Below, piece after piece: positions 1 to 64,000 of a DNA stretch of 64,000 nt; the first letter of the stretch is position 1; every line of letters begins with the position of its first letter. The position numbers and the translations under genes were made by a program. The DNA is taken from contig KV419403.1 in the NCBI GenBank assembly GCA_001630475.1, positions 62,001 through 126,000 on the forward strand, in the 5' to 3' direction. The notes under the pieces are model-generated. The model did no database searches. It had not been told where the DNA came from and saw only the letters and a list, made by a program, of their open reading frames with translations. This DNA comes from Sistotremastrum niveocremeum HHB9708. Its lineage: Eukaryota > Basidiomycota > Agaricomycetes > Sistotremastrales > Sistotremastraceae.

Positions 1-3000
1 TGCTATATCATTGCCATCACAGAGATCGTAGATCTTCCTTCCGTTCGTACTATGGGACGAGCACCAGAAGTGAAGGTTCATAGCCCCAGTCTCTCTCTTG
101 TAGACCACGATAGGGGAGGGATCTTTCCTAACATTTTTGACCTTTTGTAGTGTTAGTAACACACCGCATGGTCGGCATATTAAGCGTACAGGAAGAAGCT
201 CAAAGCCGAGTCTGTATCCAGCCCTGAAGGCGCATACGGGGTGGAATTCTTTCGCGCAGTCTCCGCATTTCACAACAGCTCCGTGTATTTCTTTACACAG
301 AGCGCACGGCTAAGATATGGTTATTTTCGTAATGGCAAGAGACAGAAGACAGAGGCTCACGCTTAGCCATCGGTTAGGATTAACAGTACTAATGCCTTCG
401 ACTGCTCTCATGCTTGAAGCCTCACTAAATGATACCTCGGGGATGACGAGTGCACAGAGACTATGCACCCATCCCTGTCCCTCGGTTGGCTTGCAGGCCC
501 TCAAGAAATCAGATTCCTTATCAGCTGGGATAGTTTTCTCGGAGCGAGGACAAAGAAGACAAGTCGTATCCTATGCAGAACTTCAGTACGAACGCGAAGA
601 GAAAAGGAATGAAGATGGACGGACCAGGGAGGCTTCCATCGTCTTGACATTTGAGCATATCTCGCACACCCAGTCATCGGGAGCCTTATCGGGGCTGAGG
701 ACTGCGCCGAGAACAACTGCGCGTATGTGAGTAACATCAAAATATTGATCGGGAATGGGGCGTACCTGCGTGTGCAGTCAGTGAACACGACTTGCACTTC
801 AATACCCGCCCAAGCGGGCCTGACTTCTTGCAGAGTTGACATGATAATTGCTTGCTCGGGACGATGATGGGAGCGGGGGCGGTGGGTGTAGCGGCAGTAG
901 TAGTAGTCGCCGTCGTCTTGATGCTAAGTCATCAGTGTCCCAGTCTAACTTAAGTGACAACCAACGAACCTTAGCCCGTTTATTGCTCGTTGAGGTCAAT
1001 GGAGTGCCTTCACGCTTCTCTCCAGTCTGTGCTTTTCCTTTGTGAGAAGGAACTTCTTCACGGGAAGCCTTCGCATTAGCGTCCCCGTATTTTCTGTACG
1101 CAATCCCACAAAAGCTACACAATGCCGGATACGCAAGGTTTCTCGGAGCTTTGTACCACACTGCCGAGGTGGAGGTTTTGCAACTACCGCAAGGACCGGG
1201 ACGAATGCTATTTGGTTCCACCCGAATCACTGATTCTTCGTCATCATTAAGGACTCTCGGTCGTTCTGGGATGAATGACCGTCGGACAGTAGTCGAGCTA
1301 GCAGCATGGATTTTGTTCTCCTCTTTCAATTTTGCACTATTGCAATTGGTGAGATTGGATATCAAGTCAGAGTTCCGCCCTTACTTTTTATAAAGGGTGA
1401 AGTATCTGACGATGTCCGGCATGGGACGATTGGGAAGATATTCTTCACGCAATCGATAAAGTTCAGCATTGTATGTCGCAGTTCCGTCTTCGAACGCTTG
1501 CTTCTCCCAGTCATCCCATTCGCGGTCTGTATACCTCGTCTCACTCTTGGCCCACTGTGCAAAGCGTCACACAGAGCTTAGTGCTGATTGGAAGATCGTA
1601 CCTTTCGCTGTCGAAGAGGATTTTTCATGGTAACTGTGTTGAATGGTTGTCCATTTGCATGCGCAATAGAGCAGCGTGTTATCAACTCGCTAAGCCAGTC
1701 AACCGTACGATCAGTTGTTGGACGCAAGGTTTTCCTTCTGCCTTCAACTAATTTTTGTCATGAGCTCACATCCTCATTGAGAAACTTCTAATATACCTTC
1801 TTCGACTAATCATTTTAAACGTTAGTTGAGCTTGTGGATCATTTGAAGGGAGGGAAACTTACTCTGATCTGGGGTCATGTGACAAACAGTGCTCAGAACT
1901 TCCACCGTTCCCTCTCCCCCCCGCTCAGGAAGATCTATTCAACAGTCAGAAAGTTGAGAAGGGCCAGCAGCTGGCTTCGCACCAGCAGGTCGCCGTTCGG
2001 TACCCATTTCGCCGACCACAGCTTGATATTTTTGACCCACTCTGACGGGAGCTCGACAGTAGATGAAGTCTTCCTCCTCTACGAAGCATGAGATTAATCA
2101 TGTTCTCGGCAGCTATATCATTTACATACCGAGGGCATCTTCAGCGTCGAGGTAAGCTCTGATGCACACGTTAGAAATGTGTGAACTTTTGATATGAGGT
2201 CTCACCCAAAATATCTATATGGCCACATCTTGTAATATCGTAAAGGCTCATCTTCCAGTGGCACTCCGTTGGCACCGGTATACTTTTCTTTCCTAGGCCT
2301 CGGTTTCGGCCGGGCAAGGGCAGAGCGGGTAGTCTTTGTGATTCCGTTCTCTTCCGTTTCTTCTTCACGTTGAAGTGTGCAAGGCGCACAAGTCCATCCG
2401 TACCCTCTGGAAGGTTTCGCCAGTAACGGCGGCTTCACACATGCCATGTGAAAGTGACCATTGCACGAAGCACATTGCACGGACTTTAGGCTGTTCCCGG
2501 AAAAATGATTGGTAAGCGCATGAACTCGGGGTTTTCCGACGAGTGCAAAGACTGACGATGGGGCCCATTCACCACAATACTCGCATAGCCGTAAATTGTC
2601 TGTCCATTCCGGTATGGTTTCCTTTTCTGTCACGATAAGGTCATATCGACTGGCCAGAATATGCTTGATATATTTCGGAACTGACGTCTCGGTGAGCGCC
2701 AGGTTCAAGAACACGCGGACTTCCGAGCTTACGATTGTGGATGTCCCGAACTGGAAGTACCTCGAATTCTCTTTTCATGTAGCCTTCAAAGACTTTAGAG
2801 AAGTAAAATCGGTCGGGTTTCTTTCGCCACGCAGTCAAATCAGAGATCATGTCCTTGTGCCTGACGTAGCACTTTCCCCGGATGAAGTTCAAGGGTACAA
2901 CGTCTGTCATGAAGGAAGCGTAAAGGAGCCTCGAGTCGGGCCAGTGACGCTCATATACATCCCCAGGGCGGTTGTACTGATTTATACGGACTCGCGAATA

Positions 3001-3255
3001 AATTTCCTTGCCTTTGCCTTTCATCCGGATATTAGACGCGCCTTCCGGCGGAAGAAATTCCATGATGCGAGCAATTTGGTAGGGCAGGCCATCTCGCGCG
3101 CTGTAATGATTGCCTAAATAAACATGATCTAGGAGGATTGTTTAGTTTAAGTTGCATATACAGCGCAGAGAACGCTTCAATTGAATCCAATGATTACCGT
3201 TTACTTTGACCTTCTCTCCAGATTCAATGGGAATGAGTAGGTCGGGATTACTCAT
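1..3255 (-). CDS. SNT2: Snt2-like chromatin protein (BAH, PHD, SANT, GATA-like finger, extended PHD), 3' end outside the window
   Basis: Likely nuclear reader of histone marks; fungal Snt2 works with a JmjC demethylase and Rpd3-type deacetylase (family knowledge). Start chosen at 3255-3253: exon 1 reads MSNPDLLIPIESGEKVKVN, and an intron at 3129-3197 joins it in frame to DHVYLGNHYSARDGLPYQIA, the start of a BAH domain (about 3128-2740). A PHD finger follows near 2400-2600 (CEYC, CASC, HFHMAC, WTCAPC). A SANT-like helix block lies near 1390-1560 (REWDDWEKQAFEDGTATYN, VRYFTLYKK). A single GATA-like finger lies near 1130-1210 (CGSCKTSTSAVWYKAP, CSFCG). An extended PHD module covers about 700-1 (WVCEIC, CLLCP, GWVHSLCALVIPEVSF, CGDCAKEFHPVCAF). 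Several short introns separate these blocks; I placed only the first exactly. The reading frame is still open at base 1, so the C-terminus is missing. Domain order matches the Snt2 family closely. Confidence 0.88.
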
Positions 3256-3917
3256 GTCGGAATGGGGAGGAGACGAATTTTTGTGATGCAATGAAGAAAT
3301 ACGAGGTAGCCTGGCCACCCAAAAACTGAAAAATATGACACAGAAGAGATAATGATGAATTCTACAAGAAAGACGAAGTGGCTGAGTGCCGCGTAGAGAC
3401 GGGAGGTGGTTGTTGACAAGATGAGAATTTCAAACTCAGACATCCGGAAAGGTCTTTGAAGCTCTGGCTGGCGAACCCAAATCACAGACGACCGACGTCT
3501 ACTAGTAGCGTGCAACAAATCCGTTGAACGTGAAGAATACCATGACGACATCGTCTTAAGAAGTCCAGAGGGAAGCGACGGGATCAGCAGAGAACGGCTG
3601 GAGCCTTGGGCCTTGCCAGCTGGTCCGTCTTCTAAACACGTCGTTTCGTATCTTCCCTGTGGCTATCCCTTTGCGTGGCCACAATCTTCGTAAATTCATT
3701 GAAGACGTTTTACACCATATCGGACCTCCTCAAGCTTTCACTGATCAAACACAAGCGAATAAAATTCTCAACATCCCCATAAATTCACGCGTTTCTCTTA
3801 AAGTAGTTGCACAAATAGGAACGAATATACATGTGAAAATAGTCAGAGAAGCCAATGCAATCTCGGCATCTAGTCCAGGCACTAATCATCAGATATCAGT
3901 GAGAAGCCTAGATCGAA
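3256..3917. other. Intergenic: Snt2 upstream region and sedolisin 3' flank
   Basis: No gene is supported here. A 99-codon minus-strand frame (3252-3551) overlaps the Snt2 start in another frame and resembles nothing. The stretch presumably holds the Snt2 promoter and 5' leader, and the sedolisin polyadenylation region. Confidence 0.5.
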
Positions 3918-5973
3918 TTACAATCCGACGGCAGTCAATAACTTGGCAAAGTTGGGTGTACCCAGACCAGTAACCTGAAGAATGTATCAGTAAAAATCCA
4001 AATGAACAAGAACAGAGAATACTAACAGGGTCCCATCCTACTGTGGCAGGGAATCCCTGAGTGTTACAGCCTGGGTTCCCACCGCTGGTGACATCGTTAA
4101 GAGCAGAAGCCCCGTTAGAGTACAGAAACGGGTTCAAGAATCCGAGAACGGGTTTGCCAGCAGCGATAAGTCGATCGTTGATCAACGAGATGATGGAGGC
4201 GAAAATGGGAGAGGCACAAGAGGTTCCATCAACACCACCAGTCTCACCGCCGCTGACGATCTGGACGTTGACACCTTGAGCAGCGACATCAGGGAAGCCG
4301 CGTCCACTGGAGTTAAACTTCCTGCTATTGGGGAGACCAGGGGTATCGAGGTAGTGTTCGACGGCATCGGATTGGTAGGATGGCCGAGCAAAGTAGTTGG
4401 AGAATCCACCGGATGAGAAATCGGCAGCGGTTTCAGGAGAAATTCCTTGGGTGGCACCAACAGATGTCATACTGAATGGTAAATATTGGTGTCAGGCGAG
4501 AAACATTGAGACGAGAATGAGCTTACAAGGGACATCCAGATGGGAAAGTAGGGACGAATTTGCTGCATTGTTGAGCCTGACTACCGGAAACACCACCATC
4601 ACCAGAAGCGAAAAGAATAGAGACACCAGCGGCGCCGAGCGTTGAAAAGGCATTGCAAAGGGAGCTAGAAGACACCCGAGATTAGCAAAGTGTTCACTAG
4701 GCATTGAGTGGGAGAAAATTCACTTAGCCTGGGCCGGGGACACAGTGTTCTCATTTTGTCCATAAGAGGTAGTCAAGACCTGAGGACGGACGGCAGCATC
4801 CTCATTCAGAATGAAGTTGACGAGATCGAGGAAGCCATCAAGGTTGCCATCTTGGTTGTTCTCACCGACCGAGATGAAGGTCACAGGGACGCCAGTAGCG
4901 ATGCCGACAGTGTACTGGATATCAAGATTCTATAGGTGACATCGTTAGCGTTCGGGTTTCAAGCCGATTCGACATCGAGATCCTCACAGCTTCAATACCC
5001 GCATCTTGCGGTCCTTGAGGATCTGATCCACCATCAAGGGTTTGGACAGCGAAGGTCGTGGATGAGGGGATGTCGGGCCTGAATTGCTCTAGGAATGCCT
5101 CCAAATCATCTACCTGAGCGAACTGGTTGATGAAGCCGCTGACACCGAGGTTGGCGGTACCAGAGGTGGCTTCGGTGGCTGGTACTCCGTAGATGGCCTG
5201 GATGCAAGTCGGAGTGATGGTGTTGGCGCAAGAAGCGGGGATGGCGCGCTTCCCCAGTCCTCTTGCCTCGAGAGAGGTGGAATTCGTCTTGCTGATGCCG
5301 TGTACGCTGGGAGCACCACCAAACGGATTAGGGAAGCTAGATGATCAAAGATTTGGTCAACTCTCAAGCCTATTGATAAGTCGTAAGATAGGACGCTCAC
5401 GTCACAGTGGGGTGTACGACTTCAACTGCACCCGAGAGTGAAGTGGGAATCGAGTAAGCAAGTGTACGGATGAAGGTCTTGCCGGTTTCAGGGTGAGCAA
5501 ATTGCTGGAAATCAGTGTTGAAGAGCGCGTTTGCCTGGCCAACGGTGGTCTTGATCGTCAGCCAATCACCAGCTACGGAGGTAGAAGCAGCGGTTAGACC
5601 GTTCGCAGCAAGCCAGTCTTTGACAGCGGCGTCAGTCTTAGGTGTTGGCTTGGTATATTCGACAATCTGCGAAGATCACCTCGATTAGTTAAATAATTTT
5701 AGTGGATAAAAATATATTTACCTCGGGCGTACTCATCCATTGGCCGTATGTGGCACTAGAGGGAGTGCTGATCTCGATCAGCTTCTCCTGGAGGCCGATA
5801 ATGTTGTTCTGGACAAGGCTGATACGAAGGGAGACCTCAGTAGTAGGGGAAGGTGTGCCAGCATGAACGAAGCCCTCAGGTGCGCCGTTGATAGATTCGT
5901 GGATGGTGAAAGGTTGGGGAACACCTGCTACCAGGACGGCGAGCAGAGAAACGAAGAACGTTGTACGAAGCAT
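3918..5973 (-). CDS. Sedolisin / tripeptidyl-peptidase-like secreted serine protease (S53)
   Basis: Secreted acid serine peptidase of family S53, as used by mushrooms to digest external protein. The start at 5973 gives a signal peptide (MLRTTFFVSLLAVLVAGVP) followed by the prodomain (SLRISLVQNN, STPSSATYGQWMS, LTIKTTVGQANALF). In the catalytic domain, the Glu/Asp pair of the triad sits in GIEA and NLD, two blocks joined across an intron near 4928-4988. The oxyanion Asp is in FASGDGGVSG. The nucleophile Ser is in DGTSCASP, where most relatives have SGTSASxP. The calcium-site tail is GWDP then VTGLGTPNFAKLLTAVGL and stop at 3920-3918. About seven introns of 50-60 bases; all exons I could join stay in frame. 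It is the intact member of a tandem pair with the copy at 6804-8851. Confidence 0.9.
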
Positions 5974-6803
5974 GGTTTAAGATGGCGTGTTCTACGAGGT
6001 AGAGTCTCAAAAAGCCTTGAGAAGGTGAAGTTCTCTGGCATGTTCAGTCCCCAGAGGCAGGTTTTATACCAGAATTTCGAACGTTCAGCTGAGGCGAACG
6101 AATAGACTCCTGTCCGTAATGAACGGCATATAATAGGCGCATCAGTGCAGGAAGAGAGAGGTTCACAAGGTAAAGGGTGTTTGGTTGATGAGAAGCATTG
6201 GCAAGAATCATTGCGAGATGATTACTGCCAACAGCTGAGGCTCTGAAGGCGTCAGTCGCCCCTAATCGGACCACACGCACACAACATTTCGAGCACCCCC
6301 GGCTCCCTGTCAATTTGTGCTAAAGGGGTATTGGCAGCCCGTATTCCATAGCCAGAATCCCAGTCGATCATCGCGAGATGATACGGGTCCGCGCGAGACG
6401 ATGTCAGGAGTAGAGACAGCTGATAATCGATAATTCCACTCCGTGAGGCGTAGCCATCGCAATCGGGACGCGCCAGCATTTCAATTGAAGGACTTGATTT
6501 CTGTGGTCGCAGCAGATGATGCGTTCGAGATACTACGGTACATGTTGAGAGCTGATCGTGAGGGTCAGCTATAGACAGAATGACGCGCTGAAGTTCGGAC
6601 AAGCGCCTTGGGACTGCAGGAAATGGTACTAGTATCACAGGCGAAGTCAAGGACGAAGGCAACATTAATTTCTCCAGCTCATTTATTTACAGTAAATACA
6701 CAAACATGAACGAATATACTAAGATGATATAAAGGGACAAATGCAACGTCGGCATACAGTCCAAGCATCAAGTATCAGATATCAGCGAAGAACTCAAATC
6801 GGA
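5974..6803. other. Spacer between the tandem sedolisins
   Basis: About 830 bases holding the promoter of the first copy and the 3' flank of the second. An open minus frame at 6252-6665 shows no recognisable domain and I do not call it a gene. Confidence 0.5.
6062..6068 (-). promoter_or_regulatory. TATA box of the intact sedolisin
   Basis: TATAAAA on the minus strand (within GGTATAAAACC), about 90 bases upstream of the start codon at 5973. The same element at a similar distance precedes the tandem copy, so the promoter was duplicated along with the gene. Confidence 0.6.
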
Positions 6804-8851
6804 CTATAACCCGACGGCAGTCAATAACTCGGCAAAGTTGGGTGTCCCGAGACCAGTAACCTGAAGGTTGTATCAGTAAATATCATATGACCAAAGGCAG
6901 AAAGACTTACGGGGTCCCATCCTATCAGTGCAGGGAATCCGGGAGTGTTGCATCCTGGGTTGCTACCGATTATGATATCGTTGAGAGCAGCAGCGCCTTT
7001 AGAATACAAGAAGGGGTTCAAGAATCCGAGAACGGGTTTGCCAGCAGCGACCAGTCGATCATTGATCAACGCGATGATAGAAGCGAACACGGGAGAAGAA
7101 GCTGAGGTTCCAGAGACGGTTCCAACGTCTCCGCCGTTGACGATCACGAAGTTCACGCCTTGAGCAGAAACATCAGGGAAAGCACGTCCGCTGGTGTTGA
7201 ACCTCCCAATTTCGAGGAGGCCAGCAGTGTCGAGATAGGTGTTGACAGCATCGGATTGGTAGGATGGCTGATCAAAGTAGTTGGAGAATCCACCGAAGAG
7301 AAACCGGCAGCGACTTCAGGGGAAAATCCTTGGGTGGCACCAACAGATGTCATACTGATAGTAGAGGTAGATGTCAGGCAGGAAACAATCAGATAAGAAC
7401 GAGCTTACAAGGGACATCCGGATGGGAAAGTAAAGACGAAATTATTACACGATCTTGGTCGAGAACCGGCAACACCGCCATCGCCAGAAGCGAAGAGAAC
7501 AGACATGCCAGCGGCGCCAAGAGAGGCAAACGCATTACAAAGAGAGCTGGACGACACCCGAGATCAGAAGCGCATTCGGAAGGCATTCGATAGATAAAGA
7601 CTCACTTAGCCATGGCCCGGGATACGAAACTCTCGTCCGTGCTATACTAAGAGGTAGTCAAGACCTGAGGACGGGCGGCAGGATCCTCGTTGAGGAGGAA
7701 ATTCGCGAGATCGAGAAAACCTGAAAGCTCGCCATCGCTGCTGTCGCCTCCTACCGAGATGAAGGTGACAGGTACGCCAGTAGCAACGCCGACAGTGTAC
7801 TGGATATCAAGATTCTACAAATGTCATCGTCAAAACGCATTCGGCGCGAATTCGGCATTGAAATTCTCACGGCTTCAAAACCAGCATTTTGCGCTCCTTG
7901 GGGGTTCGATCCACCATCCAGAGTTTGGAGATCAAAGGTCGTAGATGAGGGAATATCAGACCGGAACTCCGTCAGGAAGGACTCCAAATCAGCAGTCTGA
8001 GCGAACTGTCCAATGAATCCGGAGACCCCAAGCTTGACGTCACCGGAGGCGGCATTGGTGGCGGGGACGCCGTAGATAGCTTGGATACAAACTGGGACGG
8101 TGATGTGGGCGCAAGCTGCAGGAATGGCGCGCTTGCTTATATCTCTCCTTTCAAGAGAGGTAAGCTCCCTCTTGCCAATAGCCTGCACACTGGGCGGACC
8201 ACTGATGGGATTGGGGAATCTGGGTAATTACAGTCTCGATCAGAAATGGAACCCCTGCGCAAGACGTGCTGCTTACGTCACAGTAGGATGGACCACTTCA
8301 ACTGCACCCGAGAGTGAAGCGGGAATGGACTAAGCAAGCGTACGAATGAAGGTTTTGCCAGTGTCAGAGTGATTGAACTGTTGGAACTCGGTGTTGAAAA
8401 GACTGTTTGCCTGACCAACGGTGGTCTTGATCGTCAGCCAGTCGCCAGCTACGGAGGTGCTGGCAGCGGTTAGACCATTCGCGGCAAGCCAGTCTTTGAC
8501 AGCAGCGTCAGCCTGAGGTGATGGCTTGGTAATTCCAGCGATCTGTGAGGGTCAAGCCGATTAGTTTAATGAAATTGGATGCATAAAAAGCCGATTAACC
8601 TCTGACGTGCTCATCCATTGGCCATAAGTGGCACTGGAGGGAGTGCTGATCTCAATGAGCTTCTCCTGGAGGCCAACGATGTTGTTCTGGACGAGGCCGA
8701 TACGGAGCGAGAGCTCAGTAGTGGAGGAGGGAGTTCCAGCGTGAACGAAACCCTGAGGTACGCTCTCAATAGTTTCGTGGACGATGAACGGTTGGGGAGC
8801 ACCCGCAGCCAGGGAGGCGAGCAGAGAAACGAAGAACAATGTGCGGGCCAT
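6804..8851 (-). pseudogene. Sedolisin (S53) tandem copy, disabled
   Basis: This copy aligns end to end with the neighbouring sedolisin, with the same exon order: signal peptide MARTLFFVSLLASLAAGAP, SLRIGLVQNN, QTLDGGSNPQGAQNAG, MTSVGATQG, SGTSASSPVFAS, and terminal VTGLGTPNFAELLTAVGL with stop at 6806-6804. At least three lesions are visible against the intact copy. A TAG lies at 8330-8332 where the partner has Tyr (FIRTLA-stop-SIP). An extra in-frame TAG lies at 7647-7649 after QVLTTS. A one-base deletion near 7291-7297 shifts the frame after AGFSS. Ironically this copy keeps the canonical SGTS serine motif. High identity and few lesions point to fairly recent inactivation. Sequencing error could explain one lesion but hardly all three. 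Confidence 0.85.
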
Positions 8852-8852
8852 G

Positions 8853-10614
8853 GCGTGAGATGAAAATCGACGTAGACTAGATTCTCTAATAGCCTTGGGA
8901 AGGTGGATGTTCTGGGATGGTGTCCCTCCAGAGAAAATGGCAGGGTTTTATACCAAAATTGTGGATGCTGAGTGGACGAACAACGCAACGAGCTGCTTCC
9001 GTTCTCCGTGGACGTTGAGCGTAGGAGAGAGGCGCGTATTGACTCAGAAGCACGGCATCTCATGGCAAGTCTCATGATTAGTGGCCGAGCCTCCCGATGC
9101 TCAACAGTCGCATTGAACGAAAACTTCGAGAACCTCTGCCAGAGCGAGCGACAAGATATGAAGAAACATGATCCTTCGGCCGTGACAATCGGGTCGTTCT
9201 AGCATCCATTCGGATTCTGATAATCGCAACAGGCTTGTTGCTTCACACCGACACCACGGCAAAATTGAAGGACCAGAGAGTTGACGAGAGACAGACGCTA
9301 GCCTGAGACGCGCAGAGTCAGGCTCAAACGATTTTGACGCTTCCAGAGCATCGCAACCAAACGGAAACCGAGTGAGAACTTCAGGTCGTTCTTAATCGAA
9401 GCGATCAATGTCTGAAAGAATGACAGGATGGCAGTCTGAAACATCGAAGCCAGGCGAGACGAGGCGTAGATGAAACAGCTAAGATACCCCTCACAAGGTA
9501 CCGACAGGGTGTCACAGCGTGACAAGCGCCCAGGACCCTGACGAAATCCGGCGAGATTCTAAGAATTTCTAACCTAACCCTAGGCTAAAATAATATATAT
9601 ATTAATTTGTGGCCGCTCATGAGACAGTAGCTCATGACGAGAGGTCTTTGGAGTTGACATTGCTGCATGTGGCGCTTGTTCTGAGCTCGGGCAGCTGAGA
9701 GCTCCTCTCTGCCAACTTCTCATACGTGGGAGGCTGCTGCAAAGGGAAACTCCGTCTATCCGGGAGTTGGAACTCCGCCTTAAGTCCGTCCTATGGCCGA
9801 TATAGCCGAAAACCCCTGCCGAAATTTCTCGGGGTGAAAATTTGAAAACGGCTGGAATTGACCAAATAACCATGGTAGATGCTGAGTTGAGGGCCGGATA
9901 ACTTTCAGGGTACTACTTCATGAATATTGCATATAATAAAATTTTGAAACCAGCGAAGTGAAGCTTCAATCATCCCGCAACTATCCCTGGTTTCAGATTT
10001 GGTTACTATGAAGTTGTGGTGGACGAGTATGCCGATGAGTTGACCGTCACGCTGGCTTATGTAACACCCTGTCGGTTCCTGACGACGCGTATCTTACTCG
10101 GCGAAGGCTCGGAAAAACTTGCGCCGTCGGCTCCGTCACTAGCCCGACCACTTGAACAAAATTCAACAAATGCAACACTCGGTACTGTATTAGTAGTATA
10201 ATCCGCACTGCTACCGTATGCCGACCAGAGTATCAACAGCATTATTTCTGATAGCAGACCACCACATGATTGTTGGTTCGACGAGAAAGGCGTGAGCTGG
10301 TTTAGGAGCCTATGCCTGGTATCCAGGGATCCGGATAGACTTTGGCGTACATTGTATGTCTGCCAGTGGCCGATATTCATTGTCCGTGCTGTCGTTCAAA
10401 GTCTGACCTTATATTGTCGAGTGGCAATCGCAACCAGGTATTTGAGCAAAGACATGTTGTCCATTTAGATTTTGAAGGCTGGACGTCGATGACGTATTGT
10501 GAGTCTTGTAACACCCGCTGGCCTGCCTTCACAGATTACTTATATTGTTCTGAATATGACACTTCGATGTGACTTCTCGAGGAGACTGAGCTAGACGCCA
10601 TGAACATCAACAGC
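8853..10614. other. Gene-poor interval with a weak plus-strand coding candidate
   Basis: After the sedolisin promoter (to about 9000) nothing convincing appears until 9985. From about 9985 to 10200 a plus-strand frame reads FGYYEVVVDEYADELTVTLA and continues to a stop. From about 10208 to 10477 another open frame holds CWFDEKGVSWFRSL and RDPDRLWRTLYV. These look protein-like, but I cannot join them into a gene with a start codon or name a family. They may be a gene relic. Confidence 0.25.
8946..8952 (-). promoter_or_regulatory. TATA box of the disabled sedolisin copy
   Basis: TATAAAA on the minus strand about 95 bases upstream of the 8851 start, matching the arrangement upstream of the intact copy. 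The core promoter seems to have survived even though the coding sequence is broken. Confidence 0.5.
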
Positions 10615-11528
10615 TCAGATCTCCTCTTCGTCTTCCATAATATCCTCCGGAGGAAAGTCTCCGACTTGAACTTTGCCTGGTCGCACAAAGGCACCATACG
10701 ACGGTTTGCAAGCAAAGTAACGTTCCCCTTGCACCCTGTCAAGACCGAGCATTAGATGGAAATATGGGATGGACAGTTTTCTTACGATCCATCGTTCTTT
10801 CCCAAGGGTTCATCATACTCCACACCGACCCATACGCCGCCACCTCCGAATTTCGTCTCCCCTACGAACCGCACTGCGCCAAGTTTCTTCATGGACCCGT
10901 CCCCGGGATCAACTTGACAGCGTGCTCCGATGGGAATATCAACATGCTCTTCGACCTTCGGTGCACTCTTCTTCTCGGGAGCGAAACGTCCCATATGATT
11001 TCTTTGCTTATAAGCCAAAACGGTGTCTATATGTTTTTCAGATCAATCGATTCTGTACTTAGAGAGAAGTCGCGTACCTCTTCTCTGCTCATACTCTTCT
11101 CTGCTTATCTCGAACTTCTCCACTCTGGATACATCAGTATACTGTCCTGCTGATGAGGTAGACGATGGATTCGTGTCTTGGATCTGCCCTGATTGTTCAA
11201 GATCATGACAAGATTCTGAGCGATTCGGAGACACGGACCTTGAGCACCTGGAAATCTCTGACACTGTAATAACCTAGCGGCCGATCATCGTCATCCAAAG
11301 AGGTGAGAACTTGGGCGCTGTCTTCAGAGGCATGGAGAGTAATCTTTTGCGACGGTGCAGGGATGCCAGTGACAGGTTCAAGTTTCGTCTACTGGAGATA
11401 ATCATCAGCATTTTGGTGAGGATCCAAAGAGATATAGTGACCTTGAGTTCCCTGACAGTAAGATGAGGACTGAAGCGCCGCTCAGAGCGAGTTTCCGTCG
11501 ATAAAACAAAGAGTGTGATCGTGGACAT
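10615..11528 (-). CDS. TBCB: Tubulin-folding cofactor B (Ubl plus CAP-Gly)
   Basis: Alpha-tubulin folding cofactor, cytosolic and microtubule-associated; the yeast homologue is Alf1. The N-terminal ubiquitin-like domain begins at the start codon ([19 protein letters not shown], then [10 protein letters not shown]) and continues through [11 protein letters not shown] and [11 protein letters not shown] linker follows with the family-like block [13 protein letters not shown], which an intron (about 11031-11081) joins to [15 protein letters not shown]. The C-terminal CAP-Gly domain holds [11 protein letters not shown] and [18 protein letters not shown], then after a further intron [19 protein letters not shown]. 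The protein ends with an acidic tail, MEDEEEI, in place of the usual terminal Asp-Glu-Ile/Met motif. Stop at 10617-10615. Length (about 235-240 residues) is normal for the family. It is head-to-head with the F-box gene: about 200 bases separate the two start codons. Confidence 0.9.
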
Positions 11529-11728
11529 TGGTGAACCTGGATGTACAATATCGAAGGATCACCATTTTGCTCTGAGCGCCTATCTAGGTTGAGCATTGCT
11601 GACGTAACGTGATGAACATGATACAATTACATAATCAACCTCAGCACTGTATCTGCGCGCTAACGCGCCTCTCTTGCTTGCTCTCTTGACAAGTAGACAT
11701 CCAAGTGAAGGCATTTGTCCATAAAGAC

Positions 11729-13369
11729 ATGGGTATCCTTGAATTACCAGCAGAGTTGTCACTCGAATGTCTCAATGGACTCAGCATCCAAGACGTGGTA
11801 AACGTTGCACAGGTATGTCGCAGCGTCCCAACCGGGACTTGTTCCTTACTCAATGATCTCCCACATTTTCTTAGACGTGCTCTAGATTCAGATCTCTCGT
11901 TCTGTCGAATCGGCTCGCTCTCTTAAATACCTACAACAGCCACGCGCTCGCTGCACCGAGAGGATCCATTATCGCCGATATATCATCTCAATGTCTCTAT
12001 AAAATTGCCGCAAAGTCGGCAGCCGCATCGAAACGTCTCCACTCGAACTCCTCTCAACGACGCCTAGTATCCACTAACCAATCTCTTTATGATATGTCGT
12101 CTCTTTCACTCAATCCGCCCTGGGGTGATAGCTCTCCGCTGTTTTTCTTTCTTTGCGAAAACATCTTAGCCTTTCAACGAGCCAGATCTGTGGTCGGTTT
12201 GAAATGCAGTCCTTGTGACTCCGGTCCTTCAACCTGGCACCGGTGGACTGAATTAGATTTCGAAGAGGAACTTACACACTATAACGTCCAATACAGCATC
12301 TCGCAAGACGGCCATTCATTGATCAGCGCATCAGTTGCGTGCGATTCGATGCATCTCAGTGTGGACGAGATCTGCCTTAGGGACGAAAACTTTGGGAGGA
12401 GAAAAACTCATCTCAAACTACTTACGCAAGACACGCACAGGTTTTCTCTTGCCGTGGGAGATCCTTATGTTGCAATGGTCTTCACTGAGAGACAAATACT
12501 CATCATCAATTGGAGAGCGTGTGTTGGCGTTATTTACGAATTAGAACATCCTGATTGGATCAACGATGGCCCCGTATTGCAGGGGAACTTGATCAACGAA
12601 CACGTCATAGGGGTAGGCAATCTATATGCCATCTACTTTTTGCAGACACTGCTAAATCCTTTCAGGATGTTGACTCGATTGTGTTCCGCCCTGGAGAGCA
12701 CGTTGCGGTCTCCGTGTCGTTAAATCCTCGTGGTATAACATTGCATACCATCGATATTCCGTCGGACATGCCAGACATTCAGTCATTCTCAACGGGCATC
12801 TCAGGTTGGACCATTCGCGTCCTCAGTGCTCGAAGTCAATTCACATACAATTTTCCCTATTTAAATAGCTTTGAAAAGACTTTTAGTCTTCTTGGCTTCC
12901 GGTCACGATCAGCCTCTTCGTGGATCTTTGACATCGCCACAGAAGACGTCGACCACAATCCGGACCCTGGCACGCTCTGTCAATGGAATCGTAAAGTGAT
13001 TTCATCTAGACACTCGATCAACCTTTCCACGCGATGCTCCAAGCCGGAGAGAGAATCTCTTGTGCGCCTTCTGAAGTTGAGCGAAGCCTGCAAGGAAGAG
13101 TTTGACTGGATCAGACGTTCATGGATTAGTGGCACGGCTTTTCAAATTGTGCTCCCTCTAGACCGCTTCCCGATTCTCCTCCAATGTTTGAAGACGGGCA
13201 TGGTCGCGGCGGCTCTTTCATACACCTCGACATCCCGGCGATCTTGAAGAACTCTGTCTACCAAGCGAAAGAGGTCTGGAAGTGGTGGTATATCACTTGT
13301 CTATTTGACACGCTCACCGGGAAACTATACGTCTTTTTCCCTACGGGGATTCATGTTCTCCAATATTAG
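11729..13369 (+). CDS. F-box protein
   Basis: Likely substrate adaptor of an SCF ubiquitin ligase. The first exon gives MGILELPAELSLECLNGLSI and DVVNVAQ. An intron (about 11813-11874) joins it to TCSRFRSLVLSNRLALLNTY, completing a canonical F-box. The rest is a beta-rich region of the kind usual in agaricomycete F-box proteins (HRWTELDFEEELTHYNVQYS, LIINWRACVGVIYELEHPDW). Further introns lie near 12613-12665 (into DVDSIVFRPGEHVAVSVS) and 13100-13161, where SEACKEE continues as PLPDSPPMFEDGHGRGG. Stop TAG at 13367-13369. About 490-500 residues. No substrate can be inferred; such genes form large, fast-changing families in mushrooms. Confidence 0.78.
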
Positions 13370-13604
13370 TACTCCTAACAGCTATATCTCAACTCGAGCG
13401 CTTCTGTCTAGCTATGTTCTGAAGAGACTCCAGCTTTCTCTCCGATCCAATAAATTTATTCGTCCGCAATATCACAGATCAAATTTACATTGCAGACGGC
13501 AGGCACTCTAGATCTCGATCAGCTCGTTGCTGCCAAATTTGCAAATCCACGGCCCATAAATTTCATATTCGCATGCCGCCTAGTCGACCGCGTCTCTGAC
13601 CACT

Positions 13605-14781
13605 ATGTCTTCTTCAAGATTGACTCAAGCGGCTTACCAGTCGTTTCCTGGAGGCCCTCTAGAGGTCGATAGAGCCTTCTATGATGCAGTCGCTCAATGT
13701 ACTTCGGCTGGATCTGCGAAGCTGATCCAAGGTTTACCTCGCTACACACTCCATGATGATGAATCAATGAAAATCGACCAGAATTTGTCTTGCCGATACG
13801 ATCTGGGAGAGCTTGGGAAATACAAGCAGGCAATGTCTGTCGAATTATAACACCCGAAGGACCACAGGTCAGCGCACCGAATATTACTGTCTATGTGATC
13901 TCTTGTTCGATGAAGCAGGTTGGCGACCTCAATCTGTGGCATCTCCACAATCCCAAGGAACGCTTTTGGGCAGCCAGAACGAGACAGCTTCAACGAGCTC
14001 ATGTCTCGGTGTATGATCGACTCTGGAGTACTCTACCATATCTGCGGTCTATGTGTACTATCACTGGCGACTCTCTCTCTGACTATGGCGTCGACAAGGA
14101 AGGAGGTAGAGGTATCGAATATCCTCCCCTTCCAATACACCATCTACCTCTCCTCACATCTCAGTTCACGATCTTTTGGGCACTCGATGCGATCCTTATG
14201 TGAATAAAATGCTGTCTGGAAAAGTATGTATCGACACCGCTCGATGATTATCTCCCTAATGGACGCTCAGTATTTCGACTATCATTGTCATTCCAACCTA
14301 GTTCGTGCCATTGAACCTTACGGTCTCCAAGAATCGGACGTTCATGATGGTACCATGATCCCCCTTACAGAAGTAGTCGCATTCTCACAATGCCATTTGT
14401 AGTACTCAATGTGTTCCAATCTACCGGATTGAACGATAAAGACCAATATTTCATGAAGACATGCCCTGCAGTCGCAGGCTCTTATTTCGAATTTTTCGCC
14501 GAGATAGATCTTTTATGCGCACTGTCGACTTGCCCAGGAGGAGATCTATCTAAAGCGGTAGCCATTGTCTTTCGAGGCGTCCTCTTCCAAGCTAACGACT
14601 CTTCTTTGCTTAGATGTGGGGTGAGGGATCAGAAGGAGAGGACCCCAATATGGATCCCACCCTTGAATGCTGTCGTCCTCTCAAGGTAGAGGTCTGGGAG
14701 CTGCCCGAAGAATCGTTAAAGGATTGGAAGCATTTTACGGCTGAAAAGTATGAAGGATCACACGGATTACCAAAGGTATAG
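13605..14781 (+). CDS. Unrecognised protein, multi-exon
   Basis: A candidate gene directly downstream of the F-box gene. The first exon reads MSSSRLTQAAYQSFPGGPLE then VDRAFYDAVAQCTSAGSAKL up to about 13830. Middle segments in changing frames include DSFNELMSRCMIDSGVLYH near 13990-14040 and FQYTIYLSSHLSS. The last exon holds the acidic MWGEGSEGEDPNMDP followed by VWELPEESLKDWKHFTAEKY, with stop at 14779-14781. I do not recognise a family and could not fix all introns, so the exon chain is tentative. It may be the tail of a longer F-box gene model, but the clear stop at 13369 argues for two genes. It converges on the GH74 gene, 159 bases away. Confidence 0.5.
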
Positions 14782-14940
14782 CTGATGGAATGACACGGAG
14801 CGGCAACGCGAAGATGTCTATGCGCATGACAGATAAATATATTGATCGGAGCCCATAGTAAGCCCATACTGCAAATATTCACCAGGAATATACACGTATT
14901 TTCAAGGAGAAAGACACGGAAGAAGCACTTACCACGGTGC

Positions 14941-17900
14941 TTATTGAGTGCACTGAGAGTAGTCTATGGGAGCGTGGCTTAATATCGACCGTCGATCTAG
15001 AAATGAATTTGACATACATGGATTGCCAACAGTGCAAGTCCACCCCGCAGCACAGACTGTTGGGCCGGTATATCCAGCACCTGCACGTAGTAAAGTGAGT
15101 TTCATACAGAACCCACACCTGAATGGGATCGTACCTCCACATTGACCATATGGCGTTTGAGTGGGACCGGCAGTCGAGGAGGTTTTCGTCGAAGACGAGC
15201 TGGTACTTGTCGTTTTCGTGCTAGAGCTGCTGCTGGTCGTGGTCGTGGACTTGGTAGAGCTTGTGGAGCTGGTCGTGGTCGACTTGGTCGAAGAAGTGGT
15301 GGTGGTGGAAGTCGTAGTGCTGGTCGACTTGGTAGAAGACGAGGTTGTAGTGGTTGAACTGGTGCTCTTTGAAGTGCTCGTGGTGGTGCTCGTTGTCGAG
15401 GTACTTGTGGAAGAGACAGATACGGGAGGCGCAGAGCCTGAGATATCGCCGTAGAAGATTCCTCTTCCATTGGTGCCAACATAGACGCTATAAGACGTCT
15501 TAGAAAAGGTTATCTGATGAGTTGCAAGATAGCCTTACCGTCCGTAAATTCTTGGGTCGCCGGTCAATACATTCGCTGATGCTGAGCCGAAGCCGTGGGC
15601 GGCATCATTGATTTGCACCCAGTTCAATCCCTGGTCATCAGAACGCCAGTAGGCTACCAACCCTCCGATCGATGCGGCAGCAAAGACTGCTGGATATCCA
15701 CCCGTTGTCTTTGGGGCCCCAAGAGCGATCGCCCACGCTTCTGTGATTCCCGAGATGGCAGTAAAGGAAGCGCCCGAGTTTGTGGTATGGAACAAGCCTT
15801 TGCGCAGTGTAAGACCGGGGAGGCTCAATGAGAGCCGACTGCTTACCGGCGTCAGACGAGACCCACACATCTCCGGAGATACTGGGGTGTACCGCGATTT
15901 TCACAGGATACTGCGAAGTACCAAGCTTGCTAGGAGAGGTGAACGAAACACCGTTGTTTGTCGAGATATAGAAGGAAGAACCGGAAGCTGCATACTGGGA
16001 GCAATCTCAGTGGAAAATTATGCAAAGGCAAGAGAATCACTGACGAAGATCGAGTTGTTGACCTTATCAGAGGCTATGACCGAGCCAGAGGGAATAGAGA
16101 CGGGGGTAAATGCGTTGGTATAACGAGACACTAAAACGCCATTCGAGCTAGAAGACCACAAGACGGTATCCGCGCTGGCTGAAAGAGCAATATGGCCACC
16201 AGTGACATTGTCTGCAGCGCCATAATCTTGGTTCCTGACATGCGACATGAGTTAGAGCCATTATTCTTGACGACGTGCACGTACCAGGTCGCTCCAGAAT
16301 TCGTACTCAAAGCAACTTGCTTTCCGGTGGAGGAGTCTCCAGTGCCGCAACGGACAATGTTTGTGGGAAGCTGCCCGGCAAAATCGATATCGGAGGTGGT
16401 GGCCCTGGTGAAAAACGAGTTATACAGCTGTGACAATACGGGCGACATATAGAGGCTTACCAAGTAGGGTTCACGAAGCCGGTAGAGGGGGCCGTCGTCA
16501 ACGAATTGTGGACGAATCCTATAGCCAAATTGAGCCGGGTTATTTGCTTAATATCTAAAACTGACCTCCAACGTCGCCGACGGCACTGAGCAATGATGGA
16601 CCAACTGGGGGCGAAATGAGACCTTGAATCGCGGTCTCCTCGACTCCATCAGCGAGCGATTTTATAGTGACGTTGTGGACGGTATCCCACTTGAGCAAAT
16701 CGTGACCACCGTAAATGGTCTCGCCGGTACCATAGAGCCAGTGGTTGGAATCGAAGGGATCGATGGATAGACCTTCGATCATCCAGCCTACAAGCTTCGC
16801 AGAAACATCTTGACTACCCAAAGGCCCGCCGATCCACGGAGCCAGCGAAGTATCGTAAGAGAAGTAGCGAGCGAGGGTGGGGTAACTCGTCCATTCCCAG
16901 ATCTCGCTCCAAGTCTTACCACCATCCGTGCTGCGGAAGATGTTGGCGTCGGGCCACCACTCGTTGAGGGCAGCTACCATGACAGTTCCAGGCTTCTGAA
17001 GATCGACAGCCAAACCGCCGAATCCGTAGTAGTTGTCGGTGACGGCTTGAGGAGGTGTGATAGTCGCCCAAGTTCCGGCGGTGATGTTGTACTTCGAAAC
17101 ATACCCCAGAGTGCCGTCGTAAGGGCCTGCTCCATTGGAGTAGGAGACGTAGAGAGACTGTTCCGCGGGGGAGAGGACACCCTTGTGAGGCATGAAGGTG
17201 CTGTTTTGGCCTGCTACGGCGCTCCAGGTGCTGCCACCATCATTGGTAACAAAGACGTTGCTGGAGCCAAGATTCGCAACCCCGACGAAGATACGGCTAG
17301 TACCAGCTGTTGTCTTTGCAGAAGGATCGAATGTGACCCAACTGAGGCCGATAATGTCGCTGTTGTAGCCTAAAAATATGTTATGAGCATGGAAGAGTTG
17401 CGTCAAATACGAACGAACCGGTGGTATCTGTGGGGTCCGGGATATATGTCCCGACCGACGGGAAGCTCTTGACCTGAGTCCAGGTAGCCCCAGCATCAGC
17501 CGACTTCCAAAGGCCGTGTCCGCTACGAGCTCCGAAGAACAATATTTTGTTGTTGTTGGGATCAACAGCCAATCGCTGCACGCGCAGTTCCGTTAGAGAC
17601 CGACTACACCGACAGGACTGTGAACATACCTCTCCCATTCCACGGCCGGGCATGTTCCCGCCAACCTAACATGTTCAGTGAGTGGGTATCGAGTTGCGAG
17701 AGAGAAGTAAAATTACCTTGAAAGGCAACTGAGTTGCAGTCCAGGTGGAACCGTAGTCAGTGGACTTCAAGATGCTTCCGTTATTGGGATCGTAGCTGTT
17801 GGTGTACATTCCAACTGCCTTTCATCAATCAAATGAGACAGTATCACCGCGGCTATATTAATCAGACTTACCACATAGAGGTTGCTCGGCGTAACGGGGT

Positions 17901-18231
17901 CGGTAGCGAGAGCATCAGATCCCCAGTAGTCCCAGTGACTGTTGTCGGCGAAGTCGACGAGAGGCGTCCATGCTATTGTATCAACGTCAGGCATGGGCGA
18001 GAAACAATTTCAGAAGAAGACATTACTATCGTCTGCATTTAATTTGTAGATGGAACCTATATCTGTGCGGGCGTATGCCAACCCTTTTTGCGAGGGATTG
18101 AAGACGATGTTGGGAACGAATCCACCGCCACCGCCGATTTTGACATTCTTCCAAGTGTACGCCTGAGCGGCAGCCTGCGCGAAGTCGACTGCGAGTCCCG
18201 CGAAAAGCGAGAGGTATGTGAAAGAGCGCAT
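14941..18231 (-). CDS. GH74 xyloglucanase with C-terminal CBM1
   Basis: Secreted endo-xyloglucanase or oligoxyloglucan hydrolase acting on plant-wall xyloglucan. Start at MRSFTYLSLFAGLAVDFAQA, a signal peptide; an in-frame ATG 18 bases upstream is an alternative. The two seven-bladed propeller halves carry YARTDIG near the N-terminus (one catalytic Asp) and LSAVGDVGG (the second), plus BNR-like repeats such as FRSTDGGKTWSEI, FVTNDGGSTWSAV, LFHTTNSGASFTA and WRSDDQGLNWVQI. A linker of about 90 Ser/Thr residues (about 15150-15440) leads to the CBM1: PYGQCGG, intron, AGYTGPTVCAAGWTCTVGNP, intron at about 14957-15010, YYSQCTQ and stop at 14943-14941. All four CBM1 cysteines and the aromatic face are kept. 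Ten or more introns of 50-60 bases. A TATAAA-like box lies about 40 bases upstream. Confidence 0.92.
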
Positions 18232-18249
18232 GTCCAAGGACAACGACAC

Positions 18250-19572
18250 GCAAAGAGACCCTCGGAGACGCTCTGTTTATACTCGGGAAAAGGCTGTCTC
18301 GCTCGTTCGGGTCTGAAGACGTCTTGCTTGTCTATTGCATCACATGTTGCGATGACAGCCCTGTGTTCTGAGCCCTCCAAGGGAGCAATCTGCAGTTTCG
18401 TGGCCATTCTCCCGTGCAAGGACAGCTGCCGATAGTGCACCGACGGCAAAATGGTGTTTAAAGCATAATGCCCCTGATCGACCTGCCATGCAACGTGAAA
18501 ATCGGAAATCTGATAGGGTCCATCCAAGAGGCTGCCGCGTCCCATCCCTGCTAAGAAGGGATAACTGCAGCAATGAGCTCGGATAATTTATATTACCCAT
18601 ACTTTAGAGCTCTTTAACCCGATATTTGGTGCCTTCTTTCGAAGTCGTTTGACCGGAGGGGCCTGAATGATCCCGGGCGGCCCGTTAAGCAGCTCTGGAA
18701 TGAAGTAGGTTGTAGAGACCGCAGATATGCACCTGCATGAGGAGATGCATACGCAAGGTACGACGGCAAACAGGAGAGCAACGGTTACTCCGGACTTCTA
18801 CCTCTGCAAATGAGGTCGATCGCACTAAGGATCTCTAGGGTACGCACCTCGTCATACTAGGGCCTCCCACATCGAAACCAACGAGGTCAGCGTGCGGAAT
18901 CAAACCAAGGTCAGCCTCCCAGGACTGCTTCTCAGCGCTCTTGAATCTCAGATCGAGGTCCGTGAGTCGACACCGTAGGAAATCTCATTATGATAGGGCG
19001 ATTGAATGCGGTCCTTATTTCGAGATGGAAGTGCAGGTGGTGTACCGATGATTAGCCATGCGAATTCGCCCCTCGAGACCGAGACGAAGAAACGAGCGGC
19101 ATTCGCTAATCGGCGATGAGACTTGCACCAAGACCATCTCCAACTTGCTCAAAGGTAGGATATTTCGAGACTAGCGAACTCCGACGTTGTGGCGTTATGG
19201 CGAGTACGCCGGTCATGGGAGCGAGTGTCAACGCGAAGCTTTGTCGGACTGTCGTGGCAGGAGTGAACGCGCGACATCCGGCTTCACGTATTTTATATTA
19301 TCAAATTAGTTGTAATGTGACACGATACTCGACGTAAATACAGGACATGAATTGCTACAAGATTTCAATAAGTGCAAGAGGACAGAAGAATGGCGACAGA
19401 CAGTAAGAGCAAACTGTGTGCTCAACTCAACGACAGATGATTTACATGGTCAGCGATATCGTCACGGGGTATTGTATCATGGGGTGCGGCATCTAAAGAG
19501 TCGGAAGCAACGCCATCTACAGGATGCACAGGATTTGTAGAATCCTCTGCGTGATAGAAATGAGTACTGGCT
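18250..19572. other. Intergenic: GH74 upstream region and 3' flank of the Nto1-like gene
   Basis: No supported gene. The GH74-proximal part is a presumed carbon-regulated promoter, though I could not identify specific motifs with confidence. Short frames here lack domains. A possible extra last exon of the Nto1-like gene (about 19422-19522) may lie within the interval. Confidence 0.4.
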
Positions 19573-22500
19573 TAACATTGGAGATTTGGTACATTACCTC
19601 CATCTGGAATGGTTTGCTTCCTATCCTCTTCCGTTTCTATTTCCGCGGCGGCTTCGCTGATATTGAATCGTAAGAGAGTATACTATATAGATATGACAAT
19701 AACGAACGCGTAAGCCACTCGGCATAACACCTTCAATCGCTCATTCTTGAATTTTTGTTTTGCGACGGTGCCCTACAATCCCAAAGCATCAGTAATTCAG
19801 TCCGCTCAAAGATTTCGTCCAACGAACCGCAAGCATTTTTTGATCGAATTCTGTGAAAAACCTTGGATTAACATTTGGAGCCGACGCATCCAGGGCGTAC
19901 TTACCGAGATCTTCGCCCAGTAGATGTAGTTTATTAGGTTCGAGCCATTTCCTGAAAACAGATGAATCATAGTGATGTGTAGGACGAGAAAGGTCTCACC
20001 AAGAACTTGTCCGGTCATAGAAACGCACAAGGTGTGGATTTCCGCTCAATGATTTGGGCCTACTTTTCGCTACAACTACCGGAACCGCGGGGTCGTCTTC
20101 TTCGAACACGACGGCAGGCCAATGTGGATATGATTCTTCACAGGCATTAGTCTCACGCCAAACAATCTTGTTAGATTTCACAAACCCATTTTTGCCCATA
20201 CTGCACAACACAGTCAGTGGAAGGGCCCTGCGGACAAAGAAACACCGACGTACCGAGCGTGCCAGGCTCCAATTTGGTGTCGGACCGAACTTTAAGGTGC
20301 TCATAAGGTTCAGCCGCATTATTGAGACGCTCCGGTGGATGTACGATAGGCGTCGGCGTAGACGTGTGGGAGGACCTCTGTTCCAGTCTTGCCGCTAATG
20401 GTTCTTCTGCTTCACTGAGTTCGCTGAGTTCCGACATCTCAGACCCTGAATTGGCTTTGACGGCGCGTTTCCGCTTCGACGTTCTGACGGGATGTGATTG
20501 TGTGACATCCTCTTGTTTTGACTCTGGTTCTTCTGGAATCTCAGGAATAGCGAGGTGGGACGTAGGCGCATCTGAAATGGTTTCATTGTCTTGAGTTGAA
20601 GTGGCAGTGACCGACAAGCCGGATTTCCTGCGATCTATGGCAAGCTGTCATGAAGGTGCGAGCAGTTTACCTAGTTGTAAAGCATTTACCTGTTCGTTGT
20701 CTCTTTTTCGGTGGCTCGACGGTTTCTGTAGGGGGAGGACGTCCCCCTCGGCGTTGATCCGGAGGGAGAATCCATCCACCATCGAACATGTCGAATGATT
20801 TTTTGCCGTCCACGGAGTCGACAACAGGAGGGATGATAGCCTGTCCGGGGAGTACAACAGGGTCTCGGCGTACACGAACACGAGTTGGTTTCGAGGAAAC
20901 GTGGCCCATTGACTCAGCAGGGAAGTCTACTTCCATTGGAGAGTCCACCAACTGTTCGCGGCTGTGCGCCGTCCGCTCGTCAGGCTCTACACTTTCGGAT
21001 AGAGGTGCACTTCCCAACCCATCCGCCGATGCCACACCGGCTTCAGCGACAAAGGCAGCTTGGGCAGCTGCAGCTCCACGAGTTCGAGGAAGGATAAAGT
21101 CCGGAACTTCGTCGACTTTCGCAGCATCGTCTCGTTCCCGCTCTTTGCGTCTCGCGCGTTCAGCAGCGTAATCTCGTGGTATCCTGATGGGCTTAGGGAT
21201 CTTCGGTTTCGCTTTCTTCTTAGGTACAGGAGGAGGTTTGGGTCTTGGGCGCTCAATCTCGAATGCGAAGAGCGAAGTCAAAGGATCTGGGTCTGTCAAG
21301 ATATCCATGCTCTCAGTAATGGAGTCTGAAGTGAAAAGCTCCAGCATTTCTAAAGGCGGTTCCAAGTCGCCAAGATCGAGGGCAGGATCAGAACGAGAAG
21401 AGCCAACGAGTTGGCCCAAGATGATATCGACATGGGGCTTCATTTTTGCGGCTGCTTTGTGATAAGTGGTGTCTTTCTTGTTGTAAAGCATGGCGTTATC
21501 TAGGACAAGATTGACATCGTGCTGTTGCATCTATAAGAACGTCGACCATGCGACACGGCTTTGTAACGCACCTTGAAGGCCTCAATGTCCCAGTACTCGT
21601 GTTGATCAAGCTTGACTTCAATCTGATTCCAACACATAGGATTTGTGACGATATCAAAATAGTCAGGAACGTCGAACCGCGATACTGGATTTTTGAAATA
21701 GTCGTTACGGTCGTGTCTGCGATCAGTCGTCAAAGCGGGTTATAGATTGGCGAAACAAGCGGCATACAATGTGATTTTCTCGAATGCTTGACTTAGTTGG
21801 GCCTGATGGACCAGCAAAGTCTTTTCAAGCAGCTTATATATCGGCTCGGCCTGCTCTTGCTTCGCCGTTTCCCGTCTAATAACAGCGTCTGCAAGCAGGC
21901 GAACTCTCTCAAGATCCTTTCGCAAACCCATGAAAAGCTATAGAGCTGGTCAGTGCCGTTCGAGTTGAAGATGTCAGAATTCGTACACCCTTCCTGATCT
22001 CGCGATCTTCTTCGGTTTGCTTGTTCTCGAGTGAAGTAGCTGTCCAGGGCTGATCAAACGCTCTCCTCAATTATAGAATTCGGGATATAGTCTATGACTG
22101 ACCTCGAGATGCAGTCTCTTCAACAAAGGTGCGCCGCGCCGTGCTTCTCTTTTCAGACTCCAATATTTACACACCAAATGTACAAAGTGTGATTTCTTGA
22201 GAATGGAAATTTTCGAGATGTGCTGCATGACACTCTCCACAATCTTCGCAGGAAGTAAAGGAGCACCGAGATTATAGCTTTTGGAGTATGCTCGTGCTGA
22301 TTTGGACTTTGGTGTGTCAAGAACTCCGGTATGGTGATTATTTCGCTTCAGCGGACGCGATTCAGGATTACCATCGTCAGGATCGTCGCCGTCGCTGGAG
22401 TCTTGCTCAAGCGACTGAAGGTATGCATTGTGGGCCTCTAACTGCTCTTTCTACACAACGAGGGTCAAGAACGAAGGGCTCAAAAGAATGAACAAACGCA

Positions 22501-23778
22501 CGGGTAGATGTTTGGAACAATAACTGGTCAATTGCAACCTCTCCCCCTCTGCTCCTTTCATAGGCATCAACATCTTGTATTGTCTGGCGCATGTTGTATG
22601 ATAGGCAGTATAGCACTGAGTTTTGGCGCATTGAATACAAGCGCCGCCTGATCCTTTTCCACATAGCGAGCAGATCTAAAAGGATGATAAATGCAGCTTC
22701 AAAAAATGATGCAGCAACCTACAAGCTTCCATCGAGCCTTTTCGATCTTATCAACGCCTTCAATGGGCTCTTGGATCGCAGCATTCCCAACCGTGGTCTC
22801 TGAGATGTACATGGCACAAAGCAGATGGGCCCAAGCACCCGTCGATGTTTGCTTGAATGCGCCGCCTTCATTAGGGCACAGGACACAGAACTGATAACGG
22901 ATTAGGAGAGGTGTTGAATATTCGAACTGGAAAGCATACAACGGGGTGCTCCGGTGACAGTTGACATTTCCGGCATAACCACTGTCCCTCTGGAATGTAG
23001 GGAACACCATAGCATTCTTGATAGCCAGTAAGCTTGACCCAGGAGAAAAGCCTCAATGGGAATTCACCTTGATGAACGGCTAGGTTACAACCGTCGCAGA
23101 AAACGATGGCGTTGCTATTCTCCACCTCAGCATCGTCGCATATCGAGCAGGTCGAGTCTTCGGAAGGGATAGGTGCATCAGTCTTCGGAAGTTTCTTCAT
23201 CTGATTCGCAATAGTTCAGTTGGCTCCTTGGCACTCAAAGCCACCGCGAAACTCACCAACTCGAACCAGTCCTTCTCAATCTTATCCATGATAATTTCAA
23301 ATGTCTCGTACGAGACCTGATTGGACTGCTCCTTCCGACGCTCTTGATTCAATGTATCCAACCAAGCTTGATCTATGGGTACCGGTTCAGTCACTCGCTT
23401 CAATGTATTCGAATGTGAGAACTGACCTTGTTCGTCCATATCGTATTCTACTTGTCCAATTAGCTCACTCTCCAAGGGTTCTATAAGTAATGGTTATAAA
23501 GCGTCTCAGTATCTCAATGACAAGAACATACCAACATAACGAATGTAAGTGTCCGGCCTCTTGAAGTCAGAATTCGGGTCATTGTCTGGCAAATGAGCGC
23601 GTTAGCGTCATTCGTTAGAAGTAGATAGGAGCCAAGATTCACAGCCGTATGACCGCGCTTGCTGATCATGAACACCGGCATGTTGAGTCGTAGCTTCGTC
23701 TTCAACCTTGCGGAATGTCGCGACCGGAAGAATGGGAGCGGGCGTGGCTGATGTCGTGCGATGCATTCGAGGGGGCAT
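19573..23778 (-). CDS. NTO1: BRPF/Nto1-like protein: EPL region, PHD, extended PHD, bromodomain, PWWP
   Basis: Scaffold and reader subunit of a MYST/NuA3-type histone acetyltransferase complex, nuclear. Start [20 protein letters not shown] at 23778; a stop lies in frame just upstream. An intron joins QQARSYG to [19 protein letters not shown], the enhancer-of-polycomb-like segment. Then come a PHD finger ([38 protein letters not shown]), an extended PHD ([28 protein letters not shown]), and a bromodomain (about 21450-21740: [31 protein letters not shown]). Basic linkers follow, then a C-terminal PWWP (about 19900-20170: [40 protein letters not shown]). The tail [20 protein letters not shown] ends at the TAA at 19575-19573; a GT after DGG could splice to one more exon ending near 19422. 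This is the animal BRPF layout in one polypeptide. Confidence 0.88.
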
Positions 23779-24341
23779 GGCTTCCAATACACGCTACCAG
23801 TATACAGATCACCTTCGAGGAGTCGCCCCGTGAATAGATCTTCCCTTGCCTTCGCATGGGATGGATGATAAATCTGTCTCAGAGAGAGACCGGAGATCAA
23901 AGTCCGTAACGTCCGCCGGCTTGGACCATTTCTGCATTCCGGGTGACTCGCCGTCGGCATCCTCACATCCAATGATCCATCTTTTAATTTTTTGATTCCT
24001 TCGACACTTTCGTGATTATGTGGGGTTAGGTGAACTCAGTCTAACGCAGCGATGTCAGACTAATTTCCCATTAAGTGTCGCTTCGCAACGACATGGCCTC
24101 ACATAGGTACAGTCCAGACAAGTATAGTATCTTGAGGATTGAGAAATATACAGATTACGTTTGCTAACTTGTCTTTGGATACTTCTACGACAGTAACTGA
24201 AGGAAAAATGAAATTAAAAAAGCGATGCGTGTAGTGAACGGCGGAACGGCCAGGGAAAGGTGAGCGAATGTAACAAAACGATGAAGGCAGACAAAGGGAT
24301 AGTACCGCATACATGATACGAAGCTCCCTAAATAACGAGCA
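23779..24341. other. Intergenic: upstream of the Nto1-like gene and 3' flank of RPC40
   Basis: About 560 bases without a supported gene. A minus frame extending to 23972 continues upstream of the Nto1 start, but in a different reading frame from the coding exon. Confidence 0.45.
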
Positions 24342-25817
24342 TCACGTGTCGATTGTCATGTCCACTACTAACTTTTGTGCGGCATCACGGATCACTTTGA
24401 TTTTATTTCGGATAGTGGTGATAGCTTCAGGCAGAAGTTCTTCCGGAGAGTATGGTCCTTCTGATTCAATGTTGACTAGAGAAACGTGAGGAAGGGACAA
24501 GGAGCCGTACGGATCACTCACATATAAAGAAGTCTCGTTGGCGCTTGAGCTCTACCAGTCCCTCGAACTCCTCATGTCTCAAAACTTCACGAGAAACGGT
24601 ATCCTTGCGTGGATTGACAATCTACCACCTCGAGATTAAAACACACCTAATGATAAATGGAAGGGTGAACGTACCTTGACTTCGTCTTGCCCCGTCCGTG
24701 AATTTTTGACGACCTCCACAACGCCGGGGGCAAAGCATTTGGCAAATTTACGGCACAGGTGGGGTGGAATTGGAGCTTTGAGGATAATCAGGGGTAAAAG
24801 GCGGTAAGAAGCGGTTGCTGCGACCGGGAAAATGAGCTGGATGAGGAGGAATAGCAGGTTGCCTCATACCGACTGGGCTCCACTTCGCATGTTCCATTCC
24901 AATATTTTTCGTTGCGTGCATCTCTAACTCAATCTCCTGACCGGGTCGTAGCTTAGCTAGCACAATGTTTGGCTTCGTCGATGCTGGAGTGAGCTTGGCG
25001 AAGGTTGTAGCTTGCTCAACTTGCGGGACCCAGGTTATATGCGATGCCAAGACTGTAATTCCGGTAAATATTCGACTTCGTGCGCTTGGAATAGATACCG
25101 CGCCGTACCATTTGAGTTTCTGTACAGGACTTCAGGATCCGTTTCGTCTCTTCTGGCAGCGGGGTTACGTTCGCAGCGAACGTTTAGGCGGAAAACCATG
25201 GTATTTTGATCAGTCGGAATATCGGGAACATCAGGGTCGGCTTGAATCGAATTGAGTTTACGATCAGAAGAGTGGCATGAAGTTTTAAGACGAACTTGAA
25301 CGGAATTCGAGTAGCCGTGGATCGACATTAAGGGGTACAAGACCCAATCGATGCGAGAGGACTTCATCCACGATCACAGAGGTGTTATTCCAGACATAAA
25401 CTTGCTCAATAGCAACCGTTGGCACCTTGAAATGCATTAGCCTTGACCTTCAAGAGAAACCGTCCGAGCTCACCTCGGCAATTATCACCCTTCTCAGTGC
25501 ATTGGCTACTGAAGCATCCACTCCCACCAGATCAAACTCAATGGAACGCTGCGAAAGTCGTTGGACTTGCACTCGACATCTCTACCATCTTGAGAAAATT
25601 TGCGTGGCATTTTTACAGAGAGAAATACCTCGTTGAATAGGCCAAGATCCCATGAATGATCCTCACCGGGATAGTGCCCTGGATAATCGGTGCTGGAAAC
25701 CTAAAAACGAAACGTGAGCGGTGAAACCTGTCAACAGAATACTGCACTAACGTTTGACACGTATTCCTTGTGCACTCCTACGAGATTGCGATCCGATGGA
25801 GGAGCGGCTGATGGCAT
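24342..25817 (-). CDS. RPC40: RNA polymerases I and III subunit AC40 (Rpc40)
   Basis: Alpha-like assembly subunit shared by RNA polymerases I and III. Start MPSAAPPSDRNLVGVHKEYV. Introns join SN to VSSTDYPGHYPGEDHSWD, then FNE to RCRVQVQRLSQRSIEFDLVG. The conserved block VDASVANALRR with an intron before VPTVAIEQVYVWNNTSVIVD and LSHRLGLVPLNVDPRLLEF is the alpha-motif region. Next come FRLNVRCERNPAARRDETDP, ITWVPQVEQATTFA, and the hallmark LRPGQEIELEMHATKNIGME followed by HAKWSPV. The C-terminus EELLPEAITTIRNKIKVIRD ends with stop at 24344-24342. About 370 residues, normal length, with no visible damage. Only 148 bases separate its start from the stop of the upstream SDR gene, so its promoter is very short. 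Confidence 0.93.
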
Positions 25818-25965
25818 TGGATTCAAGGAGCGCGCAAGGGAATTTTTGTTCGGCCGCGTATGTCCGGCATACTTTGCCGTACTTTTTCATCACGACTTCG
25901 TTCACATTTGTTTGACGAAGATAAGCATATATCCGTATTATATTCATCTACCGAATAATCTGGAC

Positions 25966-27438
25966 CTATCCTTGGATCCAACCCCTATTTAAAAAGGAGA
26001 GGAACGTATCGTTTGCCGACTCTTCCAGAGGTCTATACTTCAACCCAAGTACTTTCTTCGATTTCGAAGAATCATGGATTGTAGGAGGTGTGATTCCCTT
26101 TCCTCCGAATGGTTGCCCTCGAGGTATGTTTGGAAACGAGGATAGCGCATCCACTGGGTTTCGTTTTCAGTATTTGCATTCACAATGAGTCGAGCTCCAA
26201 CACTCACAAACGTCTTGCCAAGCATATGGACCTATTCGATCATCAATTCGTCAGTGCTAAATCATAAATGAAATGCGAGGTGAATCACCATTTCCTACGA
26301 TGAATCGCTCCCCGCCGGCTTCAGCTCTCTTGAGAGCTTCAAGATGGGCAGCAGCGACATCTCGAACATCAACAAAATTACTTCGATATTTGACGAGCTC
26401 CGCATCCGTTCGTCCGTTTGGAGGATGTTGAATAGTCTGCCAGAATTCTGAAACGCTGAGATTTAGATTTTCTGGCGCTGCACAAGGCTGCAGTATGGGC
26501 TATTATGAAGAGGAGAAACGTAAATATAATGCCAGTGTGAGATACAACGGCATACCCCAAGGACCTGTTAAGAAATCAGATTTCTTAGTCGGATTTCCTA
26601 GGAAGATACCGCACCATGACTGGATGAATGGTGATTATATCAAAGTTCACCTGATTTTCTTTGACGAAATTCCAAGCAGCTGTCCCCAATATCCATACAC
26701 ATCAGGTATCGAAGTGTTGGGAAGGGGACGCGCACCTTTTTCAGCCAAAGTCTTGGAAGCACGATATTTGTGGTTTTGAGCAGCCTGAGCACCCTTCTTC
26801 TCGACCTCCGGGACAGAAACAGTATTCCAATCATTCTCCGTCAGGAATTGAGTTTCACTATCGGATGGAGGTGGATCTCCCGTGATAGATCCCACTGAGG
26901 ACGTGATTACAATTCGCTTGACGCTAGGGCTACCAGAAAGCCATCAATGCGTCGAATTTGCGCAATAGCAAGAGTTGGTGGACATACCCATGCTTGAAAG
27001 CCGCTTGTAAGATGCCTAGTGTCCCCTGTACCGCTGGCCTGATGAGTTCTGGATATGATCAGTATGTTGAGGACATATTTTGAGCACAGAATCAACCTTG
27101 TGGATCATCTGCAACGGCCACAGGAGAAGCAGCGTGCACGACGCCATCTATGCCATCCAGTAGATCATCGAAACAGCCTGGCTGGGGAAAGACAACTCCG
27201 TTAATAGATGTCAGAGACCTTCGATATCAACGCTCACAATTACAACGTCTTCTACTATAGCATAAGTAAAAGAGTCTTGGAATGATTGGAACAGGTCTTG
27301 GAGGTATAGCCCTTCGGAGTCTAAGCGAACGGTTCCTCGAACACGGTAGTTGTTGTCAAGTAATGTCTTCGTGATCCACGTCCCGATAAATCCAGCAGCA
27401 CCAGTGACAAGTATATGACCTTGGGAGAGGGCAGGCAT
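25966..27438 (-). CDS. NAD(P)-dependent extended-SDR reductase (dihydroflavonol reductase / Gre2-like)
   Basis: Cytosolic carbonyl reductase of the extended short-chain dehydrogenase group. The N-terminal Rossmann motif is ILVTGAAGFIGTWITKTLL, right after the start MPALSQG. The active site is KYRASKTLAEK (Tyr-x-x-x-Lys) near 26750. Downstream, FVDVRDVAAAHLEALKRAEA and ERFIVGNG are family-typical, and two introns give GNGPYAWQDV then LDALSSFPNIPRG. The end is YRPLEESANDTFLSFLNRG with WIQG and stop at 25968-25966. About 340-350 residues, normal. The substrate cannot be told from sequence; relatives reduce methylglyoxal, aldehydes and diketones. Its start lies 83 bases from the ALG5 stop. Confidence 0.85.
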
Positions 27439-27521
27439 GCGGATGAATAATTATTGTAACAAGTTATGGATGCACAATAAATATATGTATATACGACCTT
27501 CGAAAGCGAGGATCCCCGGGA

Positions 27522-28749
27522 TCAAGCATTTTTCCCGTCATCGATGCTCCAGCGACCAAGTGCATAATTAGCTCTGAGGACTAGTAGATCCGTGAGCATG
27601 CCGATAGAGTCGCTGATCAGTCGAAGTTTGCTTCCGGCAACTTCATGCCATCCGACTGGAACCTCTGCGACAGGGATGTTTTGATATTGAGCCAATATCA
27701 GCAATTCAACATCGAATAACCAGGACTGGAGATGTAGTGGACGGAAGAGAGCCAAAGCGGCCGGACGATTAAAAAGCTGCACAAGCGTCAGAAAGATGCT
27801 ACCAGAACGAACAAATTGTGTGACCTTGAAACCGCACTGTGTGTCGCGAATATGGCCGACCCCTAACGTCCGTAACGTGACGTGGAAGCCGTGCATCAAG
27901 AAATTGCGAACAGCAGACCGCTAAGTAACTGTTAGTCAAGGGCTCGAGGAAGAGCTTCAATGCACATACCTTGACAACAGCCTCGGTGCCTACTAGATGC
28001 GCCCGACTTCCTATCGACACAACTGCCGTCTCAGGAGAGACTTCCAGTTTACTCATCTCGTCCCACAGCTGCTCTAGGTCCCCAAACCGACTGGCGCCGT
28101 CGGCATCGACCATGAGAATCCGGCGTCCTCGAGATCCCAGGACGCCAGCTTGCACAGCCCCTCCTTTTCCTCTATTTTTCGTTAACCGAATAACTCTAAG
28201 ATCGGTGTTTTTGTGCTGCGAGGCGAGCTCCAAAGCCACGGCAGTAGTTTTGTCTTGCGAACCGTCGTCAACGACAATAAATTCGACCGAACGCTTAGGA
28301 GTGGAGGGAGCCTGGAGATGATTAAGAGCATCGTCTAACATAGATGGAAGTCTCGTGGCTTCATTATAAGCGGGTATAACCACGGAGAGGTCGACGGCGG
28401 CTGGGTCTGTGAGCGCCGGAAGAGGCTGTGGTGACGACGCAGTTGATGAGAGGAAAGTCTTCTCTGAAGGCTCTGGAGCTCTATGCACTGGCGTCAAAGC
28501 CACTAATAGGATATAAAGCTAACTTGCAAGGCGTAAGTGTTCGGTTCATATAGCAGGTCAAGGGAGAACACAAGTCAGGCTGTAAGTAACAGACCCGGAG
28601 ATGTCGTCGTGGCACCGACGCAATAAAGCTCGGTGCTCAACGTACAAGGATGAACGGAATATTCATCACGAAAAAACCGAAGAAGAAATGGGACTTACAG
28701 CGGAGCCAAGGACGAGCACGGCAATGACGACGAGCCATGTCGTGTCCAT
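27522..28749 (-). CDS. ALG5: Dolichyl-phosphate beta-glucosyltransferase
   Basis: ER-membrane enzyme that makes dolichyl-phosphate-glucose for N-glycan assembly. The first exon is the membrane anchor [17 protein letters not shown], which explains why the start lies well upstream of the GT2 domain. A long intron leads to [20 protein letters not shown]. The GT2 core holds [50 protein letters not shown], and the DxD-like metal motif [15 protein letters not shown]. After another intron come [25 protein letters not shown] and [16 protein letters not shown], all strong Alg5 signatures. Stop TGA at 27524-27522. About 345 residues. It diverges from CAF40 with 94 bases between the start codons. Confidence 0.93.
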
Positions 28750-28843
28750 GGACGCGGAAGGAAGAGTCGCGTATGATCGTGAGAAAGTCGGGATTAGTCT
28801 AATGATCCCAGTGATCAACTCACGTGCCTCTCCTCTCCCCGCC
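28750..28843. promoter_or_regulatory. Bidirectional promoter between ALG5 and CAF40
   Basis: Only 94 bases separate the ATG of ALG5 (minus) from the ATG of CAF40 (plus), so both transcripts must start from within or near this shared interval. I saw no clear TATA box. Confidence 0.55.
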
Positions 28844-30240
28844 ATGTCCCTCCTAAAATCGCCACAGCCTGTGCCATATCCACAGTCGCATCCATTCCAG
28901 TTCCCGCCCTCGCGAACTCCAGGAGCTTTCTTCCCGACGCCGACCCCGCCGCCGCACTCGGCCTCGGTAGCCAGCTCGAACTACCCACCGACCTCTCAGT
29001 CTCCTCTCCCGACTTTGCCGCTGCCTCCTCCAAATCAGCAGCATATCGTCTCTTCTGGTCATGCCTCCACCTACAATCCAGCGGCAGGGACCCTACCTCC
29101 TCATGAAGAGAACAAAATATACAATCTTGTCATTGATTTGATGGACCCCAACTCAAGAGAAAGCGCTTTGCTCGAGCTGAGCAAAAAGAGAGAACAGTAT
29201 GACGACCTCGCTCTCGTTCTTTGGCACTCCTTTGGTATGTATTCATCGTTTCTTCTGGGACTAATATTGAATAGTGTCTCAGGTATAATGGCTGCACTCA
29301 TACAAGAAATCGTCTCCGTTTATCCCCTGCTCTCCCCTCCCGCCCTTACAGCACACGCTTCCAACCGGGTTTGCAATGCCCTTGCCCTCCTTCAATGTGT
29401 AGCATCCCATTCCGAGACTCGTCAACTCTTTTTGAACGGTGCGAATTTTCTCCGTGTACTAGGGACATATGACTAAAGCTTCTTTACAACCCTCACAGCC
29501 CATATCCCGCTCTTCCTTTACCCTTTTCTCAACACTACTTCCAAAACTAGACCTTTTGAATATCTTCGTCTCACAAGCCTGGGCGTTATCGGAGCACTGG
29601 TTAAAGTGAGTCATCATTTCGTCATTCCTTTCGATCGAAGATTGATCGCCTTTTCCACGCAGCAAAACGACAACACGCCCGTAATCCACTTCTTGCTTTC
29701 AACGGAAATAATCCCTCTTTGCCTCCGTATCATGGAAACAGGGTCTGAACTCTCTAAAACTGTCGCAATCTTCATTGTACAGAAAATCCTTCTTGACGAG
29801 ACAGGCCTCACCTACATGTATGCTTCGCTTCAGTCATATTCTATGATTTTGGAACCCTCATATTTTGGCAGTTGCCACACCTATGAACGCTTTTACGCTG
29901 TCGGCACTGTTCTCTCCAATATGGTGACCCAGCTCGTCGAAACGCAAGCTGTCCGCCTCCTCAAGCATGTCGTCCGTTGCTATCTCCGTCTTTCAGATAA
30001 TATCCGGTGTGTTTCTAATTGTACCTTTCCCGTCCTAAAACTCACTGTGTGTACACAGTGCCCGCGAAGCCCTTCGAGCATGTCTCCCCGAGCCTCTGCG
30101 TGATAATACCTTCCAGGCTTTACTTAAGGTACAGTATGAATAGCTGCCAGAAGGAGCTCATTCTAAATTGTACACAGGGCGATCTTGTAACAAAACGCTG
30201 CCTCCAGACTCTTCTCAACAACCTCAACGAACAAGGATAG
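28844..30240 (+). CDS. CAF40: CCR4-NOT subunit Caf40 / Rcd1 (CNOT9)
   Basis: Armadillo-type subunit of the CCR4-NOT deadenylase. Start [20 protein letters not shown], followed by a Pro/Ser-rich tail of about 85 residues. Then comes the conserved Rcd1 core: [40 protein letters not shown], (intron) [40 protein letters not shown], (intron) [30 protein letters not shown], (intron) [36 protein letters not shown], and after an intron [18 protein letters not shown]. The final exons hold the [14 protein letters not shown]-type block and [13 protein letters not shown], with TAG at 30238-30240. About 330 residues. No damage seen. Confidence 0.94.
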
Positions 30241-30857
30241 ACAAACCAATCATTCACGTTTCGGATTTCTTCTATTCTCCCTTGGCTTTAGCACTTTCCC
30301 ATCCATTGTTTTCATCCATACCCACCAAAAGCAATAACCTGCTTTGATCTTGCTGTCTGTACGCTTGCACTCCAGGACGTCAAAATCTCATTTTCCACTT
30401 CCACCTTTATTGCAGAGTTTGAATATAAAATGTACTAGTTATCTCACAGCCTTTATCATGTTAGGACTATTAGAAGTAGTTCATTTTCGGTATCGGTATA
30501 TACGTATACAGCTTCTCGTATCATACTGGGTAGCAAATATCTGATAGTAATTTATCTCCATCCATCCGTGCCTTGTGATGAACCAATTATCGATATCAGA
30601 AAGAAAAAAAAATATGGCATGGTCCAGCCCGAAATAGAAGAAGGAGATCTTATTTAGGTGTTGGAGTAGATAGCATTGGGCGATGAAATGAAGAGAAAAG
30701 GAAGGAATTATGTTGACCTGTAAGTAAGGATAGAAACGCGCGATTAAACGAACGAAATTGGGTCGGAAACGATATGAAAGTGAAAAGAAAGAGGAGAAAA
30801 GGAAGGCATGAAGTCATTGCTGACGTTACGAGATCATCCATCATCGCAGGGTGATGG
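30241..30857. other. Convergent 3' flanks of CAF40 and the first YANK kinase
   Basis: An AT-rich interval between two converging genes; no gene is supported. Confidence 0.5.
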
Positions 30858-32687
30858 TCATGAATCATGAATTTGAGGTCCAGGGCGCATATACATATCA
30901 GGATTTCCACGCGCTTCTTTCATCTCCATGCCGTTGTGTCCGTGGCCGTTGGGGATGCCACTGAAATCGACTTGCTCGGGTGTTTCGGGACGGGAAGAGA
31001 CAGGTTCTGTAGACGTTCCGGTCATTGTCGATACAGTTTGCTGGGGAACAATGGCCCGGCGCGGCATGCGTTTGAAGTCGTAAACCGTGAATCTAAAGGA
31101 GGCCGTATGAGATATAAGCAAAGCAAAGGGCTCGGGCATAGAACGTACCCAGTTTCGAGCTCGGCCATGTCGGGACTGAGAGGTGCAGCGTTGCTCTTCC
31201 TAGCACGCGCTCTGAGAGGGTTAGATTCCAACAGCATTTCTTCCAGATTATGCGTTGGATCAAAGTTGGCTTTGTTCCCCTGCATGCATGCGCTTTGAGT
31301 AAACAGACTTTGGCGAAAACGAGGAGAATCTTACAGGCGTGAAAGGAGGAATGATCTCCTTCCTCTCAAGACGTGGCCAATCGATATTGGCGAACCAAGG
31401 ATGCTGCTGCACAGTAGAAAACCCATTCCCATAAGGAACACAACCCAAACGTTCTCGAGGATCTCGATTCAAGAACTGTAGAGTCTATGAGCATATAATC
31501 GGTCAAAAGAAGGAGATGATGTACCGATGCAATAGCATTGAGACCCTCTGGTGTACACCGTCGTCCAGCGCCGTCCGGAAACTGAACGTCGGTGTTTGAG
31601 ATGGCGTGAAGCAGGTCCATTTGCGTTCTTTCTCGATGAGGGCGGATACCAAATAAGAGTTCGTAGGCGACAACGCCCAGGGACCACCAGTCAGGTGTAT
31701 ATGTATAACCTGCACCAGAGAATAATTCGGGGGCTAAGAGGGAGGTTCACGTGAGCCAGATATCGGACCGAATAGGAAATGACAAACTCACCCATGTAGG
31801 GCGCGCTACCTGCAATGCCTTTCAAAAGCTTGCGGTCCGAATAATGTCGCGCAATGTTGAAATCCGTAATATGGGCGTGTCCGGCTTCGTCCAAAAGTAC
31901 ATTATCAGGCTTGATATCCCTGCTCAACGTGAAGGGGGTCGGAACTAGGACAGGGTCGCGACAATGACATACCGATGTATGATCCGCTGATCATGCAAAT
32001 ACGCAAGCCCACACGACAACTCTGCAACCATAAACATGACTTCCGTCTCCGCGAAGCTGCCATTAGGATGACGGTCGAGGTGGACTGCGAGAAGCGAAGC
32101 GAAGAACAATAGAAAATAAGCGACCGGCAACAATTACGTGCAGGCAAAATTTGCTCACATCTCAAGTCTCCTCCGAGCATCAAGTCGAGAACATAAAAGC
32201 AGTTCTCGTCATCCTGGAAAGCATATCGCATATTCACCAGTAAGGGATGGTCTATCTGTAAAAGGCGTGTGATTCGGATCAGTCGTTGACGCGAAACACG
32301 TGGAATGGCAGCGGGGAAAGGTTGACCTGCTCGAGTAGTCTTCTTTCCGAGATGATATTCGAGACGGCTTTCTTTTTGATACATGTCGCCTTGTGTATAT
32401 ACTTGAGAGCGTAGATCTCTTGCGTCTGTTTATGCTGGACAATGCGGACCTGAAAGCGACGACGAAAGAAAGGCGATAAGGACACTGAACGAGACGAGAG
32501 CAGGATGAGGGTGGCACGACTGACTTTTCCAAACGCGCCCTTTCCAATATTCTGCAACAGAGCAAAGTGAAAAAGGTCGACCTCGCCGTCAAAGTCGAGG
32601 GGCTGTATGAACAAAATACGGTCAACGAATGCCGAAGAACGAAGAGACGGTGGCACACACCTCTGCGCGCGAACATAAACCACCCAT
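30858..32687 (-). CDS. YANK/STK32-type AGC protein kinase, copy 1
   Basis: Ser/Thr kinase of the YANK (STK32) branch. Start MGGLCSRAE gives a likely N-myristoyl/palmitoyl signal (Gly2, Cys5). The kinase core is [20 protein letters not shown] (P-loop), [15 protein letters not shown] (catalytic Lys), [40 protein letters not shown], and DFNIA in place of DFG, the trait that marks YANK kinases. [28 protein letters not shown] and [18 protein letters not shown] follow. A C-terminal extension holds [31 protein letters not shown] and a Ser/Thr tail ending at TGA 30860-30858. About eight introns. Tandem with copy 2, same strand and same layout. Confidence 0.9.
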
Positions 32688-33590
32688 GATGTCTATGAAC
32701 TACTAATGAAGGTGATGGTCGACGACGAGGGGACGAGGGGACGAGGAGGAGATGATCGAGGCTTAAAAGTTAAAGTATAGTAGCCGTCGCCAACGAAGTC
32801 ACGGATGTCGTCCGATCAGAAAAAGAAGTCGGAAGCTCTTGAGTCTGAGTCTGGCAGATCTTCCTATTAGAATACCAATAGCAGTTCGAATTCCAAGGCT
32901 CGGGGTCACAAGTCGAGCATCCAGTGACGGTCGTGGACAAGCGTCTTGTCGACAAGACGGGATCAAGACTGGTCTCCTTATACCTGTGACCGCACCCATG
33001 ATCATGATCGCGGGCGGCTCCTGTTTCGTCGTCCAAACGCTTGATTGCATTGATTGGCCATTCGGACTTCAAATTATTTACAGCACATCAAATAAATCCA
33101 TGTTAATCTTCCCTTGTGATGAGATGATGAGACGACAGGAAACTCTACTACAAATATAGCGGAACGGGTTAAGATAATGCACAGTGAGCGAGAACGAATG
33201 GTATCTAGTAACAGAGGATGGATCTGGGGTAGCAGGTCAATCGAGATCCACGGAAGGGCGAGCCATCCCATGGGGTGCTGGCACGAAGCCTCTCGTTGCT
33301 TCTTGCTTCCCCAGACCCGGGTAATAGGGGTAAAACACGACATTAGCGCCTTCAACATCGCAAGGGAGATCGCAAGGGAGATAGGCCGGGCATATCCAAG
33401 ACACAAAACCCCAGAAGAAAACAGAGAGAAGAACGTCAGTCCGGCATAGCAAGTCACAACAAGTAGGTCCAGTTAAAACAGATGAATCTAGATCCCAAAT
33501 CGTATTAGAGAACATAGTATATCGGAGAGCTCTCGGCGCACTTACAGGCACAGGGATATGTACTGGATGGAGAAAACGAAAAGCCAGTGA
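32688..33590. other. Interval between the two kinase copies
   Basis: About 900 bases holding the promoter of copy 1 and the 3' flank of copy 2. A 12-base segment (CGCAAGGGAGAT) is doubled at about 33359-33382. No gene is supported; overlapping frames of 80-127 codons on both strands lack domains. Confidence 0.45.
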
Positions 33591-35350
<1,760 letters not shown>

Positions 35351-38300
35351 GTCAGCTCGTCAGAATTTGTCGTGGGAGTCGTCGCGTATGATATATCAGC
35401 TAAAAGGGCTCTCCAGCGCCAGGTCGAATAAAGGACGGAATATGAAGGTAAGTGTATACGTCGAGCAGGGGCAAAGGAGACCGAAAAAATCAGGGGAAGA
35501 AGTGTAGCGAGCGAGGGAGAAAGAGATTATAAGGCGGAACGAGAAGAAGCGCGCAACCGTACTATTTCCCTAAACGGGATCAAAAACGCCTCGAGGCAGT
35601 GAATATGATCGTCTATTTCCTGTACTACGACCACATCGCTCTTTTATTCAAATCATTGATCCAGGTCGTCTCTTGAATTTCCAATGCTAATGCTCACTTG
35701 ACTATCCAGGAAACAGTACAGTACACTCGTCAAGTCTACTCTTTCGAAGTGCTGGAGTGGTTCGATAAGATATATCGATATATCGAGAATACAAGACTTC
35801 ATTGAAACTAGAAAGGGCCCCGACGCCTGAAAGTTGGACAGCGTATGAACACCCTGCAGGGCACCCGACGACAATTTTCCTACACTCGAACTCATCATAA
35901 TGCGGAAGATCGAAGCCGGCTTGACATTTGACTGGTGCTACTAGTACTGTCAACATACTTGTAGCGAACTATTGCTCCACCATTCGCTGTTCATGCACCT
36001 GAAGGGTAGCAGGCTCATTGTTTGCTTCCTCTCACATGGACAGCACCCTTTGGATAAAGCTCCGAGGCCTGGATCGGACCCTCTATATATATCTTTCGAC
36101 GTCGGCGACGAAATTCAGGAGCAGTCCTCGAATAGCGCCCAGGCACATTATCCATTCCAGCCCTCGAGCGTACACAACGGTACCTTGATTACTCCTACGA
36201 TGCTCGAGCTATTGGTACTTGAAACCGTCGGTCAATCCGACTCGGTCACCGGGCTTGATGGACTATCAGTAGGTTGAATCATAAACGGTTACTCGATAAC
36301 CGTCGACGGTCGTCCGACTCCGATGACCCTGAAGACAAGAACAATATATAGCGGATGAGCGAAGTGTCGCACAAGACGATGTAGGGTGCAAGCAGGCCAT
36401 ATCCCAAGCGAGAAGAAGGCGTTCCCAGATCCATCTGTCTGCCTAGATTTGAGTCAAGACCGCCTACCAGAAATACCATTCGCCCATCGCCAGTCGCACA
36501 ACGCAGATGTGTTGACCCCTAAAAGCGAACGACGCCGGAGTCCTTGGCAATGTCAGTGGCTATATCCGTCGTTCGCATGATCAGACTCCTTTGTTGATGG
36601 CCAGGAATCCACTCTGAGAAAACGCAACAGGATGCTGACATAGATCACCATATTCAAGCGGGATCGTTTCTCGGACACAATATGTGACTTTTGCACCCCT
36701 CAAGACGAAGATCAACATCGCTCGAACGATCCCGAAGATACGTGACTTCTTCGTGGCATCCCCACCCTGATCCAAGCCCGACTCCAAGCTGGGAGACTTT
36801 TGGGCCGATTCGAAAGGCTTCAGCAGCGGGTCGCTGGGATGAATCCAAGGAGGTCCTGGTGCTCGCCGACAGTGAAGCAGAGATTGCGACGGGAGTCGAC
36901 GATGCAGCGTGCCATATGAGCCATCACCGTCGCTGGGTGAGAAAATGAAGGGCTTCCTGTCGCTGAGCGGTCTCCCAAAGAGATTCAGGCATTCTTCGAC
37001 CCCATATCGCTGAGAACTCGACGAGCAGTCGCTGCATCGTTGCGAGCTGGATATTGGCTGCCCGAAGAGACGGGAATGAGGTTGGGGGCTGAGAGAGATC
37101 ACGTGATTGAAGCCACAACAGGACCAAAGAAGCCCCCACAGCGCCAAAGCAAGGAAGCGACAGAGGCTGAGCGGGATCGGAAGGTGCCGACCATCTCTCT
37201 TCCTCACTCTCCCACTTGACGACCTGCGGGTCGTCTCGTGTGGGCTCGTTGTTCTTCGGAACTGTAACTGGCAAGGGCTGACGCCCGCAATACCTGTAGT
37301 TGAGGTCGTACTGGCTGGGCCGTCGATGCTCCTGCAACGGTAGCCACATGAGGGCCCTTCGGCTCCTGGTAAGTGAGCAGGTAACCTAGGTTCAGAGAGT
37401 GGGGTCGATGGAGAGCACGCAAGATCTACGCAAGTCTCAAGCCTGTCTCGTTCTTCGAAGCTGTTCTTGGCAACTTCTTGCGTCTTCTTTCGTTGGTGAG
37501 CCTCTCACTATCTGACCGTCTTCGTTGTGCTTATTGCCGTCCTCGCAGCGTTGCTCGCGTTGCAGTCTCGTCAGAGCCTGCGTCGGCGTCACCTATCTGT
37601 CAGGTGTGCCGTTGTGGCCTGAGAGACCTGTTGCTGGAGGCGTCGTTCCACGTAGTCCGAGTGCGAGGGCTGTGCCGTGTTCTCGTTGCATGTTGTGGAT
37701 CTGAATCATTAATATTGTGCATCGCGTAGAAATAATGTATCTGAAAAGCTGGCTGCTCATTTAATCGACCGCGGTCCTGTTGACTCTTGCGCTTCCTGCA
37801 AGTCTGACCCGCATTAGTGTAGTTCACTGCAGTTCCCTGCTCGGCAGCCTTGGCCCGGATGGCCTCAGTCAGAGTGCACAGCGTCCACGACAAGCCATCT
37901 ACAGGCTATTTCCACCTGGCATGTACATGAGCCGGCATAGCGCTCCCCCGCCAATTCTTTGAGTTAGCTGAATTTTCTCGCAACGAACTTACACAGTATT
38001 GCGATGCAGATGTAGTGTCCAGGATGTATGGAGAGAAACTCCCTTCTCCCCAACATAGGCCAAGCCAGGCGGTCGTCCCATCGCCTCTATTTTAGTCATG
38101 GACGTGGCTCGCTTGTCAGTGTCGACGACATCGCGTTCAAGCGACTACCCCCCAAAACAAAAGCATTGGTACGCTCAGTAGATGGAAGAGAGTGCGTTGT
38201 TTGGTGCGGTGGATGATTAACAATCCACTCGTGGTTGCCTCTAGTCGATAGTGGGTAAACTTGAGATGGAAGAACACCGTGGCTTGGTGCAACTGCTCTA

Positions 38301-39030
38301 CGATCTTCGGAACGGATGCAAAAAGCTTGAGACAGAGTCCAAGAAACTAGGTCCTGTTCAGAGATAAAATCCTGGGGCAAGTCAACCAATCGAGAGCAGT
38401 TTCAGATCTTTCATAATGTTTGACCAGTATGAGATCGGCCAGATTCTGGTCGTGTGTTGGGCTATAGCCAGAGTCAGTCAACGACGAAAATCGAAAAGTG
38501 TACAGAAAATAACTTTCTCCGTCTGCCACAACTTCAGAGCCGTCGGAATATCCAAGCCACGCTCCCCAATGTATATCTGTTGAACATAGCCGCAAGATAG
38601 AGATTAAAACCAATCGACTCAAGAGACGATCCTCACTGAAGATTATGAAGTGTAGTTCGAAAGGGTCAGGGAGTACCGTACTCGGAGATGGGCGCTTGTC
38701 GTCCAACGTCTTCATTTCACGTCATGCCACCACCAACGACCAGCAAGATATCATTCATGGCCCAGTCTAGCTGGCCAACCTCGGCGTTGTGGGTATCTAG
38801 AAGACAACAATTCGTCGATCACTTGCAGAGCGTGGCTTGAGGATGCCGGGAACGGCAGGCTTCGATAGCGCTGCCGCCCAGTGAAGACGGCATCAGACAC
38901 GCCTTATCAAGCCTGCAGTCAATGTACTTTCCCATAGTCTGATATAGGCTGGGGTCGAATGGCAATGGACTGCAAGGTCTAGCAGTTTGTTCATATTGTG
39001 CAAGACCTTCATCGATCTCTTCGGGCTCCC
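35351..39030. other. 3.7 kb interval without a convincing gene
   Basis: Apart from the promoter of kinase copy 2 and the weak candidate at 38347-38715, I see no recognisable domain. Open frames at 36581-37207 and 36924-37349 (minus) are long for chance but overlap each other in different frames and match nothing I know. 37440-37740 is CT/GT-skewed. It may hold fast-evolving or decayed genes, or non-coding RNA. Confidence 0.35.
38347..38715 (-). CDS. Hypothetical small protein, uncertain
   Basis: Frame of 122 codons from a true ATG at 38715: MKTLDDKRPSPSTVLPDPFE, then LHFIIFSEDRLLSRLVLISI, DIHWGAWLGYSDGSEVVADG and HDQNLADLILVKHYER. Composition looks protein-like and a downstream exon is possible. 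No family is recognised and no neighbour suggests a role. Confidence 0.3.
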   Translation of the reverse strand: MKTLDDKRPSPSTVLPDPFELHFIIFSEDRLLSRLVLISILRLCSTDIHWGAWLGYSDGSEVVADGESYFLYTFRFSSLTDSGYSPTHDQNLADLILVKHYERSETALDWLTCPRILSLNRT

Positions 39031-40459
39031 ATGGCGACCTCACTCGGAGTCACCTTACTATCCTCCTTCGAGTCCTCGCTATCAGTCCTTCTGACTCTTT
39101 CTTATGGTCTATTAGCTGCTAAGCTTCGGATATTATCCCCAAATACTGCTTCGCAGATCGCACGACTATGTATCTCCGTCTTTCTTCCTGCTTTGCTCTT
39201 CACAAGCCTAGGAAAGCAGTTGGGAGGCTCAGGTTCAGACTTTGAGAAAATATGGCCACTCGTGGGTACGTCAACCCCTTCCATACCGTGTCATTCATCT
39301 CTAACTGGTCATTCAGTATGGTCCGTGTCATACCCACTTATTGCCCTGGCCCTCACATATCCTTTCGTTCGGTTCTGCGACTTCCCCACCTGGTCCCTCC
39401 CAGCCGCAGCATTCAACAACACCACATCCCTCCCCCTCCTTCTCGTCCAAGCGCTCGCATCAACAGGTACCCTCGATCCAATCATCGGATCAGGCTCAGA
39501 GCAACAATACGGTCTCACGCGCCTGAGAAATTATATTCTTGTCAATGCTATGGTATCCAATGCCATGAATTTCACCATTGGCCCTTCTCTTCTCAAAATC
39601 GGACACAAGACTGTGCCTGTCGAAGATAATCGACAGCCGATAATGGGAGCACGCGAGGATGACGCGATGGGCTTTATTTCGGATGAACGGCAGCCTTTGC
39701 TACCTCGGCATAAGGAACCGGCATCGAATCTTATTCGAAAGATGTTCCCGCGATTTTCACAATCATTGGATACTGCACGGAGCTTGCTGAATCCTCCGTT
39801 GATTGCTGTCATTTGTGCGATTATCGTCGGAGAGATACCTCCCTTACAGAGGGCTTTCTTTGCAAAACGAGCAGAGGGTGGCATTCTCAATGCATGGCTC
39901 ACCAAAAGTATCGAAAACATGGGTGGTCTCTTCACTGCGTACGCTCCTCTCTCTACCAACTCAACAAATCCGCTGAACGATCATGTAGCATCCAGATGTT
40001 CGTCGTCGGACAAAAATTATACGAGGGTATGACATCCTCTCCAAGCGATCATAAAGTCCTCCAAAAGTCAACTGACCTCCCTCAAAACTCCCACCTAACA
40101 TTCGCCTCATCCGCCTGGCTCGTCTTCCTCCGATTCGCACTCATGCCACTCCTCTCCACAACCATCGTATACTTCCTCCTCTCACGGACGACTCTTCTAG
40201 ATCCCGATCCTGCGCTGTGGTTCGCTTTGATTATTGCGGCGACTGGTCCACCTGCTATACGGATTGCTGCGTTGTTGGATTTGAGTGGGTTGGGTGATGG
40301 ACCTCAGCAGGCTATTGCAAGATTACTCGCTGTGAGTTTGTGTTCTTTTGACGCTAAGAGAGCTCACTCTGATGTCATATTTAGGGGTTTTACGTGATCA
40401 CTCCGCTCATATCGTTTCCTGTCGTGGCTGCAATCATAGTCTGCCAGTGGTTTCTTTAG
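39031..40459 (+). CDS. Auxin-efflux-carrier-family (AEC) membrane transporter
   Basis: Multi-pass membrane protein of the AEC/PIN-like family found in fungi, probably ER or endomembrane; its substrate is unknown. Start MATSLGVTLLSSFESSLSVL (an upstream in-frame codon is possible). N-terminal helices: LLTLSYGLLAAKLRILSPNT and ARLCISVFLPALLFTSLGKQ, a classic AEC block. An intron near 39265-39316 leads to WSVSYPLIALALTYPFVRFC. The motif AAFNNTTSLPLLLVQALAST is typical. A polar central loop (KTVPVEDNRQPIMGARE, DERQPLLPRHKEPASN) precedes the C-terminal half: LLNPPLIAVICAIIVGEIPP, then after an intron near 39940-39995 MFVVGQKLYEG, WLVFLRFALMPLLSTTIVYF, and ALIIAATGPPAIRIAALLDL. A last intron (about 40330-40384) leads to GFYVITPLISFPVVAAIIVC and TAG at 40457-40459. 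Confidence 0.87.
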
Positions 40460-41202
40460 CTTGTGCAGGATCGGCTTCTGCTTCCGCCTTGGTTTGAGGC
40501 GTTTACTTTTCCGATCGATTCAGTGTATTTATTGCATCGATCAGTCTTTTTAGCACGATTGTCGATGTCTTGCGTCGTTGCTCGTCATTGTTCTCAGATC
40601 TCATACACTAGAACATCCCTCGCTATATGTACTTGTGTACAATTAGTATGTGCATTTCAAAAATAGAACTCAAATAATCTACCAACCAAAGCCCTTTGCG
40701 CAGCTAGTTTAATCGTCGAGAGTGCTGTATATCACCTTGTCTTCAGTAGGACGAGGTTTCTCCAGCCCTAAAATCGGTTGCGCATTTCTTGGTCCCTTCT
40801 GGACGCTCCCTATATAGTATAGTACGGTGTGACCAATATATATATTCGGAACTTTCAAAGAGTGGCCGGGGTCCGTTCAACTCAAAAACCAGTAGATTGT
40901 TGTCAATGTCGTCGTATTTGCATTGATCATGAATCGTCGAGACATGACAAGTTTCAAGCCTGATACCTTCGTGCTTGGTCGCTGTTAATCGTATTCGGTG
41001 AGCAATTCATAATGCTTCAAGTATACTTGTTTCAACACTCGGTCGTCCAAGAGAAGTTTCAAAAAAGGGTATTTGATCGGAATTGTGCAAGGCTGAAGTC
41101 TTCTGAGTAATGAGCCGAAGTTCCACTAGTCGTTAGGGCTTGGAGATGGCCAATTTCTCAACCTTTCAGAATATTCGGGGCGCTAGTTGTATTGTATGAG
41201 AT
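40460..41202. other. Convergent 3' flanks of the AEC gene and methyltransferase copy 1
   Basis: About 740 AT-rich bases between converging genes; no gene is supported. Confidence 0.5.
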
Positions 41203-42529
41203 TCACAATTTACGAGCCCAGACAGAGCGAACGGCATGGAATATTCGCTTGGACTCGGACTGATCTCCGCTGATTTCCTCTTGCGCTTTATCGAACCAAT
41301 GATCGATTTTCTCCTGTAAGACCCCTTTGGATTTCAGTATACCTTTACAGGTATCAAATAGTTCCTATATGCGTACTAAGCCTCGACGCCGATAGAAATC
41401 GGTGATACAACTTACGTGCGCATGACGACGTCCCATCTCGCCTATCTCCTTCCCTGCATCACCTTCACCTCCATCCCATCCAACAGGGATGTAATGAAAT
41501 TCAGAATTCACAGACCCTTTCTCAACCTTGACATTCTTCGCTAAACACCTATGATAAAAATCCCCTAAAAGACGATCACCAGGTCTTCTGAACGCTTCTG
41601 CGACTAATCTGGTACACCACGATCGGGAGGAGTTGTTGCCTGTATCTTGAGCAGGCGGAAGTGGGTTTTTATCCGAGTCGACGAAGAATTCTTCGTAGTT
41701 CGACAAGATGATTATTCCTCCTATCGAGTCGTAAGTATTGGTGTGAGCTTCAGAGAGTTTCGATGACGTACCGGAGCGGAGACAAAGTACTGCACGATTG
41801 ATGGCTGCTTCTTTCGCTACTTCTCCCTTGATCTTTTTCCTCGTCGTCAGAAACATAAGTTGCGAGAGACAATAAGACTTACCCGATCAACGAGAAGTCG
41901 CGCGTGTACGATGTCATATTGAGCCCACATCATGCACGTGCCTCCAGTAAGACTGCCCGGTACGAATCTACTCAGACGATGAGGGCAACATAGCGCAGTG
42001 CATGAACGGCATCACAAGCAATTTGGCGGTATCGGACTAAGATTTCGTGTAAGGGTGAAGACTTTGTGGCATCGAAAAGGGGACATACGGAGGCACGGCA
42101 GCGACGAGATCAATCCCAACCACACGAGCACTAGGATATACTTGTGCCATCTCCACGGCCCTTCATATTCTATAATGAACATCTGCACGCCTGAGCTGCT
42201 ATACACTCACCAGACGCCTGACCCGCTCCCAAGATCCATTATTGCAGGATTAGTCTTCGCGGCAAGAAATTCATCAAGAGCGTCTTTTGGCATGGGGCAG
42301 ATCCCTTTCATGACTTTTTTCCACAGCTCATGTTGGACGTTCAACCTCTGAAATTCCAATCGTCAATTGGAATCCAAAACCGATCGAATCAGAATGAACA
42401 TACATCTCTTTCCTTTGGGTCACGTGGAAGAACATATTCGTCGACTGATCCTGATGCCTCAGAGCCTTCTTCAGAACACGAGTCCTCTCCGTCTTCCAGT
42501 TCGAGGTCCTTCTCGCTGATGGCCTCCAT
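41203..42529 (-). CDS. SAM-dependent methyltransferase (LaeA-like superfamily), array copy 1
   Basis: Class I methyltransferase; target unknown. Start MEAISEKDLELEDGEDSCSE opens an acidic leader up to DEYVLPRDPKERD. An intron joins this to RLNVQHELWKKVMKGICPMP, then KTNPAIMDLGSGSGVW (SAM motif I) with an intron inside the final Trp codon, EMAQVYPSARVVGIDLVAAV (motif II acidic residue), the IKGEVAKEAAINRAVLCLRS helix, and GGIIILSNYEEF. A family-specific C-terminal block reads NSSRSWCTRLVAEAFRRPGD and YIPVGWDGGEGDAGKEIGEM. The last exon ends SVWARKL with TGA at 41205-41203. Seven or more short introns. The best-preserved member with copy 4. Confidence 0.82.
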
Positions 42530-42985
42530 CTCGAGCGTTTTCGACGATAGACAAAGGATTTGACCAGAAGGTCACTTAAAATCAAGGTGGGAGGTCAAAA
42601 GCAAGATGGTCCATTTCAAATGCGTCGCCCCGAGTCCATTGATAGCATTCGGGCCCATGTGGTCTTTGATTGAGCTGAGACGACTAGCTTCGATGGATGC
42701 CGAGACCGGCAGCTTTTGGGCGCTTGAAGGCCGTCGGCCATCTCGGAGGTTCTGACCAACTCTTGCTTCTAATACTTACTTGACTTCCTACCATCTATAT
42801 TGCAATGTTACTCAACAGATGAGTTTCATCCGGAAACCCGATGAGAAATTCTCTCGAGATGTGACTATTGAGCTATAGTATATTTTCCGCTTTTACTATC
42901 GTGCCGGCAAATTCCTGGGTAGGTAAGTATCAATTTCGAGTTTCGAGTTTCAAGTCATCTGAAATTCATTCAAATTGGTATACGA

Positions 42986-43510
42986 TCACTCTGACAACCG
43001 ACGACCTGATACTGAAATGACTCCATGATACACTCTGGCTTTGGTTCCACTGATTTCTTCATCAACCCTTGACATCCAATGTTCAATCTTTTCGGCCGGT
43101 ACCCCTCGTTCTCTCATACTAGGCGCACAAGCTCGCGCAAAGTCCTATCCATACATTGAGCTTGCTATGGCTGAGAAATTAGAGGTAACGCACCGCCCAA
43201 TGGATCTGAGCCATCCGTCCCGTCTCAGGACCGTCCTTCGCATCACCTCCATCCCACCCAAGGGGCATCTGATAAACCGAGTCCTTAACCGAGGCACTGT
43301 CTATAACTTCGTTGTCCGCGATGGTTTGTTTGATTATATCCCTCAAGGCCCGTTTATATCCTCGATGGGGGAATACCTCGCTCAACCACCGTGTGCACCA
43401 TGATCGCTCAGAATACGGTCGCCCTCGAGTCTGTAGTAGACTTTCACCGATTTGGTTTTGGCTCGGGACCTTCGACTTCGATACCCACGAGAGATTCACC
43501 GAGACCAAGA
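42986..43510 (-). pseudogene. Methyltransferase array copy 2: C-terminal relic
   Basis: Only the family-specific C-terminal half is present: RSWCTRWLSEVFPHRGYKRA, VYQMPLGWDGGDAKDGPETG, then across an intron RACAPSMRERGVPAEKIEHW and EEISGTKARVYHGV, ending at TGA 42988-42986. The upstream 400 bases show no RLNxQHxLW block and no DLGxGxG SAM motif on either strand, so the catalytic part is gone. It sits between copies 1 and 3 in the same orientation. Confidence 0.72.
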
Positions 43511-45904
43511 TCCTGGAGCAGCTGAGATGGCCAAAATCTCAGATATGTGTTGGTTACTAAGACGTTTCATGAAATTAATGATCGGCTACGTCGGCCATGC
43601 GACAGGCGACAGCATTGCAAGGTTGTGTCATTGAGACGGAGAATTGACGCGGACTTGCCCTACACAAGATTCATTCTAACAGGTAATCGACACCGATAGC
43701 TCAGCATCATATATGAAACTTTCATTGCAGAGGACGTTGAGTCCGCACTCCGGGTCTGCCGATTATAGGTCCGGAGCATGAGGTCGGAGATTGAAACTTG
43801 GTGCCTTGACACCGTCGACGCGTCGTTCCAAGCAAGCCTGGGTACTGTATGTCGACGACGACAATCCGTCGGGGGTTGACTTTGATTCCATCTTGCACTA
43901 GAATTCATGTCGGATCACTGAGCTAAGACGAACGGGTCCAGTCCGGATCTTGGTCAAGAAATCACTATAGAGCCTCCCCTACCCTTGCATCCAATCAATT
44001 GTCGCCGACCGTTTCAGTTCCCCTCATAGAACACCTGTTGTCCACCTTGAACATGTGTTTTATTTGTGCCTGTGTCTCTTGTGATTGCCTCTTTACAAGA
44101 CTTACTCAGAAGGATTGTCCTTATTCGCCAAATGCGTCGCCAGGCTTCTGATGCCGCTGACCGGCAGAGAATCGAGGTTCGTAGTTACAGATTAGTAGCG
44201 GGATTGTGATTGACACGATTAATAAGACAATTCAGCAATGTAACTCCCATGGGGAGGTATTCCAACTTATACCTCCGGAGGGACTGGACCAGAGGAGGTG
44301 CGGCGGATGTCAAAATACTACACGTACGTCATGTCACCACCTCTCAGCTCGATTCTTTTCTTAAGGTGTTGTAGATGCTCCGTTTCCACCAGCTCTTCTT
44401 TGCGTCGTCATCTATTCCCCGCCTATGCCATCATCATTGCCGATAGCAGTGAAGTCGAAGAATCCCCGTCTCCTAAACCGACTCGACCACAATCTATCAT
44501 ACTTTTGGACAAGAAGTTGAAGAAAAGTATTCAACTTCAACAACCGAAGACACCGCCCTTTATAATCTCCACGGTTGCATTCGAGTCGGCTTGACGAAGT
44601 GACAAGATGCCAGATTTGGAATGGGAGCCAAGTCTTGCTACACCATCATCAATGTCAGCGTAACGGTCTACATCAAACATCACAATGAGTCATCTTTGGG
44701 CCCGCCGCACTTGTGTCCTGCCGCATACTCACATATGTAAGGAAACAACCGTCCGTCTCGCCCTCAGTTTATTCTGCACGGACAACTGCCAATCAACATT
44801 CAAAAATGGACCTTCAAGACAATATTGACGGTCCAAAACTGATCACAAGGCTTTCCAAGCAACTCAATCTGTCATTGAACGGCGTCCGGAAGACGGGCTG
44901 CCTTATACGTGCAAGCAGCGCAATCAGAATAAAACCATTGCGGACGCTTTTCTAGGGTTACCCGTTCCCTTGTCCACTATTGCCGTTGAAGTCCCAAATC
45001 AATCATTTTGAAGTCAGGCAAGTGTGGGGTTTCATTTTAATCAATTCAAGGTCATTACTAAGTAATTCCAATACTTACAGCTGCTCATTCTACAATTATT
45101 CGAACACGGTGCTACACGTAAGTGCAAATTGATTGTCAGTTTATGATATGCTGAGCAGATTTTATGAAGATTCCAGGTAATCGTAACATCAGCAATGACG
45201 GACCATTGGTTGCAGATAAGTTCCGTAAAAACCATTGCTGCAACGAGTATTGCGAGAAATTAGGACCAGATATGATCGATGTGTGTAGTTGGCGGTCCGG
45301 TTGTCAATTTCTTCCTTTAGCATAATCATTTCAGCCATTTTGACCCGCATGAACTACCGAAACAACGAGACCGACGACAAACTTGCGAGGCGGAGTTGGC
45401 GTTGGGGCCCATTGGGCGCCTATTTTGAACGTGATCACGGTCAATTTTACAAGTTACACTTGGTCGCTGGTTTCCCTGCCATTCATTGTCCAATTTGTTC
45501 TGCAGAGCAAAGCTGCGTTTAAGCATGTACAGGAGATACGGTCATACTAAAATGTCAAATTTTGCGAGAAAAAAATAGTTCATGGTGGAGCGGTGAAACC
45601 AAGCTAAGCAGCTACTATTTATTTCACATAAGCTCTCAATCAGCAGCACATGTGTGATATCTCTTAACACACCCCATGTATTATCCTTTTATTCCCTGAT
45701 TTTTACGATTTCCCACTGGATGACATCCGCTAATCCAGGTCGTCCTGGAGAAGGAGAACTTTGAAGATCAACAGACTGTATTGAAAACACAGAATATGAG
45801 AGCAAGCAAACAACGGAACTTTGATGAAGAGTCCTATGGTTAATCGTAGCTTCACTTGTACGGCCCTGCTGTAAAAGGAACACGTAGTTCGTTGTAGGCG
45901 GATC
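43511..45904. other. 2.4 kb interval between methyltransferase copies with weak plus-strand coding hints
   Basis: At about 44059-44594 plus-strand segments are Cys-rich (MCFICACVSCDCLF, QRRCGGCQNTT, RCCRCSV) and end in a Ser/Pro/Lys tail (VEESPSPKPTRPQSIILLDK). This could be a small zinc-binding protein, but I could not join the frames convincingly. 44713-44955 has another short plus frame without a domain. The rest shows nothing I can name. Confidence 0.28.
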
Positions 45905-47046
45905 TTACATGTACAGCGCAGCCGACACAGACTCGGAGCTACGCGTACCTATGGCCGGGTCTCGCAATCTCGATATCTCAGTCCTCTTCAACAAGATCTC
46001 ACAACAAATCTGCGGAATCTGAGCCCAAAGATTGGCCTCGGAAAACTCAGCCTGGGAATCGAAGTCGAAGCTAGAGCTCGGAAAAAAAAATCGGGCAAAG
46101 TCTACTACAGACTCGAGGGCGACCGTATCAGAATTGACTTCGTCGTCGTCGTTAGCTGGTGGAACTGGTTCGAGCTTTTCGTTGTTCATCGATTCGTTGT
46201 AGTCCGAAACGACGATAACTCCTCCTGAAGGCAACAATTTTCTGCGTCAGAAATATCAAGTGTCTAGAGAGTGTGGACGCACCTGGCCGAAGACATTTTA
46301 TTGCTTCATTGAGAACTAATCGCTTTGTGTCATGTTCTTTCAACTGTCAATTATTCAGCACCGACAAATACCAGGTAAACTCTTCGTCCACTCACATGAC
46401 AAATTACTAAACGGATGTGAACCAGGTCAAATTGTTTCTCGTACGCTGCCAGGCCCTTGGTCATATCTCCAGTCACAAAACTAGGACGTTGGTGTCAGAT
46501 TAGCTCGGAAAGCTCGTTGAAGAAATCAATCTCACGTGCAATTGGGTGGAAGAAGACTGGTAATGGGATGTAAGACACAAGCCACGATGAGGCCCGAGGT
46601 CACTCACATTGGTTTTGAATCCACAAGGTCAAGTCCCACTACTTTCGCATGAGGATACGCTTGGGCCATTTCAACGGACCTATTCGACGCTTTAGATCTC
46701 AGAGAATGGACAAATTTGGAGAAGCTCACCAGACACCAGTTCCACGGCCTAAATCGAGGATCGCAGGAGGTGGACCATCTCTCTTTTTAAGAAGCCCGTC
46801 CAACTGATCCTTCGACAGCGAACAGATACTACCCATAAGACGAGCCCATAGTCTGTGCTGTAGATTCAGCCTCTACAATTTCATGGTCAATCGTTACATC
46901 TACATCGATAGCTGTCGGAAAGAGGGACATACGTCGATTTCAGGTAAATCAGCCGGCAAGATATATGCCTCCGATTTAGCATTCATCTTCCGTCCATGGA
47001 GTTCTCGGGTCGAACTCGCAAGTTCAGTGATAGCAGTGGTGGCCAT
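45905..47046 (-). CDS. SAM-dependent methyltransferase, array copy 3 with a changed C-terminus
   Basis: Start MATTAITELASSTRELHGRK, closely like copy 4, continuing SEAYILPADLPEID to an intron. Then come RLNLQHRLWARLMGSICSLS, AILDLGRGTGVW (motif I), EMAQAYPHAKVVGLDLVDSK, DMTKGLAAYEKQFDLVHIRL, KEHDTKRLVLNEAIKCLRPG and GGVIVVSDYNESMNNEKLEP. After PVPPANDDDE the sequence departs from the family: in place of SxSWCTRxxAEAF and the GWDGG block it reads DFARFFFPSSSFDFDSQAEF and stops at about 45905. The SAM-binding fold is kept but the family tail is lost, so it may be a truncated or pseudogenising copy, or may splice onward to an exon I did not find. Confidence 0.65.
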
Positions 47047-47597
47047 AGCGAAACGCGAAGGGAGAAGTGGATGGGAAAGTGAGGTGGGAAGTATGCGACA
47101 TTCATATTCGTATAATCACTCTTTTAAGCACAGTTGACAGAAAAAGCGTGGCGACACTAATAAAACCGCAACGTAGCATTCCGGTCGTCCGGTGTGCGGG
47201 AATACAACGTGTAAGGAGCGCAGATCAGATATCTCCAGACCGATCATAGCCGCATTAGTAGGGCCTCATATAATCCTCGACGATTCTTCGTCCAACTTTG
47301 GAAGCAAGAGGTACCGGGAGTTTGGCTTCTACTTCCAGAAGCCTAATCTGGTTCGTTTGGAAGCCGCGTGTTCCTTTTCTACTCGGCAGAGACCCTTGCC
47401 GTCGGTTCCTTTCTTCTCCCGACAAGCAAAGACGGAAGCGTATACACCGCACACGACAGCAAAGCAACTCTTCCGAAATGCCCGACCATTTATTGAAATA
47501 ATGGTATGTTCTTCGCTTCATGAATAAGACCTCGTGCATATTTGACATTTAATTTCTTGTCGGACCATGCGAGACGACTGAATATCGGGACGGGTTT
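47047..47597. other. Spacer between methyltransferase copies 3 and 4
   Basis: About 550 bases with the promoter of copy 3 and the 3' flank of copy 4. Overlapping short frames on both strands show no domain. Confidence 0.45.
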
Positions 47598-48919
47598 TTA
47601 GAGCTTGCGACCCCAAATCGAACGCACGACATGGAAAAGGCGTTTTCTAGGATCCTTGATCTCTTCTTCGGCCTTCCTCTCCCATTCATCAATCGTCTTC
47701 TGGGGTACACCCTTCGAGATCAAACTCGGCTTGCAAGTTTCGAACAAAGCCTTTCACAACCCTTGTCAACCATCAACAATACGTGCTGTCAAGCCAAATC
47801 ACTCACATAAGTCTGCCTCAAACTCATCTCACCAGTGACGCCACCATACGTACCATCGCCTCCATCCCATCCCACGGGAATATAATATGAATCAGATCGA
47901 ATTGATTTCTTATCAATCGCAGCGTCGTTGACGAGGCACTTTTGCGTGAAGTCTCCCACGACGCATTCTCCGGACCGACCGAAAGCTTCGGCTAGATATC
48001 GTGTGCACCATGATCTATTGGAGTTATCTTCGTCGTCACGGGCTGGGGAGAGGAATTGTTTGCTTGAAGATGCATAGGATTCGTCGTATGTTGATATGAC
48101 GATTATTCCACCTGCACAACGTAGGTTCATATTTTTGACATGGCGCAAGGGAGCCTAGGGTGAACGTACCTGGTCGAAGACATGCTATCGCTTGACCTAT
48201 GGCAGCTTCTTTAGCGGCGTCTCCTTTGATCTGTGGCTGCTCAATCAGCTAGAAGGTGGCGCACTCGATCGACAGACGAACGTGCACGATGACGAGACGG
48301 ACATGGACGAGATCGAACTGGTTTCGAAACGAAGACAGTCCTTGTGTGATGTCGCCCTTGATGAAGCTGTGGATACCTCAGTCAGTGACCACAAAGACTT
48401 CGCTGTCGCGAAACCACTTGCGTGCAATTGGATGGCATAGCCCTGCAGAATATTCTCAGCATGAAATAAAGATAATTGTGGAACAACTCACGCAGGGACT
48501 GAATCGACAAGGTCAACGCCAACAACTCGAGCCTCAGGATACGCTTCAGCCATCTCCTTACACCTGCCATCATCGTGTCATTTATGTCTTCAGAACTCAA
48601 TGCCAATGAGCACTCACCAAATGCCCGTCCCTCTCCCCAAATCCAAAATTGCAGGCTCCTTCTGCTTTGCGAAAACAGCATCCAGCTCATCCGCCGGAAC
48701 CGAACAATTCCCCTTCATCGCTCTCTTCCACAAATTATGTTGCAGATTTAATCTCTGGTAGCTCATCAGCACCGACAAACATTAGTTAACATCGGTGTGA
48801 CGAACGTCGATCTCGGGGAGGTCTGCAGGAAAGATATACTCCTCAGACATAACGTTCATCCCTCGTCCATGACTGTCTCTTAGAGTACCAGTAGATTCCA
48901 TCACGAGAGCAGGAGCCAT
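47598..48919 (-). CDS. SAM-dependent methyltransferase, array copy 4
   Basis: Start MAPALVMESTGTLRDSHGRG, then SEEYIFPADLPEID and an intron. The core reads RLNLQHNLWKRAMKGNCSVP, KEPAILDLGRGTGIW (motif I; the intron cuts the Trp codon as in copy 1), EMAEAYPEARVVGVDLVDSV, DITQGLSSFRNQFDLVHVRL, KGDAAKEAAIGQAIACLRPG and GIIVISTYDESYASSSKQFL. The C-terminal family block is complete: NSNRSWCTRYLAEAFGRSGE, YIPVGWDGGDGTYGGVTGEM, then after an intron CKPSLISKGVPQKTIDEWER and RSIWGRKL with TAA at 47600-47598. All catalytic-fold motifs are present. Same strand and near-identical layout to copy 1; the N-terminus is closest to copy 3. Confidence 0.83.
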
Positions 48920-49841
48920 GTTAGCGGATGTAAACGAGGCGAAGAAAGACAGGTGACGGGTGCTTATAAGCTTGAGAAATCATATCTGATATTTTAATAT
49001 ATAGGTATACACTCGCGACAGCGGGAAAATCAATCGCCTTGAAGCAAACAGCGCGAGTCCGGGCCCGAAGCCAGATTCCGGGTTCTTCTGCTTCTCCAAG
49101 GAGATTCAGGAGATTCGGCAACTTATTGAAGCCGCGACGGATCTCGGAAGTCAGGATCTATGAGGAAATGCCGCTCGGCACGTGTTCGGAACTTTAATTA
49201 ACTCACAGTTTGGAAGTTCGGAAAGGATAAAGGCTGTCTATACTTTGACTGTAAGGTACAAGCTTATTCAATCAACCTTTTTGAAAACGGCAATAAGGGA
49301 CAAATGGATCTTCCCGGGTAATGAGCTGAAGACAGATGAGCCAGTCCGGGCTTTGAGGAAGTTATATGGTCGTTTACTCTATTGCCAAGTGGTCATTATA
49401 ATGGGCAACAGCGTGCGGTACATTGATATTCTCATCGACGCGGTGCCGTAGTTTCACTCGATCTTCGACTGATTTTCAAGCGCTCAGCGGGCTGAGACTT
49501 CGGCAGGGGTGACAGTTGCCACGCCTCTGATTGCATGAAAGGAGATCACACGTTTGTAAACATAACGGAGGGATTTATACTATCGACAGAGAAGACATGG
49601 GAATACAAGAGCAAAGCAACAGTCACGACAACAGACTATATCAACAAAAAACTCCATACTTATGAGCCCGACTCGTCAGACAGCGAAGAAAAAGAATCGA
49701 CGAAGACATACCTTATCGAAAGAGGTTGGTTGACGGATGGACAAGGGACTATTGGGATGAATGAGATTCATGAGTAAGATAGGAGAAATGACGAAGGTAC
49801 TGACATTGACTGCGTCGAGAACACTGGGGAGGGCGATGCCC
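48920..49841. other. Interval with a short plus-strand open frame
   Basis: Upstream flank of methyltransferase copy 4, then a plus-strand frame at 49535-49777 (80 codons from a true ATG: MKGDHTFVNITEGFILSTEK, WEYKSKATVTTTDYINKKLH, a DSSDSEEKEST acidic patch, ending GMNEIHE). It is hydrophilic and protein-like but unassigned; it could be an exon of a small gene. Confidence 0.3.
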
Positions 49842-50132
49842 TTAGAGAAGACTCATGTCGGGGGAAGACTCGCTCTCGTTGGGGTTGGTCACGGGGTTGG
49901 CACTGACCGGGACACCGACTGAATGAAAAGGACGCGTCAGTAACAGATCTAGAATGAGAAGGGCAAGAGCGTCCTCACAGTTGTTACCCGAGATCACTGG
50001 GTTGATGGCTCCAGCGATGGGGATAGCGAGGCCATCACTGGTGACGCCAGGGGCGGGGGCGGTGGGGGAGCTCATGCCGATAGCAAAGAGGGAGGCGAGG
50101 ATCAAAAGAGTGGACTTGGTGATAGAGAACAT
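49842..50132 (-). CDS. Small secreted protein 1
   Basis: Start MFSITKSTLLILASLFAIGM is a clear signal peptide with cleavage near MSS-PTAPAP. The mature part is short and Pro/Ala/Gly-rich (GVTSDGLAIPIAGAINPVIS). An intron (about 49921-49983) joins GNN to FGVPVSANPVTNPNESESSP, ending DMSLL with TAA at 49844-49842. About 75 residues and no cysteine after splicing, so not a hydrophobin or typical Cys-rich effector. A related gene lies at 52922-53071. Confidence 0.6.
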   Translation of the reverse strand: MFSITKSTLLILASLFAIGMSSPTAPAPGVTSDGLAIPIAGAINPVISGNNCEDALALLILDLLLTRPFHSVGVPVSANPVTNPNESESSPDMSLL

Positions 50133-52155
50133 TTTTATGATTATAACTTTAAAGTGGGAGTGTAAAGAGTGGTGTAGGTTGGGAAGAAGGAGAATGGGGA
50201 TTTGCCGTCGTAGCTCTTGGTCTTATATATGTTTCTGCCCCGATCTTTGCGTCTCCGATCCACTGAGTTCGAATCTTGGTTTGAATCTGAGCGGGAGCAG
50301 ATCGCTGAGTTTTCCGGTTTCGTGTAGTAAATTACCTGTTATGGAACCAATTTGGAAAGAACCCAGGCAACTTCTAGATCTGGGCCCGGCGATCAAACAA
50401 GAATGATTCAGCAGTTTAGACTGTCAACCAATCATGAACGTCGTTCATCCTTCGATCTTAACCATGCGCGCTCTTCTGATCAGGTTTGTGCGGAAATCGA
50501 GAGCTAAATCAAGTGGCGTTTGAACGCCAAGAGCTCTGAGACGCCGGTGAATTGGATCTAACCCTTCAAATCGGGCCTTCCGAACGATTGCTCAGTAATC
50601 AACAACAAATCCGAAGGGCAGATCAGGCAGAAGGAAGTTCCCCGATAAAAATAAAGTCGTCCCAATAGGGCTAGAATTGTCCGGAAACAGGCAAGCAAAT
50701 AATCGACATCACGTCACCGTCATACACTTCGTCGAATGATTCATGAACATACGTCATCAGGACAGTCAGAGAAGACTGCAAGCGGGCCTGGCTTCAGCCA
50801 AGCGCCCGCCTTTCCGTACAATGCGAGTAAATCAATCATCGAAGGCCCGGTCGTACGCATGAAGGCGGATGAAACTTAGAGGAAGAAGACGAGAAGGGTC
50901 GGAAAAATGACTTACAATAGAAGCCAATTCGGTGTCAGATCTGGTCGCTTCTTGGGCGGGTCGTCTTTATGGCTGACGCGGATGGTCTTTGGAAAAGCCA
51001 TGATGAAAAGATTCAACAAGAGAACAGGTAAACGCACGAGTGTCAATTTAAAATCGGTTCGCCGTCTCTCGACGATCCCGGTACACACGGGGGAGCTTCA
51101 AAGGGCCGATAATGTGAGCCTCGACCATTCTCAGAAGATGGACATCATGGAAATGATCGAATGCATAATAAGCTTTCGGGATGAAGCAAATTCATGCCCC
51201 CCAGATTCACCTGGGCTATGGGAAGATTGGGAACTTCAGCTGCAAGGAGAAACGTTCACACCTACCTTCACAATATTATTGGGGACGCATTCTCAATCGC
51301 CAAGCGACGCGACGTGAGCTGATTGGAAATTGGAATATATCAGTCTCTGAGCGAACGGAGGTCCCGGGGCATAAAGGTGGATCCTATGGTATATGATCGG
51401 TTTGTCGACGCTGCAAGAAGCGAACGCGACGATCAGGGTTATCCCGTCATACCATTTCGTTCAAATCAATATACCAGAGAAGCAAATTGAGTCGGCGGTA
51501 GTATTAATATATTGACGGTCATGGAAATCTTAGAAGCAAAGACCGAGCAGCCCACATGGAAGTTCAACCGGGCGCACCGGAGAAGCAGCTGACGAATGCA
51601 GCTCTGTTTGAGGATCCAATCCATGCGATCTAGTAATGCAAAAGACGACTGGAAGAACTTGTAGTACTAGTGCACATAAAAGAATACAGAGAACCGAGCG
51701 CACATCGTAGCACATCGTCGAGGATGCGCGGAAGAAACGGCGCAGCCTGAGGATATTGATTTATTTTATGGAAGGCTCTTCGTGCTTCGATATTCGATCC
51801 AGCTTGGCGCGTTGAGTGAATCCAGAGTCCAGGCGTTCCTTTTGTCGGCCATTCTGGCTTTGCACAAGGTCGAGAGCAATTATGAAGACTGTTCTAGCCG
51901 AGTGAATCAAGTCCAGGCGAAAATGGACGACTGCGACTCAGCGAGGTTCCAAAAATAGAATTTAGTTCCGATGCGTATTGCCGAGCGGAAGCCAAATAGA
52001 CGGCGCTGCCATGGTGACGAAGTCGGAGATAAGGGTCTTGCAATCCGATGGTTGCATTTGGCGATGCAGTGGCCGAATGAAGATGTATCAATCCTATTGG
52101 TAGTATCGACTAGGTAGGGATACGGTACAGTTGTGAGATTCTCAATTAATGCAGT
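50133..52155. other. 2 kb interval with one unassigned plus-strand frame
   Basis: A plus-strand frame at 50907-51317 (136 codons, MTYNRSQFGVRSGRFLGGSS, MKRFNKRTGKRTSVNLKSVR, SFRDEANSCPPDSPGLWEDW) is basic at its start and acidic later. No family is recognised and confidence in it as a gene is low. The minus frame 51907-52332 runs into the inserted repeat and is not coding in my view. Confidence 0.3.
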
Positions 52156-52163
52156 ATAATATC

Positions 52164-52672
52164 TAGTGTTCCAAGGTCCAGTCACGACTGGACTTTTGAC
52201 CTCCGGAGGGTGCGACTGGCAACTGCCAGTCCGGTTGCCGTCCAAAATTTGGCATGACTGGCAACTGCGACTGCGGTTGCGGTCCAGCGACCGGTCACGG
52301 CTGCGACCAGTTGCGCAACCGGTCATGGCCACTTTTTCCAGTCACAACTGGTCTTTTATCAATATTTTAATCATTATTGTATTATATATACTGTATATAC
52401 ACCTCATATGATGTGGTACATGCCTATAGACACCAATATATACTGTATATGTCACTCAAAACTCTCATTTGAGACCCAAAATACCCTCTGGGTACCATGG
52501 TTGGGGACCCTTAAGGGTCCTCGGTTGCGACCACGGTCACGACCGGTCATGACTGCGGTTGCCGGTTGCCTGATTTTCCAGAAACCTAGGCAACCGGCAA
52601 CTGCAGTCCGGTCACGGTCCGGTCGCGACTGCCGGTTGCCACCAGTCACGGCAACTGGACCTTGGAACACTA
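52164..52672. mobile_element. hAT-like MITE, family 1, copy a (509 bp)
   Basis: Non-autonomous element with 19-base perfect terminal inverted repeats (TAGTGTTCCAAGGTCCAGT), flanked by an 8-base direct duplication ATAATATC at 52156-52163 and 52673-52680. TIRs starting TA and an 8-base duplication fit the hAT superfamily. Subterminal arrays of CAACTGC / CAGTCACGACTGG-type short repeats occur on both sides in opposite orientation, and the core (GACCCTTAAGGGTCCT) is palindromic. No coding capacity. Related to the copy at 62285-62799. Confidence 0.85.
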
Positions 52673-52921
52673 ATAATATCAAATATTATTATCGATGGTA
52701 AATTCACTTTTATCTCGAAGTCCGATATGCAATGTTGATATCGACTCGTACATTTGAAGTAAGCTGAATGTGCATGCGGGAGATTGGGAACTTGACGAGG
52801 CTACGATGAAAAAACCCACATTTTTAGCTAACGCTTAAATCCGAAGCGGTTTGAAGGTCTTTTCTGACGAGGGCGTCAGGATTGTAGATCGCATTCTGCG
52901 GTGTCGTATCGACTAACCTGA

Positions 52922-53071
52922 TCACAGTTCCATGGCATCGACTTGAAACTTCTTCCCCAAATGTATGGATCGATTTGCGTGACCAGGTGCGGCTTTTGGG
53001 ACGGGAGAAGTGACTCCGATAGCAAAGAGTGAAGCAAAGAAAATGATGTAGTTAACCACGAAGGAGAGCAT
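52922..53071 (-). CDS. Small secreted protein 2 (paralogue of the 49842 gene)
   Basis: A 49-codon frame that starts MLSFVVNYIIFFASLFAIGV, a signal peptide sharing ASLFAIG(M/V)(S/T)SP with small secreted protein 1. It continues TSPVPKAAPGHANRSIHLGK to a TGA at 52924-52922. Same strand as its paralogue. It is shorter, so either it has lost the second exon or an unseen splice extends it. The KDZ element begins 289 bases upstream of its start codon. Confidence 0.5.
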   Translation of the reverse strand: MLSFVVNYIIFFASLFAIGVTSPVPKAAPGHANRSIHLGKKFQVDAMEL

Positions 53072-53359
53072 GGTTCAGGAGATTAAGGAGAGTTTGTTAT
53101 GTTATAAGGGACGGGTGCAAATATTTTCGGGGGAGCGTACCAGTCGCGTTTCTTGAAAGTGGGACAAGGACTTCGAGCTTTTATAGACGTATCTCGAGCG
53201 GAGGTCTACAGACCGATTTAGTATTTCGTGTTCCCTCTTCGGCGACTGGGGCCGACGACAACCTTCAAACTCCGACACCCATTTTTGGTTCGCGCCGCCA
53301 CCACGCCCGCCGCCGCGCCGCCATTGACTCCTTCATCCCGACTCCCCTTCATGATCACC

Positions 53360-53938
53360 CACCTATAGGTCCCACATACTAATACCATACTAGACCATAC
53401 TGTATATACGTATAATGTAGTCTCATTAGATAGGTTAGTGAATATACCATGATACCATGGTTTATACCGCAAATACCTTGCATTTCAAAACCACTAAGTC
53501 CCTCCGGAAAATAGAATATAATATTCAATATCCTAATAGACTCTCGGTCCTCGGCCTTAGGCCCTTTCAGGCACACGGCACGTCCTCGTCATCGGATCGA
53601 CCTCGCTTAGCTCAACATCGCTCCGTGCCGGGCGTTGAGTCTCGGCGCGAACCCTGAGGCCCCAACGCCTTCCGCCCCTTCGCTTACGTGCCGCCGCTTG
53701 ATCCCGCCGGCTATCCGCCCCACATCCCGACTCCGCCCCGCCTATCGTCCTCGTCGTTGCCGACAGCGAGCACGCTCCCCCGCCCATTCCTCCATCAAAC
53801 CCCCAACATATATATATTGCCGGACACCTACAGATGCGTACTATCCGAATATGCACTCTATTTTTGAATAATACTTTTCTATACAGGCGCGACCCTACTT
53901 CAACATGCTGTACACAACATCACGTGCTCTCGCTTCGG
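53360..53938 (+). repeat. KDZ left terminal inverted repeat (579 bp)
   Basis: Pairs with 63231-63809 in inverse orientation; identity ends abruptly after CTCTCGCTTCGG. The outer 100 bases are AT-rich. An inner GC-rich part carries mirrored open frames in both repeats, which are not genes. The inner edge of the right copy lies only 39 bases upstream of the transposase ATG, so that repeat probably holds its promoter. Confidence 0.93.
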
Positions 53939-54147
53939 CAGTTGAGATCTCGTCGTTTGGCGTGTTCAGCGTTGCTCAGTCGTTGCTCAGTCGTCTATCG
54001 TAGTATAGGCATATCTCAGGAGTAGATGGAGCAATGTATTCAATAGTCAAATAGAATACATTCGAAAAAAGCGAAAGAAGCAAAGAAAAACGAACACGCA
54101 CGCGAAGGCAGCGAATGAGCGGGAGGTCAGGCATCGTCCTCGTTCTC

Positions 54148-55763
54148 CTACGCATCCTCCTCCTCCTCTTCGTCCTCCTCCTCCTCCGCATCTTCCTCTT
54201 CCTCCGCATCCTCCTCTTCCTCTTCCTCTTCCTCCGCATCCTCCTCTTCCTCTTCCTCTTCCTCTTCCTCCGCATCCTCCCCCTCTTCCTCTTCCTCCTC
54301 CTCCTCCTCCTCCTCCTCCTCCTCCTCCGCTCTCTTCCTCTTCGTTCCCCTCGTCGTCCTCTTCTTCTTCTCGACCTCTCCCGTCTCCTCAACATCCACC
54401 GCGCCACCGTCGACTGCCTTACGCTTCTTTGTCGCAGGACCTTTCGACTGACCTTTATCCGACCGTACCTTCCTCGGCGGTTTGTCGACAGTCGAACCGT
54501 CGTCTTCTGAGGTGAGTCGTGCCTTGACGGATTCGATTTCGGCGGGAGACAATCGCTCCCAACGAATGGTGGGGGGATCAGCGGTGAGGCCGGTGAGGAC
54601 GGTGCGAAGTTGGGGGATGCTGAGTTCGTGGGGGTTGAACTTGAGTGAAGGCGGCCACGTGAGTCGAACACCTTGATCGACTTCGATCTTCGAGCGATAC
54701 TTCTTCCACTCCATAGACGCCACTTTACCGCCTGTTACCTTTTCTGTATAATCATTAGCGTCTGAGTGAGCGATTAGAATTCGAAACGTACCGAGACCGT
54801 TGCGAACAAGACGAGCGACCTCCTTCTTGAGCTCGACACGCCGCATGTTTGAGTTCTGGACAAGATCTGCAGAACGATGTAATGAGTCTTAGAAGTTATA
54901 ATGAAAATTCGTATACGCACTTCGAAGATTCGCGATCGCCCACCCTTCCACTCTCATACACAACTGCTCCCACTGTAAGTTCAATACCCCTTCAAAATAC
55001 TCCCGGATGCGAGGATGAATGTAGTAAACCGGACCATTGATGTGTGAAACATCGGTCCGCACGGTGAGAACGATGGAGGCGGTATCGCAACGTTGATCGA
55101 GATCGGACAGCTACGAACTTAATCAAAAAAGAAGACTGAGACTAAAATGTATTGACACTTACCTCCTTTTCAACACGCTTCAACGTGCTGAATACGTCCG
55201 CTTTCCTCCATTTCTCAATCGACCGACTCCCTCTCATCTTGTTCTCCCGACGTGATGCCAAGATCTCCTTCATCTCCTCCATCTCGTCGGCAGGGATGTC
55301 TTTCGCGCATGAAGCATCTTCGGCAACTTCTCGAAGATGCTCCAAGCGCTTGCGCTCGTCATCAGAGGCGTCTGAGACAAATTTAGCAAGACTCTTGTTT
55401 TAGTAAGTGAAGGTATAACTCACCGTCAGGAATAACATGCGAGCGCATGTGGATCATCGCGTTCTTGCGATTAATACGCCTGGTCGTCATGACGTGGCCG
55501 CCGAGAGAGAGAACGATGGTCCGCATCTTCTTGTACTTCAGACCGTGTGTAATAGCCAGGGCAGCAATCTTCTCATTGAGATCCACGAGAAGAACGTCGA
55601 CATCTTTCTTCATGGCTTCCCACTTTTGAGCACGTGCTTCGGCTTGAGCTTTGCGATTGACATTCTTCAAGTTCTTGGAGCCTTTTTTTCGAGATGACTT
55701 CCTGGTTGGCTGCTTCGCTGCCAGAGTTTGGAGATGAGCGTGAGTGATCTCAGCGACACTCAT
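54148..55763 (-). CDS. KDZ-element companion gene A (basic N-terminus, very acidic C-terminal tail)
   Basis: Start MSVAEITHAHLQTLAAKQPT at a true ATG (55763), followed by a Lys/Arg-rich stretch (RKSSRKKGSKNLKNVNRKAQ), QKWEAMKKDVDVLLVDLNEK and VMTTRRINRKNAMIHMRSHV. Further exons give KRLEHLREVAEDASCAKDIP, VRTDVSHINGPVYYIHPRIR and RRVELKKEVARLVRNGLG. A conserved-looking block follows (MEWKKYRSKIEVDQGVRLTW with PP, LKFNPHELSIPQLRTVLTGL, IRWERLSPAEIESVKARL). It resembles a Trp-Pro block I remember from proteins common in agaricomycetes, but this is weak recall, not a match. The tail holds a basic patch (GTKRKRA), then about 60 mostly Glu residues encoded by a GAG/GAA tract (54150-54330). About 480 residues, five exons. 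Probably nuclear and DNA- or chromatin-associated (inference). Confidence 0.72.
54150..54330 (-). repeat. Glu-coding trinucleotide tract
   Basis: Imperfect GAG/GAA/GAT/GCG repeats on the minus strand that encode the acidic tail of companion gene A. Prone to length change by slippage. The plus-strand reading of this tract gives a long Leu/Phe frame that is only a shadow. Confidence 0.8.
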
Positions 55764-56003
55764 CGGTTGACGCGTCCTCAGTCTGAGTGTGAAAAATCGG
55801 TTGTACACTTTTCAAATTCAAACTACGTTACTAGGTAACATGTCACGTGAATCATGTTCAAGCTGCTCAATTACATAATCTATCTATCCAAGTTCAACAG
55901 CATGACGAAATAAAGAGCATAGGCATAGAAAGAGACAGGCATAGACATAAGGCATAAGACATAAGATATAAGACATAAAAGAAACAGATCAGACATCACA
56001 ATA

Positions 56004-57394
56004 TCAAAAATATCGTTGATGCTGCGAGACTTGCGAAGTATTTTGAAACCCTCCCGGCGCGACATACAAATCGTCCTCGTCTTCGTCGTCAAGAACGTAA
56101 GGGTTGGACGACGAAGTACTCGATGTCAATGTTGAGACATCAGACGGTTCCCCTCTCCGAACGCCGTGCCATACGGTTTGCACTTGCGTCACCGTGTACG
56201 GTTCGTCGTCGTCGCCGTCTTGATGATGAGCCTGAGCGGCGACTCGCTGGCGAGAAGGTCGTGGCGCAAATGGAGGGGGGAGGGAGGGAGGAGGGAGAGG
56301 CGGCTGAGATGACCGATTGGAAGAGGGAGCATTGCGAGACTGAAAGATGGAACGTGCCGGCGCACGCTCAGGAGAAAGGGGAACGGCAGGAGGACGGGAT
56401 CGGTCGACTTGGCTTCTAGAAGGAAGCGCTTGTTGGCGATGAGGGAGGGGAGAGGGGCCAGGAGCGAATTTCATCTCCTCGAGTGAGATGTTGGCCGCTT
56501 CTTCGTTGATTGAGAGGCCGGCGAACCCGAAGTGATCGTTTTCGTGCTTGGTGACGCGTGTAGGAGAAGTCGGTGGAGCATGCGAAGGGGTAGGATGATC
56601 AATGCGAGAGAAGCTCACGTCGGGAGGGGGAGGAAGGCGAGGGAAGAGGGGCTCTGACTGAGCCCGCGAGGACACTGGGGGAGGGGGAGACTTGGGAGTC
56701 CTGTTGCCGGGCGGTGGACGGAGAGGGCGAATGGTGGGGAGGGGACTCTTTTTGTGGGAAGGGACAGCACAAGTGAGGTCGACTTTCATATTTTTCTGTC
56801 ATACTTTCAGCACATTTCTGTATGGAACAGAAAAATAGACTTACTCGAATGGCCGGAGAAAACCCAACGCGCTTCCAAGTGATCATCGCTTGATCATATA
56901 TGAGCGCCGCTATGTCCTCTACTACGCGGTCCATATAGTCCTGTATGACGCGGTTGTTGCGAAACTGGAGGGGCAGGCGAGGCTTGACGCATTCTTTGAC
57001 CTCTTCGAACGACTTCGGGCTGCCAACCGGAACGAAGGTGACTGTGAACACCGCTGTATCTTCGAAGACTGCTTTTGCGTCAATCTGTGAGTCATCAGGA
57101 AATCAAATGAGCGACAAATGCGACAAGCCCGAAGAATCCTTCACTTACCCAGTCCTCAAGAATGGCCGCGCTTTCTCGCACATGCCATTCACGATCTACA
57201 GTCTTCCCGATATAGGCTTCATGGACCGCTTGAGATAGGTCCAGATCACGGGTCGCATCACTCATGCCAGAAAAGTTGCAGTGGATGAGCGTGCCGTTCT
57301 GTTCATGGACGGTGGGATCCGAAAGGGGGTCGGCATAGTAAGTTGACAGCAGAGAACGGGAGGACCAGCTGTCTTTTTGAGCTTTGGGAGGCAT
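56004..57394 (-). CDS. KDZ-element companion gene B (unrecognised, Pro/Ser-rich C-terminus)
   Basis: Start MPPKAQKDSWSSRSLLSTYY at a true ATG. Exon 1 holds THxNFSG-like GTLIHCNFSGMSDATRDLDL and VHEAYIGKTVDREWHVRESA. An intron ends just before IDAKAVFEDTAVFTVTFVPV; this exon continues SPKSFEEVKECVKPRLPLQF and MDRVVEDIAALIYDQAMITW with KRVGFSP. A second intron precedes KNMKVDLTCAVPSHKKSPLP and a long Pro/Ser-rich region (LPPPPDVSFSRIDHPTPSHA, RSSQPPLPPPSLPPPFAPRP). The end is acidic then Gln-rich (DDEDEDDLYVAPGGFQNT), stop at 56006-56004. About 420 residues. No family recognised; no cysteine clusters, no transmembrane segments. Same strand as the transposase and inside the inverted repeats, so it travels with the element. 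Confidence 0.7.
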
Positions 57395-57969
57395 ATCAGA
57401 TGACGAAGAAGCACGAGCGAGAGCGATTATGCGTCGAACAGTTGGTGGGAGCAGACGAACAAGAGCGTGACATGTTGAAAATGTCACGCTCGGGAAGCAT
57501 GAGGCGCCCGCCCAGATAGGAAAGAAGAGATAAGATGCAGACAGATTGAGCATTTATGACATGAACATTGATACAGTAGAGCATCTGGCTCGTTTTACAA
57601 GCACTAGCAATACCCAAGACCACATCGTGACGATCAGGAAAAATATTTTTTTTATTCGACTTGATATTGGTCGGTGGGCTTCAAACCGCGAGGACAACAC
57701 GAGACTTTCCAATGCAGACTTAAGACAAGTCGTGGCTAGGGTCTCAACTCACCGATTCGGTTCAGTGAGGTAATAGACATTGTATCACTACCATTTCATC
57801 GTGATATGACCCTTTCAGCTCAATACGACCTGGGCCCTTTCGAACCACATGATGTTCGACTTCTGCTTTCGCATGTCTTCAAAGGTCATTTGACCCTCAC
57901 GATGGTGAGGGCCTTTCCTTATTGGTAGCTAGGATTAGAGAGGAAAACGACATTTGTATTTGTCTTCAA
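57395..57969. other. Spacer between companion gene B and the transposase gene
   Basis: About 575 bases containing the presumed promoter of gene B and the transposase 3' end. No further gene is supported. Confidence 0.5.
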
Positions 57970-60900
57970 TTAGCCATATACAATCTCTTGCACTATCACG
58001 TCTACGCCATCCGCTTCGAGTTCGTCGCCGGAGGCATCCTCTTCGGGCTCGTCCTCATCCCCCGCCCTGACCGGTGACATCCTACTACTCGCATCGGCCG
58101 TCTCCCTATTCCCCATTCCAGTCCGAACCCCTATTGTCACGTCTCCGCTGAAACCGTCGAGTGCTTCGATGTCGAGAAGTCGATCGCTGTGGATTGTGTT
58201 AGCAGCCCCAAATCGCTTGATATGCTGAAGTAGTTGATAGGCGAGTTCGGGGTTGGAATCCTTCATCGTCCTGTACTGGTCTGCGTAGAGCTCCTAACGG
58301 TTCGGCTAGCCGAACCGAACCGGCGGTTTTATCGGTTCGGATGCCGGTTAAGTTTGGACGAGAAGGTACGTTCTGAACCGGCGGTTTGGAACCGCTGCTA
58401 ACCGCGGCTATTCGCGGTTTGCGGGACACCACCACCAGGACGTCTGGGTCAGTCAAGCTTGCTCTATGCGTCGTCTACGCGTCCTCACGCCTCTTCCTAC
58501 GCTATTCCTTTCCTATCCTCGCCACGATCTTCGATGGACTGCATTGTCACAATTGAACCAAACATTTTCCGTGAGTGTTGTTAGTTGATTGGGGTGCCAT
58601 TCTGACGTGCATCCATCCGAATTGTCTCAGGTCTATGCTAGTCGTCGGTCACTAACGCAAGAACAAAATCTTTGAACTCGGAAGTGCCATATCGCCTTGA
58701 GAATCCGGAGCAGAGTGGGGCGTTGGGGCATTGTGCGTGGCTCGGGTCAAAGGTGCGTGACTCCTACACTATTCGTTATCACGTACTCATCGTAGAGCCA
58801 ATTCTTTGAGTAAGCCCGCAACGACCTATATGATACTCTGTCCCTCAAACACACATTCGCTTTAATTAACCGACCCTGTCCTAATCCCGTCGGCTTCCCG
58901 ACTGCATCGTCCCCCTGGCACGCGCCACCCCGCTCTCCCTCGTCCTTCCAGACCTACGCAGGACCACGGCCCCATCGATGTCTCTGCATCTCGTCAATGC
59001 TTCCAGAACAACACAGGCCTTCAACAGTCACTTAAGCTCTGTCACCGAGACACAAGTTGCCGAAACCCACCCTTGTCAAACGACTTTTCATCCGGTCCGT
59101 TCGTGAAGTTCTCTGGCTATCGTTTTCATGTTCTCGTCCTACCATTCACGCTCCCCGTCATCTATCGAGTATGTACAAACCTCAGTACCTGCCAACGCTT
59201 GCCAGCACCTCGTTCCGTACCAAGTCGGCAGCCTGTCCTTGCTTAGTCAGACTACGTCGACATTGGGTGCAGATGCAAATGAGATTCCAGAGAGTGAAGG
59301 AACATCAGAAACGATGTATTGGCGTATATATAATGTTCTCTGTACACTGAAATGCATGCTGTCTTAGCTCATCGTATATATATAATCGTGTACCTGCAAA
59401 CCGCGGTTAACAGCGAATATTCGCGGTTTCAAACCGATCGGATCGGATCTGCCGTTTGGCCGTCGGTTTTCCTCGGTTTTCGCAACCGATCCGATCCGAT
59501 CCGAACCGTTAGGAGCTCTAGGTCTGCGAGAAAGGCCTCTTCTTCCACGATGTACGTCTTCAAGCGCCGATATTCGATGTTCAGGCGCTTAACTTCTTCT
59601 CGTGCTCGTTCGAGTTTGTAATGAAGTCTTGAAGCCTCGCGAACCGAGGGCTTTGTCCATGGTTTCTTGAGAATGCCGCGTCGACTGAGACGAAGAATGT
59701 CGAATTCGCCAATGTAAGCGCATTCCATGATTTCTTGTGCATCGAATGTTGGACGAGGGGGGACGAAGTCGGAAGCAAGGGAGTTGTACTGTTCGAGAGC
59801 GGTTTTGATAGCTTGTTGGCGTGTAGTCAAGGCCTTGCTGATGTGTTGACGGAGCTTATAGCCTTCATGCAATGATTAGAAACCTCTTCGCAGAGTAGAC
59901 TAGTTTATGAGCGGCGTACCTGTTCCTGCTTGCCCCTGCCTTGCCAATTCAAATATCCGCGACACTACCAGCGACTCCAGACGGTCCAACGCCTCCAGAA
60001 ACTCCTCTTCCCTATGCAGAGCTGCCCCTTCCTTCCATTCCTTCGACCCCGGCTTCCATCGTTCGCTGATCTCCAACTTCTCTTCCAGCTCTTCCGCCGC
60101 CCCCTGAAGGGTCAAGAACGCGTCTTGACCCTTCACCCACGCATTTCCGATCTCTAAAACCGCAGCTTCGTCGGCCGATTTCTTCTTTGTCTTCTTGAAT
60201 TTGCCACCGGATGTTGACTTGAGCTTTCGGGATGCGGCCTTGTATTTCGTACTTTTCTGTAATCAGTCTTACAAGTATAAAACAAAAACTTTGGAAACTC
60301 ACTCGGCTTCTCGAAGCTTGACCAGTGTGCGGAAGTACGTTACCCGTAAATCGACCGCAAGATCGTCGTCGTCGTCACGATTGAGGTAATCACTCTCCTC
60401 CTTCAGCCAAATATCGAATTGCGCCGTGTCGGTGATCTGAGCGTGAGCCATGGCGTCGGCTAGGAGTGAGGGGTGGGTGTTGAGAATGGCGATCGCATCT
60501 TTGTAGCGACGGAGGATGAACTGGCCTTCAAACGGTATATGTCAGTAGAGAAATTGAGTAAAATAACCAAGACTCACTGCTTTCGATATACCTCTCCTCA
60601 TTCCAGTTTCGAAAGTATCGGTAAATCAGTTGCTGACGGTGGAAACGGGAGGCAAGACGTGTGCAACGGGCAACGGCGTTAGATTGAGAGAACACGTGCT
60701 CACAGCCTTCGAAATTCTCTAATCCGGCCCCTTTGACATAAAGCGGACTCCAATCGATCCCGCAGCTCCGGGCATGGCCTCCACCGTGGAATAATCCAAC
60801 GACGAATCGGGTGAGAGCGTTCATCAGACGAGGGCCGAGAATTCGACTGTCGTGAGCGCTCTGCGAAACTCCGCACCCGATATCGTACCCGATCAGAATG

Positions 60901-63191
60901 GGCCCTGGAAGTAAATCCAGGAGCTCATTCAGGACAGCGAAAGGATACTTAAACCTGCAATAGATAGCATTGTAAAAATATGTTAATATAGAGGATTCAC
61001 TGTGTGACACTCACTTCTCGCCGCTCTCGACCATATCGCAAAACGCTAGCGCAGCTTCGTGCCGACAAGATGCTAGGAACAGGCCGGTCTCACTAAATCC
61101 GCCCTTACCCTTCTTTTTGGAATCGTCCGCTAAGTTCTTCCATCGGTCTGGACACGGTGATGGCTTTTTAGGGATTTCCTGATCATTCTATAGAACTTAT
61201 CAACGATAATATACCCAAATAGAGCCATGGTTACCACATTTCCCACCACCGGTTCCTTGGTCGGTTCCTTTCCCTTCCCCTTCGCTTTCGACTTCAAATC
61301 ATCTTCGAACACGTCAACAGTTTCCCTGTCAAGATATATCGGATCATATATCTGCCGAGAATCCGTTCTTTCGATGGATTCCCTTTCTCCGGCTTCGTTG
61401 GGTTCCTTCGCTAATCGCTTCATCCTCGCTAGCGAATTATTTCCATCTATAGCGATTTCTGTGCCGAAAGTCAGCTCAGGCTCATCTCGAAGAACGTAGG
61501 AACACGGTATGCATGCATGCCGGATGTTCCAATACTTGTCTGTTCGTCCTAGCGCTGACTGCATCCGCTGTTCGATTCGGCGTTGAAGTTCGAGGTAGGT
61601 ATCGATGGCGACGGAGAATTGATTGCGGTAAGACGGACGGAACGCGGTCTGCTCGAAGTAAACGTAGGGTAGTAGTAGTAGGACAAATGAAGACTTACGC
61701 AATTCATATAACATAGTGTCTTGACGAAAGCTTGGATGCTAAGTTGCGGACATCGATTAGTGAGCGCGACGAAATATTGTAAGACACGGAATGATATTCC
61801 GTATGCTGGATTGTCGGGGGAGGTGGCCATGAATCCATAGCGTGCCATGAGGACTACGGAGTTCATGTCTGGATCGCTCGAGTCTTCAGGGAAAATGACT
61901 TGTTTCGCGCCTACAGCATGTACGATTGTGAGAACGAATGCATGATACGATATGGAGTAAAGACGCACCAAATAGCTGTATAACCCTCGATCCACGTCCA
62001 TCGTCGTCTTCCGCTATCTCCAATCCGATCGTGTCGTCAATGTTCGTACTACTTCGCGACCAGTGAAGGTACGCGTCCGTTAGCGGTTCGAAAATCCTCC
62101 GCCAAGCTTGATTCTGGCGTTCAGTGCGATCGCGTCGATCTCGATTATCTTGCCGTTTATAGCTATGAGTTCAAGACATCAAAGAATGTCAGAAGAAGAA
62201 GAAGAGCGATCAATTAGTAGTACGCACTGGGTTTCAATCGATTGAAGTCCAAGCACTTCGTGAACCATTCTTGCCGCTTCCGCCTAGGGTTTTAAGGTCC
62301 AGTCATGACTGGACCTTGGCCCTTTTTTCTCATGACCGGCAACTGCCGGTCCGGTTGCGGACCCTATTTTTGCATGACTGGCAGCTGCAACTGGTTGCAG
62401 GGTCTAACAACCAGTCACAAAAAGACCAGTTGCCTGACCAGTCATGGGCAGCAACTGAGGTCATAACTGGTATAAACCACTATTTTATTCATTTATATAT
62501 TGTTTTTGGGTCTTATCAGTGGTCATATAGTGTCTAGTAATACTTAATAACACTATATAATGCAATATATGATGAAAACAAGGGTATAAAGACCCACTTG
62601 AGACCCAAAATACCCTGTGACCACTCTGTTTGGGGACCCTTAAGGGTCCTCAGTTGCAACCACGGTTGCGACTGGTTACAACTGCAGTTGCCAGTTGCCT
62701 AATCTTCAGAAATCCAAAAGACTGCAACTGCAGGTCCAGTCACAACCTGACTGCAACTGCGGTTTTTTGCAGTCACATGGACTGGACCTTAAAACCCTAC
62801 TTCCGCCGACCCATCCGTCTCAAGGTCCTCCCAGTCTTCTTCGTGATCTGCACCTCCTATTCCCATATCCATCTCGTAATCCATCGTAGCTCCGTCAGCA
62901 TCCGTCGGGACAACCTGGTTCTCGCGAATGATCTCCCTTTCGCTCTGAGTACTTTCTGCGAGAATCAATCGAGTCAGTAGCATAGATAGTATAGAATGAC
63001 AATCTAAAAGAATGAAACATACATTTGAGGAGATCAGCGCGAGCTCGGCGTGAGCTCGCGAAGGCGGCTTGCAGCACCTTTGGCGTAAAGACTTGCTGCT
63101 TGGTCCGAACGGCAGTCCCATGGGTTGACAAAGATGGGGTACTCCCCCTTACGAGTGTTGCTCGACTCTTCTTGATTCGAGTAGGACCCAT
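57970..63191 (-). CDS. KDZ-family DDE transposase, interrupted by two hAT-like insertions
   Basis: Start MGPTRIKKSRATLVRGSTPS, then STHGTAVRTKQQVFTPKVLQ, a leader common in KDZ proteins. A Cys block near 61500 reads NIRHACIPCSYVLRDEPEL. The DDE core is visible: first Asp in EIAIDGNNSLARMKR, second in ILIGYDIGCGVSQS, a conserved GLFHGGGHARSCGIDWSPLY, and the Glu in NFEGCEHVFSQSNAVARCTR. The C-terminus is helical (EEFLEALDRLESLVVSRIFE, LHYKLERAREEVKRLNIEYR) and ends EADGVDVIVQEIVYG with TAA at 57972-57970. About ten exons, roughly 1,100 residues. Insertions at 62285-62799 (after DGSAE) and 58286-59520 (after EEAFLAD) interrupt exons; in each case the flanks left by removing the element plus one duplication are in one frame, so the gene was open before each hit. 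Now probably inactive unless the inserts are spliced out. Confidence 0.88.
58286..59520. mobile_element. hAT-like non-autonomous element, family 2 (1,235 bp)
   Basis: Perfect 20-base TIRs (TAGAGCTCCTAACGGTTCGG) and an 8-base duplication GGTCTGCG at 58278-58285 and 59521-59528. Subterminal regions are packed with CGGTTCGG / AACCGGCGGTTT / AACCGATCCGATCC motifs in opposite orientation at the two ends. The interior (about 58450-59390) has short plus-strand frames (MSLHLVNASRTTQAFNSHLS) but no transposase motif. Sits in the last coding part of the KDZ transposase. Confidence 0.86.
62285..62799. mobile_element. hAT-like MITE, family 1, copy b (515 bp)
   Basis: TIRs of 20 bases (TAGGGTTTTAAGGTCCAGTC) with an 8-base duplication CTTCCGCC at 62277-62284 and 62800-62807. 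It shares with copy a (52164-52672) the AAGGTCCAGT inner TIR, the AACTGC/CAGTTGC subterminal repeats, GAGACCCAAAATACCCT and the palindromic GACCCTTAAGGGTCCT core. Inserted in an early exon of the KDZ transposase. No coding capacity. Confidence 0.88.
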
Positions 63192-63230
63192 TGGTCGATG
63201 TGGAGGGCAGGGGACAGCGAGCGTAGAGAA

Positions 63231-63809
63231 CCGAAGCGAGAGCACGTGATGTTGTGTACAGCATGTTGAAGTAGGGTCGCGCCTGTATAGAAAAGTATTA
63301 TTCAAAAATAGAGTGCATATTCGGATAGTACGCATCTGTAGGTGTCCGGCAATATATATATGTTGGGGGTTTGATGGAGGAATGGGCGGGGGAGCGTGCT
63401 CGCTGTCGGCAACGACGAGGACGATAGGCGGGGCGGAGTCGGGATGTGGGGCGGATAGCCGGCGGGATCAAGCGGCGGCACGTAAGCGAAGGGGCGGAAG
63501 GCGTTGGGGCCTCAGGGTTCGCGCCGAGACTCAACGCCCGGCACGGAGCGATGTTGAGCTAAGCGAGGTCGATCCGATGACGAGGACGTGCCGTGTGCCT
63601 GAAAGGGCCTAAGGCCGAGGACCGAGAGTCTATTAGGATATTGAATATTATATTCTATTTTCCGGAGGGACTTAGTGGTTTTGAAATGCAAGGTATTTGC
63701 GGTATAAACCATGGTATCATGGTATATTCACTAACCTATCTAATGAGACTACATTATACGTATATACAGTATGGTCTAGTATGGTATTAGTATGTGGGAC
63801 CTATAGGTG
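63231..63809 (-). repeat. KDZ right terminal inverted repeat (579 bp)
   Basis: Inverse copy of 53360-53938 with no difference in the stretches I compared. Its inner edge lies 39 bases upstream of the transposase ATG, so transposase transcription very likely starts inside it. Confidence 0.93.
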
Positions 63810-63817
63810 TGATCACC

Positions 63818-64000
63818 TTACTCCCTCAGCTGTTGTACTGCACTCTTTCTTCAAAGTCCGTCCTCATCGGACTCTGAATCGTGGCTATATAATCCAGCAC
63901 ATTTTCAAACTCCGTTTCCCCAGACTGAGACGCTTCTCCACTCTCACCTACGGCAATGCGTAGGGCTCGCTGACCGTGCAAACGAGACAAATCAATTGGT
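63818..64000. other. Host flank right of the KDZ element
   Basis: Too short to assign. It resumes host sequence after the target duplication; a TATA-like GGCTATATAATC lies near 63882-63893 on the plus strand, hinting at a promoter reading rightward out of the window. Confidence 0.35.

Follow-up and report, generated by a model that had tools for sequence, protein, structure and literature searches.

The segment at 53360–63809 of the 64 kb window, the whole stretch of DNA analyzed here, is very probably a KDZ-superfamily DNA transposon of full length whose ends are Zisupton-like. It arrived by an 8-bp-staggered insertion, has been interrupted twice, and is probably non-autonomous. The element measures 10,450 bp, of which 9,292 bp lie between its terminal repeats (Table 1). 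It is a well-preserved KDZ element and opens no new class, and it supplies base-exact ends, a target duplication and a gene content for a KDZ element of what seems to be a mushroom-type fungus. Short introns, a CBM_1 domain and the KDZ content suggest that the host, a filamentous fungus, is probably a wood-decay basidiomycete.

Table 1. Features of the KDZ element, in window coordinates.
Feature	Position	Strand	Basis
Left target-site duplication, TGATCACC	53352..53359	.	Sequence comparison of flanks
Left terminal inverted repeat, 579 bp, starts CACCTATAGG	53360..53938	+	579/579 identical to right repeat
Gene C (model), 5 exons, 469 aa, Lys/Arg-rich, acidic Glu tract at end	54148..55763	-	Open frame, splice sites
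Gene B (model), 3 exons, 425 aa, Pro-rich middle	56004..57394	-	Open frame, splice sites
Transposase 3' part, 104 aa, acidic, through stop codon, severed by the 1,235-bp insert	57970..58285	-	Gene model
Nested non-autonomous hAT-like element, 1,235 bp, 20-bp perfect TIR TAGAGCTCCTAACGGTTCGG, in transposase exon	58286..59520	.	TIR + TSD
Transposase middle block, 9 exons, holds PF18758 and C-terminal half of CxC1-like domain (below cut-off)	59521..62284	-	Model, Pfam
Nested MITE, 515 bp, 20-bp perfect TIR TAGGGTTTTAAGGTCCAGTC, in transposase exon	62285..62799	.	TIR + TSD
Transposase 5' part, candidate ATG 63191, N-terminus provisional	62800..63191	-	Hand-joined gene model
Right terminal inverted repeat, 579 bp, finishes CCTATAGGTG	63231..63809	-	Inverted-repeat search + direct comparison
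Right target-site duplication, TGATCACC	63810..63817	.	Sequence comparison of flanks

Terminal repeats and target-site duplication

When the left terminal inverted repeat (TIR) was compared with the reverse complement of the right one, all 579 positions were identical, and an independent inverted-repeat search recovered the same pair, 100% complementary, with 9,292 nt separating the arms. On either side, the identity was lost at the adjoining base (inner, CAGTTGAG versus TTCTCTAC; outer, C versus A). The 8-bp target-site duplication (TSD) that abuts the repeats is exact. Its sequence occurs twice in the window, counting both strands, both times at the element ends, and the flanks, compared at lengths from 6 to 11, matched at 8 only. 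The original prediction had placed both ends to the base, next to an 8-base duplication, and had found the repeats identical wherever they were compared; both statements were borne out, the second over the full length of the arms. In our judgment rather than by calculation, chance would not produce an inverted repeat that is perfect over 579 bases and stops exactly at an 8-base duplication.

From the absence of differences over 579 positions, the divergence between the arms is below about 0.52% at the 95% level (rule of three).

The repeat has a distinct composition of its own. In the left arm, TpA/ApT was 1.0 and (CpA+TpG)/(ApC+GpT) was 0.91, whereas the 50 kb upstream gave 0.66 and 1.18; the element interior, with a TpA/ApT of 0.66, equals the upstream sequence in this ratio. 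The values for the repeat would rank as RIP-like by customary thresholds; despite these indices its CpG content is high (observed/expected 1.34), and neither this ratio nor the G+C content of 0.51 is lowered.

After the flanks had been joined into an empty site, one of the six frames ran through the junction without a stop for 149 aa. With a right flank of just 183 bp, this frame does not show that a host gene was disrupted by the insertion. The 22-base repeat end gave no matches in viral contigs, an unlikely place for copies.

Transposase, nested insertions and companion genes

All three gene models between the repeats (the transposase, B and C) lie on the minus strand. The spliced transposase gene matched the Pfam KDZ family (PF18758) with an E-value of 3.6e-62 and a score of 210.3 bits (cut-off 26.6) over profile positions 5–217 of 217, which bears out the predicted KDZ identity. 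In the middle block, eight GT..AG introns of 50–65 bp link the nine exons into 772 stop-free codons, the final two of which are already read from the edge of the 1,235-bp insert. This block contains the motifs IDGNNS, GYDIGC and NFEGCE, with residues D222, D370 and E428 spaced 147 and 57 residues apart, which we take to be the catalytic triad of the KDZ transposase.

The CxC1 profile matched the middle block at positions 49–96 of 105 only, with 19.8 bits (cut-off 26.9), and CxC3 reached 14.9 bits (cut-off 26.6). Up to residue 136 the block contains no cysteine. Since the CxC1 match falls below its cut-off and this region is free of cysteines, the cysteine cluster usual beside KDZ cores appears to be missing from the modelled transposase or unrecognised in it. 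A search of PDB sequences with the transposase core gave no matches at E-values up to 1. With a 126-aa core, 29 pattern-matching stretches were found in viral contigs, none of them a relative; among genome contigs there were 78 such stretches and one candidate relative (L001, 5001–5189). This candidate was dropped: the GYDIGCGV common to both was taken as chance, and its ORF presumably encodes a bacterial protein like the RNA ligase RtcB.

The exons were joined by hand so that the frames stay open. One intron had five acceptors to choose from, of which four gave 4 or 8 stops; the sole stop-free one was kept. Of the acceptors in the middle block, three (TTGAAG, GAAAAG and ATGAAG) depart from the common YAG, and a branch-point-like motif was present in 9 of the 14 introns checked and absent from the other 5. 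None of 500 base shuffles was open for any of the three joined models, a lenient control, as the joins had been chosen to be open. At the 5' end, where the candidate ATG lies 39 bp inward of the right repeat, the best acceptor for the first intron (63022–62956) led to a stop at the junction, as did, by inspection, the next one, while the unspliced frame is open across this region. The N-terminus of the transposase is therefore provisional.

Two insertions separate the three parts of the transposase gene. The 1,235-bp insert has the ends TAGAGCTCCTAACGG.. and is flanked by the TSD GGTCTGCG at 58278–58285 and 59521–59528; the 515-bp insert has the ends TAGGGTTTTAAGG.. and the TSD CTTCCGCC at 62277–62284 and 62800–62807. 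Followed from the transposase exons into the inserts, the reading frame runs for 3 residues of the 515-bp insert and for 30 of the 1,235-bp insert before it meets a stop. The KDZ core is thus complete and the gene is broken on both sides of it. This result divides the earlier description of a complete element with its full gene content: it holds for both ends and for the KDZ core, but not for the transposase exons, which are split by two inserts with in-frame stops.

Both inserts have the form of hAT elements, with 8-bp TSDs and short perfect TIRs starting with TAG; 8-bp TSDs are usual for hAT elements in the available part of a published survey (PMC12730594). In Pfam scans of four ORFs (two in the 1,235-bp insert, one overlapping the 515-bp insert and one overlapping the outer relative of the latter), there was no credible match to a hAT transposase. 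The inserts resemble hAT non-autonomous elements and MITEs in their TSDs, in their TIRs and in the lack of a coding match in the scanned ORFs, whereas no transposase or parent element was found for them, and the hAT assignment is by form only. The relative is a 509-bp MITE outside the KDZ element, at 52164–52672, with the TIR TAGTGTTCCAAGGT and the 8-bp duplication ATAATATC. It is 68% identical to the 515-bp insert over 532 aligned columns, and the two are related.

Because its transposase is interrupted by the two inserts, this copy is probably non-autonomous and movable only by a transposase made elsewhere. A shortened protein carrying the KDZ core could nevertheless start within the middle block, and the inserts could be removed by splicing.

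In the models for genes B and C the frame runs uninterrupted from ATG to stop, and we call them genes solely from this openness and their splice sites. A Pfam scan of the two models gave no credible match. Weak matches in the Pfam scans made here, among them BDV_P10, Sorting_nexin, FliX, PilN_bio_d and DcaP (E-values 0.06–0.43), were rejected as falling below cut-off. For gene C, a 165-aa part gave no matches among PDB sequences at E-values up to 1, and one pattern-matching stretch in viral contigs, which was not a relative. The element thus offers two companion gene models without a known family match in the searches made. The C-terminal part of gene C preceding the acidic tail may resemble a large, uncharacterised protein family that abounds in Agaricomycetes; if this resemblance is real, that family may be transposon-borne. 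The acidic C-terminus itself is encoded by a 6/30-bp tandem array at 54137–54340, the length of which is likely to vary between copies. There were no Rfam matches in the window.

Order of events and age

Judged by its anatomy and by the published Cryptococcus elements KDZ1–3, this is a cut-and-paste element. By analogy with the family, a transposase of the KDZ DDE type would attach to the long inverted repeats and excise the element, which would then be pasted into a staggered target cut, giving rise to the 8-bp duplications. The duplication here shows arrival at TGATCACC by such an event. Two non-autonomous hAT-like elements entered the transposase exons, each making its own 8-bp duplication. 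These insertions postdate the origin of the KDZ element; entry before its arrival at the present site and entry after it both fit the data. Likewise, the absence of differences between the arms fits either a young or a homogenised insertion, and the two inner inserts show that the copy is not pristine.

One possible, though rather unlikely, history is that a defective copy already bearing the hAT-like inserts was moved here in trans, with KDZ transposase supplied from another source. Arrival with the inserts aboard would explain both the identical repeats and the damaged gene, and the lack of any difference between the arms despite two internal insertions agrees with it. The CpG observed/expected ratio points the same way: it is 0.27 in the 515-bp insert and 1.27 in the adjoining transposase block, so that the insert and the element do not seem to have aged together in one place. 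This low ratio suggests past methylation of the MITE while the surrounding element was spared. MITEs may, however, come in already poor in CpG, although the relative at 52164–52672 has a ratio of 0.86, and movement in trans is not required by the evidence, since two quick insertions after a recent arrival would fit equally well. The nested insertions provide a test case for whether damaged KDZ copies move in trans.

Long inverted repeats are able to convert each other, and an old insertion might have had its arms kept identical by gene conversion between them. The two inner insertions and the unsettled first intron suggest some decay, which speaks for this reading. We nevertheless consider such a history improbable: the 772-codon middle block was modelled free of stops, the models of genes B and C contain no premature stop, and the flanking duplication is also perfect, though conversion between the arms need not protect the flanks. 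An assembly artefact, in which one arm was copied and flipped, would account for the perfect 579-bp identity, but it is hardly credible, as it would scarcely yield arms that stop exactly at matching 8-bp duplications on the outside and at differing sequence on the inside, with a KDZ gene in between.

Known KDZ elements and the remainder of the window

The view in the original prediction that KDZ elements are known mainly through their transposase is outdated: in the available parts of two published accounts, elements with defined ends and TSDs have already been described, and they move under laboratory conditions (PMC12810828, PMC12730594). As described in the first of these, Cryptococcus KDZ1 is about 11 kb long, with 241-bp TIRs, 8-bp TSDs and a KDZ+CxC1 transposase, and is mobile. 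KDZ2 (about 9.2 kb, 139-bp TIRs) and KDZ3 (about 10 kb, 169-bp TIRs) of Cryptococcus neoformans have TSDs of 4–8 bp, and the movement of KDZ1–3 was seen as reporter-gene insertions with 4–8-bp duplications (PMC12810828). Further KDZ insertions in Cryptococcus are mentioned in the portion available of another report (PMC12510652).

Judged by the same partial account (PMC12810828), the combination seen in fungal KDZ elements, TIRs with a target duplication of 8 bp (4–8 bp), is also found here. The C. neoformans elements KDZ1–3 and the present one are alike in being fungal DNA transposons of about 9.2–11 kb with TIRs, TSDs of 8 bp (KDZ1) or 4–8 bp, and a KDZ transposase. They differ in the TIRs, which measure 241, 139 and 169 bp in KDZ1–3 but 579 bp here, more than twice the reported range of 139–241 bp (PMC12810828); in the CxC1 domain, which KDZ1–3 carry and which is represented here by a weak, sub-threshold half; and in mobility, the Cryptococcus elements being mobile and the present copy interrupted twice. 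By the available descriptions of KDZ1–3, the two extra genes may be a further distinction. No KDZ element with a 579-bp TIR was found in the literature search, a weak absence, as the results were mostly at listing level.

Among the other groups, 8-bp TSDs are given for Zisupton and for one Dileera family, and TIRs for Zisupton, in the part available of the survey (PMC12730594); in the corresponding part of a nematode study, Zisupton had terminal inverted repeats and no duplication was found (PMC9297572). The present element shares the 8-bp TSD and the KDZ transposase with Zisupton and Dileera, and the TIRs with Zisupton (PMC12730594). With Kyakuja it shares CA..TG element ends and the KDZ transposase, but according to the same excerpt TIRs are absent from two Kyakuja families of Laccaria, and their TSDs measure 7 bp, in contrast to the 579-bp TIR and the 8-bp TSD here (PMC12730594). 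By form alone (TIRs and an 8-bp TSD), the element therefore fits Zisupton, with Dileera also possible, and is unlike those two Kyakuja families as far as they are described there. Some KDZ families bear a TET/JBP gene in the accessible text (PMC12730594), whereas Pfam found no TET/JBP domain in our three gene models or in the part of the element's other small ORFs that was scanned.

Very long repeats of 579 bp, a transposase that may lack the usual cysteine cluster, and two accessory proteins that may travel with the element (the Pro-rich B and the basic, acidic-tailed C) might mark a distinct KDZ lineage, a suggestion we make tentatively and regard as doubtful. If so, B and C might assist the element, for example in DNA binding or at the level of chromatin.

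Elsewhere in the window, two duplicated stretches at 3798–6076 and 6687–8960 are 76% identical over 2.3 kb. Their ORFs presumably encode sedolisin-type proteases; two pieces of these ORFs that were scanned had no Pfam match. The region 14941–17592 probably encodes a secreted glycoside hydrolase, its BNR repeat scoring below cut-off, and the adjacent ORF has a Ser/Thr linker and a CBM_1 domain. The presence of this cellulose-binding domain is in keeping with a wood-decay fungus.
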